Origin: Nodosilinea sp. E11
GTDB taxonomy: Bacteria > Cyanobacteriota > Cyanobacteriia > Phormidesmidales > Phormidesmidaceae
DNA: 64,000 nt
Assembly: GCF_032813545.1 (NCBI RefSeq)
Contig: NZ_CP136520.1
Location: 5,016,001-5,080,000, forward strand
Reading direction: 5' to 3'
Shown: positions 1-64,000 of the stretch, in pieces
How positions within the stretch are numbered: the stretch's first letter is position 1
How the letters are laid out: each line of letters starts with the position of its first letter
Translations under genes and position numbers: made by a program
Notes under the pieces: generated by a model
What the model was told of the DNA's origin: nothing
The model's database searches: none
What the model saw: the letters and a program-made list of their open reading frames with translations, nothing else

Positions 1-1091
1 GCCAAGAGTATAAAACAGCGGCCTATGTGGCTGGGGTGCTTTCCTCCTGCGGGCTGAGGGTGCAGGAGCTGGTGGGCAAAACAGGGGTGGTGGCGGAGTT
101 GCCGGGCGACCTTGACTCTAGAATCTTGGCCATTCGAGCCGATATGGACGGCCTGCCCATTGCTGAGCGGGTAGAGCTGCCCTTTGCCTCTACCCAGACC
201 GGCATTATGCATGCCTGTGGCCACGATGTGCACACCACCGTGGGGCTCGGGACGGCCATGGTGCTGGCGCAGCTCGGTGTGCCCATGCCGGGTACCACTC
301 GGTTTTTGTTTCAGCCCGCTGAAGAAACGGCCCAGGGTGCCCGCTGGATGATTGAAGACGGGGTGATGGCAGGGGTATCGGCAATTTTGGGACTGCATGC
401 CTACCCTTCTGTACCAGCGCGGGCGATTGGGGTGCGCTATGGAGCCCTCACCGCTGCCGCCGATGACTTAGAACTGGTGATTGTGGGCGAGTCGGGCCAC
501 GGAGCGCGCCCCCACGAGGCTATTGACGCGATTTGGATTGCGTCCCAAGTGATTACGACCTTGCAGCAGGCGATTAGCCGCACCCAAAACCCGCTGCACC
601 CGATTGTGCTGACCATTGGTCAAATTCAGGGCGGTCGTGCCCCCAACGTGATTGCCGACACGGTGAAATTGCTGGGCACAGTGCGATCGCTCCATCCCGA
701 CACCCGTAACCACCTGCCCCAGTGGATTGAGTCGATTGTTGCCGGGGTGTGCCAGCCCTACGGAGCCAAGTATGAAATTAACTATCGGCGGGGAGTGCCC
801 TCGGTGCTCAATGACCCCACCCTGACTGAGCTAACGGCTCGCTGTGTCAGCGAAGCGTTGGGTAACGAATACCTACAAATCATTCATGAGCCCTCCCTAG
901 GAGCCGAAGATTTTTCGCTCTACCTAGAGCATGCGCCGGGCACAATGTTTCGCTTGGGGGTAGGCTTTACCGATCGCCCCGTGAACTACCCCCTGCACCA
1001 CCCTAAATTTGAAGTCGATGAGTCTGCGATCGCCGCCGGGGTGCTCACCATGGCCTACGCCAGCTATCGCTACTGGCAGCTCCCCACTTGA
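1..1091 (+). CDS. M20 family metallo-amidohydrolase, 5'-truncated by window edge
   Basis: This is a zinc/manganese amidohydrolase of the M20D type (N-acyl amino acid, hippurate or IAA-conjugate hydrolases), expected to release an acyl group from an amino acid in the cytoplasm. Family motifs appear in order: RADMDGLPI, then MHACGHDVHT with the metal-binding Cys/His, FQPAEE with the catalytic Glu, GESGHGARPH at the dimerisation domain, and EPSLGAEDF near the end. The first GTG inside the window (27) is not the true start. The frame is open to the left edge and reads QEYKTAAYVAGVL, which belongs to the conserved N-terminal block of the family, so roughly the first 20-40 residues lie outside. It ends at TGA 1089-1091. 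The family is clear; the exact substrate is not. Confidence 0.93.
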   Translation, partial: QEYKTAAYVAGVLSSCGLRVQELVGKTGVVAELPGDLDSRILAIRADMDGLPIAERVELPFASTQTGIMHACGHDVHTTVGLGTAMVLAQLGVPMPGTTRFLFQPAEETAQGARWMIEDGVMAGVSAILGLHAYPSVPARAIGVRYGALTAAADDLELVIVGESGHGARPHEAIDAIWIASQVITTLQQAISRTQNPLHPIVLTIGQIQGGRAPNVIADTVKLLGTVRSLHPDTRNHLPQWIESIVAGVCQPYGAKYEINYRRGVPSVLNDPTLTELTARCVSEALGNEYLQIIHEPSLGAEDFSLYLEHAPGTMFRLGVGFTDRPVNYPLHHPKFEVDESAIAAGVLTMAYASYRYWQLPT

Positions 1092-1351
1092 CCAAGCTGA
1101 TTTTGACCGGCTCAACGGCTTGGGGTTCAAGGTTGGTGGTGCAAGATGCCAGGCTGGTCCTAAATCTGAAACCCTGAATCCTCACTTACCCGTCATCTTT
1201 GGCTTGACGGTCTACCAAACGGTAGTTGTTTAAGTGTGGAGGGGCAAGAGACTTAGCCTGCCCTGGGCCAGAACACCTCCACGGTTTCACCCCAGAGCCC
1301 AAAACTTCGATAGACTGATTGATTTGCGTGCTACCCCTGGAGGATTTTACG

Positions 1352-2701
1352 TTGTCAACGCCGATTCCCATTTACCTGGTCAATCAGACCGACCTTGCTA
1401 AAGACCACGCCGACAGCCAAGCCTGGGCGCAGTCTACTGGATTTAAGGCAGACCCCAGTACCGTTTGCCTGGTGCCTGGTTCCGAGGGTAGCATCGCCAA
1501 AGTTCTGGTTGGCAAACCCGACCCGGTCGATACCTGGACTCTGGGAAATCTGCCCAAAACTCTGCCACCCCAGACCTATGCTCTGGCCGACGATTGGCCT
1601 GCCGCTCTGGCCACTAAGCTCTGGCTGGGCTGGCAGTTGGGCCGCTATAGCTTCACCCCCTACAAGCGTCAGGCTGCGCCCCCCATGGCCGAGCTGGTGC
1701 CCCCCGCCGGGGCCGACGCCACCTACGTCACCGCGACGACAGCGGCTACTACCTTGGTGCGAAACCTAATCACCACCCCAGCGGGTGATATGGGGCCAGA
1801 GCAGCTACAGGCCGCAGCCCAGGGGCTATGCGATCGCCACTCCGCCAACCTCACCGCCCTCATCGGCGATGAGCTGATCAACCAAAACTATCCTCTGATT
1901 CACGCCGTGGGACGGGCCTATAGCCAAGCACCCCGCCTGCTCGACATCACCTGGGGTAACCCCGATGCTCCCAAAGTCACCCTAGTGGGCAAAGGCGTTT
2001 GCTTTGACACTGGCGGTCTCGACATTAAGCCTGCCGCCAGCATGAAGCTAATGAAAAAAGATATGGGCGGAGCCGCCAATGCTCTGGGCCTGGCCGAAAT
2101 GATTATGGCCCTACAGCTGCCGGTGCGGCTGCGCGTACTCATTGCCGCCGTCGAAAACAGCATTGCCAGTAACTCTCTGCACCCCCTAGACGTAGTGCCC
2201 TCCCGCCGAGGGCTCACGGTCGAAATCGGCAATACCGATGCCGAGGGTCGCCTGGTGCTAGCCGATGCTCTCTGGGAAGCCGTCTGCGAAGAGCCGGCCC
2301 CTGAGCTAGTGGTTGACTTTTCTACCCTCACCGGAGCGGCCCGCATTGCCCTCGGTACCGAGCTGCCCGCCTGCTTTAGCAACCAACCTGAGATGGCCAA
2401 CGCCCTGCTCACCTGCGGCCTGGCAGTCGATGACCCGCTGTGGCAATTGCCTCTGCATAAGCCCTACCGCTCTATGCTCGACAGCTCCGTGGCCGACCTT
2501 TCAAATATCTCTAACAACTCCTATGGGGGAGCGATTACCGCCGCGCTGTTTTTGCAAGAATTTACCCGTCCTGAGATTCCGTGGGTACACCTTGATCTGA
2601 TGGCCTGGAATATTCGGACCTTGCCCGGTCGTCCCGAAGGCGGCGAGGCAATGGGAATGAGGGCGGTGTTTGAGCTGATCCGTCAGACGATCGCGGCCTA
2701 G
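1352..2701 (+). CDS. pepA: Leucyl aminopeptidase (M17 family)
   Basis: A cytosolic di-metal aminopeptidase that trims N-terminal residues from peptides and is usually hexameric. The M17 signatures are present: GKGVCFDTGGLDIK with the first metal/catalytic Lys region, KKDMGGAA, and NTDAEGRLVLADAL carrying the Asp/Glu metal ligands and catalytic Arg. The frame stays open to a TTG at 1319. I prefer the TTG at 1352 because TGGAGG at 1338-1343 sits 8 bases upstream and the resulting STPIPIYLV is a sensible N-terminus. That gives about 449 residues, slightly short of the roughly 500 of many LAPs. It follows the M20 amidohydrolase by about 260 bases on the same strand, so both peptide-turnover enzymes may be read together. 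Confidence is high for the family and moderate for the start. Confidence 0.93.
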   Translation: MSTPIPIYLVNQTDLAKDHADSQAWAQSTGFKADPSTVCLVPGSEGSIAKVLVGKPDPVDTWTLGNLPKTLPPQTYALADDWPAALATKLWLGWQLGRYSFTPYKRQAAPPMAELVPPAGADATYVTATTAATTLVRNLITTPAGDMGPEQLQAAAQGLCDRHSANLTALIGDELINQNYPLIHAVGRAYSQAPRLLDITWGNPDAPKVTLVGKGVCFDTGGLDIKPAASMKLMKKDMGGAANALGLAEMIMALQLPVRLRVLIAAVENSIASNSLHPLDVVPSRRGLTVEIGNTDAEGRLVLADALWEAVCEEPAPELVVDFSTLTGAARIALGTELPACFSNQPEMANALLTCGLAVDDPLWQLPLHKPYRSMLDSSVADLSNISNNSYGGAITAALFLQEFTRPEIPWVHLDLMAWNIRTLPGRPEGGEAMGMRAVFELIRQTIAA

Positions 2702-2757
2702 ACAGTAAGTCGTTAAGCAGTGCCTGTTGCAGCCCAGGGGCTGAGCCGAGAGCGACC

Positions 2758-2979
2758 TTAAAACTCTAGTTTGTCGCGGTAGAGGCCTTTGACCAGGTTG
2801 TCGAGCTGCTCGTCGGGGCAGCAGTCGATGAGAATGTAGAAGGCCTCTAGCAACTTAGCGGCACTGTCGCCCATTAGCGGGCTGAGACCCCACACGTCTT
2901 GGACCCAGTCTTCGGGGTCGGTGGTGTCAAAAATCATGCGCTCAAGCAGTTGCTTGGCTTCGTCTTTAGAAATAGACAT
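2758..2979 (-). CDS. Small conserved-looking acidic protein, function unknown
   Basis: A 73-residue soluble protein with no membrane segment and many acidic residues. It starts MSISKDEAKQLLERMIF and contains a WVQDVWGLSPLMG segment followed by a helical stretch and an ILIDCCPDEQ segment. The predicted character is a compact all-alpha fold. The composition and GC-rich third positions look like real coding, and similar short proteins exist in cyanobacteria as far as I recall, but I cannot name a family. It is convergent with pepA, 56 bases from that gene's stop. No strong Shine-Dalgarno is visible before the ATG at 2979. Confidence 0.6.
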   Translation of the reverse strand: MSISKDEAKQLLERMIFDTTDPEDWVQDVWGLSPLMGDSAAKLLEAFYILIDCCPDEQLDNLVKGLYRDKLEF

Positions 2980-3070
2980 GGACGTTCTGGGAAATAACTG
3001 ACCTGGCCCATCTTATCGCGCAGGGTGGCTGTGGTGGGGTAGAGGGTGCGATCGCCCCGATGGATAGTAT

Positions 3071-3182
3071 AGCTATAGCCGAATGTCACTGAAATAAGCG
3101 TTTCGCGATCGCCGAAAGCCTTGATTTACTGTAGGGTGGGCACTGCCCACCAGCCTTAATTCAGTGCCATTCAGCTATAGCC
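3071..3182. repeat. 112-bp imperfect inverted-repeat element (MITE-like)
   Basis: The arms at 3071-3093 and 3160-3182 are reverse complements at 20 of 23 positions, with the shared core GAATGNCACTGAA. The interior holds two smaller palindromes, TTCGCGATCGCCGAA and GGTGGGCACTGCCCACC. No coding potential is evident. Its size and structure resemble miniature elements or REP-like hairpins. A transposase source was not found in the window. Confidence 0.6.
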
Positions 3183-3202
3183 AATCAGGTTAGGACAGCG
3201 CC

Positions 3203-3276
3203 GTCATTCCAGCGCAGGCGGGAATCCACTAGCCCGTAATTGCTCTCGAAGGGATTCCCGTTTCCACGGGAATGAC
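3203..3276. repeat. Palindromic dispersed repeat of the GTCATTCC...GGAATGAC type
   Basis: Two internally palindromic halves face each other. GTCATTCC at 3203 and GGGAATCC nearby are mirrored by GGGATTCCC and GGGAATGAC ending at 3276. This pattern is a widespread bacterial intergenic repeat recognisable by its flanking GTCATTCC. It lies 20 bp from the inverted-repeat element 3071-3182, so the gap upstream of the ParA-like gene is repeat-rich. Confidence 0.6.
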
Positions 3277-3616
3277 AGCCAGGGATCGTTGCAAGCAACT
3301 GGGTTCTGCGATCGCGCCACCTAACCCCCGCAGCAGTAGGCATTTCACTGGTTTGTTCAGCCAAGCTGTTTATAACCTCATAGTTTATGAAGCATCTTTG
3401 TAATAAAAATAAACCACTATTTTAGCTGCCCAGGCTGTTAGAAACCCAGATGATAGTTAACCCGGTATTTTGGGTGCATTGAAGAAATAGATTTGGCAAC
3501 CGTAACGCATCGGCAATACCCCCTTTTATAGATAAAGCTTTCATAAAATTAACTCAGAGTTTCCCGCTACAGATGATTTCTCCAGTACGACTAAAGTAAA
3601 GCCACACAAAACCCCC

Positions 3617-4957
3617 ATGAATTTAGAGCAAATCCTACAAGATCTACCCCTGGATGCGGCTGAAGTTGTTGTTGAAGGAAACTTCTCCAGGGCTTTTCTA
3701 AAAGCTTTGGGGTTTGGAGACCTGGAAATGGTGCCCGGCTTTAAAGTCGGCAAGCTAGCCGTTGACCATGCTGTTCGAAAGAACACTGAGAACGATATTT
3801 TCTTGCATACTCAAACAAAACCCTATCTTTACATGGAGGTAAAAGGGCGATCGGAGAATTTAGGGGATGAACACCATCCTGATTATCGCAAGGCTGCTTT
3901 ACAGCTAAAGCGTTACCTCCTAGATCCGTCCTCTGCATCGGTTCAGTGGGGTATTTTAACGAACTCGCTCCACGTTCAGCTATTCCGTAAGCACGGCAAA
4001 GTGGTCCATCCTGTAACCCCATGCCTGCCGCTAGGCAAAGATGTAAATCGTATCGCTAAAGAGATCAAGCAGCGCATTGAAACCCCTCAACGAGCGTTGA
4101 TGATAGCTGTTTATAACAACAAAGGTGGGGTAGGTAAAACCACAACAACATTGAATTTAGCGGCTACCCTTGCTTTGCTCAAAAAGCGCGTTTTGATTAT
4201 AGACTTTGATCCCAACCAAAGTGATTTAAGCGATGCGCTCAATTTGCAACCCCTTAAAGGGAGAATTTTAGATGTTCTTAAAAGTAAAGAATCTACTATT
4301 CGTGAAATCATCACAACCTATAAATTTGAGCACCCTAGGCTAAAACAGCCCTGGGGCTTTGATATTATTCTTGCAGATGAAGACTTAGTCACTGAATTGA
4401 GTGAAATTAAAGTCAAGCAGCAGGTTAAATTTAATGCTTTGCGAAGAGCTTTGGAATCAGTTCAAAATGATTATGATTATATCCTGATTGATGCACCTCC
4501 CAACTGGCGAATTTTTGCCCAAAAGGCTGTTTGTGCTGCCGATGTAGTACTGATTCCCGCTCGACATGACAATCTACATTCCTTGCAAAATGCAGGCACT
4601 GCAATCACGCAGTTCATCCCAGAAGCGCAGGCGAAACGACGGGAGGTTGGAGATTCTGGCCCGATCGCACTCCCTATTTTTATGAACAATGCCTTTCGCC
4701 CAACCGGTCCTGCCATTCAGCTAATGCATCAGGCAATTGCCACAATCATCAAAGAAACCAGGAAAAAAACTGGAGGCTTTGATCTAAAACCCTATTTTTA
4801 TCCCAAATCTCGAAAAGGCCATGAAAATCTCAAAATGATTTCCATTCCCTATATGGCCTACATTTCTAGAGCCGATTTTATGCATATGCCTGCTGCATTT
4901 GCCTTCAAACCTGCCCGTGAGCAGTACCTAAACCTTGTGAAGGAGTATTTTCTCTAA
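3617..4957 (+). CDS. HSDR_N-like nuclease domain fused to ParA/MinD-type ATPase
   Basis: A 446-residue two-domain protein. Residues about 1-150 resemble the N-terminal PD-(D/E)XK domain of type I restriction HsdR: a V-D50-H strand, then M-E74-V-K76 as the putative catalytic E-X-K, then LQLKRYLL and WGILTNSLHVQLF, which match the usual QLxRY...GVLTNG pattern. Residues about 160-446 are a deviant-Walker ParA ATPase with NNKGGVGKTTTTLN (168-181), LIIDFDPNQSDL and DYILIDAPP. The stop codon TAA shares its last A with the ATG of the next gene, so the two are co-translated. The gene is visibly more AT-rich than its neighbours, suggesting transfer. Possible roles are partition of a mobile element or an antiviral/genome-surveillance function. 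The domain calls rest on motifs; the function is inferred. Confidence 0.85.
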   Translation: MNLEQILQDLPLDAAEVVVEGNFSRAFLKALGFGDLEMVPGFKVGKLAVDHAVRKNTENDIFLHTQTKPYLYMEVKGRSENLGDEHHPDYRKAALQLKRYLLDPSSASVQWGILTNSLHVQLFRKHGKVVHPVTPCLPLGKDVNRIAKEIKQRIETPQRALMIAVYNNKGGVGKTTTTLNLAATLALLKKRVLIIDFDPNQSDLSDALNLQPLKGRILDVLKSKESTIREIITTYKFEHPRLKQPWGFDIILADEDLVTELSEIKVKQQVKFNALRRALESVQNDYDYILIDAPPNWRIFAQKAVCAADVVLIPARHDNLHSLQNAGTAITQFIPEAQAKRREVGDSGPIALPIFMNNAFRPTGPAIQLMHQAIATIIKETRKKTGGFDLKPYFYPKSRKGHENLKMISIPYMAYISRADFMHMPAAFAFKPAREQYLNLVKEYFL

Positions 4958-5634
4958 TGAGCCTTTCAGACGTTGGCAACCTAATGTGCCTACCCTTCGA
5001 TGAAATTGAGCCAGGCGAACCCACTGAGGTTCACGAATATTTGATTCAAGCGGCGGCCAATCAGCTTGGGCCTCAGGGCCGCAACTGGATTCCTCTAGTC
5101 GTCAAAGAAATTGCCCCCGACCAGTATCAGGTGATTGGCAATACCTTTATCTACGCCGTCGCGGCTGAGGCTGACTTAGCAGAAGTGTGGTGCATTATTG
5201 CCGACGATGCCCCTGAAACCGTAGCCATTACCCAGGCCTTAGCCCAGGAAACAGCCCCCAAAACCAATCTCTCCACCGCCAGCAGGAGCGAAATTTCGGC
5301 GGCCCTAGACTATTTGCTCAGCCAGCCTAGCAGCCCGCTCAAGGGGGTAAGCCATGCCTCGCTCGTGGCTCGGCTAGATGCGGCTCCCCGGCAGTATTGG
5401 AAAAATTTGCAACCCATCACCAAGCTGGGCTGTCGCATTACTGCTGGCAAGAAGCTCAAGGCCCTGGAGCAAATTTTCTACCTGACCCCAGAGCCCATGC
5501 CCGAGGTGATCACCGATCGCCAACTGTTAGAGTCGCTCAGTACTCAGCAGCTCAAGGCCATGGCGCAAAAACGCGACATCAAAGGGCTGTCAAAGCTGAA
5601 GAAAGCAGATTTAGTCAACCTGCTGGTGGCTTAA
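4957..5634 (+). CDS. ParB-like protein with C-terminal Rho_N/SAP-like domain
   Basis: A 225-residue partner of the upstream ATPase, starting on the last base of its stop codon. Residues about 23-85 fit a ParB/sulfiredoxin-fold core: EYLIQAA, then IPLVVKEIAPDQYQVIGN where ParB has PIVVR...YELIAGER, then AEVWCIIAD. The Arg-rich CTPase motif GERRxR of canonical ParB is replaced by GNTFIYA, so CTP hydrolysis may be absent. A middle region of about 85-180 has no recognised domain. The last 40 residues (LLESLSTQQLKAMAQKRD...LKKADLVNLL) look like a Rho_N or SAP helix-extension-helix motif, which binds nucleic acid. GC content is higher than in the upstream gene. No helix-turn-helix is evident, so it is not a standard ParB. 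Confidence 0.75.
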   Translation: MSLSDVGNLMCLPFDEIEPGEPTEVHEYLIQAAANQLGPQGRNWIPLVVKEIAPDQYQVIGNTFIYAVAAEADLAEVWCIIADDAPETVAITQALAQETAPKTNLSTASRSEISAALDYLLSQPSSPLKGVSHASLVARLDAAPRQYWKNLQPITKLGCRITAGKKLKALEQIFYLTPEPMPEVITDRQLLESLSTQQLKAMAQKRDIKGLSKLKKADLVNLLVA

Positions 5635-5655
5635 CCGGCGTTGAGAAACAACACT

Positions 5656-7338
5656 TTAGGGAGCTAGCTCACCTAAAATCTTGAATCGCATATGGTTAAC
5701 GGCCAGGTCACCCAGGCGGGCGACGGGGCTACCCTCCGGCAAAATCAGCTTCTCAAAAGAAATGTCTTTGCCCATTTCTACGTGCCACCAGGGCAAGCCC
5801 ATGAAGAACCGGGTGGGGTAGGGGCCGCCCTCCTGCACATCATCGGGGTTAGACTCCATGGGTACCCAGCCAAAGCCAGGAATATAAAACTCAATCCAGA
5901 CGTGGTTGAATTCGGGCTCTAAATAAATGCCGGTCTGGTCGGCCTGGGCGGGGCACTTATAGCGCCCCACGGTGCGGCAGGCAATGCCATTGAGACGCAT
6001 CAGGGCCAGCAGCAGCCCGACGTATTCGCCGCAGGAACCGCGCCCGCGCAGCAGCACCACGTCAGGGGTTTCAATAGCCGGGGTGACGGCGTAGGAGAGT
6101 TTGTCGTAGACGTAGTTGCGAATGCTGAGCACCTGGCGCAGCAGGTTGGTTTCACTGCCAACGCTATCGCGGGCGGCGGCCTGGATCAAGGCATTATCCA
6201 TAGCCAGGTCGTCGTCGTCGATCAGGTAGCGGGGGCCATACTCGGGGGGCAGGGGTGGAGCCGCTTCAACCTGACGGGGGGTGAGTTGGTATTTAATGCC
6301 ATAGACCTCGACGAGGGCTTTCCAGCCGAAGAGGTGACGCTGGTTGGGGTCGAGGTGATCGAACTTAAAGCTGGCCACCCGTTCGCCGCCCTGCTGTACT
6401 TCGTCAAAGGGTAGGCCCACTGACTCTACCGATTTCACCCGCTGGCGATCGGTACTGGTGGGAAAGGCAATGCGCCACTCGACATTTTCGAGGGGGGCGG
6501 CATCTTCGAGGGTGTCGATCTCTTCAACGTAGGTCATTTCGACCAGGTAGCCGGTGGAGCGGCAGTAGTTGGCCTCTTTGTACCAGCGATAGGTGAGGGG
6601 GTGAATCAGGGTGCGATCGCGAAAGGTGAGTTCGAAGGGCACCTCACTGTTGGGGTCGTCGCGCACGTAGGCCTCTTCGTTGGCGTAGGCCACCCAAAGG
6701 GTGCCGCTCTCGGGGGTGGTGTGGGGCGGCACCGCCAGCCCGGTTGGGGTGGCGAAGGGGGTGAGCATTTTGACGATTAGCTCACCAGTGGCGCGATCGA
6801 GACAGTAGACGGTTTGCTCGGTCTGGTCGCAGGCCCAGAGGTAGTCACCCCACACCGAGAGATTCTCGATGCCAATGCCGGGGGCCGAAAATTGGGTGAT
6901 GCGTTGACCAGAGTTGCGATCGCAGACATAGATACAGCCGCCTTTTTTGCAGCTGACGTAGAGGGTTTTTTCCCAAACGGCCACCCCATCAGCGGGGTAG
7001 GGCAGGGTCAGCACCGGCACCGGCTGAATATCGGCCAGAGAAGTGGTATAGACGGTGTGGTCGCAGCAAAACCACAGGTGATCTTGCCAGCAGGCAATGC
7101 CCGTCGCTCCATAAAAGGCTTCGGCCTGACGAGAATTGAGAATTTTGACCTGCTCGGTTTTAGGATCGAGGCGCAGCAGGTAGCCGCGAAAAGGATCTAC
7201 TGCCACCAGGCTGTCGCCGTCTAGGGCCAGACCATAGATGGCCTTGACCCCAATCGGCTGAATCAGGGGCACGGCTCCCGCCAGGGGCAGAGCCGAAGAC
7301 ATGGGCGAAAAAGATTCAGGCATAACCAGCGGGGCCAC
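5656..7338 (-). CDS. Transglutaminase-like cysteine protein with N-terminal beta-propeller-like region
   Basis: A 560-residue protein whose C-terminal part is a transglutaminase-like (papain-fold) domain. The triad is visible as Cys436 in RGSCGEY, His479 in EFNHVWIEF and an acidic/amide residue in VPMESNPDD. Residues about 30-230 contain repeated Leu/Val-rich strands such as SLVAVDPFRGYLLRLDP and KTLYVSCKKGGCIYVCD, typical of an NHL/SMP-30-like propeller that may bind ligand. No clear signal peptide is seen. It could be a protease or amidase rather than a cross-linking enzyme. It is convergent with the ParB-like gene, 21 bases apart. An alternative ATG six codons in is possible. Confidence 0.85.
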   Translation of the reverse strand: MAPLVMPESFSPMSSALPLAGAVPLIQPIGVKAIYGLALDGDSLVAVDPFRGYLLRLDPKTEQVKILNSRQAEAFYGATGIACWQDHLWFCCDHTVYTTSLADIQPVPVLTLPYPADGVAVWEKTLYVSCKKGGCIYVCDRNSGQRITQFSAPGIGIENLSVWGDYLWACDQTEQTVYCLDRATGELIVKMLTPFATPTGLAVPPHTTPESGTLWVAYANEEAYVRDDPNSEVPFELTFRDRTLIHPLTYRWYKEANYCRSTGYLVEMTYVEEIDTLEDAAPLENVEWRIAFPTSTDRQRVKSVESVGLPFDEVQQGGERVASFKFDHLDPNQRHLFGWKALVEVYGIKYQLTPRQVEAAPPLPPEYGPRYLIDDDDLAMDNALIQAAARDSVGSETNLLRQVLSIRNYVYDKLSYAVTPAIETPDVVLLRGRGSCGEYVGLLLALMRLNGIACRTVGRYKCPAQADQTGIYLEPEFNHVWIEFYIPGFGWVPMESNPDDVQEGGPYPTRFFMGLPWWHVEMGKDISFEKLILPEGSPVARLGDLAVNHMRFKILGELAP

Positions 7339-7517
7339 CCAGCGCGAAGATGATTAGCGGTGTAGCCCAAAGGCCCTACCGCTAAGGTCATATCCTAAAA
7401 GACTGGGGCGGTAAAAAGTGTAGTTTTCTTACCCCATTACCAGAAACCTAGAACTTTACGCGCCGGAGGGAGAGGTTAGGATCCCAAGTAGAGGACAAGG
7501 GCCTAGCCCTCTACTGT

Positions 7518-7691
7518 TCACAACTGGTCGCCCTCTTGACTGATCTGTCTTTCGACGGTGCTAATGGCGGCGTTGACGGCAGCCAAGTGGGCTTCGAGAG
7601 AATCGCGCCAGGATTTCATCATTTCTAGCTTGTAGCGCTGGTGTTGGCGGCGAGACTCGGCACTGGGAGGCATACAAAAGGGAAAAGACAT
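7518..7691 (-). CDS. Small coiled-coil protein, unknown function
   Basis: A short protein of about 57 residues read from the ATG at 7691. The longer frame to 7736 has an unlikely Pro-rich N-terminus. The body runs RRQHQRYKLEMMKSWRDSLE and then a heptad-like amphipathic helix ending VERQISQEGDQL. It looks like a single long helix able to form a coiled coil. No family is recognised. It is transcribed divergently from the alpha-amylase and upstream of the transglutaminase gene. Confidence 0.5.
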   Translation of the reverse strand: MSFPFCMPPSAESRRQHQRYKLEMMKSWRDSLEAHLAAVNAAISTVERQISQEGDQL

Positions 7692-8102
7692 GGGATTCCA
7701 GGGGTAAGGGATCGGATTAGGGGAACGGCACCACACACTCTTCTTGCAATTTAGCTCAACTCAACTCTGTTCGCCGCCCCGGGACGGCCCCCAGTAAAGC
7801 CCAGGCGATCGCCTAGAATGCGATCGGTTCGAACCGCTTCTCCGGCATTGTCCGGGGTGTTCCTACTGTAAACACGCTGTCTAGCCGGGGGGCAAATACC
7901 TGGCCCAGCACCAGCCGCCCGGCCCAGAACACTAGAATCAACCCTCAATGATCGCGATCGGCTCAGTGCTTTAGGGATGCACAGGGAGATAACGGGATGG
8001 CGGTGAGAGAGGTTATTTTTGTAGATCAGCCGTGCATGATAGCGATGGATAAGGTTACAGCTATTCCTAAAAATCGTTCACTTTTAGCCTCCGTTTAGAT
8101 CT
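7692..8102. other. Intergenic region upstream of the amylase gene
   Basis: About 410 bases with no supportable gene. It contains a perfect 12-bp palindrome CGGTTCGAACCG at 7825-7836, two HIP1-type GATCGC clusters, and an AT-richer leader at 8035-8100. The promoters of the amylase and the small minus-strand gene presumably lie here, but I cannot place convincing -35/-10 pairs. Confidence 0.5.
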
Positions 8103-9632
8103 ATGTGGAAATTTGTTTTGGGTGCCTTCTCTGCGAGTGGGCTGGTGGGTCTAGTGGTTTTGTTTAACCCTGCAGTGCTGCTACCCGCGCTCTCGGCAGA
8201 CGTGGCCCAGGCCCCCAACGAGGCTCCATCGCCCACCACCCTTGTACACCTGTTTGAATGGACCTGGACCGACATTGCCACGGAGTGCGAAACCTACCTT
8301 GGCCCCCATGGCTACCGAGCGGTGCAAATTTCACCGCCTCAAGAGCATGTGCTGCGGCCCGACTACGGCTACCCCTGGTGGCAGCGCTACCAGCCGGTCA
8401 GCTACCAGCTTGAAAGCCGCAGCGGCAGCCGTGCCGAGCTACAGGAGATGATCGATCGCTGTCGGGCCGTTGGCGTCGCCATCTATGCCGATGCCGTGAT
8501 CAACCACATGGCCGGCTTTGAGGCGGGCATTGGCAGTGCGGGCACTGAATTCACTAAGTATGAATACCCTGACCTCTACGGTCCCAATGACTTTAACGAT
8601 TGTGACCAGCAGGTGACCGACTATAGCGATGCCGACAATGTCACCCAGTGTGAGCTGGTGGGCTTGGCCGATCTCGACACCAACTCTGAGACGGTGCAAG
8701 CTACTCTGGTCAACTACCTGGGGGAGCTAGTTGACATGGGGGTCGCAGGCTTTCGTATTGATGCCGCCAAGCACATTCGCAACGAAGAGCTGGGGCAGAT
8801 TTTGGAACAATTACGCGATCGCTACCCCGAGACCGACCTCTACATCTACCAGGAAGTCATTGACCCCGGCACCGAAGCCATTCGCAAGCAAGACTACTAC
8901 GACAACGGTAACGTGATCGACTTTAAGTATGGTCGCTTTATTGGCGAGGCCTTTTTAGGGCTAGAGGGCCAAACCCTGGCCAATCTGCAAACCCTGGGCG
9001 AGGGCTGGGGGTTGGCCCCTTCTGACCAGGCGGTGATCTTCATCGACAACCACGACAAGCAGCGGGGCCACGGCGGCGGTGGCAACTACCTCACCTACCA
9101 CAGCGGCGATCTCTATAGCCTGGCCAACGTGTTTATGCTGGCCTTTCCCTACGGCAAGGCCCAGGTGATGTCGAGCTTTGCCTTTGAAAACTCTGAGCAA
9201 GGGCCACCCGCCGATGCCGACGGCACCACTCGCCCCGTCTATCAAAACGGCGAGGCCACCTGCTTTGGCGAGTGGGTGTGTGAACACCGCTGGCCAGCTA
9301 TTTCAGGCATGGTGGGTTTTCGCAATGCTACCCAGGCAGACCCCACCGTTACCGACTGGTGGAGTAACCAGGCCAACCAAATTGCCTTTGGCCGGGGCAG
9401 TCTAGGCTTTGTCGCCATTAACCGCGAGGCTGCGCCCTTGACTCACCGGTTTCAAACTCAGCTGCCCCAGGGGCGCTATTGCAACGTGGTGCAGGGTGGC
9501 CTCACCGCCGATGGCACTGCCTGCACCAACGAGGCCCAGGTGGTGTTGGTCAACCGGGCGGGCCAATTTACTGCTACCCTGCCCGAGATGACCGCCCTGG
9601 CCATCCATATCGAGGCTAAGCTAGCTCCCTAA
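8103..9632 (+). CDS. amyA: Secreted alpha-amylase (GH13, animal/Streptomyces-like type)
   Basis: A 509-residue alpha-1,4-glucan endohydrolase that cleaves starch or glycogen. Residues 1-33 form a signal peptide with a hydrophobic core (GLVGLVVLFNPAVLLPALSA), so the enzyme should be exported. GH13 conserved regions are present: ADAVINHM (region I), FRIDAAKH with the catalytic Asp nucleophile (region II), YQEVID with the acid/base Glu (region III) and FIDNHDKQRG with the third Asp (region IV). The Arg and Asn in these blocks, with the HLFEWTW start, point to the chloride-dependent animal/actinobacterial subfamily. The C-terminal part has the beta-sandwich domain C. No starch-binding module is visible. 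It is a single gene, not in an obvious operon. Confidence 0.93.
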   Translation: MWKFVLGAFSASGLVGLVVLFNPAVLLPALSADVAQAPNEAPSPTTLVHLFEWTWTDIATECETYLGPHGYRAVQISPPQEHVLRPDYGYPWWQRYQPVSYQLESRSGSRAELQEMIDRCRAVGVAIYADAVINHMAGFEAGIGSAGTEFTKYEYPDLYGPNDFNDCDQQVTDYSDADNVTQCELVGLADLDTNSETVQATLVNYLGELVDMGVAGFRIDAAKHIRNEELGQILEQLRDRYPETDLYIYQEVIDPGTEAIRKQDYYDNGNVIDFKYGRFIGEAFLGLEGQTLANLQTLGEGWGLAPSDQAVIFIDNHDKQRGHGGGGNYLTYHSGDLYSLANVFMLAFPYGKAQVMSSFAFENSEQGPPADADGTTRPVYQNGEATCFGEWVCEHRWPAISGMVGFRNATQADPTVTDWWSNQANQIAFGRGSLGFVAINREAAPLTHRFQTQLPQGRYCNVVQGGLTADGTACTNEAQVVLVNRAGQFTATLPEMTALAIHIEAKLAP

Positions 9633-9669
9633 TCACCGCTTAACCCATGCCGTGGACATCCTATCGACC

Positions 9670-10284
9670 TTAGCGGGGAGGGGACTCGCTGTCTGGGGCG
9701 GGTTTTTGGGTGCGGTAAAAGGCTTTGATGGCAAAGCGCACCAGCAAGATAAAGAACGCCAGCACCAGCACAAACATCACCACCGGGGCCAGCAGCGCCA
9801 AGACTGAGATCACCACTGCCCCTACCAGTTCTATACCGGCAATTACCAGGTTGGTGGCTCCGCCCGTGGTAGCTGTAGAGACTAGCCGAGTCAGCCCGTT
9901 TAACCCCTTGACCGTAGCGGCCACACCGCCTCCGGCTACGATCGCCACAGTCCATTGAGCAAAGGGGTCAAGCTGGTTGGCCGCGATCGCCATCAGCAGC
10001 GTACCGGCCACCGCCGCTACGGGCAGCGCCACCGTATCGATCACATTGTCGAGCCAGGGCACGCTGTAGGCCAAAATCTCGATCACCAGAGCAATAGAAA
10101 GACTGACAAAGGCAGGGGTGCCCCCCAGCCAGGCCAGGCTATCTACCAGTTCGACATGGGCGAACAGGGCAGCGGCGCTCAGCACCCAAAAGGGCACCAC
10201 CACCCGAAATCCGGCGGCCACTCCCAGCCCTAGGCCCAAGCCAATGCTCTCTAGCAGTTGTAGATCCATAGCGCGTAGATCCAT
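9670..10284 (-). CDS. DUF4126 family membrane protein
   Basis: A hydrophobic protein of about 204 residues matching the DUF4126 pattern: GLGLGLGVAAGFRVVVPF near the start, then ELVDSLAWLGGTPAF, a central PWLDNVIDTVALPVAAVAG segment and four to six membrane helices ending LVLAFFILLVRFAIKAFY. Its role is unknown. The frame extends upstream to 10461 but would overlap the next gene's end. Two ATGs at 10284 and 10269 are duplicates created by a 15-bp tandem repeat, so the start is ambiguous by five residues. The same strand carries the SDR gene upstream, and the two could be co-transcribed. Confidence 0.85.
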   Translation of the reverse strand: MDLRAMDLQLLESIGLGLGLGVAAGFRVVVPFWVLSAAALFAHVELVDSLAWLGGTPAFVSLSIALVIEILAYSVPWLDNVIDTVALPVAAVAGTLLMAIAANQLDPFAQWTVAIVAGGGVAATVKGLNGLTRLVSTATTGGATNLVIAGIELVGAVVISVLALLAPVVMFVLVLAFFILLVRFAIKAFYRTQKPAPDSESPPR

Positions 10285-10396
10285 AGCGATTTGATCCCAG
10301 GTGATTCTCAAACAGCCGCTCATCTGAGTCAGCCATTGGCCTAAGAATAGCCCCAGCTCTGCCCTGCAACAACCCCGACCGCCAGGGCCGACCCGC

Positions 10397-11179
10397 TTAC
10401 CAGGGCAGGCGAGTGCCATCCCAACTAAAAAACTCACCGCTGTCGGCGGGGGTGAGGCCATCCATCACCGCCATTAGCTGGGTGACGGTGCGCTCTACCG
10501 AAAAGAGTTTTTCCGGCGGCACTCCCCGCTGAAAGGGCTCCGACAGCTGGGTGTCGGTGGTGCCGGGGTGCAGCAGCGCCAGAATGGTATTGGGGCTGCG
10601 GCGGGCGTACTCTAACGAAGCGGTTTTGATCAGCATGTTCAGCGCCGCCTTAGAGGCCCGGTAACCGTACCAGCCCCCCAGGCGGTTGTCGCCAATGCTG
10701 CCCACCTTGGCCGACAGAGCGGCAAACAGGCTGGGCTGGTCGTGCTTGAACAGCGGCATGAGATGCTTGGCCAGCAGCACCGCCCCAAAGGCATTGGTCT
10801 GAAGCGATCGCATCAAATTCTCCCCCGTGATCTGCCGCAGGCTTTTCTCGGGCTGCAAGTCGCCGTCGTGGAGCAGGCCGACGCAGTACACCGCCCGGTG
10901 CAGATGGGGAGACTGGGCCTGGAGTTGGGCGATCGCCTCGGCGATCGACGCTTCGTCGGTCACATCCATGGGTAGGCAGGTGAGCTGCGGGTATTGAGCG
11001 GTCAGGCTCAGCAACCCCTGGGCCGACTCGGGGCGGCGATAGGTGCCGTAGACGGTCCCAAAACGGTCATCCTGGAGCAACTGCTGCACAACCCCGAGGC
11101 CAATGCCCCGGCTGGCCCCCACCACCAGGGCGGTTTGCGGAGGGGTGGTTTGAGAAAACAAAGAACGTTCAACGGCCAT
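10397..11179 (-). CDS. Short-chain dehydrogenase/reductase (C-factor-like SDR)
   Basis: A 260-residue classical SDR. The Rossmann cofactor motif TALVVGASRGIGLG is near residue 15, and the DVTDEAS acidic turn indicates the cofactor-binding second strand. The active site is GWYGYRASKAALN, with catalytic Tyr and Lys in YxxxK spacing. The GDNRLGGWYG region and the HPGTTDTQLSEPFQ tail resemble CsgA/C-factor-type SDRs, which often lack a defined small-molecule substrate. The enzyme is probably cytosolic and NADP-dependent. It lies upstream of the DUF4126 gene on the same strand. Confidence 0.9.
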   Translation of the reverse strand: MAVERSLFSQTTPPQTALVVGASRGIGLGVVQQLLQDDRFGTVYGTYRRPESAQGLLSLTAQYPQLTCLPMDVTDEASIAEAIAQLQAQSPHLHRAVYCVGLLHDGDLQPEKSLRQITGENLMRSLQTNAFGAVLLAKHLMPLFKHDQPSLFAALSAKVGSIGDNRLGGWYGYRASKAALNMLIKTASLEYARRSPNTILALLHPGTTDTQLSEPFQRGVPPEKLFSVERTVTQLMAVMDGLTPADSGEFFSWDGTRLPW

Positions 11180-11236
11180 AGTTCCAGGGGTAGCTACCCT
11201 GAATCATAGCCATTTCTGTTGTCTCAGGCAGGGCGC

Positions 11237-11917
11237 TTAGATCGCCCGCAGCCCGCTGATGCCCGACTGTAAAAACAGCAGCCCAAACACCAGGGAGACG
11301 CCGATGACAATGGGGCGGTTGTAGGCGGTTAGCGCTGCCGCCGCGCTGGCCAGCCAGAGTTTAGACTGCCGGGGCAGCACCAGGCGCAGCAGCAAGGGGA
11401 CCAGCAGCAAAGCCTGGGCCAGCAAAATGAACATCAAATAGGCGATCGCTCCGGCCTGCAACCCCAGCTGAGCGGCGGCAATCGTGGCTAAGGCGCTCAG
11501 AGTAAACACCCACAGCTTGACGGCGACGAGGGGCAGCGCTAGCCCAAGGCCCAGCGCCTGTAGGGCGGTGATGCTGTCCATGGCGGCCAGCCACTGGGGC
11601 GGTGGATCGTCGGGGTCGGGCTGTTTGCGCCATTTTTTGTAGGCGGTAATGAGCAAAATAATGCCGAGCACCAGCAGCAGGGTGGCCACCACTGGCCCCT
11701 TCTGACCGCCCCCGGTGGCGGCTACCGATTCCCCCAAAAACAGCCCGAAGGCCGCTCCCTGAAGCAGGCGAGTTAGGGTCATGCCGACGACGTAGGCTGA
11801 GCCTTTGAGCAGCCCCCGATTGGGGCTTTGCAACAACAGTAGGCCAATGATGATTTGTACCGGTACCAGGGCACTACCGACGATGTAGGGCAGCAGTGAG
11901 ACAACAACACTTCCCAT
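11237..11917 (-). CDS. GAP-family (SfLAP-like) six-helix membrane protein
   Basis: About 226 residues from the ATG at 11917; the upstream in-frame extension to 12097 is low-complexity and non-homologous. The N-terminal SLLPYIVGSALVPVQIIIGLLLLQSPNRGLL is split here by the start of the family's first helices and is typical of the GAP/sulfolipid-addressing (SfLAP) family. A cytoplasmic KKWRKQPDPDDPPPQW loop follows, then three more helices. Such proteins have been linked to lipid or peptidoglycolipid transport in mycobacteria; their role in cyanobacteria is unknown. No Shine-Dalgarno is obvious. Confidence 0.8.
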   Translation of the reverse strand: MGSVVVSLLPYIVGSALVPVQIIIGLLLLQSPNRGLLKGSAYVVGMTLTRLLQGAAFGLFLGESVAATGGGQKGPVVATLLLVLGIILLITAYKKWRKQPDPDDPPPQWLAAMDSITALQALGLGLALPLVAVKLWVFTLSALATIAAAQLGLQAGAIAYLMFILLAQALLLVPLLLRLVLPRQSKLWLASAAAALTAYNRPIVIGVSLVFGLLFLQSGISGLRAI

Positions 11918-12124
11918 AGACAAAGGCACTGTGCTGGGAGAATTGGGACGTTTAACAGTCAGCTGCGGTGAATCACCGGATGCCGCTCCGGCACGGTTGC
12001 AGGCTGCGTCTAGCGGCCTGATTGTTCCAAGGGTTGAGCTATACAATCCTAGGGGAGGGGGCTTGAAGGTACAAGATCTGTGTAGAGAATGTAGCAACCG
12101 GACTGTACGGTGTACCCCTCAGCT

Positions 12125-12192
12125 AGGGGTCGGGTGCCTATTCGGAGACACGACCCCAGTCTTTGAGTCTTAAGCCCAGACACCCGACCCCT
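12125..12192. repeat. 12-bp perfect inverted repeat flanking 44 bp
   Basis: AGGGGTCGGGTG at 12125-12136 and its exact reverse complement at 12181-12192 enclose a spacer containing a second GTCGTGTC-like segment. The right arm touches the stop codon of the phosphatase gene. No T-tract follows on either strand, so it is not a clear intrinsic terminator. It may be a small intergenic repeat. Confidence 0.5.
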
Positions 12193-13148
12193 TAAGCCCC
12201 CCTCAGCGCCGCCAGCACCGCGTCGTGGATTGCGCCGTTGCTGACCACTACCCCTTTGTTATTGGGGAAACGGGCGGCGCTGGCAAAATCGAGCGGTTTG
12301 CCGTGCATGTCGGTGACGCGGCCCCCGGCCTCTTCCACCACGATCACCCCGGCGGCGTGATCCCAGATTTTCTCGCGGTAGTCGGGGGTTTTGGGGGAGG
12401 GCAGGCGCAGGTAGAGCACCGCCTGCCCGGCGGCGACAGCAGCGTACTTGGCCTGGCTATCCATCCGTAGAGAGGGAGCGGTGATGCCGACGGCGTGGGC
12501 AACGGCATGCTGCTGGCCGTGGTCGCCGTGGCCCGACTCCATGCTTTCGACCAGGCGGTAGTGGTCGCTGTCGCTGGTGTCGGCCACTGTTAATCGCTGG
12601 GGCTGGCCACCCGCCAGGGGCATCATCACGGTGCCTTCGCCGCGCACCGCCACCAACAGCAGGCCAGTTTCGTTGCCAAAGCTGAGAAAGGGGCAGCCGA
12701 GGACGCCCACTTTGATCTCGCCGTCTTCGATCAGGGCCAGGGCGATCGCATACTGGTCACCGCGCAAAAAGCCCTTGGTGCCATCAATCGGGTCGAGGGT
12801 CCAGTAGCGGGGGGCGACATCGCCGTTGCCGTGGTCAATGTAGCTGAGCACATCGCTATCGGTGGCGCTGGGCAGAGCCTGCTGCACCTGGGCCGTGACG
12901 GCGGCCAGCACCGGGGCGGCCTGGCGTAGGTCTGTGGTGTCTTCTTCGCCCACTACCGGGTCGCTGGGGAAGGCCTCGGCCAGCGCCTTGCAGATCAGGG
13001 CCTGGGCCCCGTAGTCGGCAATGGTGACGGGGCTTTTGTCGTTCTTTTCGATGGCGGCGGGCACCAGGCCCTGGCGTACGGCTTCGCACAGCTGGGCGGC
13101 CTGGGTAACGGCGGCGATCGCGGTTTGTTTTTCCTGGTCGTAGGGCAT
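12192..13148 (-). CDS. Inositol monophosphatase-superfamily phosphatase, CysQ/Hal2-like 3'(2'),5'-bisphosphate nucleotidase
   Basis: About 318 residues from the ATG at 13148; the longer frame merely translates the upstream heptamer repeat. FIG-superfamily metal-binding motifs are present: DPVVGEEDT (first Glu/Asp), WTLDPIDGTKGF (the DPIDGT signature) and KIWDHAAGVIVVEEAGG (the WDxAA motif). The length, the DNGDVAPRYW insertion and the GTKGFLRGDQYA segment fit the Hal2/CysQ branch better than IMPase. Its likely role is removal of the 3'-phosphate from PAP during sulfate assimilation, which would link it functionally to cysC at 36.9 kb. Cytosolic, with Mg dependence expected. Confidence 0.88.
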   Translation of the reverse strand: MPYDQEKQTAIAAVTQAAQLCEAVRQGLVPAAIEKNDKSPVTIADYGAQALICKALAEAFPSDPVVGEEDTTDLRQAAPVLAAVTAQVQQALPSATDSDVLSYIDHGNGDVAPRYWTLDPIDGTKGFLRGDQYAIALALIEDGEIKVGVLGCPFLSFGNETGLLLVAVRGEGTVMMPLAGGQPQRLTVADTSDSDHYRLVESMESGHGDHGQQHAVAHAVGITAPSLRMDSQAKYAAVAAGQAVLYLRLPSPKTPDYREKIWDHAAGVIVVEEAGGRVTDMHGKPLDFASAARFPNNKGVVVSNGAIHDAVLAALRGA

Positions 13149-13159
13149 GGGGGGAGGGG

Positions 13160-13210
13160 GTGAAGGGTAAAGGGTAAAGGGTGAAGGGTGAAGGGTGAAG
13201 GGTGGATGGG
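13160..13210. repeat. Heptanucleotide tandem repeat (TGAAGGG/TAAAGGG)
   Basis: Six consecutive 7-bp units of TGAAGGG or TAAAGGG run from about 13161, followed by degenerate TGGATGGG units. This resembles the short tandemly repeated repetitive (STRR) sequences known in filamentous cyanobacteria. It lies directly upstream of the CysQ-like gene's start. Confidence 0.75.
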
Positions 13211-13280
13211 TAGGTGGGGGATGGTTCCCAGAGAGCACTATAGCGGTTGGAGTTGTGCCCTTAAAACCGAGCGGAGTGAA

Positions 13281-14129
13281 CTACACCGCTTTAATCCAGG
13301 CGCGGGGGCCGAAGTGTTGGCAGCTTTGGGCGGCTATTTGGGCGGCTTTGCTAAGGGCAGCGGTAAAGGGGGATTGCAGGCGGTAGTGGCAAAATGCGCC
13401 GTGGAAGATGTCTCCTGCCCCCAGGGTGTCTTGCACGGTGACCTGAGGTACGGGCAGGGTAGCGTACTGCCCGCGATCGCAGATCTGAAGGGGCTCGGCT
13501 CCGTGGGTAATGGCCACCTCAGCAATCCCCAGGGCGGCGAGGGTCGTCAGAGTGTTGGGGTGACCCGGCAGCGAAAATTTGGCGGCGGCGATCGCGCTAG
13601 TAGCCAGGGACAACACCCTGTCAAACCCCGGTTTCCAACTCCCGGCATCGATCACCACTGGGATGCCTTGGGATTGGGCCTGGGCTGCCAGCGCTTGCCC
13701 CAGGGCCATTTGGTGCCCGTCGATCAGCATGATGTCTACGTTGCTTAAGTATGGCTCTAAACCGTCGGGTGGCTGAACCTGGCGGCCCACTGCGTTGCGG
13801 GAGACAACGGCGCGATCGCCCGTAGCGGCGGTCACCAAAATGGTCGATAGCGGCGGTGGTACCGCTAGGTCAGGGGTCAGATCGACCACCTCAACTCCGT
13901 AGCCCGCCAGTTCTGTGCGAATCATGGTGGCTAGGGGGTGCTGGCCTAGGGCACCCATGACTATCGCCCGGTTGCCCAGGGCTGCGAAGGCGATCGCAGC
14001 GTTGGTCGCTGGCCCTCCGGCCACCAGCAAACTATCTTCTGCAACGATTTTCTCGTTGCTGCCGGGTACCTGGCTGACCCGGTAGATGCAGTCTAGGGTC
14101 ATGAGCCCAATAAACAGTCCGGTGGCCAC
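13281..14129 (-). CDS. PfkB-family sugar/nucleoside kinase
   Basis: A 282-residue ribokinase-type kinase that phosphorylates a small hydroxylated substrate with ATP. The N-terminal FIGLMTLDCIYRV, then VAGGPATNAAIAFAALG (the first PfkB signature with the substrate-binding Gly-Gly) and DTLGAGDIFHGAF (the second signature with the catalytic Asp and anion hole) are all intact. The sequence does not let me choose between ribokinase, fructokinase and other substrates. It is divergent from the small membrane protein and MFS genes at 14.3 kb. Confidence 0.9.
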   Translation of the reverse strand: MATGLFIGLMTLDCIYRVSQVPGSNEKIVAEDSLLVAGGPATNAAIAFAALGNRAIVMGALGQHPLATMIRTELAGYGVEVVDLTPDLAVPPPLSTILVTAATGDRAVVSRNAVGRQVQPPDGLEPYLSNVDIMLIDGHQMALGQALAAQAQSQGIPVVIDAGSWKPGFDRVLSLATSAIAAAKFSLPGHPNTLTTLAALGIAEVAITHGAEPLQICDRGQYATLPVPQVTVQDTLGAGDIFHGAFCHYRLQSPFTAALSKAAQIAAQSCQHFGPRAWIKAV

Positions 14130-14275
14130 GGCAATAATTCTCTCGGCAGATACTAAACGACGAAGGACGGGTTACTGTCAGCAGACTGGGTTTAATCTTG
14201 GGCCTAACTCTGGACTTAACCCTGGGTGTAAGGTGAATAATGCGCTTACTCCCATCAATTCCCTACCGATTTGCC

Positions 14276-14461
14276 ATGGCTGACACCCTACCTCTAGCCT
14301 ACTTGCCCCTGTTTTTACACTGCACAATCGGGCTGGTGGCCGCTCGGGTGGCCTACGGCAAGGGCTACGACCTGGGCCTGTGGCTGCTTTGGGGAACCTT
14401 GGGTGGCACGGTGGCGTTAGTCGATGCCCTCCGGCGATCGCCCCAGTTGCCGCCCCTATGA
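14276..14461 (+). CDS. Small membrane protein overlapping the MFS gene start
   Basis: About 61 residues from the ATG at 14276 (an upstream ATG at 14240 is possible). It has two hydrophobic stretches, LAYLPLFLHCTIGLVAARVAY and LGLWLLWGTLGGTVALVDAL, joined by GKGYDLG, followed by a basic end. Its stop overlaps the MFS start as ATGA at 14458, a strong sign of translational coupling. The family was not recognised. It might be a subunit or small companion of the transporter. Confidence 0.6.
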   Translation: MADTLPLAYLPLFLHCTIGLVAARVAYGKGYDLGLWLLWGTLGGTVALVDALRRSPQLPPL

Positions 14462-15705
14462 TCTCATTCTGGCGACAGCGCGTTAAGCAGTGGCTGCCCA
14501 ACTTCGACCACCGGGTGTGGATTTTAGCGGCGGGGCGGCTGCTATCTCAGGTTGGCATTGGCTTTACGCTGTTCTACGCGCCAATTTTTTTTACCACCCA
14601 GGTGGGGCTGAGCGCTACCCAGGTGGGCCTGGGCATTGGCCTGGGGTCGCTGGCGGGTATGGGGGGGCGGTTTTTGGGCGGGTCGTTGGCCGACTCGCCC
14701 AACTGGGGCCGGCGACCAACGCTGCTGGCCTCGGCTCTGGTGTCGGCGGGGGCCGACGGGGTGCTGCTGCTGGCCAACGATTTCTCGATTTTTTTGGTCG
14801 GCAACCTGCTGATGGGCTTTGGGGTAGGGCTCTACTGGCCCGCCGCCGAGTCGGTGGCCGCCGACATTACCACCTCCGAGCAGCGCAACGAAGCCTATGC
14901 CCTGGTGCGCCTGGCCGACAATCTGGGCCTCGGGGTGGGGGTGGTGGCCGGGGGGGCACTGATTTCGCTCACCGGGGCCTACCGGGCGCTGTTTGCCATC
15001 GACGGCGTTACGTTTCTGCTGTTCTTTGCAATTATCTACTTCGCCATCGCCGAGACGCGCCCGGCGGGCAATGGGGCGCGATCGCTGCTGCAAGGCTGGG
15101 GCCGCGCCCTACGGGACACCAACCTGATGGTCTATGCCGCCGTCAACGTGCTGTTTACCGGCTATCTGGCTCAAATTCAAAGCACTCTGCCCCTCTATCT
15201 CAATCGCTTTGCCGGGGGCGAGCAAGCAGTCAGCGAGGGCACCCTGAGCCTGCTGTTTACGGGTCACGTGGTGCTGGCGGCGATCGCCCAATTGCCCGTC
15301 GCCCGCTGGCTCAACCGCTATAGCCAGGTCCAGGGACTAATGGTGTCGGCCCTGCTGTGGGGGCTGAGCTTTGCCCTGGTCTGGCAGGCGGGACTGGGGG
15401 AGTACCCCGTGGTCTGGGGTGGTCTGGCCCTGGGGATCATGGCCCTAGCCATGGTGGCCTATACGCCCATTGGCTCGGCCCTAGTGGCGGCCCTGGCCCC
15501 CGAGGCGCTGCGAGGGGTTTACCTGTCGGTGAATTCGATGTGCTGGGCTGTGGGTTATTTGATCGGCCCGCCGGTGGGGGGCTGGGCCTTAGACCAAGGG
15601 GCGGCCACGGCCCATAGCTTTTGGCTAGGGTTGGCGGCCACGGTGGTGCCCGCCCTGGGGGTGCTGGCCTGGCTCGACCGCCGGCTCCAGCGGCGGGGTC
15701 TTTAG
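14458..15705 (+). CDS. Major facilitator superfamily transporter
   Basis: About 415 residues with twelve predicted membrane helices. The helix 2-3 loop reads LAGMGGRFLGGSLADSPNWGRR, which carries the G-x-x-x-D-R/G-R-R-type MFS signature. The start at ATG 14458 overlaps the small upstream gene's stop. The helix 4-5 segment LLMGFGVGLYWPAAESVAAD fits drug-efflux or nutrient exporters, but no substrate can be named. It is convergent with the DUF697 GTPase, with almost no gap (2 bases). Confidence 0.92.
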   Translation: MISFWRQRVKQWLPNFDHRVWILAAGRLLSQVGIGFTLFYAPIFFTTQVGLSATQVGLGIGLGSLAGMGGRFLGGSLADSPNWGRRPTLLASALVSAGADGVLLLANDFSIFLVGNLLMGFGVGLYWPAAESVAADITTSEQRNEAYALVRLADNLGLGVGVVAGGALISLTGAYRALFAIDGVTFLLFFAIIYFAIAETRPAGNGARSLLQGWGRALRDTNLMVYAAVNVLFTGYLAQIQSTLPLYLNRFAGGEQAVSEGTLSLLFTGHVVLAAIAQLPVARWLNRYSQVQGLMVSALLWGLSFALVWQAGLGEYPVVWGGLALGIMALAMVAYTPIGSALVAALAPEALRGVYLSVNSMCWAVGYLIGPPVGGWALDQGAATAHSFWLGLAATVVPALGVLAWLDRRLQRRGL

Positions 15706-15707
15706 GT

Positions 15708-17264
15708 CTAGGGAGAGGTAATCTTTGCCCGCAGTTCAGTCTTGATGCGGTTTAAAATCGAAGCCTCGTCGAGGCTGTCAAGAATGCTGCTGACCACCGC
15801 CCTCGGCCCATCTGGCCCCCAGGTCGCCCCATTGGTCAGGTAGGTTTTGGCGATTTGGCCAATGCCGTAGGTGGCCAGACCCGCTACTCCCCCCTGGGCG
15901 ATCGCTACCGGAATGTAGGGGGCGATCGCCAGCCCGCCCGTCGCTACCGCCGACACCCCCAGCATGCCCTTCAGCGAGCTAAGGCCCAGGGTAATCGCCA
16001 GTTCGCTGACGGTGATGCCCCCCAGGCCTAGGGCGATCTGCTTGAGTAGTTTGAGGGCAGCAGGGCGGGTCATGGGCAGGCCGTAGAGCCGCGACAGATT
16101 GAGAATCAGCATCACGTCGATGATGGTGCCACCCACCAGGTCGGCGACGATGATCGGGTTGAGGGCCACCGCCACGGCTTTGATCTGGGTGGCATTCCAG
16201 ATTGTGTCGTCGGCGATGCGATCGCAGATCTGCCGCTTGCGCTCTAAAATTTCGGCGCTTACCCCCTCGGCATACATCAGGGTGTTGAGGGCCACCAGGG
16301 CCTTGCCCTCCCGGTGCAGAATGTCGAGAATTTTGAGCTTTAAGTCATCCACCTGGGGCTGGCCGCGCACGGTTTTGTAGGTCACTTGCCCCTCGCTCTG
16401 GGGCACCGCCTCTACCGCCAGGGGAGAAGCCGCCGCCATGACAATTTCGTCGGGGGAGATCAGATCTTGCAGGCGGCGATCGCGCAGGGTTTCATAGATC
16501 ACCTGGCGATCGGCCTCGGGATACTGGTCAACTTTGTTAAACACCAGTAGCATCGGCTTGCTGGCCTGGCGCAGGGCTTGCAGGGCCTCATACTCCACTC
16601 GGGTAATGTCGCCCGCCACCACAAACAAGATTAAATCTACCTGCTCAGCAATGCGGCGGGCCAGGGCGGCCCGGTCTTCTCCGGCCACCTCGTCAAGGCC
16701 GGGGGTGTCGATCAGCTCAATGCGCGACTGCCCCAGGCCCTTGATCGAGGCCCGCAGCAGGTCGGGGATGTCCCCCGTGAGAGATTCTCGGCTCACCTCC
16801 CAGGCGCTGCCTTCGACTACCTGGGTTACCCCGTGGGTAGGGCCAGTGATAAACACCTCCTGCCCCATCAGCGCGTTGAGCAGCGACGACTTGCCCCGTC
16901 CCACCAGGCCAAAGGCGGCAATATGCACCACCGTATTCTCTAGCTTGTCGATCAGGCCCCTGAGGTTTTGCAGCGCTTCTTCAACCCCGGCCTGCTCGCG
17001 GGTGGTTAGGTTGAGCCGCTGTACCAGGCTGCCCAGGGCCTCCTGGGCGCGGCGGTAATTGTAGTCGTCTTGCAGGTCTTGAAACCCGATCACCAGGTCG
17101 CCCAGCTCTTGCTCGACCGCGTCCCAGGTGGCGGGGTCGGCGGCAGGCAGCGCCAGGGGGGCACCGTGCAAATGATCGACGAGCTGGCCTAATTCTGCCT
17201 CCACCTCTTCCCAGGAGGGAGACGTTGACGAGGGTAAAGGGACAATAGACTCTGGGTCGGGCAT
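15708..17264 (-). CDS. Era/dynamin-like GTPase with C-terminal DUF697 domain
   Basis: A 518-residue GTP-binding protein. An acidic N-terminal helical region (1-110) precedes the G1 loop GLVGRGKSSLLN at about 119-130; G3 is DTPGLDE and G4 is FNKVD. The C-terminal part holds the hydrophobic DUF697-type segment with VVADLVGGTIIDVMLILNLSRLYG and GVAGLATYGIGQIAKTYL, which may associate with membrane. Cyanobacteria usually have several such proteins, whose roles in membrane or cell-envelope homeostasis are only guessed. It follows the second GTPase gene on the same strand, with 77 bases between. Confidence 0.88.
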   Translation of the reverse strand: MPDPESIVPLPSSTSPSWEEVEAELGQLVDHLHGAPLALPAADPATWDAVEQELGDLVIGFQDLQDDYNYRRAQEALGSLVQRLNLTTREQAGVEEALQNLRGLIDKLENTVVHIAAFGLVGRGKSSLLNALMGQEVFITGPTHGVTQVVEGSAWEVSRESLTGDIPDLLRASIKGLGQSRIELIDTPGLDEVAGEDRAALARRIAEQVDLILFVVAGDITRVEYEALQALRQASKPMLLVFNKVDQYPEADRQVIYETLRDRRLQDLISPDEIVMAAASPLAVEAVPQSEGQVTYKTVRGQPQVDDLKLKILDILHREGKALVALNTLMYAEGVSAEILERKRQICDRIADDTIWNATQIKAVAVALNPIIVADLVGGTIIDVMLILNLSRLYGLPMTRPAALKLLKQIALGLGGITVSELAITLGLSSLKGMLGVSAVATGGLAIAPYIPVAIAQGGVAGLATYGIGQIAKTYLTNGATWGPDGPRAVVSSILDSLDEASILNRIKTELRAKITSP

Positions 17265-17341
17265 GGGTGAACGGGGGTTAAGGTATTCGGGATGACAACG
17301 GGCCGAGGGCAGCTGTCACCCCATAGTCTCTGGGCCAAGGG

Positions 17342-19258
17342 CTACTGGGCCAAGTAATGCTCTACCCGCTGGCGGGTCGCATCGATCGTTAGGCCCTGGC
17401 TCCAAAACTCCCACAGGGCGTGGCCAAAGGCCCAGGCCGCGCGATCGGGGGGATGGTTGTGCTCAAGCAGCAGGGGCCAGAGGGTCAGCAAGTCGAGCTG
17501 AGCATTGTCAGCATCGACCACCTTAAATAAATCGTAGGCCAGCTGAAGCTTACCGATCACCACAGGCAGTTGCTCAACCGGAATTTGCTCGGCTAGCAGG
17601 TAGGCCAGGGTGGGGGTACCCGTGGTGAGGGTGGCGAGAAATTGCAGCACCGGGCTTTTGAGAAAAGCGGCTAGCCCCTGGGTGGTGCTCATCTGGAGGC
17701 GGTAGCGATCGATCAGGCGGGCAGCGGCGTTGACCTTGGCCTCGCGATCGCGCAAAAACCGAGCCAACCGCAGCTCCTTAGCCGGGTCGATCAGCTCCCC
17801 TAGAGCCTCGGCCAGGGCCTGCCCGTTCCACCCAGGGCGCTGGGTCTCACTGTCGCGGGTAACCAGGGGCAGAATGCTCAGGCCGCCGCCGGTCACCCCT
17901 GGGTTACTGGCCAGCTTACCCAACTGGTCTTGCCGGTACTGAATGGCCTCGCGCATGGCGATCTCTTTAGGGCGATCGCCCCCCTGCCAGTCGTAGGGAG
18001 GCTGCCACTCGCGCAGGGGGCGCAGCCGATCGACCTGGGTAACCACCACAATGGTCGGTAAGTCGGGCACTTCTTGGCGCATATCGCTGAGCAAATCGGC
18101 ATCCATTTGCAGGGCCGGGTCGAGGGCCGGGGTGACCAGCAGCAGCAGATCGGCCTGGCGCGCACAGTCCAAGAGTTGATCGCGGTAGTCAGCCCGATCG
18201 ACCTGCTCATAACCTGGTGAATCCCAGAGGGTGAGGGTTTCACCGGTTTCACCCGACCAGCGATAGGTACTAATGCTGTCGGTGCTGGGCAGCACATCTA
18301 CCGCCGCCCGGTCGGCATCAAATAGGGTGTTGATAACGCTGCTCTTGCCCGCCCCGGTGCGCCCCACTAGCAAAATGCGGACCGGCTTAGTCGCGACCTG
18401 CTCCACGGGTTCGGCCTGCTCCAAAATCTCCCGTAGGGTTTGGGTTTGGGCTGCGGGTAGGGGCTTAGCCGGGCCAGGCAGATCGGGGAGTTCGCCGCTG
18501 TAGAGCGCCACCGCCTGACGGTAGAGGTTGCGCAGGGTGGCCTCCCGCAGCAGGGCGTTGAGGTTTCCTAGCAGCTGCTGGTTGGCCTGGATGTTGGTCG
18601 GCTGGCTGAGGGTACGGGCCGCCGCCACCGCTGGGTTGAGCAGCCACTGGGCCCAGGTCCAAGCCTGCCAGAGCTTACGGGCCGAGGGCTCGACCTGGCG
18701 ATAGACTTCATAGCCCTGCACCGCTTGACCCACGGTCACCTGCCCCAGTACCGGAGTGAGGGTTTCGATCCAGCGATCGACGTCGTCAACGGTTCCCCGC
18801 AGCAGGCCGTAGGCATCGGGCAGGTAGATATTCAGTAGCGGATATTTGACATCGGGGTGATAGGCCTGGGCCACCACCGTTACCACTTCGCGACAGCGAT
18901 TCAGCAGCGGGTTCCAGTCTTCCCACACCGGGGCGTCTTGCTGGGCAGCGGTGAGAATGTCTTCTAGGGCGATCGCGGCTGAGGTCGGCACCGCTCCACC
19001 AGCCGGTATCTCGACCTCAGCCGCCGCGTCTAGCTCCTGCTGGGCCTGCTCCAGAGCCGCCTCCATTTGTTTGAGCACAGGCCGCGTCCAGTTGACCAGC
19101 AGCCAGCGCCACAACACCAACATCAGCACAATGATCGCCCAGATCCAGTTCAGGCCCCAGGTGTGAATCTGCACTGCCGCTGCCGTCACGATGAATCCGA
19201 CGATCGCCACTAGCGGTAACGCCAACGCCCCCCACTGCCAGGGTTTAAATCGCACCAT
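17342..19258 (-). CDS. Membrane-anchored GTPase, paralogue-like neighbour of the DUF697 GTPase
   Basis: About 638 residues from the ATG at 19258, chosen because GGAGTCGGAGCC lies just upstream; the frame extends to 19309. Two N-terminal membrane helices (LALPLVAIVGFIVTAAAV and WIWAIIVLMLVLWRWLLV) are followed by an acidic helical stretch. The G domain has GRTGAGKSSVINTLF (G1), LWDSPGYEQ (G3) and VVTQVDRL (G4). The C-terminal half is helical, ending LEHYLAQ-like. No DUF697 helices are seen after the G domain, unlike the neighbour. A role at the inner or thylakoid membrane is possible but inferred. Confidence 0.88.
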   Translation of the reverse strand: MVRFKPWQWGALALPLVAIVGFIVTAAAVQIHTWGLNWIWAIIVLMLVLWRWLLVNWTRPVLKQMEAALEQAQQELDAAAEVEIPAGGAVPTSAAIALEDILTAAQQDAPVWEDWNPLLNRCREVVTVVAQAYHPDVKYPLLNIYLPDAYGLLRGTVDDVDRWIETLTPVLGQVTVGQAVQGYEVYRQVEPSARKLWQAWTWAQWLLNPAVAAARTLSQPTNIQANQQLLGNLNALLREATLRNLYRQAVALYSGELPDLPGPAKPLPAAQTQTLREILEQAEPVEQVATKPVRILLVGRTGAGKSSVINTLFDADRAAVDVLPSTDSISTYRWSGETGETLTLWDSPGYEQVDRADYRDQLLDCARQADLLLLVTPALDPALQMDADLLSDMRQEVPDLPTIVVVTQVDRLRPLREWQPPYDWQGGDRPKEIAMREAIQYRQDQLGKLASNPGVTGGGLSILPLVTRDSETQRPGWNGQALAEALGELIDPAKELRLARFLRDREAKVNAAARLIDRYRLQMSTTQGLAAFLKSPVLQFLATLTTGTPTLAYLLAEQIPVEQLPVVIGKLQLAYDLFKVVDADNAQLDLLTLWPLLLEHNHPPDRAAWAFGHALWEFWSQGLTIDATRQRVEHYLAQ

Positions 19259-19421
19259 GGCTCCGACTCCCATTGTCCCAATGCCTCTAGTGTACGCAGA
19301 GCACGCCAAAAGCCAGGGCGCAGATAACCGAACGTCCGAGCCAATAACCCCTAGCCTAGATGTTCACGCAGCCGTCGATCAGCGGCTGTCATTGCCGTTT
19401 TGCGGGCATCCCTGACAAGAA

Positions 19422-19460
19422 CTTCCACCCATCCGCCCATCCACCCATCCACCCACTTCC
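19422..19460. repeat. Octanucleotide tandem repeat (CACCCATC)
   Basis: Four to five units of CACCCATC with one CGCCCATC variant, lying directly downstream of the methyltransferase gene. It belongs to the same CCCATCCA family found at 27.25, 34.75 and 44.5 kb. Confidence 0.7.
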
Positions 19461-20329
19461 TAAGCAGGCTGCGCCAGCGGCAGATCACTCTCAGCCCCCG
19501 CCCCCTCACGCGTTGCCCCCGGCTCGGTCACCGGCAGCGGCTTGCGGGCAGAGCTAAGCTGGTTGAGCCAAAACACATCTTCGGTGCGCACTGCTTCAAA
19601 CCCGGCATAGCCCAGCCACGCATCTACATTGCCCTGGCCATACTCGCGAATAAAGGGTTCCTCAAAAATGGTGCTGAGCCAGTCGGCGGCCCGCAGAGTA
19701 CGCTGGTTGCCGTCGAGCAGCAGCATTTGTCCACCGGGGGTCAACAGCCGAAACGCCTCTGCGAGAATAGTTTTAGCCACGGCGGGGGGCGTTTCGTGGA
19801 ACAGCAGCGTGGCGCACACCACATCAAAGGATGCCGCAGGCAAGCCCGTAGCCATGGCGTTGCCGTGGCGAAACGCCACATCGACCGCTGCCGCTTGAGC
19901 CTTGTAATTGGCCATCACCAGCATTTGAGGCGACAGGTCGAGGCCCATCACCTCGGCCTCAGGGAAGCGCCGCTTCAGCATTAGCGTGGCGGTACCGGTG
20001 CCACAGCCCAGGTCTAAAATCCGCCGAGGCTCGCCGTTGATCGCCTTGACCAGGCTCTCGCGTACCCAGGTTTCACCGGGGGGCAGCACGTACTGGGTAA
20101 TGGGGTCGTAGGTGAGGGCGGCATCGACAGTCAGGTAGCCGTTCTTAATGCCGTGGAAGTTGCTGATTTTGTAGTAGTTGGGGTAGACCACTTGGGGGTT
20201 GGTGAACTGGGCCACCCCGGCTTCCCAATCGATACTGTCGCGCAGCCGCAGCAGGGCGTCGCGATCGACTAAGTGCGAAAAGATCGGCGCTAGAAACTGC
20301 TCAAACAGGGTTTTAGACTGGGTTGCCAT
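19460..20329 (-). CDS. Class I SAM-dependent methyltransferase
   Basis: About 289 residues from the ATG at 20329. Residues about 100-200 carry the SAM-binding motif I ILDLGCGTGTATLML, the acidic loop VMGLDLSPQML and a later DVVCATLLFHE motif IV. The N-terminal region includes DSIDWEAGVAQFTNP and KNGYLTVDAALTYDP, which is seen in small cyanobacterial methyltransferases with an aromatic-type substrate, but I cannot identify the acceptor. The C-terminal 40 residues are disordered and Glu/Ala-rich. It is isolated between the GTPase block and the Uma2 gene. Confidence 0.88.
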   Translation of the reverse strand: MATQSKTLFEQFLAPIFSHLVDRDALLRLRDSIDWEAGVAQFTNPQVVYPNYYKISNFHGIKNGYLTVDAALTYDPITQYVLPPGETWVRESLVKAINGEPRRILDLGCGTGTATLMLKRRFPEAEVMGLDLSPQMLVMANYKAQAAAVDVAFRHGNAMATGLPAASFDVVCATLLFHETPPAVAKTILAEAFRLLTPGGQMLLLDGNQRTLRAADWLSTIFEEPFIREYGQGNVDAWLGYAGFEAVRTEDVFWLNQLSSARKPLPVTEPGATREGAGAESDLPLAQPA

Positions 20330-20440
20330 AGGGTAAGTACCAACGCCGCGCAAACTTCCCTCAGCCTAACAAGTTCATTTCTCTCTGGCTAGGAAATAAG
20401 GGGCCAGTTAGGACACCACAGGCTTTGAGTAAGCGGCTTC

Positions 20441-20461
20441 TATGACTGTAAAAATGTCATA
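20441..20461. promoter_or_regulatory. Palindrome TATGAC-N9-GTCATA upstream of Uma2 gene
   Basis: Perfect 6-bp arms at 20441-20446 and 20456-20461 surround an A-rich spacer, 30 bases before the ATG of the Uma2 gene. It could be an operator. A similar dyad with AGTCAT arms precedes htrA at 53.5 kb. Confidence 0.35.
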
Positions 20462-20490
20462 ATTCTAGTCATTAGCGGTACTGATATGCC

Positions 20491-21069
20491 ATGACCACTA
20501 CCACCCAGCGCCTGACCCTAGATGAGTATCTAGCCTATGACGGCAGCGATCGCCGCTACGAGTTGGTCAATGGAGAGCTGCTACCACTGAGTCTGGGCAC
20601 GGGTAGGCATGGAGCCATTATCAAGCGCTTGGAGAAGATATTTGACGCTGAAGCTGAGCGAGTTCAGAATGCTTGGACTGCTTTAGCCGGAACGGTTGGC
20701 CTACAAAGCCCCCGCAGCGACCGTTGGGACACGGTTAGAATTCCTGATGTATCGGTGCTGACCTTAGAGCAGTGGGAGGTGTTGCAAGAGCGAGAGGCCG
20801 TTATTCGTCTCAATGAGCCGCCACCGCTGCTAGTCGTAGAAGTGGTAAGCGAATCGACTAAAAGCACCGACTACCGGGCGAAACGGGCAGAATATAGCGT
20901 GCTGGATATTCCAGAATATTGGATTGTAGACCCGCTGGTAGGTAAAGTAACCATCTGCATGCTTGTAGAAGGATGGTACGAGGCTACAGAATACCAGGAC
21001 CAGACTGTAGTCCAATCGTCTATTTTTCCGGAATTGGCGTTAGCCGCTGAGACTATCTTGCAGGGCTAG
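20491..21069 (+). CDS. Uma2 family (DUF820) restriction endonuclease-like protein
   Basis: A 192-residue PD-(D/E)XK-fold protein, one of the large Uma2/DUF820 family expanded in cyanobacteria. Fold markers are YELVNGEL, IPDVSVL (the Asp of the core), LLVVEVVSEST (the E-x-x of the E-x-V-x-S catalytic strand) and RAKRAEYSVLDIPEYWIVDP. Members are often mobile and numerous, and their role is poorly defined. The gene is slightly AT-richer than its surroundings. The GNAT gene starts one base after its stop, so the two are co-transcribed. Confidence 0.9.
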   Translation: MTTTTQRLTLDEYLAYDGSDRRYELVNGELLPLSLGTGRHGAIIKRLEKIFDAEAERVQNAWTALAGTVGLQSPRSDRWDTVRIPDVSVLTLEQWEVLQEREAVIRLNEPPPLLVVEVVSESTKSTDYRAKRAEYSVLDIPEYWIVDPLVGKVTICMLVEGWYEATEYQDQTVVQSSIFPELALAAETILQG

Positions 21070-21070
21070 C

Positions 21071-21595
21071 ATGGAGCAAAATAATGGCTTTGCACTACCG
21101 GGCTACCGATTGAGGGTAGGCTCTAGTCGCGATCGCGCCACCGTGGTCAAATTTATGGAGCGCACCTACCGCGAGCTGAACCCCCAGCAGCCAGTCGGCC
21201 ACCTTGCTGACACCGTCGATCGCTTCCTCAGCCGCGACACCCCCCTCTGGTGGATCGACGAGGCCGGTGCTGATCCTGCTGCTGGCCCGGTGGCGGGCCT
21301 CTGGTTGGGGCAGGCCACTGACCAGCGCACCGGCATGCTCCATCCCTATGCTTTGCTGCTCTATGTGGTTCCCGCCCATCGGCGGCGTGGTCTGGCCACG
21401 GCCCTACTAGCGGTTGCCCACCAGTGGGCGCAGCAGCAGGGGCACAAGCAGATTAGCCTTCAGGTATTTAGCGACAACCAGGCGGCCCAGGCGCTGTATA
21501 AGTCCCTCGGCTATTACTCAGAGGCTATTTTGCTCAAAAAAACGTGGGATTCACAGCAACCCCAGTCCAAAATCGCCAATCCAAAACCTTTCTAG
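21071..21595 (+). CDS. GNAT family N-acetyltransferase
   Basis: A 174-residue acetyltransferase. The GNAT core is visible as [28 protein letters not shown], containing the R/Q-x-x-G-x-G/A acetyl-CoA loop, and the C-terminal strand [23 protein letters not shown]. It could modify the alpha-amino group of proteins or a small amine. It is translated one base after the Uma2 gene and overlaps the stop codon of ruvC tail to tail (CTAG at 21592-21595). Confidence 0.9.
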
Positions 21596-22092
21596 CGCTG
21601 ATACCAACCTGCCAAAGCCAGAGCCAGAGCGTCTGCCGCATCGTCGGGCCGGGGTATGCGATCGAGGCCCAGTTCGCGGGCCACTGCCTGCTGCACATCT
21701 GACTTGTCGGCATTGCCGTAGCCTGTCAGTGCCTGCTTCACCTGGGCTGGGGTGAATTCGATATAGGGCAGACTGTGCTGGGCCAGCACCAGCATCACTA
21801 CCCCCCGCGCCTGGGCCACCAAGATCGTGTTGGCCATGCGGTAAAAGAAAAATTTCTCAATCACCACCTGGTCGGGTTTGTACTGATCAAACAGGCTGTG
21901 CAGATCGGTGTAGATGGTGCAGAGGCGATCGCCCACCGGAGTTTTGGCGGGCGTCTCGATCACGCCAAAATCGACGACCGTGGCCTCGGCATGGCCTTCA
22001 AGAGCGGGTAGTGAAGTGGGGTCATCGCCGTCGATCACCCCAAATCCCAGAATGGCTAGCCCTGGGTCAAGCCCGAGAATGCGTTGACCCAC
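21592..22092 (-). CDS. ruvC: Crossover junction endodeoxyribonuclease RuvC
   Basis: A 166-residue Holliday-junction resolvase that cuts four-way junctions symmetrically with Mg2+. The four acidic catalytic residues are in ILGLDPGL (first Asp), VVIEKFFF (Glu) and [13 protein letters not shown] (the two C-terminal Asp). The length fits the family. It lies 9 bases downstream of chlI on the same strand and is probably co-transcribed with it. It converges with the GNAT gene. Confidence 0.96.
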
Positions 22093-22100
22093 AGAAACTC

Positions 22101-23258
22101 CTACCGTGCCCCCACGGGCTGGCGACCATTCATAGCTGCTTCGTCGGGGTCGGCCAAGCCAAACACCTTGCAGAACACCTTCTCGACCTTATAGCCCGAG
22201 TCGATGCTTTCTAAGGGGTCTTTGCGCAGGCGGTGGCGCAGGCAGAGCACAATCACCCGCTTGATGTCATCGAGGGTGACTTCGGTGCGGCCCTCGTAGG
22301 CGGCGATCGCCTTGGCAGCCCGGTTGGTGACAATATCGCCCCGCAGCCCGTCTACATCTAGCTCTGAGCACACCTCAGAAATTCGCACCCGGTCGTCGTA
22401 GTCGAGGTTGACCGAAGCTAGCCGCTGCTGGGCTTCGACCAGCTTCACCTGGAGTGCTTCCTGCTCGGCCTGGTGCTGGGCCAAGTAGGCGGCGGGGTCT
22501 TGGTCAAACTCAGAGCGCTGCTCGACAATTTGCACCCGCAGCTCGGGGTCGCGCACGGTGCGAATTTCGGCGTGCATACCAAAGCGGTCGAGGAGCTGGG
22601 GCCGCAGTTCGCCTTCCTCGGGGTTGCCCGAGCCCACCAGCACAAACTGGGCCGGGTGGCGAATGGAGATGCCTTCGCGCTCTACGGTGTTCCAGCCCGA
22701 AGCCGCAGAGTCGAGCAGCACGTCGACGAGGTGATCGTCGAGTAGGTTGACCTCATCGACGTAAAGAATGCCGCGATTGGCCTTGGCCAACAGGCCTGGC
22801 TCAAAGGCTTTAACCCCCTCAGACAGAGCTTTTTCGATGTCGATGGTGCCGCAGACCCGGTCTTCGGTGGCCCCCAGGGGCAAGTCAACCATGGGCACTT
22901 TCTTGAGGGCTACGGGCAGGTCATCGGTGCCGCGCTCAGACCACACGTCGCGGTCTTGAGGCGAACGGCTGAAGGGGTCGTCGGCCACCACCTCGATTTC
23001 GGGCAGCAGGTCGGCCAACGCGCGAATGGTGGTGGATTTGCCGGTGCCGCGATCGCCCATGATCATCACCCCGCCAATTTTGGGGTCAATGACGTTGAGC
23101 AGCAGGGCCAGCTTCATGTCGTCTTGGCCAATCACGGCGGTGAAGGGAAATACCGCGCGGCGGGCAGGGGCAAAGGTAGCGGGTGGGGTCGCAACAGTAG
23201 AATTCACAGGCGTTTTAGAGGTGACGGCAAAATTTAAGACTGTCTTCCATTGTGCCAT
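22101..23258 (-). CDS. chlI: Magnesium chelatase ATPase subunit I
   Basis: The AAA+ motor of magnesium chelatase, which inserts Mg2+ into protoporphyrin IX at the branch point to chlorophyll. It is 385 residues, with [18 protein letters not shown] followed by Walker [10 protein letters not shown] (69-77), Walker [14 protein letters not shown] and the sensor/insert region [19 protein letters not shown]. The first 30 residues are Thr/Pro-rich and vary between species, so a GTG start at 23207 is possible. A chlorophyll-specific gene supports a phototroph, and the intact AAA module with the cyanobacterial size supports ChlI over other MoxR-type ATPases. ruvC follows by 9 bases. Confidence 0.96.
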
Positions 23259-23543
23259 AGTACCTGCGCCCCTTCGGCCCTCTGCGATCGCAAACCTCGG
23301 TGCATAGGGCCAATGTCATCGATCCGGGGGGTTAAAGCACAGCCATCAGCCTCAAACCCGCCCCCAGCTCAGAGTTAATCGCGACTTATGGGGACCATCA
23401 AAAACCGCTATCGTGTTGCAGGTCACATTCCGTCACAATCTTTCCTGATCCCCCTTGTCAAGCGGTACCCGCAGGCCCACACTGTAAAAGTGAAATAAGT
23501 GGCGTAAAACGAGCCATTTTGTGGGGCTTACCGAGGGAATCTT

Positions 23544-24833
23544 GTGAAATCAGTTCTGGCCATAATCTTAGGTGGCGGTGCCGGCACCCGCCTCTATCCA
23601 TTAACCAAATTTCGAGCTAAGCCAGCGGTTTCCTTAGCCGGTAAATACCGCTTAATCGACATTCCTGTTAGTAACTGCATCAACTCTGAAATCCACAAGA
23701 TTTATGTGCTGACTCAGTTCAACTCCGCCTCGTTGAACCGGCACATTGGCCGCGCCTACCAGTTTTCGCAATTTACCGAAGGCTTTGTAGAAGTGCTGGC
23801 GGCCCAGCAGACCCCCGAAAGCCCCAGCTGGTTCCAGGGCACCGCCGACGCTGTGCGCAAGTACCTGTGGCTGTTCGACTCCTGGAACGTAGAAGATTTT
23901 GTGATTCTCTCGGGGGATCACCTCTACCGCATGGACTACAGCCTGTTTGTGCAGCGCCACCGGGCTACAAACGCCGACATTACGCTGTCGGTGGTGCCCA
24001 TCGGCTACAAACAAGCCTCAGACTTTGGTTTGATGAAGGTCGATGGCAGTGGCCGGGTAGTGGACTTTAGCGAAAAGCCCAAGGGCGAAGCCCTAGAGGA
24101 AATGCGGGTTGACACCACCTCCCTGGGGCTGAGCCCGGAGCAGGCCGAGGAGAAGCCCTTCATTGCGTCAATGGGCATCTATGTGTTCAAAAAGCAGGTG
24201 CTCATTGACCTGCTGCGCAAAAACCTTGACCAAACCGACTTCGGCAAAGAAATTATTCCGGCCTCGTCGCGCGACTATAATGTGCAGGCCTACCTGTTTG
24301 ACGGCTACTGGGAAGATATCGGTACGATTGAAGCCTTCTACGATGCCAACCTGGCGCTCACCCAGCAGCCCCACCCCGACTTTAGCTTTTATCACGAAGA
24401 CGCGCCCATCTACACCCGCGCGCGTTACCTGCCGCCCAACAAGCTGCAAAACTGCACGATCACCGAGTCGAGTATTACTGAGGGTTGCATTCTCAAAAAC
24501 TGCCGCATTCACCACTCGGTAGTGGGTCTACGCCAGCGCATCAACGCCGACTGCGTAATCGAAGACTCGCTACTGATGGGAGCCGACTACTACGAGCCCC
24601 TGTCGGAAAGTAGCCAGCACCTGACCCAAGGCAAGATTCCCATTGGCATCGGCGAAGGGTCGGTGATTCGCCGCGCCATCATTGATAAAAATGCCCGCAT
24701 TGGCCGCAATGTGCAGATCGTCAATAAAGACAATGTGCAAGAGGCCGAGCGCGAAGATCTGGGCTTTTACATTCGCAGCGGCATTGTTGTCGTGCTGAAG
24801 AATGCGGTTATTCCTGACGGCATGATCATCTAG
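23544..24833 (+). CDS. glgC: Glucose-1-phosphate adenylyltransferase
   Basis: The ADP-glucose pyrophosphorylase that commits glucose-1-phosphate and ATP to glycogen synthesis. It is 429 residues, the cyanobacterial length. The N-terminal [20 protein letters not shown] contains the nucleotide-binding loop, followed by the substrate site [12 protein letters not shown] and the C-terminal left-handed beta-helix with [11 protein letters not shown]. The start is GTG at 23544 with GAGGGA about 6 bases upstream. The enzyme is allosterically activated by 3-phosphoglycerate in cyanobacteria. It is functionally related to the amylase at 8 kb. Confidence 0.97.
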
Positions 24834-24843
24834 CCTCAGGCCG

Positions 24844-25347
24844 TTGGTGACTGTACATGACGTCCCTGTGCCCTTGTTGATGCTGGTGGGTATTCCTGGC
24901 AGTGGTAAGTCGACTTGGGCTAGGGACTTTGTGTTAGATCATCCCTGTTATCAAATTGTGTCTACCGATGCCATTCGGGCCGAACTCTATGGCGATGCCG
25001 CTATTCAGGGGGACTGGCCGCAGATTTGGCAGCAGGTGGTTACCCTATGGCATCAGGGAATTGTTGCTATCCGGCGAGGCGAGCTGGATGGGGTAATTTA
25101 CGATGCGACCAATGCGCGGCGGCGGTACCGAAGAGCTGCGATCGCAGCGGCTCGCCAAACGGGCTTTACCCACATCACCCTGACCTGGTTTGATCTGCCT
25201 TTGAGCGTCGCGTTAGAGCGCAACCGAGGGCGATCGCAACCAGTACCCATGGATGTGATTGCCGCGATGCACCGCCAGTTGCAGGGCGCACCACCCTCGG
25301 TGGCCGAAGGGGCCGATCGCGTGATCCACCAAAGGTTCAGTCAATAA
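24844..25347 (+). CDS. P-loop kinase (AAA_33/polynucleotide-kinase-like)
   Basis: A 167-residue P-loop protein starting at TTG 24844 (or GTG 24847), ten bases after glgC. LLMLVGIPGSGKSTWARDF is the P-loop, and VSTDAIRAELYGD and DGVIYDATNARRRYRRAA fit the AAA_33 family of zeta-toxin and polynucleotide-kinase-like enzymes. The lid contains LERNRGRSQPVP. The substrate is unknown. Nothing in the flanking genes suggests an RNA-repair ligase partner, so a small-molecule or nucleotide kinase is as likely. It is possibly in the glgC operon. Confidence 0.8.
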   Translation: MVTVHDVPVPLLMLVGIPGSGKSTWARDFVLDHPCYQIVSTDAIRAELYGDAAIQGDWPQIWQQVVTLWHQGIVAIRRGELDGVIYDATNARRRYRRAAIAAARQTGFTHITLTWFDLPLSVALERNRGRSQPVPMDVIAAMHRQLQGAPPSVAEGADRVIHQRFSQ

Positions 25348-25457
25348 TGCCAACGCCTTCACTCCACTCCAGAGACAAAGCAGTCCGATGGTAGCGGCGC
25401 TTACTATTTTGATCCCCCGACCTTGTAGGCTATTGCCTAGTCGATTCAAGGTGACTA

Positions 25458-27185
25458 ATGAACGTGCGTGCCGTCGCTACCGCCGGGTTGTGTTTACTGC
25501 TGTTTACCGGCTGCCAGGCGGCCCAAAGCCCTACCCAGAGCGAGACTGGAGCCGAGACGGCCTCAGCCCCCGACGACACCCTACGGCTGCTCTACTGGCA
25601 GGCTCCCACCATTCTTAACCCCCACCTCTCCAGCGGCTTTAAAGACTCTGAAGCCAGCCGCATTACCCTAGAACCCCTCGCCAGCTTCGACGCTGAGGGC
25701 AATATGGTGCTGTTTTTAGCCGCCGAAGAACCCACCCTTGACAACGGTGGCGTGGCCGCCGACGGCAGGTCAGTCACCTGGAGGCTAAAAGAAGGTCTGT
25801 TGTGGTCTGACGGCACACCAGTTACCGCCGAGGACGTTGCCTTTACCTACGAGTTTATTGTCAACCCCGAGGTGGCCACCACCACCGCTGGCTCCTACGA
25901 GATTATCGACAGCGTCGAAGCGGTGGACGACACCACCGTGCGGATTACCTTTAGCGAACCCAACCCTGCCTGGTACCTGGTGTTTACGGGCACCGAAGGC
26001 ATGGTGCTGCCCAGACATATTTTTGCCGACTACAACGGCCCCAATGGCCGCGAGGCCCCCGGCAACACCATGCCTGTGGGCACCGGCCCCTATCGGGTCA
26101 CCAGCTTTACCCCTGGCGATGTGATTGTCTATGAGGCCAACCCCAACTACCGCGAGGCCGACCAGGTCGCCTTTAGCCGAGTCGAGCTCAAGGGGGGCGG
26201 CGACGCCACCTCAGCGGCCCGAGCGGTGCTGCAAACTGGCGATGTTGACTACGCCAATAACCTCCAGGTCGAGGCGGCGATTCTCAACCAGCTAGAAGCG
26301 GCGGGGCAGGGGCAGGTGGTGGCCAACTTTGGCTCTCTAGTCGAACGGATTATTTTTAACTTTACTGATCCCAACCAGGCCACCGCCGACGGTGAAACCT
26401 CCAGTGTTGAGTTTCCGCACCCTATGTTTAATGACCCTCAGGTGCGTCAGGCGATCAATTTAGCGATCGATCGCGACACCATTGCCACCCAACTCTATGG
26501 GCCAACCGGGCAGGCCACTACCAACTTTTTAGTTGCCCCAGGCCCTTTTAACTCTGAAAACACCAGTTTTGCCTACGACCCTGAAGCCGCAGAGGCATTA
26601 CTTGATGAGGCCGGCTGGGTTGATAGCAATAACAACGGCACCCGCGACAAAGATGGTCGAGAAATGCAGGTGGTCTTTCAAACGTCAGTGAACCCGGTGC
26701 GTCAAAAGACCCAGGAAATTGTCAAACAAACCCTAGAGCAGATTGGCATTGGGGTGCAGCTCAAAAGCATCGACGCCAGCGTGTATTTCTCTAGCGACCC
26801 GGCCAACCGCGAAACGCTCGATCGCTTTTCGGCGGATCTGCAAATGTTTGCCACCGGCAACACCAACCCCGACCCCGGTGCCTACCTAAAAACCTACACC
26901 TGCGACGAAATTACCCAAAAGGCCAATAACTGGTCTAAGAGCAACTACGCCCGCTACTGCAACCCTGAGTTCGATGCCCTTTGGGAGCAGTCGGCTGCCA
27001 CCCTAGATCCCGAAGCCCGTCGAGACCTGTTCATTCAAATGAACGATTTGCTGATCAACGAGGCGGCGGTAATGCCCATCGTGCACCGTGCCGATGTGTC
27101 GGGCGTCAGCAACCGCCTCACCGGCATCAGCCTCACCCCCTGGGATCTCAGCACCTGGAACATTGCCGAATGGCAGCGACCGTGA
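25458..27185 (+). CDS. Peptide ABC-transporter substrate-binding lipoprotein (SBP_bac_5)
   Basis: A 575-residue periplasmic lipoprotein of the DppA/OppA-like family. Residues 1-19 form the signal with lipobox LFTGC at Cys19, then a Ser/Thr/Glu-rich tether. SBP_bac_5 features are the GLLWSDGTPVTAEDVAFTYE segment, FSEPNPAWYLVFTG, VRQAINLAIDRDTIA and a late TGNTNPDPGAYLKTYTCDE motif. No permease or ATPase genes are next to it, so the rest of the transporter is encoded elsewhere, as is common in cyanobacteria. Peptide or other oligomeric solutes are the expected ligands. Confidence 0.92.
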   Translation: MNVRAVATAGLCLLLFTGCQAAQSPTQSETGAETASAPDDTLRLLYWQAPTILNPHLSSGFKDSEASRITLEPLASFDAEGNMVLFLAAEEPTLDNGGVAADGRSVTWRLKEGLLWSDGTPVTAEDVAFTYEFIVNPEVATTTAGSYEIIDSVEAVDDTTVRITFSEPNPAWYLVFTGTEGMVLPRHIFADYNGPNGREAPGNTMPVGTGPYRVTSFTPGDVIVYEANPNYREADQVAFSRVELKGGGDATSAARAVLQTGDVDYANNLQVEAAILNQLEAAGQGQVVANFGSLVERIIFNFTDPNQATADGETSSVEFPHPMFNDPQVRQAINLAIDRDTIATQLYGPTGQATTNFLVAPGPFNSENTSFAYDPEAAEALLDEAGWVDSNNNGTRDKDGREMQVVFQTSVNPVRQKTQEIVKQTLEQIGIGVQLKSIDASVYFSSDPANRETLDRFSADLQMFATGNTNPDPGAYLKTYTCDEITQKANNWSKSNYARYCNPEFDALWEQSAATLDPEARRDLFIQMNDLLINEAAVMPIVHRADVSGVSNRLTGISLTPWDLSTWNIAEWQRP

Positions 27186-27249
27186 TGGAGTGATGGCTGG
27201 ATTTTCTGTAAGGGTGAACAACCATTCGCCCTTACCCAAGACGTTCACT

Positions 27250-27312
27250 TTAACCAATCCACCCTCCTACCCATCCACCCTCCCACTCCCTACCCATCCA
27301 CTCCCCTACCCT
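27250..27312. repeat. Degenerate octanucleotide repeat (CCATCCAC/CCTACCCA)
   Basis: Degenerate 8-bp units run up to the start of the MSMEG_0570-family gene. They share the CCCATCCA core with the arrays at 19.4, 34.75 and 44.5 kb. Confidence 0.5.
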
Positions 27313-27315
27313 CCC

Positions 27316-27603
27316 ATGCCCGAGATTCGCTTTCAAATTCAATGGCCCGACGGCAGCCAAGACACCTGCTACTCTCCCTCTCTGGTGGTGAAAGATTACT
27401 TCGCTCCGGCTACCACCTATCCTCTAAACGACTTTGTGGCGCGATCGCGCACCGCCCTGACCATTGCCAGCGATCGCGTGCAGGCCAAATACGGCATGCC
27501 CTGCGGTCTGGCCCTAGGACAGCTCCGCCAGATCGAAGCCACCGCTAGCGGTTACGACCACCTTCCCACCCCCACCGTGACGGTGATCCGGTTCCTGGAA
27601 TAG
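27316..27603 (+). CDS. MSMEG_0570 family nitrogen-starvation-response-like protein
   Basis: About 95 residues from the ATG at 27316; the upstream in-frame extension is repeat sequence. [48 protein letters not shown] and a short helical tail match the small MSMEG_0570 family (named from a mycobacterial nitrogen-starvation protein) as I recall it. These genes usually sit in a nitrilase-associated (Nit1) cluster. Here none of those partners flank it, so it appears as an orphan member downstream of a transporter lipoprotein. Its activity is not established. Confidence 0.8.
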
Positions 27604-27689
27604 TCGGTTCCAAGAAAAATTTTAGAAATTCCCAAAAGTTGTTTGACAAAAGCCCCGCAAAGCCGCACTATAGATATTGCCCGACGCAA

Positions 27690-27763
27690 GGGCCTGTAGT
27701 TCAACTGGTTAGAGCACCGCCCTGTCACGGCGGAAGTTGCGGGTTCGAATCCCGTCAGGCCCG
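27690..27763 (+). tRNA. tRNA-Asp (anticodon GTC)
   Basis: A 74-nt cloverleaf: acceptor GGGCCTG pairs with CAGGCCC, the anticodon stem CCGCC/GGCGG encloses CTGTCAC with GTC at 27724-27726, and the T arm GCGGGTTCGAATCCCGT is intact. The discriminator is G. CCA is not encoded. The 3' end is re-used in the adjacent tandem repeat. Confidence 0.96.
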
Positions 27764-27956
27764 TTTTAGTTATATAGCCCCGCATCTTCCGCCGTTCCGT
27801 CGGCTGTTGCAGGTATGGGCATTGCCCAGGCTTCGCCTACGAATCCCGTCAGGCCCGTTTTAGTTATATAGCCCCACACCTTCCGCCGTTCCGTCGGCTG
27901 TTGCAGGTATGGGCATTGCCCAGGCTTCGCCTACGAATCCCGTCAGGCCCGTTTTA
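27746..27956. repeat. 94-bp tandem repeat re-using the tRNA-Asp 3' end
   Basis: A 94-bp unit beginning CGAATCCCGTCAGGCCCG inside the tRNA T-loop repeats at 27746, 27840 and (first 23 bp only) 27934. The two full units are identical except at two positions. Each copy therefore ends where a tRNA 3' end begins, the arrangement seen at integration sites. No integrase gene is nearby. Confidence 0.9.
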
Positions 27957-27969
27957 AGTTAAAACTTTC

Positions 27970-28004
27970 TTTTGCCCCACGGATGTTTCATTCGTGGGGC
28001 AAAA
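27970..28004. other. Perfect 12-bp hairpin with TTTT-5' and AAAA-3'
   Basis: TTTTGCCCCACG at 27970-27981 pairs with CGTGGGGCAAAA at 27993-28004 and extends by three more pairs. The stem ends in a 3' A-run, so it is not an intrinsic terminator in either orientation. It may act as an RNA structure near the 5' side of the ftsH transcript or as a boundary. Confidence 0.7.
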
Positions 28005-28116
28005 GGTATCTAGTCTAGGCGGTCATTTCAGGGTGAGGGGGTTAGACTAGACAACAGCCCATCCGGTATCTGGGGATACTAGCCTCGGGCATAGTCTCGC
28101 TGAGTTTAAACCATCT

Positions 28117-30021
28117 ATGACCATGCGTTCTCCTGGTAAGCAAGCCTCCCTGCGTCATCGTACTGGCGCTACTGCCACAGGCCTGATGACCGTGGGCTGG
28201 GTCTTGCTGCAAAGTCTGATGCCCCTGCCCCCGGCCCTAGCCCAGGCCGAGTCTGAAGAGCTGACCTATGGCCAGTTTTTGCAGCGCATTGAGCAGGGTC
28301 AGGTAGAGCAGGTAGAACTAGACGAAGGCCGAGGCATTGCCTACGTCACCCTGGAGGGCGCAGCCGAAGATGCTCAGCCCCAGCAGGTGGTGCTATTTGC
28401 CGGGGAGCGCAACGCTGAGCTGATTCGCCGTTTGCGGGCTAACGATGTCGATGTGGAGATTCGCGACTCGTCGGGAAGTGGAGCTTTAGCCTGGCTGGCG
28501 ACCAACTCGCTGCTGGCGCTAATTTTGATTTTTGGTCTACTGATGCTGCTGCGGCGCTCGGCATCGGGGGCGGGCAACGCCATGAACTTCGGCAAATCGA
28601 AGGCCCGCTTTCAAATGGAAGCTAAAACCGGCGTGGTGTTTGACGATGTCGCAGGCATCGAAGAGGCCAAGGAAGAACTGCAAGAGGTGGTGACTTTCCT
28701 CAAGAGCCCGGAGAAGTTTACTGCAATTGGCGCGCGCATTCCCAAAGGGGTGCTGCTGATTGGCCAACCCGGTACTGGTAAAACCCTGTTGGCGAAGGCC
28801 ATCTCAGGCGAGGCGGGTGTGCCCTTCTTCAGCATTTCGGGATCTGAGTTCGTCGAGATGTTTGTGGGCGTGGGGGCGTCGCGGGTGCGCGATCTGTTTC
28901 GCAAGGCCAAAGAAAATGCTCCCTGTATTGTGTTTATCGACGAGATCGATGCCGTAGGCCGTCAGCGGGGCGCAGGTATTGGCGGCGGCAACGACGAGCG
29001 GGAGCAAACCCTCAACCAGCTGCTCACCGAGATGGATGGCTTTGAGGGAAACAGCGGCATTATTGTGATCGCGGCCACCAACCGGGTCGATGTGCTGGAT
29101 CTGGCTCTGCTGCGGCCAGGTCGGTTTGACCGCCAGGTGGTGGTTGACCTGCCCACCTACAAAGGGCGACTGTCAATTTTAGACGTGCATGCCCGCAACA
29201 AAAAAATTGAGCCCGATGTTTCGTTAGAGGCCGTCGCCCGTCGCACCCCTGGGTTTTCGGGAGCTGAGTTGGCCAACCTGCTCAACGAAGCCGCCATTCT
29301 CACCGCCCGCCGCCGCAAGGAGGCCATGGGCATGACCGAGATTGAGGATGCGATCGATCGCATTACCATTGGCCTCAGCCTCACCCCTCTGCTCGACAGC
29401 AGCCGCAAGCGGATGACCGCCTACCACGAGATCGGCCACGCCCTGCTCACCACTCTGCTCACCCACTCCGACGAGCTGAATAAGGTGACGATTATTCCGC
29501 GATCGGGCGGTATTGAAGGGTTTACCCAGTCTCTGCCCAATGAAGACATCATCGATAGCGGCCTCTACACCCGCAATTGGCTAATCGATCGCATCACCGT
29601 GGCCCTAGGGGGCTTTGCCGCCGAAGCCGAGGTATTTGGGGACGACGAAACCTCTACCGGAGCCAGCGGTGACATCCAGCAGGTGAGCAACCTGGCCCGT
29701 CAGATGGTCACTCTCTACGGTATGTCTGAGCTTGGTCCTGTGGCGCTCGAAAGCATGGATAACCAGGTGTTTTTGGGCCGCAACCTGATGCCCCGCAACG
29801 AAGTGTCGGAAGAAATGGCCAGCAAGATCGATGCCCAGGTACGCGGCATTGCCCTGTCGTGCCTCGATCGCGCCCGTACGTTGCTGCGTGAGCACCGCAC
29901 CCTGATGGATCATTTAGTCGACGTGCTGCTAGAGCGCGAAACCGTCGATGGCGAAGAATTTCGTCAGATTGTCGGTCAATACACCCAGATTCCTGAGAAG
30001 TTTTTGGTCAAAGCGGGCTAG
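28117..30021 (+). CDS. ftsH: ATP-dependent zinc metalloprotease FtsH
   Basis: A membrane-anchored AAA+ protease of the thylakoid or plasma membrane that degrades damaged photosystem II D1 and other proteins. It is 634 residues. An N-terminal signal/TM ([20 protein letters not shown]), a lumenal domain, and a second TM ([15 protein letters not shown]) precede the ATPase with GQPGTGKT, the [13 protein letters not shown] Walker B and the [14 protein letters not shown]. The protease zinc site is HEIGH at about His437. Four FtsH paralogues usually exist in cyanobacteria; the sequence does not let me say which this is. The start is ATG 28117, without a strong Shine-Dalgarno. Confidence 0.95.
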
Positions 30022-30335
30022 GGCTTTGGCTGTTCTTAGGCAGGCCGAGTCCGGCGTTAGCATGTTAGACCGTTGAAACGTTAAAACGTGCCAGCAGTTT
30101 ATATGGGTGGTGTTTTAATCTGCACGGCCAGCCCGTCTCCAGGCCTACTCTGCAACGGCTGTCTTCCCAACGGCAGAGCAGTGGGGGTGATCATCTCTGC
30201 CTTGCTCCTCTACCTGGGGATCGATTCGGTCGCGGGGGTAAAACCGGTAAAAAGGTGAGGTCTTGGCCAACGGGCGCTCTGCGCGATTCCCAAATTGCCA
30301 GGGCACAATCTTTCGTCCGATTTTGGAGACCGACT
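30022..30335. other. Intergenic region between ftsH and small secreted-protein gene
   Basis: About 310 bases with no gene. A small CTCTGC/GCAGAG hairpin (30148-30178) could end ftsH transcription. TTTTGGAGACC just before the ATG at 30336 gives a good Shine-Dalgarno. No clear promoter was assigned. Confidence 0.4.
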
Positions 30336-30686
30336 ATGAATACCGTTTTTGCTTCGGTGATGACCTGGGCGCGCCGGGCCGCGATCGCAGTGGCCTGTGT
30401 TCTGGTGCTGTTGAGCGCTACCCCTGCGGCACTTGCCAACAGCAGCACCCCCAGCCGCCCCGACCAGGGCACCGCCCCACTGAATGGCATCTACAACGAA
30501 GCTGAGAAGTCTGTGCGCCCTGAAAATGCGCTCGATGGCGACAAGATGATTGACCGGGCCAACAAGGGGCTAAACGAAGTCCAGAAGAATGCTGACACCG
30601 ACCAAATGAGCCACCCCGCCAACTCTGATCAAGCCACCGCACCGATGGACAAAATTAAAGATGCCCTGAGCAACATCGTCAACTAA
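30336..30686 (+). CDS. Small secreted protein, unknown function
   Basis: A 116-residue protein starting at ATG 30336 with GGAG nine bases upstream. Residues 1-35 form a signal peptide (AIAVACVLVLLSATPAALAN, cleavage after an Ala-x-Ala), and the mature part is hydrophilic with no Cys. It includes DRANKGLNEVQKNADTD, which suggests a short helix, and a helical tail KIKDALSNIVN. It may be periplasmic or lumenal. I cannot assign a family; the frame extends to 30255 but the upstream residues look non-coding. Confidence 0.75.
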   Translation: MNTVFASVMTWARRAAIAVACVLVLLSATPAALANSSTPSRPDQGTAPLNGIYNEAEKSVRPENALDGDKMIDRANKGLNEVQKNADTDQMSHPANSDQATAPMDKIKDALSNIVN

Positions 30687-30827
30687 TTGAGTTGATGGTC
30701 TGACAGTTCACCCTACTTTCCTGTGCCGTTGGTCGGGAGGTAGCACGGTAAACTGAGGGAGATTTCTCTCGGTGCTGGCTACCTCGACCAGCGGTTTTTT
30801 AAGTCTCTACTTTTCGTTTTTTGCCCT

Positions 30828-31640
30828 ATGCCCCTTGCGATCGCAGATTTGATCTCTAAACTCGAAGCCTGGGCCAACCCCGCCTGGCAAGAAGACTGGG
30901 ACAACTGCGGCTGGCAGGTGCAGCCCGGCATTCTCGACGAACCGGCCCATGTGCTGGTGTGCCTCACTCCCACTCTGACGGTCATGGCCGAAGCCCTGGC
31001 GCTGCGAGAGCAGGGCACCCCCGTCAACCTGATTTTGGCCCACCACCCGCTGATCTTTAGCCCGCTTAAGCGCGTTATCCAGGGCGACCCGGTGGGGGAG
31101 ATGGTGCAAACTGCGATCGCTCACAATATTGGCATTTATACCGCCCACACCAACTTTGACCAGGTGGCCGATGGCACCGCCGACCTGCTGGCCCAATTGC
31201 TGCACCTGCAAAATTCTGAACCTGTGGTGCCCACCCAGCAGGGCCTGGGCTATGGGCGTGTGGGCGATCTCAGCCCCGCCCTCAGTCTGCAAGACCTGCT
31301 TGATCTAATTCAGGTCAAGCTCTCGCCGCCGCGATTGATCTATTCCCCCGCCGCCGATCTGAGCCAGAGCATTAGCCGGGTGGCGGTGCTGGGGGGTAGC
31401 GGGGCCAGCTATCTAGGGGCAGTGGCCAAGACCGGTGCCCAGGCCTACTTAACCTCAGACTGCAAGTTTCACCAGTTTCAAGAAGGGCGCGATCGCAACC
31501 TCGTGCTGATCGATGCGGGCCACTACGCCACCGAACGCCCGGCCTGCGATCGCCTGACCGAGATTGTGCAGCAGTGGGGTGCCCCCTGGGCGCAGCTCAG
31601 CGACCAGGATGAAGATTTTCGCCAGTTTTGGGGAAATTAG
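30828..31640 (+). CDS. Nif3-like dinuclear metal-centre protein (YbgI type)
   Basis: A 270-residue member of the NIF3/YbgI family that forms a toroidal hexamer with a di-metal site in bacteria; some are reported as GTP cyclohydrolase-related, but the function is not settled. The metal-binding motif LAHHPLIFSPLKR and the second GIYTAHTNFDQVADGTADLL are present, and a C-terminal SDCKFHQFQEG and VLIDAGHYATE complete the site. It follows the small secreted gene on the same strand. Cytosolic. Confidence 0.93.
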   Translation: MPLAIADLISKLEAWANPAWQEDWDNCGWQVQPGILDEPAHVLVCLTPTLTVMAEALALREQGTPVNLILAHHPLIFSPLKRVIQGDPVGEMVQTAIAHNIGIYTAHTNFDQVADGTADLLAQLLHLQNSEPVVPTQQGLGYGRVGDLSPALSLQDLLDLIQVKLSPPRLIYSPAADLSQSISRVAVLGGSGASYLGAVAKTGAQAYLTSDCKFHQFQEGRDRNLVLIDAGHYATERPACDRLTEIVQQWGAPWAQLSDQDEDFRQFWGN

Positions 31641-31647
31641 TCCGCCG

Positions 31648-31767
31648 TCCCCTCCTCGGAGGGGTGCCCGCAGGGCGGGGTGGGTCCATTCGCGACATAG
31701 AGAAAGATGGCTCTAGATAAGTCTCTGTCGCCAAGACCCACCCACCCCTGCCCCTCCTAGGAGGGGA
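31648..31767. repeat. Long palindromic repeat upstream of the CHAT gene
   Basis: TCCCCTCCTCGGAGGGG at 31648-31664 mirrors CCCCTCCTAGGAGGGGA at 31751-31767, and further inner segments (GCGGGGTGGGT against ACCCACCCACCCC) also pair. The roughly 120-bp element would fold into a long hairpin. It is a repeat rather than a gene and occupies most of the gap before the CHAT gene. Confidence 0.65.
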
Positions 31768-31832
31768 AAGAACGGTCTTTTTTGGCTATTTTGGAGGCTG
31801 AGACTATAGTTGGAGAAATTTCTCAGCCCTCC

Positions 31833-32669
31833 ATGCAAAAAATTCTCATTTTGGCGGCCAACCCCAAAAACACCAGCCGCCTGCGCCTGGACGAAGAACT
31901 GCGCGAGATTGAAGCTGGGTTAAGGCGATCGCAGCACCGCGATCGCTTTACGCTGACCCAGCGGCTAGCGGTGCGATCGCGCGATATTCAGCGGGCCATG
32001 CTCGAAGAAACGCCGCAGATTGTTCACTTTTCGGGCCACGGTGAGGGGGCTGAGGGGCTGGTGTTTGAGGATGAGACGGGGCAGGCCCAGCTGGTCTCTG
32101 GCAGCGCCCTAGCTGGTTTGTTTGCCCTGTTTAGCGATCCGGCAGAGTTCCCCGACCCGATCCACTGCGTGGTGCTCAACGGTTGCTATTCAGCAGTGCA
32201 GGCCGAAGCGATCGCCGAGCAGGTGCCCTACGTGGTGGGCATGACCCAGGCGATCGGCGACAGAGCTGCGATCGAGTTTGCCGTGGGTTTTTATGACGCC
32301 CTGGGGGCTGGGCGCACTGTCGAGTTTGCCTACAGGCTGGGCTGCGCGGCGATCGACCTGGCGGGCAAGCCGGAAAGCGCCACCCCCATTCTGATTAACA
32401 AAAAAGCTCCCCCATCCTCCCCATCTCCCTCACCTTCCAAGTCCATTCCCTCAGGCCGCACCGAACTCTACCAGTTCCTCCTCAATCTTCCTGGCCCCCA
32501 GTTTGATCAAGTGATCTTTGCGCTCAACCCGCCCAGGGGCAACATCTCGCCGCCCAGCGCCCCCCAGGGCCAGCGAGTGCCTGAGCTGTTTGCCTGGTTA
32601 GAAAGCCCCATTGGCCCAGGCCTAGACGCTCTCAAAACGGTTTTGGCCCATGTCTTAAACCCTCGTTAG
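31833..32669 (+). CDS. CHAT-domain protease with C-terminal effector-associated death-like domain
   Basis: About 278 residues from the ATG at 31833, whose MQKILILAANPKNTSRLRL start is the usual start of this family; a TTG at 31782 is an alternative. The CHAT (caspase-HetF-type) catalytic dyad is His in VHFSGHG and Cys in VVLNGCYSA. After a Pro/Ser-rich linker, residues about 210-278 form a death-like adaptor domain (LYQFLLNLPGPQFDQVIF, APQGQRVPELFAWLESP, GLDALKTVL) resembling the EAD-type domains described by Aravind and colleagues. Such pairs recruit a partner NTPase. The neighbouring NACHT gene is on the same strand. A role in a regulated cell-death or antiviral response is inferred. Confidence 0.88.
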   Translation: MQKILILAANPKNTSRLRLDEELREIEAGLRRSQHRDRFTLTQRLAVRSRDIQRAMLEETPQIVHFSGHGEGAEGLVFEDETGQAQLVSGSALAGLFALFSDPAEFPDPIHCVVLNGCYSAVQAEAIAEQVPYVVGMTQAIGDRAAIEFAVGFYDALGAGRTVEFAYRLGCAAIDLAGKPESATPILINKKAPPSSPSPSPSKSIPSGRTELYQFLLNLPGPQFDQVIFALNPPRGNISPPSAPQGQRVPELFAWLESPIGPGLDALKTVLAHVLNPR

Positions 32670-32782
32670 CCCCTCCGACACGCACCCCATCGTCGGAGGG
32701 GCACTCCAGGGATGGCGCACTGCCCGCGACCCAGCCCCCCTCTGGGCGGCAAGACCGCAATGAAAAAACGCTGGTTAACGCG

Positions 32783-34765
32783 GTGTGGACGGAGGTGGAG
32801 GATCGCCTGCGCCAGTCGCTGCACAATGCGATTTTGATTCGCCTGGATATGGCCGAGCAGCGCAGCCAGGTGAGTCGTCCCTGGGATAGTGAACTGCGAA
32901 CGGCTGATCAAAAACCCAAACCGTTGCCCCCCAACACCCCCATTGCCGAGGTGTTTGACCGCCGTGAGGTGGGCGGCAAGCTGCTGGTGCTGGGCCACCC
33001 CGGCGCAGGCAAAACCACCACCATGCTAGATCTGGCCGCCAGCCTGGTGCAGCGGGCCAATACCGACCCCGATGAACCCATCCCCGTGATGGTCAACCTA
33101 TCGTCGTGGCAAAACCCTAAGCAGCCCTTTGCCAACTGGTTTGTAAGCGAGCTAAAGCTGAAGTATGGGGTCTCGCAAAAGCTGGGCCAAACCTGGCTGA
33201 GCGAAAAAAAACTGTTGCCCTTGCTGGATGGCCTGGATGAACTGCCCCCCGCCCGCCAGGAACCCGCCGTGCAGGGCATCAACACCTGGCTGCAAAGCGA
33301 CACCGGAGCACCCCGCCTGCTGGTGTGCAGCCGATTGGAAGAATACGAACTCTATGCTAGCAAGCTCGACCTGAATGGGGCCATTTGTCTCAGCCCGCTG
33401 ACCGACGAGCAACTAAGAGACTACCTGGCCTCGCTGAAGATGGCGCACCTGTGGGAGACCCTACAGCATGACGACGACCTGCTAGCGCTGGTGCGTACCC
33501 CGCTACTGCTGAGCGTGTCGATTTTGGCGAATGATGACCTGGATGCAGCACAGTGGAGCCGACTGCAAACCACCCAGGAACGGCTCGACTACTTGCTCGA
33601 TGTCTATGTTAGGCGGCGGCTACACGACATGGTTAACAGCAGAGCATATCTGCCGCATAGGCAGCCCACCGCTCAACAAACTCGGTACTGGTTGGTGTGG
33701 CTAGCCCAGCAGCTCCAAGCGCAGTCAAAAGATGAGTTCTTGATCGAAAAAATGCAGCCAAGCCTGCTGACCACAGATCAAAAAAGAGATAAATATTTAA
33801 ACCAAGCGAGCCTATTAGGCTCACTTTTATTTATATTGCCATGGATCTTCTTACTAATAGTAGAAGCAATGCCTTCAATTCAGCTTGTCCGAATCTTGTT
33901 TTCTGCTATTGTAATTGGCATTCCAGCGCTTTTTGTCTTGAGCATAATAAATAGGATTCCTGATTTTGATGAACACATATTAGTGGCCGAAAAAATAATA
34001 TATTCCTTCTCGGAAGCTAACAAGCAAGTAGAGACTGTGTATGTCAGACCAATCTTGATTCGGCTTTCCAATTTTATTATTTCTCTTCAGAAGTTTTGGA
34101 ATCATTACAGAGCAAAGGAAAAGGTTTTGTTTTTGATTTGTTTATTTATCTATACTTTTCTGATGGTGCTGCTCGCTGTCAAGCTGTGGAGCTTAGATGA
34201 TTTCTATGCAGTGGTTAGCTTATTAGGCTCCATAATCGCAGGTTGCCTTATTTTGGTTCCTTATTTCGGCATTGTGCGGGTAAATAACGAAGAATATAAA
34301 GTTACACCAAATCAGGGGGTGCGTGGATCTCTTAATACTTCTCTTGTCTTATTTGCTCTAATTCAATTGATCCTATGTATCATTGGGTTTTTTATAGCTT
34401 TAATCCATTGGCATCAGACTGGTTGCTATCGTGAAATCGGAATGCTTTTGTCTTCTGGATTTTGGGATAAGTGTTTTTCGGGTGGGTTAACTTATGTTTT
34501 CTCGTTTTCTCTTCTTGGTTTTTTGCTCTTTGCACCAATTGGATGCCTCTTTGGTGGTCTTAATGCTTGTGTCAAGCACTTATCTTTAAGAATAACTCTT
34601 TTCCAAGAAGGAGTTATCCCTTGGGACTATGCTCGCTTTCTCAATCACTGCACCGATCGCCTGCTGTTGCAGCGTGTAGGTGGTCGCTATCGGTTCATTC
34701 ATCGGCTGGTGCAAGAGCACTTTGCCGCCATGCCGCTGGAGCGGGGGCGTGGGGTAGATGGGTAG
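32783..34765 (+). CDS. Membrane-spanning NACHT NTPase, partner of the CHAT protease
   Basis: A STAND-class NTPase of at least 660 residues. Walker A GHPGAGKTTT is at 71-80 and Walker B LLPLLDGLDELPP at about 145-156; the later LVCSRLEEYEL sensor region fits NACHT. Residues about 333-610 contain six hydrophobic segments (for example LLGSLLFILPWIFLLIV and VLFLICLFIYTFLMVLL), and the end returns to the soluble RYRFIHRLVQEHFAAMP family tail. The only start codon is GTG 32783, yet in-frame residues upstream (DRNEKTLVNAVW) look conserved in such proteins and lack ATG/GTG/TTG. The N-terminus may thus be longer or frameshifted. The AT-rich base composition of the membrane part is unlike the ends. Confidence 0.85.
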   Translation: MWTEVEDRLRQSLHNAILIRLDMAEQRSQVSRPWDSELRTADQKPKPLPPNTPIAEVFDRREVGGKLLVLGHPGAGKTTTMLDLAASLVQRANTDPDEPIPVMVNLSSWQNPKQPFANWFVSELKLKYGVSQKLGQTWLSEKKLLPLLDGLDELPPARQEPAVQGINTWLQSDTGAPRLLVCSRLEEYELYASKLDLNGAICLSPLTDEQLRDYLASLKMAHLWETLQHDDDLLALVRTPLLLSVSILANDDLDAAQWSRLQTTQERLDYLLDVYVRRRLHDMVNSRAYLPHRQPTAQQTRYWLVWLAQQLQAQSKDEFLIEKMQPSLLTTDQKRDKYLNQASLLGSLLFILPWIFLLIVEAMPSIQLVRILFSAIVIGIPALFVLSIINRIPDFDEHILVAEKIIYSFSEANKQVETVYVRPILIRLSNFIISLQKFWNHYRAKEKVLFLICLFIYTFLMVLLAVKLWSLDDFYAVVSLLGSIIAGCLILVPYFGIVRVNNEEYKVTPNQGVRGSLNTSLVLFALIQLILCIIGFFIALIHWHQTGCYREIGMLLSSGFWDKCFSGGLTYVFSFSLLGFLLFAPIGCLFGGLNACVKHLSLRITLFQEGVIPWDYARFLNHCTDRLLLQRVGGRYRFIHRLVQEHFAAMPLERGRGVDG

Positions 34766-34780
34766 ATGGGTGGATGGGTA
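34753..34780. repeat. Octanucleotide repeat (GGGTAGAT) at NACHT 3' end
   Basis: Three to four units of GGGTAGAT or GGGTGGAT cross the stop codon of the NACHT gene (34763-34765). They belong to the same octamer family, read on the other strand, as the arrays at 19.4, 27.25 and 44.5 kb. Confidence 0.65.
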
Positions 34781-34912
34781 GGGTGCATTCGCGGCTCATC
34801 AGCCTAGGCCAACCACCCCAACACTTTGCTCTTGGAGCCGCAATGCACCACTTCGCAAAATGACTCTTGGCCTGGTCTTTTCACGGTGCATTGCTTCGCG
34901 AATGCACCCTAC
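34778..34912. mobile_element. 135-bp MITE-like element, copy 1
   Basis: 16-bp perfect terminal inverted repeats GTAGGGTGCATTCGCG and CGCGAATGCACCCTAC. The interior holds more GTGCATT-type palindromes and no gene. It is the first of three copies downstream of the NACHT gene. Confidence 0.85.
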
Positions 34913-34946
34913 GAGGCTTCGCCGCCATGTCGTTGGAGTAGGGGAA

Positions 34947-35081
34947 GTAGGGTGCATTCGCGGCTCATCAACCTAGGCCAACCACCCCAACACATTGCCC
35001 TTGGAGCCGCAATGCACCACTTCGCAAAATGACTCTTGGCCTGGTCTTTCCACAGTGCATTGCTTCGCGAATGCACCCTAC
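34947..35081. mobile_element. 135-bp MITE-like element, copy 2
   Basis: It has the same terminal repeats and the same length as copy 1, with only a few substitutions. The 34 bp between copies 1 and 2 (CTTCGCCGCCATGTCGTTGG and onward) resemble the last codons of the NACHT gene, so this segment may have been duplicated with it. Confidence 0.85.
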
Positions 35082-35130
35082 GAGGCTGAAACCATCGATC
35101 GCTGTTTAGAGTATAAAGGGAAACACGCCA

Positions 35131-35257
35131 GCATTCGCGGCTCATCAGCCTAGGCCAACCACCCCAACACTTTGCTCTTGGAGCCGCAATGCACCACTTC
35201 GCAAAATGACTCTTGGCCTGGTCTTTCCACGGTGCATTGCTTCGCGAATGCACCCTA
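35131..35257. mobile_element. MITE-like element, copy 3, left end trimmed
   Basis: Starts at GCATTCGCGG, lacking the first 7 bp of the left terminal repeat, and ends at the intact right repeat. The body is nearly identical to copies 1 and 2. Confidence 0.85.
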
Positions 35258-35355
35258 CGAGACTGAACCCATTTATTCCCTGCGCTCCTTGGAACCCTCG
35301 CAAACGATGCGGTAATATCGGCAAAGAACTTGAGCAACCAGGAGGGCTAGAGCTA

Positions 35356-35583
35356 ATGTTCCATCTATATTTTGGGGCGTTTGATATTGTGCTCTATTTG
35401 GCAGGTATGTATGGTGCGATCGCACTCTCCAAAGCCCTCTGCGATCAAATGGATGCCGCTGATGCCCGCCAGAAAAGCACTACAGGCTCAGCGGTTGCCC
35501 CCATGCAGGCCATTCCGCCCCACCTGGTGACCCCGGCCACAAAGCGCAAAGATGTCAGCGTCAAGGTCTCGGTAGGCGACTAG
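35356..35583 (+). CDS. Small membrane protein, unknown function
   Basis: A 75-residue protein from the ATG at 35356, preceded by AGGAGG at about 35340-35345 with good spacing. One hydrophobic segment (FDIVLYLAGMYGAIALSKALC) is followed by a hydrophilic Thr/Lys-rich tail ending VSVKVSVGD. No family is recognised. It is unrelated by sequence to the MITE region immediately upstream. Confidence 0.6.
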   Translation: MFHLYFGAFDIVLYLAGMYGAIALSKALCDQMDAADARQKSTTGSAVAPMQAIPPHLVTPATKRKDVSVKVSVGD

Positions 35584-35957
35584 CGCCGCCGGGCTTCCCA
35601 GATCCGGATACTGCGCCAGAGCGGTGTAGGTAGAGAAAGTGACCCTCGCATGCACAACGGCCCTGAGCTGCTGTGCACAATTTAAATGCGGTTATTTAGC
35701 GCCCCGGCCCCGAGGCAGCTAGCACCCCTAGGTGAGTTATACCGGCGGGCCAAGGCTAGCGGCAGAGCGACCTTGGCCTTGAAATCGGCTAATTTTTTCC
35801 TCTAGTGCGCTACTTTTTTTGTTTTGTGCCACTGTAAGTAGCTGGCACAGCACTCCAGCGAGTAAACAGGGTCGATAGAATGGGAAGACGACTGGCGCGG
35901 TTTGAGCATTGGCGACGGGCGTGGGCGATGGCACACCACTGGATCAATAGCGCTGCT
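35584..35957. other. Intergenic region upstream of YihY-like gene
   Basis: About 370 bases with no supportable gene. The hairpin GGCCAAGG/CCTTGGCC at 35748-35755 and 35771-35778 has a T-rich tract (TTTTTTCCTCT) 14 bases beyond it, so it may be a terminator on the plus strand. An AT-rich stretch CACAATTTAAATGCGGTTATTTA lies at about 35680-35700. Confidence 0.4.
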
Positions 35958-36902
35958 ATGCTCGATTTCTTTAAATATAAAGTCGGGCAATCAGCATGGA
36001 CGAAGCTGATTGGTCGCACCCTGCTCAAATGGCAGCAGGACGACTGCCTGGAAATGGGGGCGGCTTTAGCTTACTACGCCTTGTTTTCCATGTTCCCGAT
36101 GATTTTGGTGTCGTTGAGCATAGTGGGTTTTCTAATTGGCCCCAACACCGTAGCCTACAATGCCGTGCTCAACTTTGCCCAAGAAACCCTGCCTCCCGAT
36201 GCTTTTCCGCTGGTGCGGGCCACGCTAACCGAGTTTCACACGGGGCGCACGAGTGCCAGCATTGTCGGTTTTGGCATTTTGTTGTTTACGTCGAGCGGCT
36301 TTTTTGGTGCCCTCAGTCGGTCGTTTGACAAAATTTGGCACACCAAGCCCCGGCATCATCGCTTTGACGGTTTTAGCGAGGTGGCGTTTATCTTCTTGTG
36401 GCGGCGGTTTCTGGCATTTTTGCTGGTGATGGGGGCCACCAGTTTGATCTTTGTCTCGCTGCTGTCAAATATTGCCATCGACACCATCACTCAGCTGCTA
36501 GAGGGCGTCCATCAGTGGGTCACCGTTTTGGCGATTGACCAGGTGCAATTGCTGTCTTGGCTGCGGTTGGGGGTGTCGTTTGTAACGCTAACCCTGGTAG
36601 TGATGGTGCTTTACAAAACGCTGCCCAGCACCCGGGTGGCCTGGCGCGATGTGTGGTTGGGGGCATTGTTTACGGCGGTGCTGTGGCTGTTTTTGCAGCA
36701 GCTGATCAGCAACAGTGTGATTAGCCTGGGCAGCCAGTTTAGATCTTACGGGGTCGTGGGTGGAGTGATGGTGCTGATGCTGTGGATTTATCTCACCAGC
36801 CAAATTTTCTTTTTGGGCGGCGAGCTGACCTACGTGTATGCTCACCTATTTGGCAGCCGCAGGGGGCAGAAAAAGCTGACGGCTAAGGTGGGTTACCAGT
36901 AA
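35958..36902 (+). CDS. YihY/virulence factor BrkB family membrane protein
   Basis: About 314 residues from ATG 35958; an upstream ATG at 35880 would add 26 residues of basic leader. Multi-helix family features are CLEMGAALAYYALFSMFPMILVSLSIVGFLIG near the start, SSGFFGALSRSFDKIW, and the C-terminal QFRSYGVVGGVMVLMLWIYLTSQIFFLGGELTYVYA. The family was once thought to be RNase BN but this is not accepted; a transport or envelope role is assumed. It is followed by cysC on the same strand. Confidence 0.92.
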   Translation: MLDFFKYKVGQSAWTKLIGRTLLKWQQDDCLEMGAALAYYALFSMFPMILVSLSIVGFLIGPNTVAYNAVLNFAQETLPPDAFPLVRATLTEFHTGRTSASIVGFGILLFTSSGFFGALSRSFDKIWHTKPRHHRFDGFSEVAFIFLWRRFLAFLLVMGATSLIFVSLLSNIAIDTITQLLEGVHQWVTVLAIDQVQLLSWLRLGVSFVTLTLVVMVLYKTLPSTRVAWRDVWLGALFTAVLWLFLQQLISNSVISLGSQFRSYGVVGGVMVLMLWIYLTSQIFFLGGELTYVYAHLFGSRRGQKKLTAKVGYQ

Positions 36903-36958
36903 GTGGTTTAATTTTGTAGAACGGCTAAAGACAATCGATTAGCGAAGGAGTCAGTTTG

Positions 36959-37510
36959 ATGGCAGCAGCACAGCGCGGAGTAACGATTTGGTTGACGGGG
37001 TTAAGCGGGTCGGGCAAGTCGACGATCGCCCGTGTTTTAGAAGCTGAGCTGCGCCAGCGGAATTGCCAACTTGAGGTGCTCGACGGCGACATTGTGCGCA
37101 CCAACTTGACTAAGGGCCTAGGGTTTAGCAAAGAAGACCGCGACGAAAACATTCGCCGCATTGGCTTTGTTTCTCACCTGCTGACCCGCAATGGGGTGGT
37201 GGTGCTGGTGTCGGCGATTTCGCCCTACCGCGAAGCGCGGGATACGGTGCGCGATCGCATTGGCGATTTTGTTGAAGTTTTTGTCGATGCCCCCCTCAAC
37301 GTCTGCGAAGACCGCGATGTTAAAGGCCTTTACAAAAAAGCGCGGGCGGGTGAAATTAAGCAGTTTACCGGCATCGATGACCCCTACGAGCCCCCCCTCA
37401 ACCCCGAGGTGCACTGCCATACTGACCAGCAAACCGTCGAAGAAAGCGCCGCCCAGATCATCGCCAAGCTCGAAGCTCTGGGCTATTTAGCCGCAGCAGC
37501 GGTGGTTTAG
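36959..37510 (+). CDS. cysC: Adenylylsulfate kinase
   Basis: APS kinase, which phosphorylates adenosine-5'-phosphosulfate to PAPS with ATP. The 183 residues start at ATG 36959 with AAGGAG 8 bases before. The P-loop GLSGSGKST lies at about 14-22, followed by [30 protein letters not shown] (the APS-binding segment), ISPYREARD and the lid region [19 protein letters not shown]. It connects to the CysQ-like phosphatase at 12.2 kb, which would remove the PAP by-product. It is convergent with the STAND gene. Confidence 0.96.
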
Positions 37511-37526
37511 GCAGCATTGCCGCACC

Positions 37527-40250
37527 CTAGCTATGCCCCCGATGCAGTGATTTCAGTAACTCATCGGGGAGCTCTCGGCGGGCATAGCTGACCAGGTAGT
37601 CGTGGACGAGTTGGTAGCGATCGCTGGGAATATCGGGCAGCAAAAACACCAGGCCCGACCCGGCCAAAATATCGAGCACCAGCTCCAGCTGCTCAATGTG
37701 ATATTTGGCTCCTCGCAGGTCGAGTTCTTCGATCAGATCTTCGCGGCTTTTTTGGGGGCGATAGGCCCGGTTTTCTCGGTCAAGGTCGGTGAGTAGGTAG
37801 AGCACCAGCCGCGCCAGGTCGGCATTTTCAACGCCGCAGTCGTGTACAACACTGCCTAAAAAATTCTGCACCAGGGTTGCTTTGGGGTGGTCGCCCAGGG
37901 CCAAATATTCGCTCAGGGTGGTAATGTCTTGGCGTTGCAGTTGAGCACCTACCACCTGTAGCTCAATCGGGCGCACCTCGCCAATGGCCGTTGCCAGGTC
38001 GGCTACCAGGCGATCGATCAGCTCGGTTTCGAGGTAGAAGTGGGCATCGTCGGTGAGGCGACGAATCAGCGATCGGGCATCGTCGGCCCTCAAGTTGCCC
38101 AGATAGTAGCGGTAGTCGCGGCTGAGAATGTCGTTGTTGATGATGTCGAGGTCAAACCCGCGCTCAAGTTCGAGCAGGTAGTGCAGGTAGTCTTCTCGCA
38201 GGGCCAGCACCACCTTAAGGTAAGGAATGTTGAGGCAGTCGATCAAAAAGGTATAGAAGTCGCGCCGCTGGCGAATTTCGCCCGCTTCGACAAAAAATTC
38301 TTCAAATTGGTCAAAGATCAGCACAATTTGCCGATAGCTCTGCTCGGTCATGGTGGTCAGCCGGTCAACCAGAGCGCTTTGATCGATGGGGGCTGCGGGC
38401 GGAATGCCGTCGCCATCGTCGGTATTTTGCTGCTGGAGGGCGTGGGCCAGGGCCTGGTTGACCTCGTCGGGCCAGTCGCGGTAGCCCCTCACCAGCACCG
38501 GCAACGTCGATCGCCCCTCGGGAAACGATCGGGCTAGGGCGGGCACTAGCCCAGCGTAGAGAATTGAGCTTTTGCCCACCCCCGACGGCCCGTGGATGAT
38601 GACCAGCGGGTAGCGGGCCTGCTCTAGGCGGTAGGTGAGGGCTTCAACATCGACTTGGCGGCCCGAGGCTTGAATCTCGGGAGCCAAACTGGCGGCGGCT
38701 CGGGGCAAGTCTAAGGGCTGAATTTCGCCCGCGCCAATGAAGGCGCGCAGCTTAAAGCGGGTTTCGACCTGGCGCTGTTTAAGCTTGACCCCGTAGGCGG
38801 CGCGGTAATTTTTTTGGCGGTAATGCTGCCGTTGCAGGGTTTGCAAAATGCTGCGGTAGAGGGAGAGATCGGTTTTGGGGTCGGTGTAGTGGCGGGCCTG
38901 TTCGAGCAAACTAATGGCGGCCTCGGCCTGGTCTTGAGCAATGTGCACTCGTCCCAGCAGGTAGAGGTACCAGCCCCGCTGAAACTGGTTGGCCACCATC
39001 AGTTCAGCGGTGGGTAGGGTCTCGGGGTTGGCGTCGATCGCACCGGCGATCGCCAAAATTTCTAGGGCTCGTTCGGCCTGCTGCTGGGCTGTAGCAGCAT
39101 CGCCCTGGGCCAGGGCCACCTCGGCCAGATAGCCGTGGTTACGGGCTAGCCGAATTGGATCTTGGCGATGCAGGGTCAGCCCCTCGGTGGCGGTGCGGGC
39201 CAGGGCGGGCCAGGCTCCTAACTTTTGCTGCACCTCCGCCAGGGCGTGGATAAACTTGCCCACCACCTCAGGCTGCTGCAAGTGGCGAAAGATGCGCAGA
39301 CAGGCAGAGAAATGCCCCTCGGCTTTGTGCAGCAGGCGATCGTACACGACCCGCTGAAGCGCGGCCTGGCTGCGGCAGGTGGCCCCCAGATAAAAGAGCA
39401 GGACAGCCTGTTTTTGCCGGGGGGTGGGAGGCAGCGGCGTGAAGGGGTGGAGTGGGGGAGCAGGGCTCGGCTCGGTGGTAGGGCGGGCGGGCGGGGCGTG
39501 GGCCGCTTTTTGCCAGTGCCCGAGGCTTTGGTCGAAGTGGTAGCGGGCAACATCGAGGTCACTGCGGCTAAAGGCATCGCGGCCCTTGAGAAAATCGAGG
39601 CTGGCTTTGAGTTCGCCGTCGAGGCTAGTGTGGGTTTGGGCGATATCGACTAGGGCAAACTCTAGCTCGGTGCGCAGGGCCGACCCCTGGTGGTAGGCGG
39701 CGGCCTCGGTGTAGTGGGGGCTGGCGTCGCCCAGCGACAGCATGGTGGCAAACAGATCGTTGGCGTTGCGGTGCAGCGAGTGAATCAGCTCACCGGGCGG
39801 ATACTCGAAGGGAATGGGGGCCGCGGCAAAGCTTTTGAAATCGGGGGCGTGGCGGTTGAGCAGGGCCAGGGTGCGATCGCTCATCCACAGCACCAGCGGG
39901 CAGGGAAAGGCTTTGGGAAAGGCATCGCGCCCCAGGTTGGCAGCTCTCAACACCGCCTCAATGTTGTGCACCTGATCGAGGCCGGTCACCATCAGGGCGG
40001 GCGGGGCAGGCGCGTTCTGATCGGGTTTGAGCGCTTGCAGCAGGGTGGCAATCGAGTCGGGCAGCGATCGCTCTACCAGGGGCGTAGTCGCCTGCAAATG
40101 ATCGACCACCAGGCGTTGCAGCCGCGAGTAGTTGCACCGGGCCAACACCAGCGAAAACCGGTGGGGCCGCAGGGTAATGGCCCGCCGTAGCTCGGCTAGG
40201 GCCGTCTGGTTGTGGGCCAGAATGTCAGCAGTAGTGTAGGCGGTGCTCAT
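37527..40250 (-). CDS. Large TPR-STAND NTPase
   Basis: A 907-residue multi-domain protein. Residues 1-170 look like a NTPase-like fold without a Walker A (RFSLVLARCNYSRLQRLV, then LVLWMSDRTLALLNRHAPDF). About 180-500 is a TPR-type helical repeat region. About 530-800 is a STAND ATPase with Walker A GPSGVGKSSILYAGLVPAL (about 553) and Walker B IVLIFDQFEEFF, then a sensor ALREDYLHYLL. The last 100 residues are a winged-helix-like segment ending YQLVHDYLVSYARRELP, without WD40 repeats. It overlaps the P-loop gene by four bases (ATGA) and is expected to oligomerise on a signal. The cluster context suggests a membrane-linked response. Confidence 0.85.
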   Translation of the reverse strand: MSTAYTTADILAHNQTALAELRRAITLRPHRFSLVLARCNYSRLQRLVVDHLQATTPLVERSLPDSIATLLQALKPDQNAPAPPALMVTGLDQVHNIEAVLRAANLGRDAFPKAFPCPLVLWMSDRTLALLNRHAPDFKSFAAAPIPFEYPPGELIHSLHRNANDLFATMLSLGDASPHYTEAAAYHQGSALRTELEFALVDIAQTHTSLDGELKASLDFLKGRDAFSRSDLDVARYHFDQSLGHWQKAAHAPPARPTTEPSPAPPLHPFTPLPPTPRQKQAVLLFYLGATCRSQAALQRVVYDRLLHKAEGHFSACLRIFRHLQQPEVVGKFIHALAEVQQKLGAWPALARTATEGLTLHRQDPIRLARNHGYLAEVALAQGDAATAQQQAERALEILAIAGAIDANPETLPTAELMVANQFQRGWYLYLLGRVHIAQDQAEAAISLLEQARHYTDPKTDLSLYRSILQTLQRQHYRQKNYRAAYGVKLKQRQVETRFKLRAFIGAGEIQPLDLPRAAASLAPEIQASGRQVDVEALTYRLEQARYPLVIIHGPSGVGKSSILYAGLVPALARSFPEGRSTLPVLVRGYRDWPDEVNQALAHALQQQNTDDGDGIPPAAPIDQSALVDRLTTMTEQSYRQIVLIFDQFEEFFVEAGEIRQRRDFYTFLIDCLNIPYLKVVLALREDYLHYLLELERGFDLDIINNDILSRDYRYYLGNLRADDARSLIRRLTDDAHFYLETELIDRLVADLATAIGEVRPIELQVVGAQLQRQDITTLSEYLALGDHPKATLVQNFLGSVVHDCGVENADLARLVLYLLTDLDRENRAYRPQKSREDLIEELDLRGAKYHIEQLELVLDILAGSGLVFLLPDIPSDRYQLVHDYLVSYARRELPDELLKSLHRGHS

Positions 40251-41554
40251 GGTCGAGGCTGCTGGGCCAGCCAGCTGCGGTAGCGATCGGTTTCGGCCAG
40301 CAGGGGGTTGAGCCCAAACCAGCGCCCCCGCGCATCGCGGTACTCATACAAAAACAGGCTGCGCACCAAAATGTTGTAGTCTTCGTCGCCCTGCACCTCT
40401 TGGCGCGAGACCGCTTGCAGCAGCAGATCCCATTCGCGATCGCTGACCAGCCCCATCAGGCTATCGCGCTCATTGCGAATCACTGCCTCTAGGGTGTCGC
40501 GCAAAAAGGGTGGGTCTTGCTTCCGCAGACAGCCATCCAGCAGGCGAATCAGGTTGCGCATATGGCCACCGCTCACCTGGCAGAGGCGATCGAGGGTGGC
40601 CATCTCGTCAAACACATGGCCCACCGCGTCAATCCGCTGGTTGACATTAAGCTCTGGAAAAGCCCGAATCAACACCATCTGCCGCAGCAGCGCCATGCCC
40701 GGCTCGTCGCGATCGCCCTGGCGATTTTGCACCGGCACCATGGGTAGCACCATCGGGTTAGTGCCAAACCGGTTGGCCAGCCGCACCAGATCATTCGAAA
40801 ACATCAGCTCCAGGGGAATGGTATAGACCAGGTGGCAGTCGAGTTGCTTGAGCTGTTCGCCGCGATCGACAAAGATATATTCTGACTGGAGCCGCCCCTG
40901 GGAGCGCAGGGCGCTATCGATGCGATCGAGGTTGTCCATAATCACCACCAGGCGATTTTTGCCCTGGGCTTGTAGGCGATCGTTGGCCGGGGTCAGCAGT
41001 TCGTCGTTGATGGCGGTGATAATGCTGCGGGTGCGCGGCTCTAGATACTGCCTGAGCTGGCTGCGCATGTCGGGGCTTTGCTTCGCCGAGGCGGTAATAC
41101 TGGCAATTCCCGCCGAAAAACTCACATCGGTCAGCTCCATCGGGGTGCGCAGGGTTGCCCCCAGGTTTTGAAACAGACTTTGCAGGTAGGTGGGCTTGGT
41201 GACAATGCCCAGGGTGTCGAGGTGCTGGCTGATGTTGTGGGCGATGCTGAGCAGAATGTCAGAAATTTCGACATCGGCCATTTCTAAGTCGCGGTCTGAC
41301 TCAAAATAGATCACCTCATAACTGCGCCGCGTCAGGCTGTCTTTGAGCCGAAACAGCTCCGTCGATTTGCCACAGCCAATGTGCCCCGTGAACAACTGGG
41401 TGGTGGGTCGGTTGCGGGCCAGCCGCGCGATCTTGCGCTCTAGCTCATGCACAATGTCGCCACCGCGCACTGTAGAAAAATCGATGTAGTAGCGCTTGCC
41501 CCGCAGCGGCTGAGTGGGGTCACAAGCATCATAGAACTGCTGTAGATCCAGCAT
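40247..41554 (-). CDS. P-loop ATPase (AAA/STAND-like), co-translated with the STAND gene
   Basis: About 435 residues from ATG 41554 (a TTG at 41566 is also in frame). The P-loop GHIGCGKSTELFRLKDSL is at about 55-72 and Walker B is RLVVIMDNLDRID; a later VSGGHMRNLIRLLDGCL helical lid suits an AAA+/orc1-like STAND ATPase. The N-terminus QFYDACDPTQPLRGKRYYIDF is typical of a group of cyanobacterial ATPases that sit next to effector proteins. Its stop overlaps the start of the STAND gene, so the two are made together and may form a complex. Confidence 0.83.
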   Translation of the reverse strand: MLDLQQFYDACDPTQPLRGKRYYIDFSTVRGGDIVHELERKIARLARNRPTTQLFTGHIGCGKSTELFRLKDSLTRRSYEVIYFESDRDLEMADVEISDILLSIAHNISQHLDTLGIVTKPTYLQSLFQNLGATLRTPMELTDVSFSAGIASITASAKQSPDMRSQLRQYLEPRTRSIITAINDELLTPANDRLQAQGKNRLVVIMDNLDRIDSALRSQGRLQSEYIFVDRGEQLKQLDCHLVYTIPLELMFSNDLVRLANRFGTNPMVLPMVPVQNRQGDRDEPGMALLRQMVLIRAFPELNVNQRIDAVGHVFDEMATLDRLCQVSGGHMRNLIRLLDGCLRKQDPPFLRDTLEAVIRNERDSLMGLVSDREWDLLLQAVSRQEVQGDEDYNILVRSLFLYEYRDARGRWFGLNPLLAETDRYRSWLAQQPRP

Positions 41555-41566
41555 GGGCGACGGCAA

Positions 41567-41730
41567 TAGAGGTGCCCCCAGGGTAGCGCAAGGCCCGAGC
41601 CCCGACGGTAAACATTTGGGTATTGCCCCAGCCCGCTGAGTTCCATACCCCCGATACCCAACCCATCAACCTGTGGGGGTGAACTGCCGTTCGCCCAGGG
41701 GACTCGGGGGTAGCCCAGTCGGATTTGGTC
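41567..41730. other. Repeat-containing gap between SPFH and ATPase genes
   Basis: About 160 bases without a gene. It holds one copy of a dispersed sequence that, read on the minus strand, begins AAATCCGACTGGGCTACCCC; a variant is at 54986. It also contains a GGGTGAACTGCCGTTCGCCC palindrome of the type near 27210. Confidence 0.6.
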
Positions 41731-43005
41731 CTAGTCTTCAGTCCAGGGGTTAGCCGCAAGGGTCTCTGGCGTTGGGTTGATCTGGCCTAGCCCCTGCAAA
41801 GTCTGGGCCAGATCAACCCCGGTGGCCTGTTTCATCTGCTCCATAAACGAGGCCAGCTTGGTGGCGTTGCCGCCGCCGCCCGCATCGATTACCGTGATGC
41901 TGTCCACCGCCACATCGGGTACGGTGGCTACCAAATTCTCTAGCAGCCCCTCCAGCTTTTGAAACAGAAAGATTTCGCGGGCGTGGTCACCGGCGGCCTG
42001 CCAGGTGGTGGCCAGTTCACGAATGCCCTCGGCGCGGGCGCGACCGTCTTCAACGATGCTAGCGGCGTCGCCCTTGGCGCGGGCCTGAGCCTGCTGACAG
42101 GCGGCCACGGCGGGGGCAATCACATCGGCCTGGAGTTGCTGCTCGACTTGTTTGCGGCGCTCGCGCTGGACGGCCAACTCGGCTTCAGTGCGGGCGACTT
42201 CGGCGGCAATTTCAGACTCGGCTTCAGAAATCGCGGCCTGGCGCTGGCTGAGGGCGTTTTGCAGTCGGCGATCGGCGTCGGCGCGGGTAGTGGCAATTTT
42301 GGCCTCGATCTGGCGGAGAGAGGTGCGCTTCAGGTTTTCGGCGGCTTGCAGGGCCGACTGGGCCTTAGCTTCGGCTTCAGCGATCCGGGCGTCGCGCAGC
42401 AGATCTGCCCGCTGTTTGCGCCCGATCGAGTTGAGGTAGCCAACGTCGTCGGAGATGTTTTGAATTTGCAGGTTGTCGAGAATCAGACCGAGCTGGGCCA
42501 GGTCGTCGTCGGCTTCGTCGAGCAGGTTGCGCACAAAGGCCATTTTGTCTTCGTTCACCTGTTCGGGGGTGAGGGTGGCCAGTACGCCGCGCAGGTTGCC
42601 CTCCAGGGTTTCGCGAGCAATTTTTTCGATCTCTTCGCGGCTTTTGCCCAACAGCCGCTCGATCGCATTGTGAATTGCCGGTTCTTCGCCTGCGATCTTG
42701 ATATTCGCCACGCCATCGACGTTGAGGGGAATGCCGCCCTTGGAGTAGGCGCTGGCCACCTTCAGCTCGATGATCATGTTGGTCAACTCCATGCGGAAGG
42801 TTTTTTCCAGCAGGGGTTTGCGAATGCTGCTGCCGCCCTTGACCAACCGGTAGCCCACTCGGCTACCGTCGCTAACCGTGCGGCGATCGCCCGCAAAGAT
42901 CAGCACCTCGCTGGGCTGACAAATGTAGTAGAGATTTTTGATAATTAGCAATAGGCTGCCAGTAGCCCCAAACATCACCACCAGCAGGGTAAAAATCAGA
43001 CTCAT
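41731..43005 (-). CDS. SPFH/flotillin family protein, second copy
   Basis: A 424-residue flotillin-like protein. One N-terminal membrane segment ([20 protein letters not shown]), then the SPFH/band-7 domain with VASAYSKGGIPLNVDGVANIKI and [34 protein letters not shown], then a long Glu/Ala/Arg-rich coiled coil (about 215-330) and a C-terminal helical tail. Flotillins form oligomeric membrane platforms. The start ATG overlaps the upstream SPFH stop by four bases. The paralogous pair is 4 to 5 residues different in motif spacing but shares the SPFH block. Confidence 0.9.
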   Translation of the reverse strand: MSLIFTLLVVMFGATGSLLLIIKNLYYICQPSEVLIFAGDRRTVSDGSRVGYRLVKGGSSIRKPLLEKTFRMELTNMIIELKVASAYSKGGIPLNVDGVANIKIAGEEPAIHNAIERLLGKSREEIEKIARETLEGNLRGVLATLTPEQVNEDKMAFVRNLLDEADDDLAQLGLILDNLQIQNISDDVGYLNSIGRKQRADLLRDARIAEAEAKAQSALQAAENLKRTSLRQIEAKIATTRADADRRLQNALSQRQAAISEAESEIAAEVARTEAELAVQRERRKQVEQQLQADVIAPAVAACQQAQARAKGDAASIVEDGRARAEGIRELATTWQAAGDHAREIFLFQKLEGLLENLVATVPDVAVDSITVIDAGGGGNATKLASFMEQMKQATGVDLAQTLQGLGQINPTPETLAANPWTED

Positions 43006-44402
43006 AGCTCCTCCGAGGTGAGGCCGTTGTTGACGGCGGGAATGGTAGATTCAGCCAGATCGGCTTTGGCAGTCAGCACCAGCGGCGGGGGCGATGGCGG
43101 GCGGGCCGCCAGGGGAATGCCGAGAATGTCTTCAGACTGACGCAGAAACTGCTTCACCATTTCGGGGTAGGCGTTGAGTAGCGAGGCGATCGCCTTGCCA
43201 TCGCCGTTGTCGATCACATTCACCTGGCCCAGGTGCAGCCGACCGGGAATCCGCCCCGCTTCTTTGAGCACCATTTCTAGCTGCTGCACCAAAAAGAGTT
43301 CTGACGCATTCACCCCCGTGTCTTGCCAGACCTGGACCAGCATTTGGCTGGCCTGGGCCGAGGCTTTGGCGTTTTCTTCCAGGGTGGCGGCGGCCCCTCG
43401 GGCGTGGAATTCTTGGGCGCGCTGCTGGGCGCGGGCGGGCAGCACCTGCTCCACCTCTAGGCGGGCCTGCTCTAGGTGGGCGCGAATGGCTTGCAGCTCT
43501 CGCTGGGCGCGCGCGCGGGCCTCTTCGGCGGCGGCTTGGGTGCGCTCTTCTTCGATGCGGGCCTGCTTTTCGACTTCGGCGGTGATCCGGCGCAGCTCGT
43601 TTTCTTTTTCTTGAATCACGGTGCGGGCCTGGGTTTGGGCCACTTCCGATTGGCGGGTGCTGTCGGCCTCGATCTGCTCGGCCTCCGCCACGGCGTTAGA
43701 TTCGGCGATTTCGGCGTCGCGCACCACGTTGGCGATCTGCCGCCGCCCGATGGAGTTGAGGTAGTCAACCCGGTCGGCCACGCTCTGAATTTTGAGGGTG
43801 TCGAGCTGAAGGCCCAGCTTCACCAGGTCGTTGCGTACGTCGCTGGCGATGCGTTCAGCGAACTGGAGCCGGTCTTCGTTGAGTTGCTCGGGGGTGAGGG
43901 TGGCCACCACGCCGCGCAGATTGCCCTCTAGGGTTTCTCGCGCTACGCGGGCAATTTCGTCGCGGCCCCGGCCCAAAAAGCGCTCGATCGCATTGCCAAC
44001 TAGGGTTTCATCGCGGGCAATTTTCACATTGGCGATCGCCTGAATATCCAGCGGCGTGCCTCCTTTCGAGTAGGCGTTGGTGACCTCGATCGGCACCGGC
44101 ATGGTGGTCAAATCCATGGTTTTGACCGTTTCGAGAATGGGAATGCGAAAGGTGCGCCCACCGTAGATCACCCGGTAGCCCATGGTCTGCCCGTCAGCGC
44201 GACGGTACTGACGGCCCGAGATAATCAAAATTTTGTTGGGGTCACAGATCTGCACCAGGGCGTTGACCCCCCAGATCACGATTAGCAGGGCGAAGATCAA
44301 GACGGCGATCGCCCCACCGCCTAGGGTTCGTCCGCCCGTCTGGGCGATCGGCATTGCCTCTGCCAGGGCGATCGTTTCGGTCTGGTTAATGTTTTTTGTC
44401 AT
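43002..44402 (-). CDS. SPFH/flotillin family protein, first copy
   Basis: A 466-residue flotillin-like protein. It has a hydrophobic anchor ([23 protein letters not shown]), an SPFH domain with [23 protein letters not shown] and a matching [20 protein letters not shown], and a Glu/Ala/Arg-rich coiled coil with [26 protein letters not shown] precedes the ATG at 44402. The C-terminus adds about 40 Pro-rich residues absent from the second copy. It is the first gene after the octamer array in the minus-strand unit. Confidence 0.9.
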
Positions 44403-44440
44403 ACCTGCGCGCTCCTTTGTGTGCCAAATTCCCCGTTGTC

Positions 44441-44496
44441 ATCGCCATTTGGGGGCAGGGCAGACACAATCGCCATTTGGGGGCAGGGCAGACACA
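44441..44496. repeat. 28-bp tandem duplication upstream of the SPFH genes
   Basis: A 28-bp unit beginning ATCGCCATTTGGGGGCAGGG occurs at 44441-44468 and again, identically, at 44469-44496. It lies in the leader of the SPFH operon, just 3' of the octamer array when read on the minus strand. Confidence 0.85.
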
Positions 44497-44507
44497 TAGG
44501 TCTGCCC
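44486..44507. other. Hairpin GGGCAGAC-N6-GTCTGCCC
   Basis: An 8-bp perfect stem with a six-base loop overlaps the end of the 28-bp duplication, upstream of the SPFH genes. It may shape the 5' leader or act as an operator. The basis is sequence symmetry only. Confidence 0.5.
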
Positions 44508-44511
44508 CTAC

Positions 44512-44690
44512 GCATCCACCCATCCACCCATCCACCCATCCACCCATCCACCCATCCACCCATCCACCCCTTCACCCCTTCACCCCTTCACCCCTTCACC
44601 CCTTCACCCCTTCACCCCTTCACCCCTTCACCCCTTCACCCCTTCACCCCTTCACCCCTCCACCCATCCACCCCTTCACCCCTTCACCCC
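44512..44690. repeat. Octanucleotide tandem array CATCCACC/CTTCACCC
   Basis: About 180 bp of exact 8-bp units, first CATCCACC repeated roughly seven times, then a run of CACCCCTT units (about 16), with a few mixed units at the right. It occupies the gap between the NfeD-like and SPFH genes and runs into the 3' end of the NfeD-like reading frame, encoding its VEGVEGMEG tail. Confidence 0.9.
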
Positions 44691-45289
44691 TCCATCCCCT
44701 CCACCCCCTCCACCGCCGCCACCCACAACTTATCCCGCTCCATCCCCACCACCAGCACCCGCTCCCCCTGGTGAAACTCGCGCTCCTCCTGGGTGATGGC
44801 GAAAAAGCTGACGGTCGAGCCACCGATGCTGAGGCTGACTTTGCCGCGACTGTGGGCGTTAAAGGGAATTTCGACCGTGCCAAGCTGGCCGGTGAGCGCT
44901 TCGGGGCGAATCAGGCTGCTGACCGACTGGCGACTGAGCGATCGCAGCACCAGCGCTGCCCCCAGCCCGCAAAAGAGGCCCATGAGTAAGGCAATCAGCG
45001 CCACCAGTCCGCCCGCCAGGCCCGGCTGCAACCCGGTGAGTAGCATCCCCGTCAACCCAAAAAAGCAGAGGGCAAAGGTCCAAAACCGCAGGCTCAAAAA
45101 CGGTAGCCACCAGCGGTTGCGCAAGGCCGTCAGGGTTTGGTCGAGGTGGGTGCCCAGGTCAATATCATCAAGCTCGCCGGGGGCTTCAACGTCAAAATCG
45201 GCATCAATGTCGGCACCATCGAACCCGCCCACAGCGGCCAGCACCACAAACACGCCCCCCACAATTAGACAAACACCATAGATCAGCAT
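44684..45289 (-). CDS. NfeD-like/OB-fold membrane protein (flotillin partner)
   Basis: A 201-residue membrane protein, with one N-terminal hydrophobic segment (LIYGVCLIVGGVFVVLAAVGG), an acidic stretch (DIDADFDVEAPGELDDIDLG), two or three more helices and a C-terminal OB-fold-like region beginning ALTGQLGTVEIPFNAH and ending VLVVGMERDKLWV. NfeD/YuaF proteins accompany flotillins in many bacteria and are thought to modulate their membrane assembly. The octamer array directly follows its 3' end and the two SPFH genes come after. The family fit is from motif and context. Confidence 0.78.
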   Translation of the reverse strand: MLIYGVCLIVGGVFVVLAAVGGFDGADIDADFDVEAPGELDDIDLGTHLDQTLTALRNRWWLPFLSLRFWTFALCFFGLTGMLLTGLQPGLAGGLVALIALLMGLFCGLGAALVLRSLSRQSVSSLIRPEALTGQLGTVEIPFNAHSRGKVSLSIGGSTVSFFAITQEEREFHQGERVLVVGMERDKLWVAAVEGVEGMEG

Positions 45290-45472
45290 GACTTGGCGAT
45301 ACCTCTCGGGGTTGGCCTTAACGTTAATCCCCGTTGCCAGGGTACTCGCGCCAACTGGCCGACGCCCGTGTTCTTTACTCTCCTTAATTAGTTAGAGCCC
45401 CGTTGGTTAAAACCATAGGCAGCACACCACTTTCCCCAACCAGAGCCACCGCTGGCCCTGGCCCCTAACCAG

Positions 45473-45916
45473 TCAAAGGGCCAGGGCCAGGTGAATGCTG
45501 TGGGCGGCCATCATCCCCATGACGCCAACCCCCAGCAGGTAGGCCAGAAACCGCCAGGGCTGTAGGGCGGCTAGATAGCAGAGGGTATGCAAGACCCGGG
45601 CGATCGCAAAGGTTCCCAAATACACGGCTCCCCAGCTCCGATCTCCCCCTACTAGCCCGTAGCCCAGGGCCACCAAGAGAAACATCGGGATATTTTCTAA
45701 ATCGTTGCGCCAGCAGCGGGCCGCTCGCTCCACCAGCGGATGATCTTGGGACACTGGGGGTAACGAGTGGCCCACCACCTGCCCAGCCCAGCAGGCATCT
45801 TCAGGATTGACAAACTGTCGGTAGTGCAGGCGACAGTACCCCTGCACCAGAGAATTGGCCCACATTTTGGCGGCGAGAAAGACGGTACAGAGTAGCCAGA
45901 GCTGAAGGGTGTCCAT
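45473..45916 (-). CDS. MAPEG family membrane protein
   Basis: About 147 residues with four membrane helices, from ATG 45916; the longer frame upstream is in the DUF2834 region and not used. MAPEG hallmarks are VFLAAKMWANSLVQGYCRLHYRQFVNPEDA, RAARCWRNDLENIPMFLLVALGYGL and a C-terminal RVLHTLCYLAALQPWRFLAYLLG. The family includes glutathione transferases and prostaglandin/leukotriene synthases. It is close to the DUF2834 gene on the same strand. Confidence 0.88.
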   Translation of the reverse strand: MDTLQLWLLCTVFLAAKMWANSLVQGYCRLHYRQFVNPEDACWAGQVVGHSLPPVSQDHPLVERAARCWRNDLENIPMFLLVALGYGLVGGDRSWGAVYLGTFAIARVLHTLCYLAALQPWRFLAYLLGVGVMGMMAAHSIHLALAL

Positions 45917-45975
45917 GGGAAGGGGGAGAGGGGGAGAACAGGTGACGGAGCGAGGGCTGCTTTTGAATCTGTCGG

Positions 45976-46344
45976 CTATGCAACCGTCAGTTGGCGGTGG
46001 CGCAACAACAAAAACAGCGGCAGCCCACAGGACAGCCCAATACCTAGGGTGGCGACGACGCACAGGCCCCACCACCCGCGCCCTAGCCCCAGGCGAGGCA
46101 ACTCTATCCAGACCCAAATAAAAAACACCAGGGTCGAGATCAGCAGATCGATCGCCAGATCGATCGCCACCGGATTGGCCAACGCCTGGTGCAAAAATTC
46201 GGCTGGGGCAAACCCATACTGCTGAAAAAAGGGCGCTAAAAACCACCAGGGCAAGACCGCACCGACCATTAAACAGCCGAGATAGACCCACTGCAACCAG
46301 GGATGCGAAGGGCGATTGAAGGACGGGGCGACGGAGTTGGACAT
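45976..46344 (-). CDS. DUF2834 domain membrane protein
   Basis: A 122-residue protein with three helices. LQWVYLGCLMVGAVLPWWFLAPFF, NPVAIDLAIDLLISTLVFFIWVWIELPRLG and a final LGIGLSCGLPLFLLLRHRQ match DUF2834. The function is unknown. It is divergent from the XRE regulator at 46426, with an 81-bp shared gap, and may be under its control. Confidence 0.85.
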   Translation of the reverse strand: MSNSVAPSFNRPSHPWLQWVYLGCLMVGAVLPWWFLAPFFQQYGFAPAEFLHQALANPVAIDLAIDLLISTLVFFIWVWIELPRLGLGRGWWGLCVVATLGIGLSCGLPLFLLLRHRQLTVA

Positions 46345-46382
46345 AGCCTAACCTCAGTTGTAGAACACCTTCGATTGTGGTC

Positions 46383-46404
46383 AATTGAGATAATTACATC
46401 AATT
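46383..46404. promoter_or_regulatory. Candidate operator AATTGA-N10-TCAATT
   Basis: A 6-bp dyad in the divergent gap between DUF2834 and the XRE gene, with AT-rich centre GATAATTACA. Its position suits autoregulation by the XRE protein. Sequence symmetry only. Confidence 0.35.
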
Positions 46405-46425
46405 ACCTGAGAGGTTATTGAAGCC

Positions 46426-47244
46426 GTGACTCTGCCTGCGGAACTACTCACTCAATCCTTTGGGGCTCTGCTCAAACACTGGCGCAGCCAGCGGGGCTGG
46501 AGCCAGCTAGAGCTCGCCTGCCAGAGTGAGGTATCTCAGCGCCACATCAGTTTTTTAGAATCGGGGCGATCGCAGCCCAGCCGCGACATGGTGCTGCACC
46601 TAGCGACCCAGCTAGCCGTGCCCCTGCGGCAGCAAAATGTCATGCTGACTGCGGCGGGGTTTGCCCCCCTCTATTCAGAGCATGACCTGTCGGCTCCCGA
46701 GTTAGCGCCCATGCAGCGGGCCATCGATTTTATGCTGCACCAGCAAGAGCCCTACCCCGCCCTGGTGCTCGATCGCTACTGGAACTTACTGAAAGCGAAT
46801 CAGGGGGCTCTGCGGCTGATGGAATGGCTGCTGGGCGATCGCCTCAGGACCCTAGGGCAACCGCTAAATATGATGCAGCTGATGATCCATCCCCAGGGGC
46901 TACGACCCTACGTGGAGAATTGGCCGTCGATGGCGGTCTCGCTGATGCAGCGCTTCCAGCAGGAAGCCCAGAGTGAAGGCCCCCACAGCCCCCCGGCCAA
47001 ATTGCTCCACGAGCTCAAGGGCGACTTGCCGGATGGCGCTATGGCTTCAGCCACCGTGGCGACGGGGGGGCAGTGGCCGGTGCTGCCTATCACCTTTGTC
47101 AAAACTGACCAGCGACTCAGCTTTTTCACCATCATTTCTACCCTGGGCACACCGCGAGATATCACGCTGCAAGAGCTGCGAGTCGAGAGCTTATTTCCCG
47201 CCGATGCTGCCACCACGGCTACTCTACAGAACCTTGGTCTGTAG
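46426..47244 (+). CDS. XRE family transcriptional regulator with MmyB-like ligand domain
   Basis: A 272-residue helix-turn-helix regulator with GTG start at 46426. The HTH occupies about 10-65: LKHWRSQRGWSQLELACQ and VSQRHISFLESGRSQPS. The rest (about 90-270) resembles the MmyB-type ligand-binding region, with DRYWNLLKANQGALRLMEWLL and LHELKGDLPDG. It stands divergent to DUF2834-MAPEG, which it probably regulates. The ligand is unknown. Confidence 0.92.
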   Translation: MTLPAELLTQSFGALLKHWRSQRGWSQLELACQSEVSQRHISFLESGRSQPSRDMVLHLATQLAVPLRQQNVMLTAAGFAPLYSEHDLSAPELAPMQRAIDFMLHQQEPYPALVLDRYWNLLKANQGALRLMEWLLGDRLRTLGQPLNMMQLMIHPQGLRPYVENWPSMAVSLMQRFQQEAQSEGPHSPPAKLLHELKGDLPDGAMASATVATGGQWPVLPITFVKTDQRLSFFTIISTLGTPRDITLQELRVESLFPADAATTATLQNLGL

Positions 47245-47262
47245 GTCCTTGGTCGGTAAGCC

Positions 47263-48567
47263 CTAGCCCAGCTGGCTCTCGGCGATCAGCCAGTCAATAA
47301 ACTGTCGTGCCGTGCGGCCCGATCGCCCGTTGTGGCGGGTAGCCCATTGCAGGGCGCGGGCCACTAAATCGGCTTCGGCCAGGGCTAGGTTGGCCTGCTG
47401 GGCCAGGTGCTTGACGATCGCCAGATAGGTGGCCTGGTCAGCGGGCTCAAAGGTGAGGGTGAGGCCAAAGCGATCGCTAAACGACAGCTTTTCTTGCAGG
47501 GTATCCCACGATTGCACCTCGTCTTGGTCGCTGGGTCGGGGGCGATCGCTGAAATATTCGCGCACTAAGTGGCGGCGGTTGCTGGTGGCGTAGACCACTA
47601 CGTTGGCCGGGCGGGCCGTGCTGCTACCTTCTAGCACCACCTTGAGCGCCTTAAAGCTGTCATCGTCGTCTTCAAAAGAGAGGTCATCAACAAAAATAAT
47701 GAACTTTTGAGCGCGGGTGCTGAGCTCGCCGACAATCTGGGGCAGGGCTTGCAGCTCGGCCTTGGCCACCTCAATCAGCCGCAGCCCCTGGGGAGCATAC
47801 TCATTCACCAACGCCTTCACCAGCGACGACTTTCCTGCCCCACGACTGCCGTATAGCAGCACATTTAGAGCCGGGTAGCCCTTGAGCAGGGCCAGGGTGT
47901 TGTGCACCAGCTGCTGACGGGGGTAGTCGTAGGCAGTGAGGTGATCGAGACGGATGGGGTCGGGGGTGGCAATGCCCCTCAGTTCACCCTGGTGCCAGGT
48001 AAAGGCATGATATTCGGCAAATACCCCGGCCCCGTGGCGGCGGTAGTGCTCGGCTAAGTAGGCTACCCGGTCGGCCCACGTCGCTGCCTGGGGTAGGTCT
48101 AGGGGGCTCGGCGTAGCCCTCTGGGACAGGGCCAAGGGGGCCTCAACCGTCCAGACCGCGGGAGGCGCTGGGGTCTGGACGATCGCCTGCACCCAGGCTG
48201 CGATCTGGTCGCCCGTGAGGTGAGCAATCGCCTGGAGCTGCTCTAGGTCGTGGCGGGCTGCCTGACCGAGGGCCGTAGGCAAGGCCGACCAGGGGTGCCG
48301 TTGGGCCTGGCTGGTGAAGGGGTTTTCGGCGTAGGCAATCTGGCGCTGTAGGTAGCTACTCCAGCTCTCACCGCTGGCGGCGATCGCCCTAAACCAAGCC
48401 CCATAGGCGCTGAGGCTCAGCGAGGCATCGCCTAACTCAAGCGCTTGCAGCAGGGCGACAAAGGCCTCACCCACGGGGGTCGTAAAGAGGTCTTGGTAAA
48501 GCAGTAGGCTGTCTAGGCGCTGACGATAGCCCTGTACCTCGGTCTGAACGACAGCTAAATCTGGCAT
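47263..48567 (-). CDS. DUF815 family ATP-binding protein
   Basis: About 434 residues from ATG 48567. The N-terminal half (about 1-210) is helical. The AAA-type core has YGSRGAGKSSLVKALVNEY as the P-loop, KFIIFVDDLSFEDDDDSFKALK as Walker B, VVVYATSNRRHLVREYFSDR as sensor I, and DRFGLTLTFEPADQATYLAIV toward the end. DUF815 proteins are widespread ATPases of unknown process. It is convergent with the XRE gene, 18 bases apart. Confidence 0.88.
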   Translation of the reverse strand: MPDLAVVQTEVQGYRQRLDSLLLYQDLFTTPVGEAFVALLQALELGDASLSLSAYGAWFRAIAASGESWSSYLQRQIAYAENPFTSQAQRHPWSALPTALGQAARHDLEQLQAIAHLTGDQIAAWVQAIVQTPAPPAVWTVEAPLALSQRATPSPLDLPQAATWADRVAYLAEHYRRHGAGVFAEYHAFTWHQGELRGIATPDPIRLDHLTAYDYPRQQLVHNTLALLKGYPALNVLLYGSRGAGKSSLVKALVNEYAPQGLRLIEVAKAELQALPQIVGELSTRAQKFIIFVDDLSFEDDDDSFKALKVVLEGSSTARPANVVVYATSNRRHLVREYFSDRPRPSDQDEVQSWDTLQEKLSFSDRFGLTLTFEPADQATYLAIVKHLAQQANLALAEADLVARALQWATRHNGRSGRTARQFIDWLIAESQLG

Positions 48568-48784
48568 GCGATCGCGAATTTTAAAGGAAGGGGTAAACGT
48601 AGGTGGGAGATCAGGTATCTGCACACCAATACATTCCGGTGCCATGCCCGCGTAGGCAAAATCGATCTGATCGTCTGATTTATAGCTGGGCTCCCGGAAC
48701 CGGTATCTTACTTCAGCACCAATCCTTCAGCTGGTTGACGCTGCTCTAGACTTGCACCCAACTGTCGAGAGGTTAGGCAGTGGC

Positions 48785-49111
48785 TCAGCCGCCCGTGGCT
48801 TCAATTTCCGCCTTCATCCGCTCTAGGGTCTGCTGCATTTGCTGAAACATCATATCTGGGGTCATGCCAAACTGGCCCAGCTGAGTCTTTAACTGCTCAA
48901 CGGTCATCTTGGCCATAAAGTCTTCCGACAACTCAAAGCGCTTCATAAAAATGTGGTACCGCTCCATCATCGTTTCCATCTGGGCAATGTACATTTTTTT
49001 GCCCTCCCGGTCGAACTTGCCGTAGTTACCCCCCAACTGCATCAGCGATTGGTAATCCTGAAATAGCTGCTGGGCCTCTTGCTGAACGATGTCTGAATCA
49101 AAAAATCCCAT
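48785..49111 (-). CDS. DUF1825 family protein (cyanobacterial)
   Basis: About 108 residues from ATG 49111. MGFFDSDIVQQEAQQLFQDY, KFDREGKKMYIAQMETMM, MKRFELSEDFMAKMTVEQLK and TQLGQFGMTPDMM match the conserved DUF1825 of cyanobacteria. It is a helical soluble protein of unknown function. It lies divergently from ybaB, whose start is 216 bases away. Confidence 0.92.
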   Translation of the reverse strand: MGFFDSDIVQQEAQQLFQDYQSLMQLGGNYGKFDREGKKMYIAQMETMMERYHIFMKRFELSEDFMAKMTVEQLKTQLGQFGMTPDMMFQQMQQTLERMKAEIEATGG

Positions 49112-49327
49112 AGTTCTACGCCTAGACCTCCCGTGAGTAACCTCGCTCACCCGATGGGTGACTCGAAGTTGTCGATATTAAAAAGCGTAAGGTTTAGATT
49201 AACCCCTGGCCAAGGGTAGATAACCCTACTTAAGCGTTTGATTTCGCCCTTGGGCGCTAGAATCGTATAGCTGATTGGCACCACCCGCTGGATGCTAACA
49301 GTGCGCTGTACGTTTGAGAGATACTCC

Positions 49328-49672
49328 ATGTCACAAGGTCAAGGATTTGGGTTTGGGTTAGGCAAAATGAAGGAGCTAACCGAGGCCTTCAAAAAAGCCC
49401 AGCAGATTCAAGAAGGGGCCAAGCAGCTGCAAGAAGAGCTAGAGCAGATGGAGATCGCAGGCGAGTCGGGCGGTGGCCTGGTGACAGTTATCATGAGCGG
49501 TAACCAGGAACCCAAGGGCGTCACCATTTCCCCCGATGCGCTCAACGAAGGCGCTGAGGTGCTCTCTGACCTGGTCACCGCCGCGATGAAAGATGCCTAC
49601 GAAAAATCGACGGCCACCATGCGCGATCGCATGGAGCTACTTACCGGTGGGCTAAACCTGCCCGGTCTGTAG
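49328..49672 (+). CDS. ybaB: YbaB/EbfC family nucleoid-associated protein
   Basis: A 114-residue DNA-binding protein from ATG 49328. A Gly-rich leader ([20 protein letters not shown]) precedes the EbfC core [25 protein letters not shown], then [21 protein letters not shown] and a helical end. It is a dimeric nucleoid protein. The low-molecular-weight phosphatase follows 11 bases after its stop. Confidence 0.92.
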
Positions 49673-49683
49673 GCGACAGCGCT

Positions 49684-50175
49684 ATGACCATTCGGCTGTT
49701 ATTTGTGTGCCTGGGCAACATCTGTCGTTCGCCCTCGGCTGAAAACATCATGAACCACCTGATTCAGCAGCGGCAGCTGAGCAATCAGGTGGTGTGCGAC
49801 TCAGCGGGCACCGCTAGCTACCACGTTGGCAGTGCCCCCGATCGGCGCATGGCCCAAGCGGCTAGAGCCAAAGGTATTGAGCTAGTGGGCCGAGCCCGTC
49901 AGTTCGAGGCGAGCGACTTTGAGCGCTTCGACTATATCTTGGCTATGGACCGAGACAATTATCGAGATATTCTAGCCCTCGACTCTGCCGGTCAGCACCG
50001 CGATCGGGTGCGGCTGATGTGCGACTTTTGCCGCAGCCACCCCGACCAAGAGGTGCCCGACCCCTACTACGGTGGCCCCGAAGGGTTTACCTACGTGATC
50101 AGCCTGCTCCACGATGCCTGTGAGGGGCTGCTCGACCACGTTCTAGAACACCATCCTGTCACCGCTCCCCAGTAG
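49684..50175 (+). CDS. Low-molecular-weight protein-tyrosine phosphatase
   Basis: A 163-residue phosphatase. The P-loop VCLGNICRSPSAEN has catalytic Cys9 and Arg15, and the general-acid Asp is in VPDPYYGG. Arsenate reductases share this fold but usually have a different Cys set; the intact DPYYGG favours phosphatase. Eleven bases after ybaB and probably co-transcribed. Confidence 0.94.
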   Translation: MTIRLLFVCLGNICRSPSAENIMNHLIQQRQLSNQVVCDSAGTASYHVGSAPDRRMAQAARAKGIELVGRARQFEASDFERFDYILAMDRDNYRDILALDSAGQHRDRVRLMCDFCRSHPDQEVPDPYYGGPEGFTYVISLLHDACEGLLDHVLEHHPVTAPQ

Positions 50176-50220
50176 TCGCCTCCGTCGCCCAACTTAGTAG
50201 CCACCCCACCCCCAGCTCTA

Positions 50221-51990
50221 ATGCGTAATGGCCCCGCTCCAATGCTCGCTTTGATGCAGAATGCCCGGCTGTGGCTGGGGCGCAGTGCTACTGCGGTAGG
50301 TTTGGGCATGCTGAGTACCCTAGCGGCGATCGCACCGGGCTACGCCGCCGAAGATTTGGTTGTCTCCTTCGGTATTTTGCAGCGCGTCATTCCGATCGCC
50401 GATCTAGAGCGCTTTGCCGCTACGGGCGAGCTTACCCCTCAGCTCAAAATTTACAGCCGACAATTTCAGCTGTCTCCAGACCAGCTAGAGCAAATTCGCG
50501 GTGTGCTTAGCACTCCGGCCAATATTAGCCCGGTGGCGGTGGCTCAGTTCCTCTACACCGAGCAGGGGGTGCTGCTGCTAGAGCAAATTGGGCGTGTGGT
50601 GCAAACGCCAGTGCGCCAGGCCAACGTGCAAGCCCTGCGCGGGGCGTTAATTTTGGCCGCCGCCGACCCCACCGACAACTTTACTCTGATCAATGTGCTC
50701 AGGCTGTACCCTACTCAGGCTATGCACATTGACCTGGCAGAAGGCCTGGGGATCGCCCAGGAGATCAACCAGGCTATTTTGCAGTCAAATGTCGCCTTTA
50801 CCCAGGTGCAGGCGATCGCCCAGCAAGAGGCCGCCGCCAACCCGGTCGATGTGGGGGCAGTGCTAGATCTAATCGCGAGCGAGCGGCAGTACGGTGTAGA
50901 TCCTATTCAGGTGGTGGTGCCTGGTCTGTCGACCCCCGTTCAACTCTACCTGCCCGAAGTCTTGCCAGGGCAGCGGGCCAAGCCTCCCCAGGGCTTTCCC
51001 CTAGTGGTGATCTCCCACGGGCTAGGGGGCACCGGCAGTAGCTACACCTACCTCGCCGAGTACCTCGCCCAGGGCGGCATCGCAGTAGCGGCGATCGAGC
51101 ATCCCGGCAGCAATGACCAGCAGCTCTATGCGCTACTGGCTGGGCAATCGGGTGCGATCGTGCAAGATGAAGAATTTCTCCGGCGACCGCGAGATGTCTC
51201 GCTCACCCTAAATACCCTCACCAGTCTCAACACCAGCCCCTCGCCCATTCAAAATCAGCTCGATCTCAACCGGGTTGGGGTCATTGGTCAGTCGTTTGGG
51301 GGCTATACGGCCCTGGCTCTGGCAGGGGCCACCTTTGATCCCGATGGGTTAGCCCAGGTGTGTCCTCCCGGCACCCTCTCCTTCAACCCATCGCTGCTGT
51401 TGCAGTGCCAGATGGTGCGCCTAACTGATCCCGGCAACAGCCTGGGCGATCCTCGGGTGAAGGCGATTTTTGTCATGAACCCTATCGGCAGCGCCCTGTT
51501 TGGCGAACTGGGCTACGGCCAAATCGGTGTGCCAACTCTGGTGGTCGCCGGTACGGCTGACACCGTAGCGCCAGCCTATCCAGAGCAGATTCAGCCCTTT
51601 GGCTGGCTGGCCGCCCCCCAGCAATACCTGCTGCTGATCAGTCGGGCCACCCACTTCTCAACCATTGGCGATATAGCCATTGGCAACCAGCCCTTGCCCA
51701 TTCCGCCAGAACTAATCGGCCTTCGCCCCGATCTGGTATGGGGCTATATGCAGGTGCTGGGGCTAGCCTACTTCAAGCTCACCCTAGAAAATGATCAGCG
51801 GTTTGAACCCGCCCTAGCCGCCGCCTTTGCTGCCGCCCTGGGCAACGACACCTACCCCCTCAGCCTCATCACCACCCTCAACCCTGCCCCTCCGGCAGAA
51901 TCACCGCCCCCAGAAACACTGCCAGAAACACCTGCCGCTGGGCTCGAAACCAGGCCAACCGAGGTCCTCAGCGCCCCCGTTTTCCCCTAG
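50221..51990 (+). CDS. Secreted alpha/beta hydrolase with DUF1400 domain
   Basis: A 589-residue exported protein: signal peptide (SATAVGLGMLSTLAAIAPGYAA), DUF1400 at about 45-180 (DLVVSFGILQRVIPIADLERFA), then an alpha/beta hydrolase with FPLVVISHGLGGTGSSY (oxyanion hole), nucleophile elbow GQSFGGYTAL and His in SRATHFSTIGD. It resembles the PAF-acetylhydrolase-like group of cyanobacterial hydrolases. The last 40 residues are Pro-rich. Substrate unknown. ATG 50233 or 50254 are alternative starts. Confidence 0.9.
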   Translation: MRNGPAPMLALMQNARLWLGRSATAVGLGMLSTLAAIAPGYAAEDLVVSFGILQRVIPIADLERFAATGELTPQLKIYSRQFQLSPDQLEQIRGVLSTPANISPVAVAQFLYTEQGVLLLEQIGRVVQTPVRQANVQALRGALILAAADPTDNFTLINVLRLYPTQAMHIDLAEGLGIAQEINQAILQSNVAFTQVQAIAQQEAAANPVDVGAVLDLIASERQYGVDPIQVVVPGLSTPVQLYLPEVLPGQRAKPPQGFPLVVISHGLGGTGSSYTYLAEYLAQGGIAVAAIEHPGSNDQQLYALLAGQSGAIVQDEEFLRRPRDVSLTLNTLTSLNTSPSPIQNQLDLNRVGVIGQSFGGYTALALAGATFDPDGLAQVCPPGTLSFNPSLLLQCQMVRLTDPGNSLGDPRVKAIFVMNPIGSALFGELGYGQIGVPTLVVAGTADTVAPAYPEQIQPFGWLAAPQQYLLLISRATHFSTIGDIAIGNQPLPIPPELIGLRPDLVWGYMQVLGLAYFKLTLENDQRFEPALAAAFAAALGNDTYPLSLITTLNPAPPAESPPPETLPETPAAGLETRPTEVLSAPVFP

Positions 51991-52043
51991 GGACAACCCA
52001 TCCCTTGTCTGGCTATGTTCCCTGTTATGCTCTCAGAGGTGGT

Positions 52044-52499
52044 ATGAGTTCTGGTGCTGCAACGGCTGCAATAATTGGCTGGCGCGAATGGGTGGCCTTG
52101 CCCGCCCTAGGGGTTGATGCCATCAAGGCTAAGATCGACACGGGGGCTCGTTCGTCCAGCCTCCACGCCTTTGGAGTCGAACGGTTTGAGCGCGGTGGTA
52201 GAGCGATGGTGCGGTTTCAGGCCCATCCTCTCCAGCGCAACGACGACGATAGCGTTACCGCCGAGGCCGTGCTGCTAGACCATCGCCTGGTGCGCAACTC
52301 TGGCGGCCAGGCAGAACTGCGCCCGGTAATTGAGACGCCGGTGCAGGTGGGCGGTGTGGTGTGGGCCATTGAGCTAACCTTAACCAATCGCGATGAGATG
52401 GGCTTTAGAATGCTGCTGGGCCGGCAGGCGGTGCGGCGGCGTTACCTGGTAGACCCCGGGCGATCGTACCTCCAGCCGCTTCCCAACAGTCCCCAATAG
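52044..52499 (+). CDS. rimB: RimB-type retropepsin-like protease (ATP-dependent zinc protease family)
   Basis: About 151 residues from ATG 52044, with CAGAGGTGGT (GAGGTGG) just before it. A single aspartyl-protease-like motif AKIDTGARSSSLHAF carries the catalytic Asp-Thr-Gly, and GFRMLLGRQAVRRRYLVDP is the family end. RimB proteins process the poly-glutamate tails added by RimK, and the rimK gene follows 49 bases downstream, which supports this role. Confidence 0.9.
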   Translation: MSSGAATAAIIGWREWVALPALGVDAIKAKIDTGARSSSLHAFGVERFERGGRAMVRFQAHPLQRNDDDSVTAEAVLLDHRLVRNSGGQAELRPVIETPVQVGGVVWAIELTLTNRDEMGFRMLLGRQAVRRRYLVDPGRSYLQPLPNSPQ

Positions 52500-52547
52500 C
52501 CTGAGACGATCCCAAGTGCTACCCCTAGAGAATTTTCCGAAGGTACT

Positions 52548-53453
52548 ATGAAAATCGCGATTTTATCGAGGGATGCAAACCTCTACTCGACTCGACGGCT
52601 CAAGGAAGCAGGGGAGGAGCGGGGCCATGCAATGGAGGTGATCGATCACCTGCGCTGCTACATGAATATCACCTCCCACCAGCCCAAGGTGATGTACCAA
52701 AGCCAGCCCCTGATCGATATAGAAGCGGTAATTCCCCGGATTGGGGCGTCAAATACCTTCTATGGCACGGCGGTAGTACGTCAGTTTGAGATTATGGGGG
52801 TGTTTACGGCCAATACTTCTATGGCCATTTCCAGGTCGCGCGACAAACTCAGGTCGCTTCAGATCATGGCCCGCCGGGGCATTGGCCTGCCGGTGACAGG
52901 CTTTGCCCACTCCACCAAAGACATCGACGGCCTAGTCGATATTGTCGGCGGTGCCCCCCTGGTGATCAAGCTGCTCGAAGGCACCCAGGGCATTGGCGTG
53001 GTGCTGGCCGAAACCCAGCAGGCCGCCAAATCCGTGATCGAAGCCTTTCGCGGGCTAGATGCCAACATTCTGGTGCAAGAGTTTATCAAAGAGGCGGGCG
53101 GTATGGACATCCGCTGCTTTGTGGTGGGCGACAAAGTGGTGGCCGCCATGAAGCGCCAGGGAGCCCCCGGCGAATTTCGCTCTAACCTGCACCGGGGCGG
53201 GTCAGCGACTAAAGTTCGCCTCACCCCCGAAGAACGCAGCACCGCCATTCGCGCTGCCAAAGCCATGGGCCTGCGGGTAGCCGGGGTTGACCTACTGCGC
53301 TCTAACCACGGCCCGGTGGTTATGGAGGTCAACTCATCGCCGGGGCTAGAGGGCATTGAAAAGGCTACCGATATCGATGTGGCAGGCAAAATCATCGATT
53401 TTGTGGTCAAGAACGCCGCGCCCCACAAAGACCGCGATCGCATTAAGTACTAA
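52548..53453 (+). CDS. rimK: RimK-type ATP-grasp glutamate ligase
   Basis: A 301-residue ATP-grasp enzyme that adds glutamate to the C-terminus of ribosomal protein S6 or a related acceptor. It starts [18 protein letters not shown], includes [20 protein letters not shown], the ATP-grasp signatures [19 protein letters not shown] and [20 protein letters not shown], and the metal site [19 protein letters not shown] precedes the ATG. The pairing with rimB is typical. Confidence 0.95.
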
Positions 53454-53532
53454 TGCCAATTGTCCATGCCGCCAATGCGACACCCCAAAGTGTCACAGCT
53501 TCGCCACGGCCCCGCCACTGGCCCGCCATAGC

Positions 53533-53548
53533 ATGACTTTATAGTCAT
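53533..53548. promoter_or_regulatory. Palindrome ATGACT-TTAT-AGTCAT upstream of htrA
   Basis: A perfect 6-bp dyad with a 4-base spacer located 35 bases before the htrA start. It may be an operator of the stress-protease gene. GAGG at 53571-53574 is the likely Shine-Dalgarno. Confidence 0.4.
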
Positions 53549-53582
53549 AGATATCATAAGAGAGACAAGCGAGGATACAACT

Positions 53583-54893
53583 ATGGAGAAAGATGAATCT
53601 GGACGTGCCCCTGAACGCGCTTCTGGGCGGGCTTCTGGGTACAGCCCCGTGGCTAAGTCACTGGCGCTCATGCTCTTAGGAGCCGGTATCGTCACTGCCG
53701 GGGGCCAAGTCTTTAACGCCGGGGGGCAGCCATCGACCAACGCCCCCGCGACTACAGAGGTCTTTTGGGATAATGGCTTTTGGAACAACAATTCTGAAGC
53801 CCCTGCCCCCGAGGCTGGTGCCCAAACCGCCCAGGTTCCTGGCCAAGGCACCCCCCTGGCCATTGCCCCCTCGGTCTCTAGCCCCAACGTCATTGCCGAT
53901 ATCGTGCGCGAAGTTGGTCCTTCGGTAGTGCGCATTGATGCCGCCCGCACAGTGCAAAACAACGTTCCCCCCATTTTTCAAGACCCGCGCCTGCGCCAAT
54001 TCTTTGGCGACAGCATGCCAACTCCTCGCGGTGAGCAGGTGCGGCGGGGCGTTGGCTCAGGGTTTATCACCTCCGCCGATGGCCAAATCATCACCAATGC
54101 TCACGTGGTGGCTGGAGCCGACCAGGTTGATGTCACTCTCAAAGATGGCCGCAGCTACACTGGCCGGGTCATGGGTGCTGATTCAGTCACCGATATCGCG
54201 GTAATCAAGATTGAGGCCAGCGACCTGCCCACGGTCGCGCTCAGCAACTCCGACGAAATTCAGCCCGGTGAATGGGCGATCGCCATTGGCAACCCCCTTG
54301 GCCTAGACAGCACGGTCACCGCTGGTATTGTTAGCGCCACCGGTCGCTCTAGCCGCGATGTGGGCGTCCCCGACAAGCGGGTTGACTTCATCCAAACCGA
54401 TGCCGCTATCAACCCCGGCAACTCTGGTGGGCCGCTGCTTAACCTCAATGGCGAAGTCATTGGCGTCAACACCGCCATTATTCAGGGAGCACAGGGCATT
54501 GGCTTCGCCATCCCGATCAACACCGTGCAGCGGATTAGCAGCCAGCTGATTCAAAATGGCCGGGTTGAGCACGCTTACCTGGGCATTCAAATGGTAAACC
54601 TGACGCCGGAGCTAAAGCAAAACATCAACAGCAACCCCAACCGCCCCTTCTCGGTCGAAGCCGAGTCCGGCGTGCTGATTGGCCGGGTCATGCCCAACTC
54701 CCCAGCGGCCCAGGGCGGTCTGCGCGAAGGCGACATCATTGTAGCGATTGAGGGACAGCCGGTGAGAGACAGCAGCACGGTGCAGCAGGCGGTAGAGCGG
54801 TCTACGGTGGGGCAAAATCTGTCCCTCACCCTGCGGCGCGATGGCCGTGAGCAAACCGTTACGGTGCGCCCTGGCAACCTGCCGAGTCAGTAA
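53583..54893 (+). CDS. HtrA/Deg family serine endoprotease
   Basis: A 436-residue envelope or lumenal protease. A hydrophobic N-terminal anchor ([16 protein letters not shown]) is followed by a Pro/Ala-rich linker. The trypsin-like triad is His in ITNAHVVAG, Asp in [10 protein letters not shown] and Ser in [12 protein letters not shown], with one PDZ domain at the C-terminus ([29 protein letters not shown]). Its single PDZ fits the HhoA/HhoB/HtrA type of cyanobacteria; which one is undetermined. Confidence 0.94.
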
Positions 54894-55406
54894 TGAGTTA
54901 TGCATCTACCCGGCTCTTCTGCGGATGGAAGAGCTGATGCAGTAGGCGTGGCAGTCTTGCCGCGCCTATTTTCTTGGGGTTAGCTAAATCCGACTTGGCT
55001 ACCCCCGAAATAGTGTAGGGCGAATGCCATTTGCCCCTACGAATTGGCCTTTTTGTAATCGGGGTTATGTGACTCGGATTTGCTCTGAAAATAGCCTAGC
55101 TTTTCATCGTTGGGGGTGCCGCGTCAGCAGCATGGACGATTGATATTGCACTCAATCCTGCTTGGTTACACCCGATTCAAAAGGGCGAAGGTGGTAGATC
55201 GGATTTGGTATCCGTTCTGTGAACAATAATCCAGGATATTGCAAACGTCTATTGGGTTCAGAAGGTTCGACGTCGGACGACACTCTGCAATGCCCCTACC
55301 AGAGGATGTCGCCTGGCAACGTGTCCTATCTAAATCAGCTGCTGCAACAGGCGGCTCAACGCCCCACAAAAAACTACGATGAAAGGCAATCTGCCGCATC
55401 AATGCC
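54894..55406. other. Intergenic region with dispersed palindromic repeat
   Basis: About 510 bases with no supportable gene. Positions 54986-55081 form an inverted repeat with ends AAATCCGA and TCGGATTT, enclosing GTAGGGCGAATGCC and TTTGCCCCTAC. A variant of the left part occurs at 41.69-41.73 kb. The right part (55190-55400) is unexplained. Confidence 0.5.
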
Positions 55407-56066
55407 ATGTCTTTATTTCCAATAGACGAGTCTGCAACCTATGGGCTGCTGATGTTTACCCGCTACCCAGAGCCGGGGCGCACCAAAACCCGATTGATTC
55501 CCCACCTGGGGGCGGAGGGGGCCGCCAGCCTTCAGCGACGGCTGAGTGAGTATGTGCTGGCTGAGGTGACAGCGGCAGCCCAGCAGCTTCCCCTGGCGGT
55601 AGCGGTGCACTTCGCTGGAGGTAGCCAAGGCCAAATGCAGGGCTGGCTAGGCGATCAGGTCGTCTACATTCCCCAATCTGATGGATCCTTGGGGGAGCGA
55701 TTGGAGGCCGCTTTTAGGCAAGCGTTTGAGTTGGGTAGAGCAGGAGCGATCGCCATTGGCAGCGACTGCCCCGCCCTCAAGACTGAGCATCTGGCGGCAG
55801 CCCTAGCCGCTCTGCCCCAGGCCGACGTGGTGCTTGGCCCTGCTACCGATGGCGGCTATTACCTCATTGGGCTGCGGCAACCCCAGCCCAGCTTGTTTCG
55901 AGCCATCGACTGGGGCACCGATCGGGTACTGGCCCAAACCCTGGCGGCGGCTACGGCCCAGGGGCTAGCCGTAGCATTGCTCGATCCGCTCACCGACATC
56001 GATCGCCCCGAAGACCTGGCCCAGTGGGAGCAAATTTTGGCCCAGTCTAACCCGGTAGCGGGGTGA
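55407..56066 (+). CDS. TIGR04282-type arsenosugar-biosynthesis glycosyltransferase (DUF2064)
   Basis: A 219-residue nucleotidyl/glycosyltransferase-like protein. FTRYPEPGRTKTRLIPHLG starts the fold; IGSDCPALKTEHLAAAL and VVLGPATDGGYYLIGL contain the Asp-rich sugar-nucleotide site, and DPLTDIDRPEDL ends it. This family is named from arsenosugar gene clusters and often pairs with TIGR04283, present at 57.4 kb. The reaction is unproven. Confidence 0.9.
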   Translation: MSLFPIDESATYGLLMFTRYPEPGRTKTRLIPHLGAEGAASLQRRLSEYVLAEVTAAAQQLPLAVAVHFAGGSQGQMQGWLGDQVVYIPQSDGSLGERLEAAFRQAFELGRAGAIAIGSDCPALKTEHLAAALAALPQADVVLGPATDGGYYLIGLRQPQPSLFRAIDWGTDRVLAQTLAAATAQGLAVALLDPLTDIDRPEDLAQWEQILAQSNPVAG

Positions 56067-56075
56067 GCCGTCGGT

Positions 56076-56555
56076 TTAGTCGTCTAGCCGGTGGGCTCGT
56101 CCCGGTTTGAGCAGTAGACCCCAGACCGGGTTAAAAGGGTGCACGGTCGCTACGGGTTGGGCTTGACTGACCAGCGATCGCCCCTGATTGGCCCACTGAA
56201 ACGCCGACCCAAGCAGGTTATACACCTGGCTGTACCCTGCTGCCTGCAGCTGAGCCGCCAGGCGAGCCGAACGATAGCCCACCGAGCAGTAGACCACAAT
56301 GGGCCGATCGCGCTCTAGATCTAGTGCCAGGGCGGTTTCTATATTGGGTGCAGAATAGGCCCCCGGCAAATGGCTCACCGCAAACTCATCGTCGCGCCGC
56401 CCATCGAGCAGAATGGGGGCAGGCCCTGAATTTTGACTCAACCAGTCTGCTAGGCCTGCGGGGGGCACCGTGGGGACATCAGGAAATGTTCGTTGCACCC
56501 AACGGTTCACCAGCGACCAGGCCACGACTCGAACTAGATTCATCGGCGTTAGCAT
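56076..56555 (-). CDS. Rhodanese-like domain protein
   Basis: About 160 residues using ATG 56555 (ATG 56591 and 56543 also possible; the first would overlap the divergent gene's start). The rhodanese core is ILLDGRRDDEFAVSHLPGAY, with active-site Cys in VVYCSVGYRSARLA. A basic N-terminal helix may bind membrane. Sulfur transfer or a redox role is expected. It sits among genes of the arsenosugar-type cluster. Confidence 0.85.
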   Translation of the reverse strand: MLTPMNLVRVVAWSLVNRWVQRTFPDVPTVPPAGLADWLSQNSGPAPILLDGRRDDEFAVSHLPGAYSAPNIETALALDLERDRPIVVYCSVGYRSARLAAQLQAAGYSQVYNLLGSAFQWANQGRSLVSQAQPVATVHPFNPVWGLLLKPGRAHRLDD

Positions 56556-56589
56556 CAGAGACAGCGACCCTTGGCGCAGGAGATCGGCC

Positions 56590-57297
56590 ATGCTAGATTT
56601 TACCCCCTGGAATTCTCTGCTTCAGACCTACGTGAACGACCAGGGCCGAGTCGACTACGCCCGCTGGCAGCAGGCCGACCTCCCCACCCTAGAAGCCTGG
56701 TTAGACACCTTACCCAACAGCCTCGACGGGCTGAACTCAGAGGAAGCTCTAGCGCTGCTGATCAATCTTTACAACGCTCTGACCATTCGCCAGGTGCTGC
56801 AAAAGTACCCTATCGACTCAATTCTGCCTAAGCTGTTGGGCATTCCCAACTGGCTAAGCTTTAGCCGCTTCTTTAGCCGTTCGGTTTACCACCTCGACGG
56901 CAAACCCCTCAGCCTCAACGGCCTGGAACACGATACCCTGCGCCCCCAGTTCAAGGAGCCACGCATTCACTTCGCGTTGGTCTGTGGGGCGGTGGGGTGC
57001 CCCATTCTGCGCAATGAGGCCTACCTGCCCGACATTGTCGAAGCCCAACTGGAAACCGATGCCCACCGCTTCATTCACAATCCCGACAAGGTGCGCTACG
57101 ACGCCGAAGCTGGAGTGCTCTATTGCAGCAAAATCTTGAAGTGGTATGGCAAAGACTTTTTGCAAGTTGCCCCCTCGGTACCCGACTACATTGGCGCTTA
57201 CCTGGCCCCTAACCCGCCCCTGTCGGCCCTGACTAAAGTGGAGTATTTGCCCTACGACTGGGGGGTGAATCGGCAAACGCCTGGGAGTAAGAATTGA
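56590..57297 (+). CDS. DUF547 domain protein
   Basis: A 235-residue protein from ATG 56590, with AGGAGA ahead. The DUF547 core is EALALLINLYNALTIRQVLQ, YPIDSILPKL, FKEPRIHFALVCGAVGCP and RFIHNPDKVRYD. The CGAVGCP segment resembles a papain-type Cys site. DUF547 proteins commonly lie near TIGR04282/04283 genes. The ATG overlaps the start codon of the rhodanese frame on the other strand (CATG at 56589-56592) if that frame used ATG 56591. Confidence 0.88.
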   Translation: MLDFTPWNSLLQTYVNDQGRVDYARWQQADLPTLEAWLDTLPNSLDGLNSEEALALLINLYNALTIRQVLQKYPIDSILPKLLGIPNWLSFSRFFSRSVYHLDGKPLSLNGLEHDTLRPQFKEPRIHFALVCGAVGCPILRNEAYLPDIVEAQLETDAHRFIHNPDKVRYDAEAGVLYCSKILKWYGKDFLQVAPSVPDYIGAYLAPNPPLSALTKVEYLPYDWGVNRQTPGSKN

Positions 57298-57359
57298 GGG
57301 TTGCAGGTTTAAGGTTTCGGGTTCAATGTAGACCTGCAACCTGAATTTTTTCTGGCCCC

Positions 57360-58109
57360 TCACCGCACCTCCTCATAAAACCGCTTGAGTGTGGTGGCCG
57401 ATACCCCTAGCCCCCAGAGCAACCCAATCATTAAGTAAATGGCGTTGGCCTTGAGGGCTCCCCAGGCAGCGACCCGGCGATCGGAGGATTGCACCACGCG
57501 GTTAATCTGGCGAATGCGGCCCCGGCGACATAGTTTGAGGCAGAGGTCGGCCTCCTCCATAATCGGCAGGGCTGGGTCAAAGCCACCACAGGCGAAGAAA
57601 TCGGCCCGGCGGCAAAACATCACCTGGTCCCCAAACAGTAGCCGCAAACCCCGGGCAAAAAACAGGTGGGGTCGAAACAACAAGGGTGCGTAGTAAGTCT
57701 TGAGGGCGTTGTGTAGCGAAATGCCCCAGCGAATCGAGACTGGACCCGTCATCAGTGAGATAAACCCACCGCAGGCGATCGCAGGATTGAGCAGGGTGCC
57801 CTGCAACAGGTCTACCAGGTCGTCGGGCACCAGCGTATCGGCATGGAGAAAACAGAGCACATCGCCCTGGGCCGCCCTGGCCCCCAGATTCATTTGCACC
57901 GATCGCCCTGGGGTGGGGGCTTGCATCACGGTCAGGGGCAGGCGATCGCTGTAGGTGCGGGCGATCGCCACCGTGTCGTCGGTGCTGCCGCCATCGACCA
58001 CCACCACCTCTTGCGGGGGTGGGTTGAGGGTTTGCAGGCTGCTCAGGGTGCGGCCTAGACAGCTGGCCTCATTCCAGGTGGGGATGATGATAGAAACCGA
58101 CATAGACAC
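57360..58109 (-). CDS. TIGR04283-type arsenosugar-biosynthesis glycosyltransferase
   Basis: A 249-residue GT2-fold glycosyltransferase. The N-terminal SVSIIIPTWNEASCLGRTLSSLQ, EVVVVDGGSTDDTV (Asp site) and LCFLHADTLVPDDL (the D-x-D-type motif) match, and the C-terminal end has a hydrophobic helix (AIYLMIGLLWGLGVSATTL) for membrane attachment. The acceptor is unknown. No arsM- or arsS-like gene is in the window, so the cluster appears incomplete here. Confidence 0.92.
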   Translation of the reverse strand: MSMSVSIIIPTWNEASCLGRTLSSLQTLNPPPQEVVVVDGGSTDDTVAIARTYSDRLPLTVMQAPTPGRSVQMNLGARAAQGDVLCFLHADTLVPDDLVDLLQGTLLNPAIACGGFISLMTGPVSIRWGISLHNALKTYYAPLLFRPHLFFARGLRLLFGDQVMFCRRADFFACGGFDPALPIMEEADLCLKLCRRGRIRQINRVVQSSDRRVAAWGALKANAIYLMIGLLWGLGVSATTLKRFYEEVR

Positions 58110-58313
58110 AGCGATCGAGCAAGGCGCAATTCGACGGCACCCCCGACATGGGCTGGAGCGAGGCCAGAACGGCTAGGGGCGATCACCCCTGGGGGATTGA
58201 TTAGATTCTACGAACTACCGCCCTCCCTGCCTAGAAATAGCCCCTCCTCAGAAAAATTTTGCCAGCCATAGTGAATAACTCTCCATCGGTGCTATAGTAA
58301 AAAACGCAAATAT

Positions 58314-58387
58314 GGCGGGTGTAGCCAAGTGGTTAAGGCAGTGGATTGTGATTCCACCATTCGAGGGTTCGATCCCCTTCATCCGCC
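58314..58387 (+). tRNA. tRNA-His (anticodon GTG)
   Basis: 74 nt including the histidine-specific G-1 (58314) opposite C73 (58387). The acceptor pairs GCGGGTG with the 3' strand CATCCGC, the anticodon stem GTGGA/TCCAC encloses TTGTGAT with GTG at 58348-58350, and the T arm GAGGGTTCGATCCCCTT is intact. TATAGT at 58293-58298 is a likely -10. Confidence 0.96.
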
Positions 58388-58440
58388 CTGGTTTCTAAAT
58401 CAACGTTAATGTGGCCAGACCCCAGCAGGGGTTAAAACGC

Positions 58441-58487
58441 CTGAATGTGACCCATCAGCCCGAAGGCAAGCGGTGGGTCAAATTCAG
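58441..58487. terminator. Candidate hairpin terminator after tRNA-His
   Basis: A 14-bp stem with one mismatch, left arm CTGAATGTGACCCA and right arm TGGGTCAAATTCAG. No T-run follows on either strand, so it may be rho-dependent or simply a structure between the tRNA and the convergent gene. Confidence 0.35.
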
Positions 58488-58511
58488 GACACGTAAAGGT
58501 ATTTGGCGGGC

Positions 58512-59081
58512 TTACTGCCCTTGGGCTTCGGGGTTGGCGCGGCGGTGCCTTGCCCCCATGGCGCTGCGGAGGGCCTCGCGCAGGTCGGCTTCGCTGACGC
58601 CGAGCTGGGTGGCGACCACTGCTAAGTCAGGGCGTGGTGGCAGTTCAGCGGGCAGGCCCAGGGCGCTCTGAAGCTGGGCTGAGCTGACGCCGAGCTGGGC
58701 GGCGGCAGCAGCTAGGGCCGCGCGGGGGTCGGGCCGTTCGCCTGTCGCTGGCCGGTTTTGCCTGGCCTGGCGCATGGTGTTGCGCAGAACCTCGCGCAGG
58801 TCAGTTTCGCTGACGCCGAGCTGGGTAGCCGCCGCCGCCAAGTCAGGGCGCGGCGGCATCTCGGTGGGAATGCCCAGGGCTGCCCGCAGGTTAGCTTCGC
58901 TGACGCCAAGCTGAGCAGCAGCGGTGGCCAGGGCCTGACTTGGCCCCCGACCCTGGCGATAGCCTTGAGTCTGCTCGGTGCGCTGGGGGCGCTGGTGAGT
59001 TTGACTAAAGGCGGCTAGGCCCAGGCTGCCGACTAGTCCCAGGGTGAGGGCGGCGGTGATCAGAGAACGGTGCATAACCAT
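58512..59081 (-). CDS. Secreted protein with tandem helical repeats
   Basis: About 189 residues from ATG 59081. Residues 1-27 are a signal peptide (ITAALTLGLVGSLGLAAF). Four copies of an A-A-Q/T-QLGVSE/S-A/T-x-L-R/Q-x-x-L block occur at about 50, 85, 120 and 155, separated by Pro-rich linkers (PTEMPPRPDL and PAELPPRPDL). The repeat resembles small helical hairpins of unknown function seen in secreted bacterial proteins. It is divergent from the two-component genes, so it may be their target. The ends differ by two possible ATGs. Confidence 0.8.
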   Translation of the reverse strand: MVMHRSLITAALTLGLVGSLGLAAFSQTHQRPQRTEQTQGYRQGRGPSQALATAAAQLGVSEANLRAALGIPTEMPPRPDLAAAATQLGVSETDLREVLRNTMRQARQNRPATGERPDPRAALAAAAAQLGVSSAQLQSALGLPAELPPRPDLAVVATQLGVSEADLREALRSAMGARHRRANPEAQGQ

Positions 59082-59132
59082 ACTCAACTAAGGGGTGATT
59101 TAAGGTTGACAAGATCTATTAAGTCTAGACAC

Positions 59133-59172
59133 CATGACAAAACCATGGCGGCTAAATTACACCTTTGTCATG
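59133..59172. promoter_or_regulatory. Inverted repeat CATGACAAA-N22-TTTGTCATG in divergent promoter
   Basis: Perfect 9-bp arms at 59133-59141 and 59164-59172 lie between the repeat-protein gene and the response-regulator gene. This is a good candidate operator, perhaps for the response regulator itself. Confidence 0.55.
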
Positions 59173-59209
59173 CTCTAGGCGGTGGGGCGGTGCTAGGCTA
59201 AGCAGCGAT

Positions 59210-59893
59210 ATGAACGTATTACTGGTAGAAGACGAGGCTAGGATTGCCGGGTTCGTGGCCCAGGGGCTGCAGGAGCAGGGGTTCGTGGTTGACACCTGCC
59301 ACCACGGCAGTGAGGGCTATGCCCTGGCCTGCGATCGCACTTACGACGTGGTACTGCTCGATATTATGGTCCCGGGCATGGATGGTCTGGCCATTCTCAA
59401 AGCGCTGCGGGGGGCAGGGCAGACGGTGCCGATCATTTTAATCACCGCCCGTAACGAACTCGACGATCGGCTGGCTGGGCTCAATTTAGGAGCTGATGAC
59501 TACATCGCTAAACCCTTCTATGTCGAAGAATTGGTAGCCCGCATCCATGCGGTAGTGCGGCGCAGCAGCGGCGATCGCCAAAATTTTCTCACCGCTGGCC
59601 CCCTGCGCCTCGATCGCATCACCCGTGACGTTACCTGCACCGACCGGCGGGTTGAGCTGACGGCCCGTGAGTTTAACCTACTGGAATATTTGATGCGATC
59701 GCCCGGTCGTGTGCTCACCCGCACCCAAATTTTGGAGCATGTCTGGGGCTACGACTTCAACCCCACCACCAATGTTGTCGATGTCGCCATTCAGCGGTTG
59801 CGTAAAAAGCTCGACCCCCTAGACGCCGCCCGGTGGATTGAAAGCGTGCGGGGGGTCGGCTACCGCTTTCGCGTCCCGGAGGCCGAGGGGTGA
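59210..59893 (+). CDS. OmpR/PhoB-family response regulator
   Basis: A 227-residue regulator from ATG 59210. The receiver (1-120) has the acidic pair at VEDEA, phospho-acceptor Asp51 in VVLLDIMVPGMDG, and the Lys in DDYIAKPF. The C-terminal winged helix has VELTAREFNLLEYLMRSPG and TTNVVDVAIQRLRKKLD. The kinase gene overlaps its stop (GTGA, 59890). The divergent repeat-protein gene may be its target. Confidence 0.95.
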   Translation: MNVLLVEDEARIAGFVAQGLQEQGFVVDTCHHGSEGYALACDRTYDVVLLDIMVPGMDGLAILKALRGAGQTVPIILITARNELDDRLAGLNLGADDYIAKPFYVEELVARIHAVVRRSSGDRQNFLTAGPLRLDRITRDVTCTDRRVELTAREFNLLEYLMRSPGRVLTRTQILEHVWGYDFNPTTNVVDVAIQRLRKKLDPLDAARWIESVRGVGYRFRVPEAEG

Positions 59894-61353
59894 ACCGACC
59901 CTCCCTGCGGCTGCGGCTGGCGCTCTGGGCTGCCGCCCTGGCAGGTGGGGCGCTGCTGGGGTTTGCCCTGCTGTCGAGCTGGCTAATCTACCAGGCCAAG
60001 CTCGATCGCCTCGATGCCCGTCTAGAGCGCGCTGTGCCCCTGGCTCGTCCCGGCAACGGTCCTGATGGCCGCCTGGGCAGTGGCCCTAGCCCAGATACCG
60101 GGCTGGGGCCGATTTTAGGGTTGAGCCTAGGCCCACGCCTAGAGGCCGATTTAGCCAAAGACTTGGGCCTGCCCACCGACTCAGAGGTGGGCCTTTTATT
60201 AATCAACCGGGCTGGGCAAATAGTCTACCAATCTCCCCAATGGTCGATCGCCCCGGCCCAACTGCCCGCCCTGCCCCTGCCATCGGCGGGTGGGCCTCGG
60301 CGGGGTCATCGTCGGTTGCTCACCGTACAGACTGACGCTGGTTCCTGGCGGGTATCGGTACGGGCGTCGTCTCTGGGGCAGCTGGCGATCGCGGCCAATC
60401 TCGACGCCCTGCAACAGGAAATGACCGCCCTCCAGCGCATCTATCTCCTCACTATTCCAGGGCTGCTGCTGGCCATTGGCGGCGGAGCCTGGGCCTTGGC
60501 TGGCCAGGCTCTGCGGCCCGTGCGCCAGCTCAGCCAAAGCATTAATCAGGTGACTGCCCAGGGGTTGCACCAGCGAGTGCCCCCCGCCACCGAGCCAGAG
60601 TTTGAGCCGCTGATTGTGGCTTTCAATGCCATGCTAGAACGGCTAGAACGCAGCTTTCAGCAGGCTTCTCGCTTTAGTGGCGACGCCGCCCATGAGCTCA
60701 AAACCCCGCTGACCATTCTCCAGGGTGAGTTAGAACAGGCCATTCAACAGGTAGACACCGGCTCGGCCACCCAACAAGCCCTAAGCCAGCTGCTTGACCA
60801 GGTGCGTCAACTCAGCAGCATCGTGCGCAAGCTGCTGCTGTTGTCCCTCGCCGATGCAGGGCAAATGAGCATTCAGCGGCAGCCGGTAGAGTTTAGCGCC
60901 CTGGTGCAAGAACAACTCGAAGATTTTGCCCTGCTGGCCCCCGACCTCACCCTCACCGCCGAAATCGAGCCGGGGCTGACGGTGGCAGGCGATCGCGATC
61001 TGCTCACCCAGGTCATTCAAAACTTAATCACCAACGCCGCTAAATACAACCGGCCCCAGGGCTGGGTGCGGGTGAGCACCGACCTCGACCAACAGTGGGT
61101 CAGGCTGACTCTGACCAATGCTACCCTGGCCATCACCCCAGCCGAGGCAGACCGTCTATTCGATCGCTTCTACCGGGGCGACCCAGCCCGCACGGGCCAA
61201 ACCGAGGGTCTAGGCCTGGGCCTGAGCCTCGCCCGCGAAATCGCCCGCGCCCACGGAGGTGATTTGGTGTTTACCCCCAGCCAGCCCAACCAAGCCCGGT
61301 TTAGCCTGCACCTACCTGCCGTCGAGACCACCCGGCGCTACCCCTGTCCCTAG
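59890..61353 (+). CDS. Sensor histidine kinase
   Basis: A 487-residue membrane kinase with GTG start overlapping the regulator by four bases. TM1 (ALWAAALAGGALLGFALLSSWLIY) and TM2 (YLLTIPGLLLAIGGGAWALA) flank a roughly 150-residue periplasmic sensor. HAMP follows, then the H-box DAAHELKTPLTIL with His268, N-box LITNAAKYNRPQ and G-boxes GLGLGLSLAREIA. The periplasmic region is Pro/Gly-rich with no known ligand domain. Confidence 0.95.
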   Translation: MNRPSLRLRLALWAAALAGGALLGFALLSSWLIYQAKLDRLDARLERAVPLARPGNGPDGRLGSGPSPDTGLGPILGLSLGPRLEADLAKDLGLPTDSEVGLLLINRAGQIVYQSPQWSIAPAQLPALPLPSAGGPRRGHRRLLTVQTDAGSWRVSVRASSLGQLAIAANLDALQQEMTALQRIYLLTIPGLLLAIGGGAWALAGQALRPVRQLSQSINQVTAQGLHQRVPPATEPEFEPLIVAFNAMLERLERSFQQASRFSGDAAHELKTPLTILQGELEQAIQQVDTGSATQQALSQLLDQVRQLSSIVRKLLLLSLADAGQMSIQRQPVEFSALVQEQLEDFALLAPDLTLTAEIEPGLTVAGDRDLLTQVIQNLITNAAKYNRPQGWVRVSTDLDQQWVRLTLTNATLAITPAEADRLFDRFYRGDPARTGQTEGLGLGLSLAREIARAHGGDLVFTPSQPNQARFSLHLPAVETTRRYPCP

Positions 61354-61496
61354 GCGAATTAATATTAGAGCAATGTAAACAACTGTTAACAAAGGTATAG
61401 ACTAAATTAAGGACTATGCCTCACTATTGCCTTACCTTGGCAGATCGTGGGGTGGCCTCCGTCGTTGTCAGTTCTAGGTTGTTACGGCAAGTCAGT

Positions 61497-62288
61497 ATGA
61501 GAAACGCACTGAAAATTTTAGTCATTTGTGTCATTGGCCTCTGCGTTTGGCTGCCTATGGCCCCCGCCTGGGCCTACGATAACCCTGAACTCTTGCCCGA
61601 CAAAGAAACGGCAATTATCGACCTGGCCAAGTCTCTCAGCGCTCGTCAAGAAGAAAGCCTGGATTCTGAACTTAACCAGTTTGAAACCGAGACCGGCTGG
61701 AAGCTACGGGTGCTAACCCAGTACGACCAAACCCCAGGTCGCGCCGTCAAAGACTTCTGGGGGCTCGACGATCGCAGCATCATGCTGGTGGCTGACCCGC
61801 GCGGCGGCAATCTGCTCAACTTCAGCGTGGGTGATGCCGTCTATGACCTGCTGCCCCGCACCTTTTGGATTGAGCTACAAACCCGTTATGGTAACCAGTT
61901 CTTTGTGCGCGAGAACGGCGAAGACAACTCTATTTTGAGCGCTCTAGAGTCGATTCAGGGCTGTTTGCGCCAGGGGGGCTGCAATGTGGTGCCCGGCCTA
62001 CCCCAAGAGCAGTGGGTGCTGACCTTGATCACCTCGATTTTAGGAGGGGTGATCTGCGGATTTGCCGCTCACCCGCGCAAGCCGGGGCAGGTGTTGGCCT
62101 GGCAGTGGGTACTGATTTTTTCGCCCCTGTGGGGAATTTTGTTCTTTGCCTTTGGCCTGGGGCCAGTGATTAGCCGCACCAGCGACTGGTTACCCCTAAC
62201 CCGCAACATAACGGGCTTTTTGATTGGCGCGCTGGTGGCTTACCTGACGCCAAATTTTGGCGGACCAGCCCCCAATTCTGAAACCTAA
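61497..62288 (+). CDS. psb32: TPM-domain protein, Psb32/TLP18.3-like
   Basis: About 263 residues from ATG 61497. The signal peptide (ILVICVIGLCVWLPMAPAWA) is followed by a TPM domain at about 30-150 with TAIIDLAKSLSARQEESLDSEL, ETGWKLRVLTQYDQTPG and SIMLVADPRGGNLLNFSVGD. Two C-terminal membrane helices end the protein. It resembles the Psb32/TLP18.3 proteins involved in photosystem II repair in the lumen. It follows the kinase gene by about 140 bases; the gene name is tentative. Confidence 0.82.
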   Translation: MRNALKILVICVIGLCVWLPMAPAWAYDNPELLPDKETAIIDLAKSLSARQEESLDSELNQFETETGWKLRVLTQYDQTPGRAVKDFWGLDDRSIMLVADPRGGNLLNFSVGDAVYDLLPRTFWIELQTRYGNQFFVRENGEDNSILSALESIQGCLRQGGCNVVPGLPQEQWVLTLITSILGGVICGFAAHPRKPGQVLAWQWVLIFSPLWGILFFAFGLGPVISRTSDWLPLTRNITGFLIGALVAYLTPNFGGPAPNSET

Positions 62289-62340
62289 ACGAGACCGGAA
62301 AGTAGAGGCTCAGCTATCCCGCCAGCATTTTTTTTAAGAG

Positions 62341-64000
62341 CTACAGCGGGTGGCTGGCCATCACGGCATTGACCGTGGCCAATAGCTGGCGGGGATCAAT
62401 GGGTTTATGGATACAGGCGCTAGCCCCCGACTTAAGAGCCTGCTCGACCTGGGCCTGGTCATCTACATCGAGTAGGGCCAGAATGCTCGGTTTGGCCGAG
62501 GCTGAGGACCGGTGCAGGGCGGCAATAATATCGTGACCATCGGCGCTGGCCAACGTCAAGCTCGTGATGACAGCGGCGGGCTGCAACAGTTCGACCTGGT
62601 CTAACACCCGCGAGCCGTCTACGATCCAGATCACCTGGTAGGCGGCGGCGGTAAGCATGTCGCAGATCAAACTGGCGGTTTCTTCGTTGTCTTCGACCAG
62701 CACCACGCGCCCGACAATCGGTTCGGCGGTGGGGGTAAGCTCTACGGGCAGGGGGTGTACCGGTCGCTGGAAGGGAATACGCACGGTAAAGACCGAGCCG
62801 ACCCCAACCTTAGAGCTGACTTTAATCGAGCCGCCGTGCAGTTGGATCAGCTGCTTGGTGAGGGCCAGCCCTAAGCCGGTGCCCTGGTGTTCCCGCTGGC
62901 GGACGTTCTCCAACTGCTGAAATTTCTCAAACAGCAGCGATTGAGCCTCCGCCGAGATGCCAATGCCGGTATCTTCGATCTGAAAGACCACATCGTTTTG
63001 CTCTCGCCGCACCCGCAGCACGACCTTGCCCTCAGCGGGGGTAAATTTGATCGCATTGCTGAGCAGATTGGCCAAAATTTGCCGAATCCGTCGAGGATCG
63101 GCCACGAAGGTTTCTTGCCCAGCCGCCAGTTTGAGGTCGAGGGAAATCTCGATGCCGTTTTGGGTGGCTTCGCGGCGAAAAGCATCAACGCTTTGGCGAC
63201 ACAGGGAGGCTAAGGCAAACTGCCGCACTTCTAGCACGGTGCGCCCCGCCTCAATTTTAGAGACATCGAGAATGTCGTTGATTACCCGCAACAGGTGCTC
63301 GCCACTGGACTGAATCGTGGTGAGGTAGTCGCGCTGGCGGGGGTTGAGGTCGCCCAGCGACCAGCGCAGTAGCGTGGCCGACATGCCAATGATGTAGGTC
63401 AGGGGGGTGCGCAGCTCGTGGCTCATGGTGGCCAAAAACTCACTCTTGGCGCGGTTGGCGGCCTCGGCGGCAACCAGAGCATCGCGTAGATCTTGGGTGC
63501 GCTCGACTACGCACACTTCAAGGTTTTGGGTCTGCTGTTGGAGCTGTTCGTAGAGCTGGGCCTGGTTGATGGCGATCGCCAGGTGCTCGGCAATGTGCTG
63601 CAAAAACTCGGTTTCCCACGGCTGCCAGGGGCGCTGATAGGCGCACTGGTGCACAATCAGCAGTCCCCAGAGCTGCTGGCCAACCAAAATGGGGGCGACA
63701 ACCTTAGATTTAACCTGCATTTGGGTTAAAAACGACAGCAGGCAGGGAGACTGCCGATAGTGTTCGACCACGTCGTCGATCGCTAAGGTGTGCCCCTGGC
63801 GGTAGGGTAAGCCCAGATCGGGGGCGTCGGGATGCTGCTGAAAACAGAGCCCTTCAGTGTAGTTGAGCACCGAGGCCAGGCGATCGCTCGATCGCGACTC
63901 ATAGGTAATGTAGCCGATGGAATGCTCTCCGCTCTGGGGCTGAGGTGTCGGTGGCGAATCGGCATCAGGGGCATCCATCCGCTTTACGGGGGCGGCGGGG
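62341..64000 (-). CDS. GAF-histidine kinase-receiver hybrid, truncated by right edge
   Basis: A hybrid sensor kinase. The visible N-terminus is part of a GAF domain ([36 protein letters not shown]), then a coiled coil, the H-box [21 protein letters not shown]-box [15 protein letters not shown]-boxes [13 protein letters not shown] and a C-terminal receiver ([14 protein letters not shown], ending [15 protein letters not shown]). The first in-window ATG is 63978, but the frame stays open to 64000 and the GAF is incomplete, so the true start probably lies beyond. No bilin-binding Cys is seen in the visible GAF part. Confidence 0.9.

Follow-up and report, generated by a model that had tools for sequence, protein, structure and literature searches.

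ParA and ParB are known as proteins that move DNA, not as proteins that cut it. Some proteins with the ParB fold work in restriction (GmrSD) or in plasmid conflict (Osa) (PMC5512222), and divergent ParB-CTPase-fold proteins on mobile elements are described as almost always orphans (PMC12704722). Here we analysed a 64,000-nucleotide stretch of DNA (the window, which lies within a 5.46-Mb contig) that holds a pair of genes: the first, for protein A, joins a restriction-type nuclease-like domain to a ParA ATPase, and the second, for protein B, encodes a ParB-like protein. We found the pair to be a discrete mobile cassette that is present or absent as a unit. Its best explanation, to which we assign a probability of roughly 45%, is a mobile module in which protein A is a DNA nuclease switched by ATP and directed by protein B, with defence against foreign DNA as its likely use.

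Domain make-up of proteins A and B

The pair and its neighbours are laid out as follows:

1319-2701: M17 aminopeptidase gene, neighbour of the pair
3617-4957, + strand: gene for protein A (446-aa open reading frame)
4957-5634, + strand: gene for protein B (225-aa open reading frame)
5656-7338, strand opposite to the pair: gene for a transglutaminase-domain protein, neighbour of the pair

The two genes meet in TAATG (4955-4959), where stop and start overlap by the one base noted in the preliminary description. That description also called the first gene AT-richer, and among the window genes we found GC3 to be 0.41 in A, 0.63 in B and about 0.7 in the neighbours.

Protein A consists of two domains, the first with a candidate active site:

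3617..4081, + strand: residues 1-155, PD-(D/E)XK (HSDR_N-type) nuclease-like domain (Pfam in relatives, AF2 topology, conserved residues)
3764-3766, 3836-3838 and 3842-3844, + strand: codons of D50, E74 and K76
4082..4957, + strand: residues 156-446, ParA (AAA_31) ATPase, stop codon included (Pfam, superposition on Soj)

The ParA half matches Pfam AAA_31 at E 7.5e-34 and superposes on Soj/ParA structures with Z 25-28, best on H. pylori Soj (Z 28.1 over 254 residues). Its Walker A reads KGGVGKTT with signature lysine K169, and K169, K174, D196 and D292 are invariant (77/77 relatives). Hence, as in ParABS, A has a ParA-type deviant Walker ATPase, and the full ParA ATPase that had been described behind a nuclease-like domain is indeed there.

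For the nuclease-like domain, the Pfam match of the window protein to HSDR_N_2 is sub-threshold (E 0.019); HSDR_N_2 matches 55 of 68 relatives of A, with a best E of 1.6e-8, and HSDR_N matches 19 of 68. The AlphaFold2 (AF2) model of protein A has a mean pLDDT of 92.9, and its N-terminal domain runs helix-strand-strand-strand-helix-strand, with D50 on strand 2 and E74-x-K76 where strand 3 ends. Judged by this model, the domain appears to have the alpha-beta-beta-beta-alpha-beta core of PD-(D/E)XK enzymes, in which these two strands carry D and ExK. All matches listed from a PDB fold search with A cover the ParA half, with none for the N-terminal domain, and a profile of that domain gave no meaningful match to PDB sequences.

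Conservation of the candidate active site is nearly complete: across 77 aligned relatives, E16, E74 and K76 never vary and D50 is retained by all but one, and the key residues of both the nuclease and ParA domains also hold in a divergent plasmid subfamily that is about 24% identical. The N-terminal domain as a whole changes fast, with a mean identity of 0.63 within the Nodosilinea set. Since median dN/dS in that set is 0.05-0.14, A and B are under purifying selection, though dS is near saturation. These results agree with the D50, E74-x-K76 site of a PD-(D/E)XK domain proposed beforehand, and protein A is predicted to cleave DNA.

Protein B has three parts:

4957..5259, + strand: residues 1-101, ParB/sulfiredoxin-fold domain (Foldseek, VIA, Pfam in relatives)
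5257..5496, + strand: residues 101-180, helical module with an NLSTAS.(E)EI motif (VIA, weak)
5512..5634, + strand: residues 186-225, Rho_N/SAP-like nucleic-acid-binding tail, stop codon included (Pfam, VIA)

The first part was matched to ParB by Foldseek (E 5e-7), aligned with the ParB fold by VIA at residues 8-99 (Z 12.4 over 89 residues) and recognized as ParB_N by Pfam in 67 of 69 relatives. GN(S/T)F(I/V)Y stands where GERRxR, the CTPase motif of ParABS, would be, and GE[RK]R occurs in none of 88 relatives of B; the ParA-binding motif of ParABS, LG[RK]GL, is likewise found in 0/88. P1-type ParB is also without the LG[RK]GL consensus (PMC12704722).

The helical module bears a weak likeness to the helical domain of GspK-type pseudopilins (VIA Z 6.0 to 5vtm_X over 70 residues). 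By eye, this module is tandemly doubled at three loci (L245, 9754-10695; L246, 9599-10537; L251, 7633-8553). Its NLSTAS.EEI motif, also by eye, may resemble ComEA-type helix-hairpin-helix sequences.

The tail matches Pfam Rho_N at residues 191-220 of the window protein; in relatives, Rho_N is found in 69 of 69 and SAP in 34 of 69, and VIA aligned the tail with the Rho N-terminus at Z 6.8. Hence, both a ParB-like core lacking GERRxR and a nucleic-acid-binding tail, as first described from the letters, are upheld. B of the divergent plasmid subfamily is without the Rho_N tail. The end of B in one chromosomal divergent pair (L253, 9666-10232) reads by eye as helix-hairpin-helix (GIGPKTINKIL), not Rho_N. 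A phage Rho_N protein (PMC11237433) was judged generic and unrelated to B.

Pairing, mobility and distribution

Genome and viral collections yielded 82 loci, with a match to A in 77 and none found at five. A is upstream of B on the same strand at 76 of the 82, with a spacing of -14 to +19 bases in 74 loci and of 211 and 610 bases in two; at one locus (L214), A is on the strand opposite to B. The distances of A and B correlate with r 0.87, compared with a maximum of 0.10 in 500 permutations. No recurrent third gene was found beside the pair across loci.

Copies at different chromosomal sites have in common an upstream element of about 75 bases:

3531..3604, + strand: upstream element, ATAAAGCTTTCATAAA ... 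GTAAAGCC (alignment of 12 upstream regions)

This element is probably a promoter/operator, and since copies at different sites share it, the mobile unit probably includes its promoter.

The cassette is delimited by comparison with relatives whose flanks are collinear:

3019..5655, unstranded: segment missing at the empty site of relatives, holding the pair and its upstream region

In three genomes (G046, G032 and G037), these flanks are separated by 42-119 bp in place of window ~3019-5655. In several Nodosilinea genomes the pair is bordered on one side by a small ORF that follows the M17 gene and on the other by the transglutaminase gene; in other genomes it adjoins other genes, i.e. there are several integration sites. 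Where the flanks were long enough for comparison (69 loci), GC3 was lower in the gene than in the flanks at 66 loci for A and at 65 for B, with mean gaps of 0.15 and 0.11, respectively. The tree of A splits several families (e.g. Leptolyngbyaceae and Nostocaceae), to which paralogues or naming could contribute. The earlier proposal of a transferred cassette is thus borne out by empty sites, several integration sites and AT-richness in nearly all hosts.

Some copies in close relatives appear broken or fragmentary: A is split near residues 75-80 at one locus (L086) and at 224-242 at another (L079), and close to the M17 gene of one genome, which has an intact pair elsewhere, a piece of B interrupted by a stop is left (G038:C12:129561-129767). 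Sequencing error is possible in each case.

The region upstream of the pair also holds repeats:

3068..3298, unstranded: palindrome-rich dispersed repeats, outside the module (matching places across the window's genome)

The preliminary description had remarked on a palindrome-filled upstream gap. The gap is palindrome-rich, but the palindromes are not tied to the pair: they belong to dispersed repeats, for which the genome has 48 matching places, and this ruled them out as parS. These repeats are of two kinds, abutting near 3173. Near the pair in relatives and on plasmids, we found no shared perfect palindromes or iterons, a search that degenerate or distant sites would escape. A 44-nt palindrome after B on pPg_01 was rejected, being absent from the related ABRG53g record.

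Of 386 cyanobacterial genomes sampled, 45 have B, and of 65 genomes belonging to the order, 26 have A; by record titles, all 80 matches listed from the genome scan come from cyanobacteria. The majority of copies are on chromosomes and some are on plasmids. Two Nostoc plasmids carry close relatives of the pair plus ParM, and a third carries a divergent pair plus canonical ParAB. Two Pseudanabaena plasmids carry the pair, one of them a 12.6-kb plasmid with a divergent pair, and L. boryana pLBA (NZ_AP014639.1; L260/L261) has a divergent pair as well. On the 12.6-kb plasmid and pLBA, no other ParA, ParB or ParM is annotated, which is tentative since the gene tables are incomplete. Since pLBA also bears genes for a terminase, several recombinases, DNA methyltransferases and a Rad52-type protein, it is a possible phage-plasmid.

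These plasmid copies bear on whether the pair is a partition module, in which the N-terminal domain of A would replace the usual DNA-binding extension, B would be a centromere-binding adaptor, and chromosomal copies would be relics or position other cargo. The ParA-then-ParB gene order, the superposition of the ParA half on Soj/ParA and the two plasmids with the divergent pair as their sole annotated partition genes all fit. We nevertheless consider partition unlikely overall, though possible for the plasmid copies: most copies sit in chromosomes, as cassettes with housekeeping genes around them, the Nostoc plasmids with the pair have ParM or canonical ParAB besides, all 88 B proteins lack GERR and LG[RK]GL, and a partition module would not need a conserved nuclease active site. 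Also against it, shared repeats were not found near the pair, in a search limited to perfect palindromes and iterons. The preliminary description had regarded a pair always found on large plasmids with parS-like repeats as evidence against defence; the copies proved to be mostly chromosomal, with shared repeats not found.

We rejected a phage origin, as searches of phage records matched neither B nor the N-terminal domain of the window protein. One divergent relative of A is similar to phage ParAs, among the matches listed in the ParA half only, and full-length matches in the phage and plasmid collections are to cyanobacterial plasmids only. PHROGs matches with E below 0.01 cover the ParA half of A and, in B, only the tail.

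One genus with genomes of ~2.5 Mb carries A in 11 of 11 genomes without an adjacent B. In the seven loci read from five of its genomes (L247, L248, L249 and L262-L265), this solo A adjoins an rpsB-like gene and has intact motifs; no B match was found in the three of these five genomes that were sampled. Solo A as a core gene suggests a cellular role, at least in that genus. Hence, we weighed a role in DNA maintenance, be it in repair, in recombination or in handling transforming DNA; A would then be a nuclease bound to the nucleoid, and B an adaptor that it can do without. Purifying selection also speaks for such a role; elsewhere, however, the pair has a patchy distribution, is AT-richer than its host and is broken in places, none of which would be expected of a housekeeping repair gene, and as a general explanation DNA maintenance is improbable. 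Least probable is that A has a restriction-like N-terminal domain that is regulatory or catalytically dead and binds DNA or protein only: its nuclease activity is predicted from sequence and model, and pseudo-nuclease domains exist in other families as a precedent, but D50, E74 and K76 are kept in 76-77 of 77 relatives while the domain diverges quickly.

Proposed action of the module

For the ATP-switched nuclease, we propose that the ATP-bound ParA domains of A would dimerize on DNA, which would place two PD-(D/E)XK domains next to each other. B would bind nucleic acid via its ParB-like, helical and Rho_N/SAP domains, and may recruit A, pick the DNA or trigger ATP turnover, so that cutting would be limited to the right target. 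For chromosomal copies, the most likely use would be defence against DNA that enters the cell from phages, from plasmids or by transformation; copies on plasmids and phage-like plasmids would serve the same function in conflict of element against element. The interaction of A with B, the choice of target and the biological role are what we infer here.

Defence or conflict fits because the copies are patchy, AT-rich, mobile and sometimes broken, and because ParB-fold proteins provide precedents. The choice of this reading rests on genome dynamics and conserved residues. Against it, solo A is a core gene in one genus, and copies occur on plasmids, two of them without other annotated partition genes, as those of a partition module would. 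Also against it, searches with PADLOC 2.0.0 returned only weak matches for A, in the ATPase region alone (best 7e-8 over 45 residues), and none for B, so neither protein was recognized as a component of a catalogued anti-phage system. Beside the pair, PADLOC matches are scattered among 114 neighbouring proteins, with no clear enrichment of defence genes (no control set).

We regard it as possible, at somewhat less than even odds, that the pair represents an undescribed class of DNA-targeting immunity or inter-element conflict, in which a restriction-type nuclease is governed by a ParA switch instead of a helicase or AAA+ translocase, and takes its direction from a ParB-like sensor. If the pair does fuse a working restriction-type nuclease to ParA, it would link partition machinery to genome conflict, and as a small two-gene system it is directly testable in laboratory cyanobacteria.

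Comparison with known systems

A description of a nuclease-ParA fusion was not found in the literature searched, a library with few subscription papers or preprints. With ParABS (Soj/Spo0J; plasmid ParA/ParB), the pair shares operon make-up, gene order and a ParA half that superposes at Z 25-28. In contrast to ParABS, A has a PD-(D/E)XK domain, B is without GERR and LG[RK]GL and ends in Rho_N/SAP, parS was not found, and the copies are mostly chromosomal cassettes.

The N-terminal domain of A has in common with the N-terminus of type I restriction HsdR (HSDR_N_2/HSDR_N) the D...ExK residues followed by a helix with conserved Q and Y. Unlike in HsdR, the domain is fused to ParA rather than to a DEAD/SF2 translocase, and no methylase or specificity subunit adjoins it.

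Osa and GmrSD, by description only, resemble B in using a ParB/Srx fold outside partition, in conflict between elements (PMC5512222); there the ParB-like domain is itself the NTPase or nuclease, whereas here a separate protein bears the nuclease-like domain. The divergent ParB-fold proteins of PMC12704722 are like B in their altered P-motif, their lack of the ParA-binding motif and their link to mobile elements; in contrast to them, B comes with a nuclease-ParA fusion in nearly every case. The pair looks like an undescribed variant of ParA/ParB-type modules.
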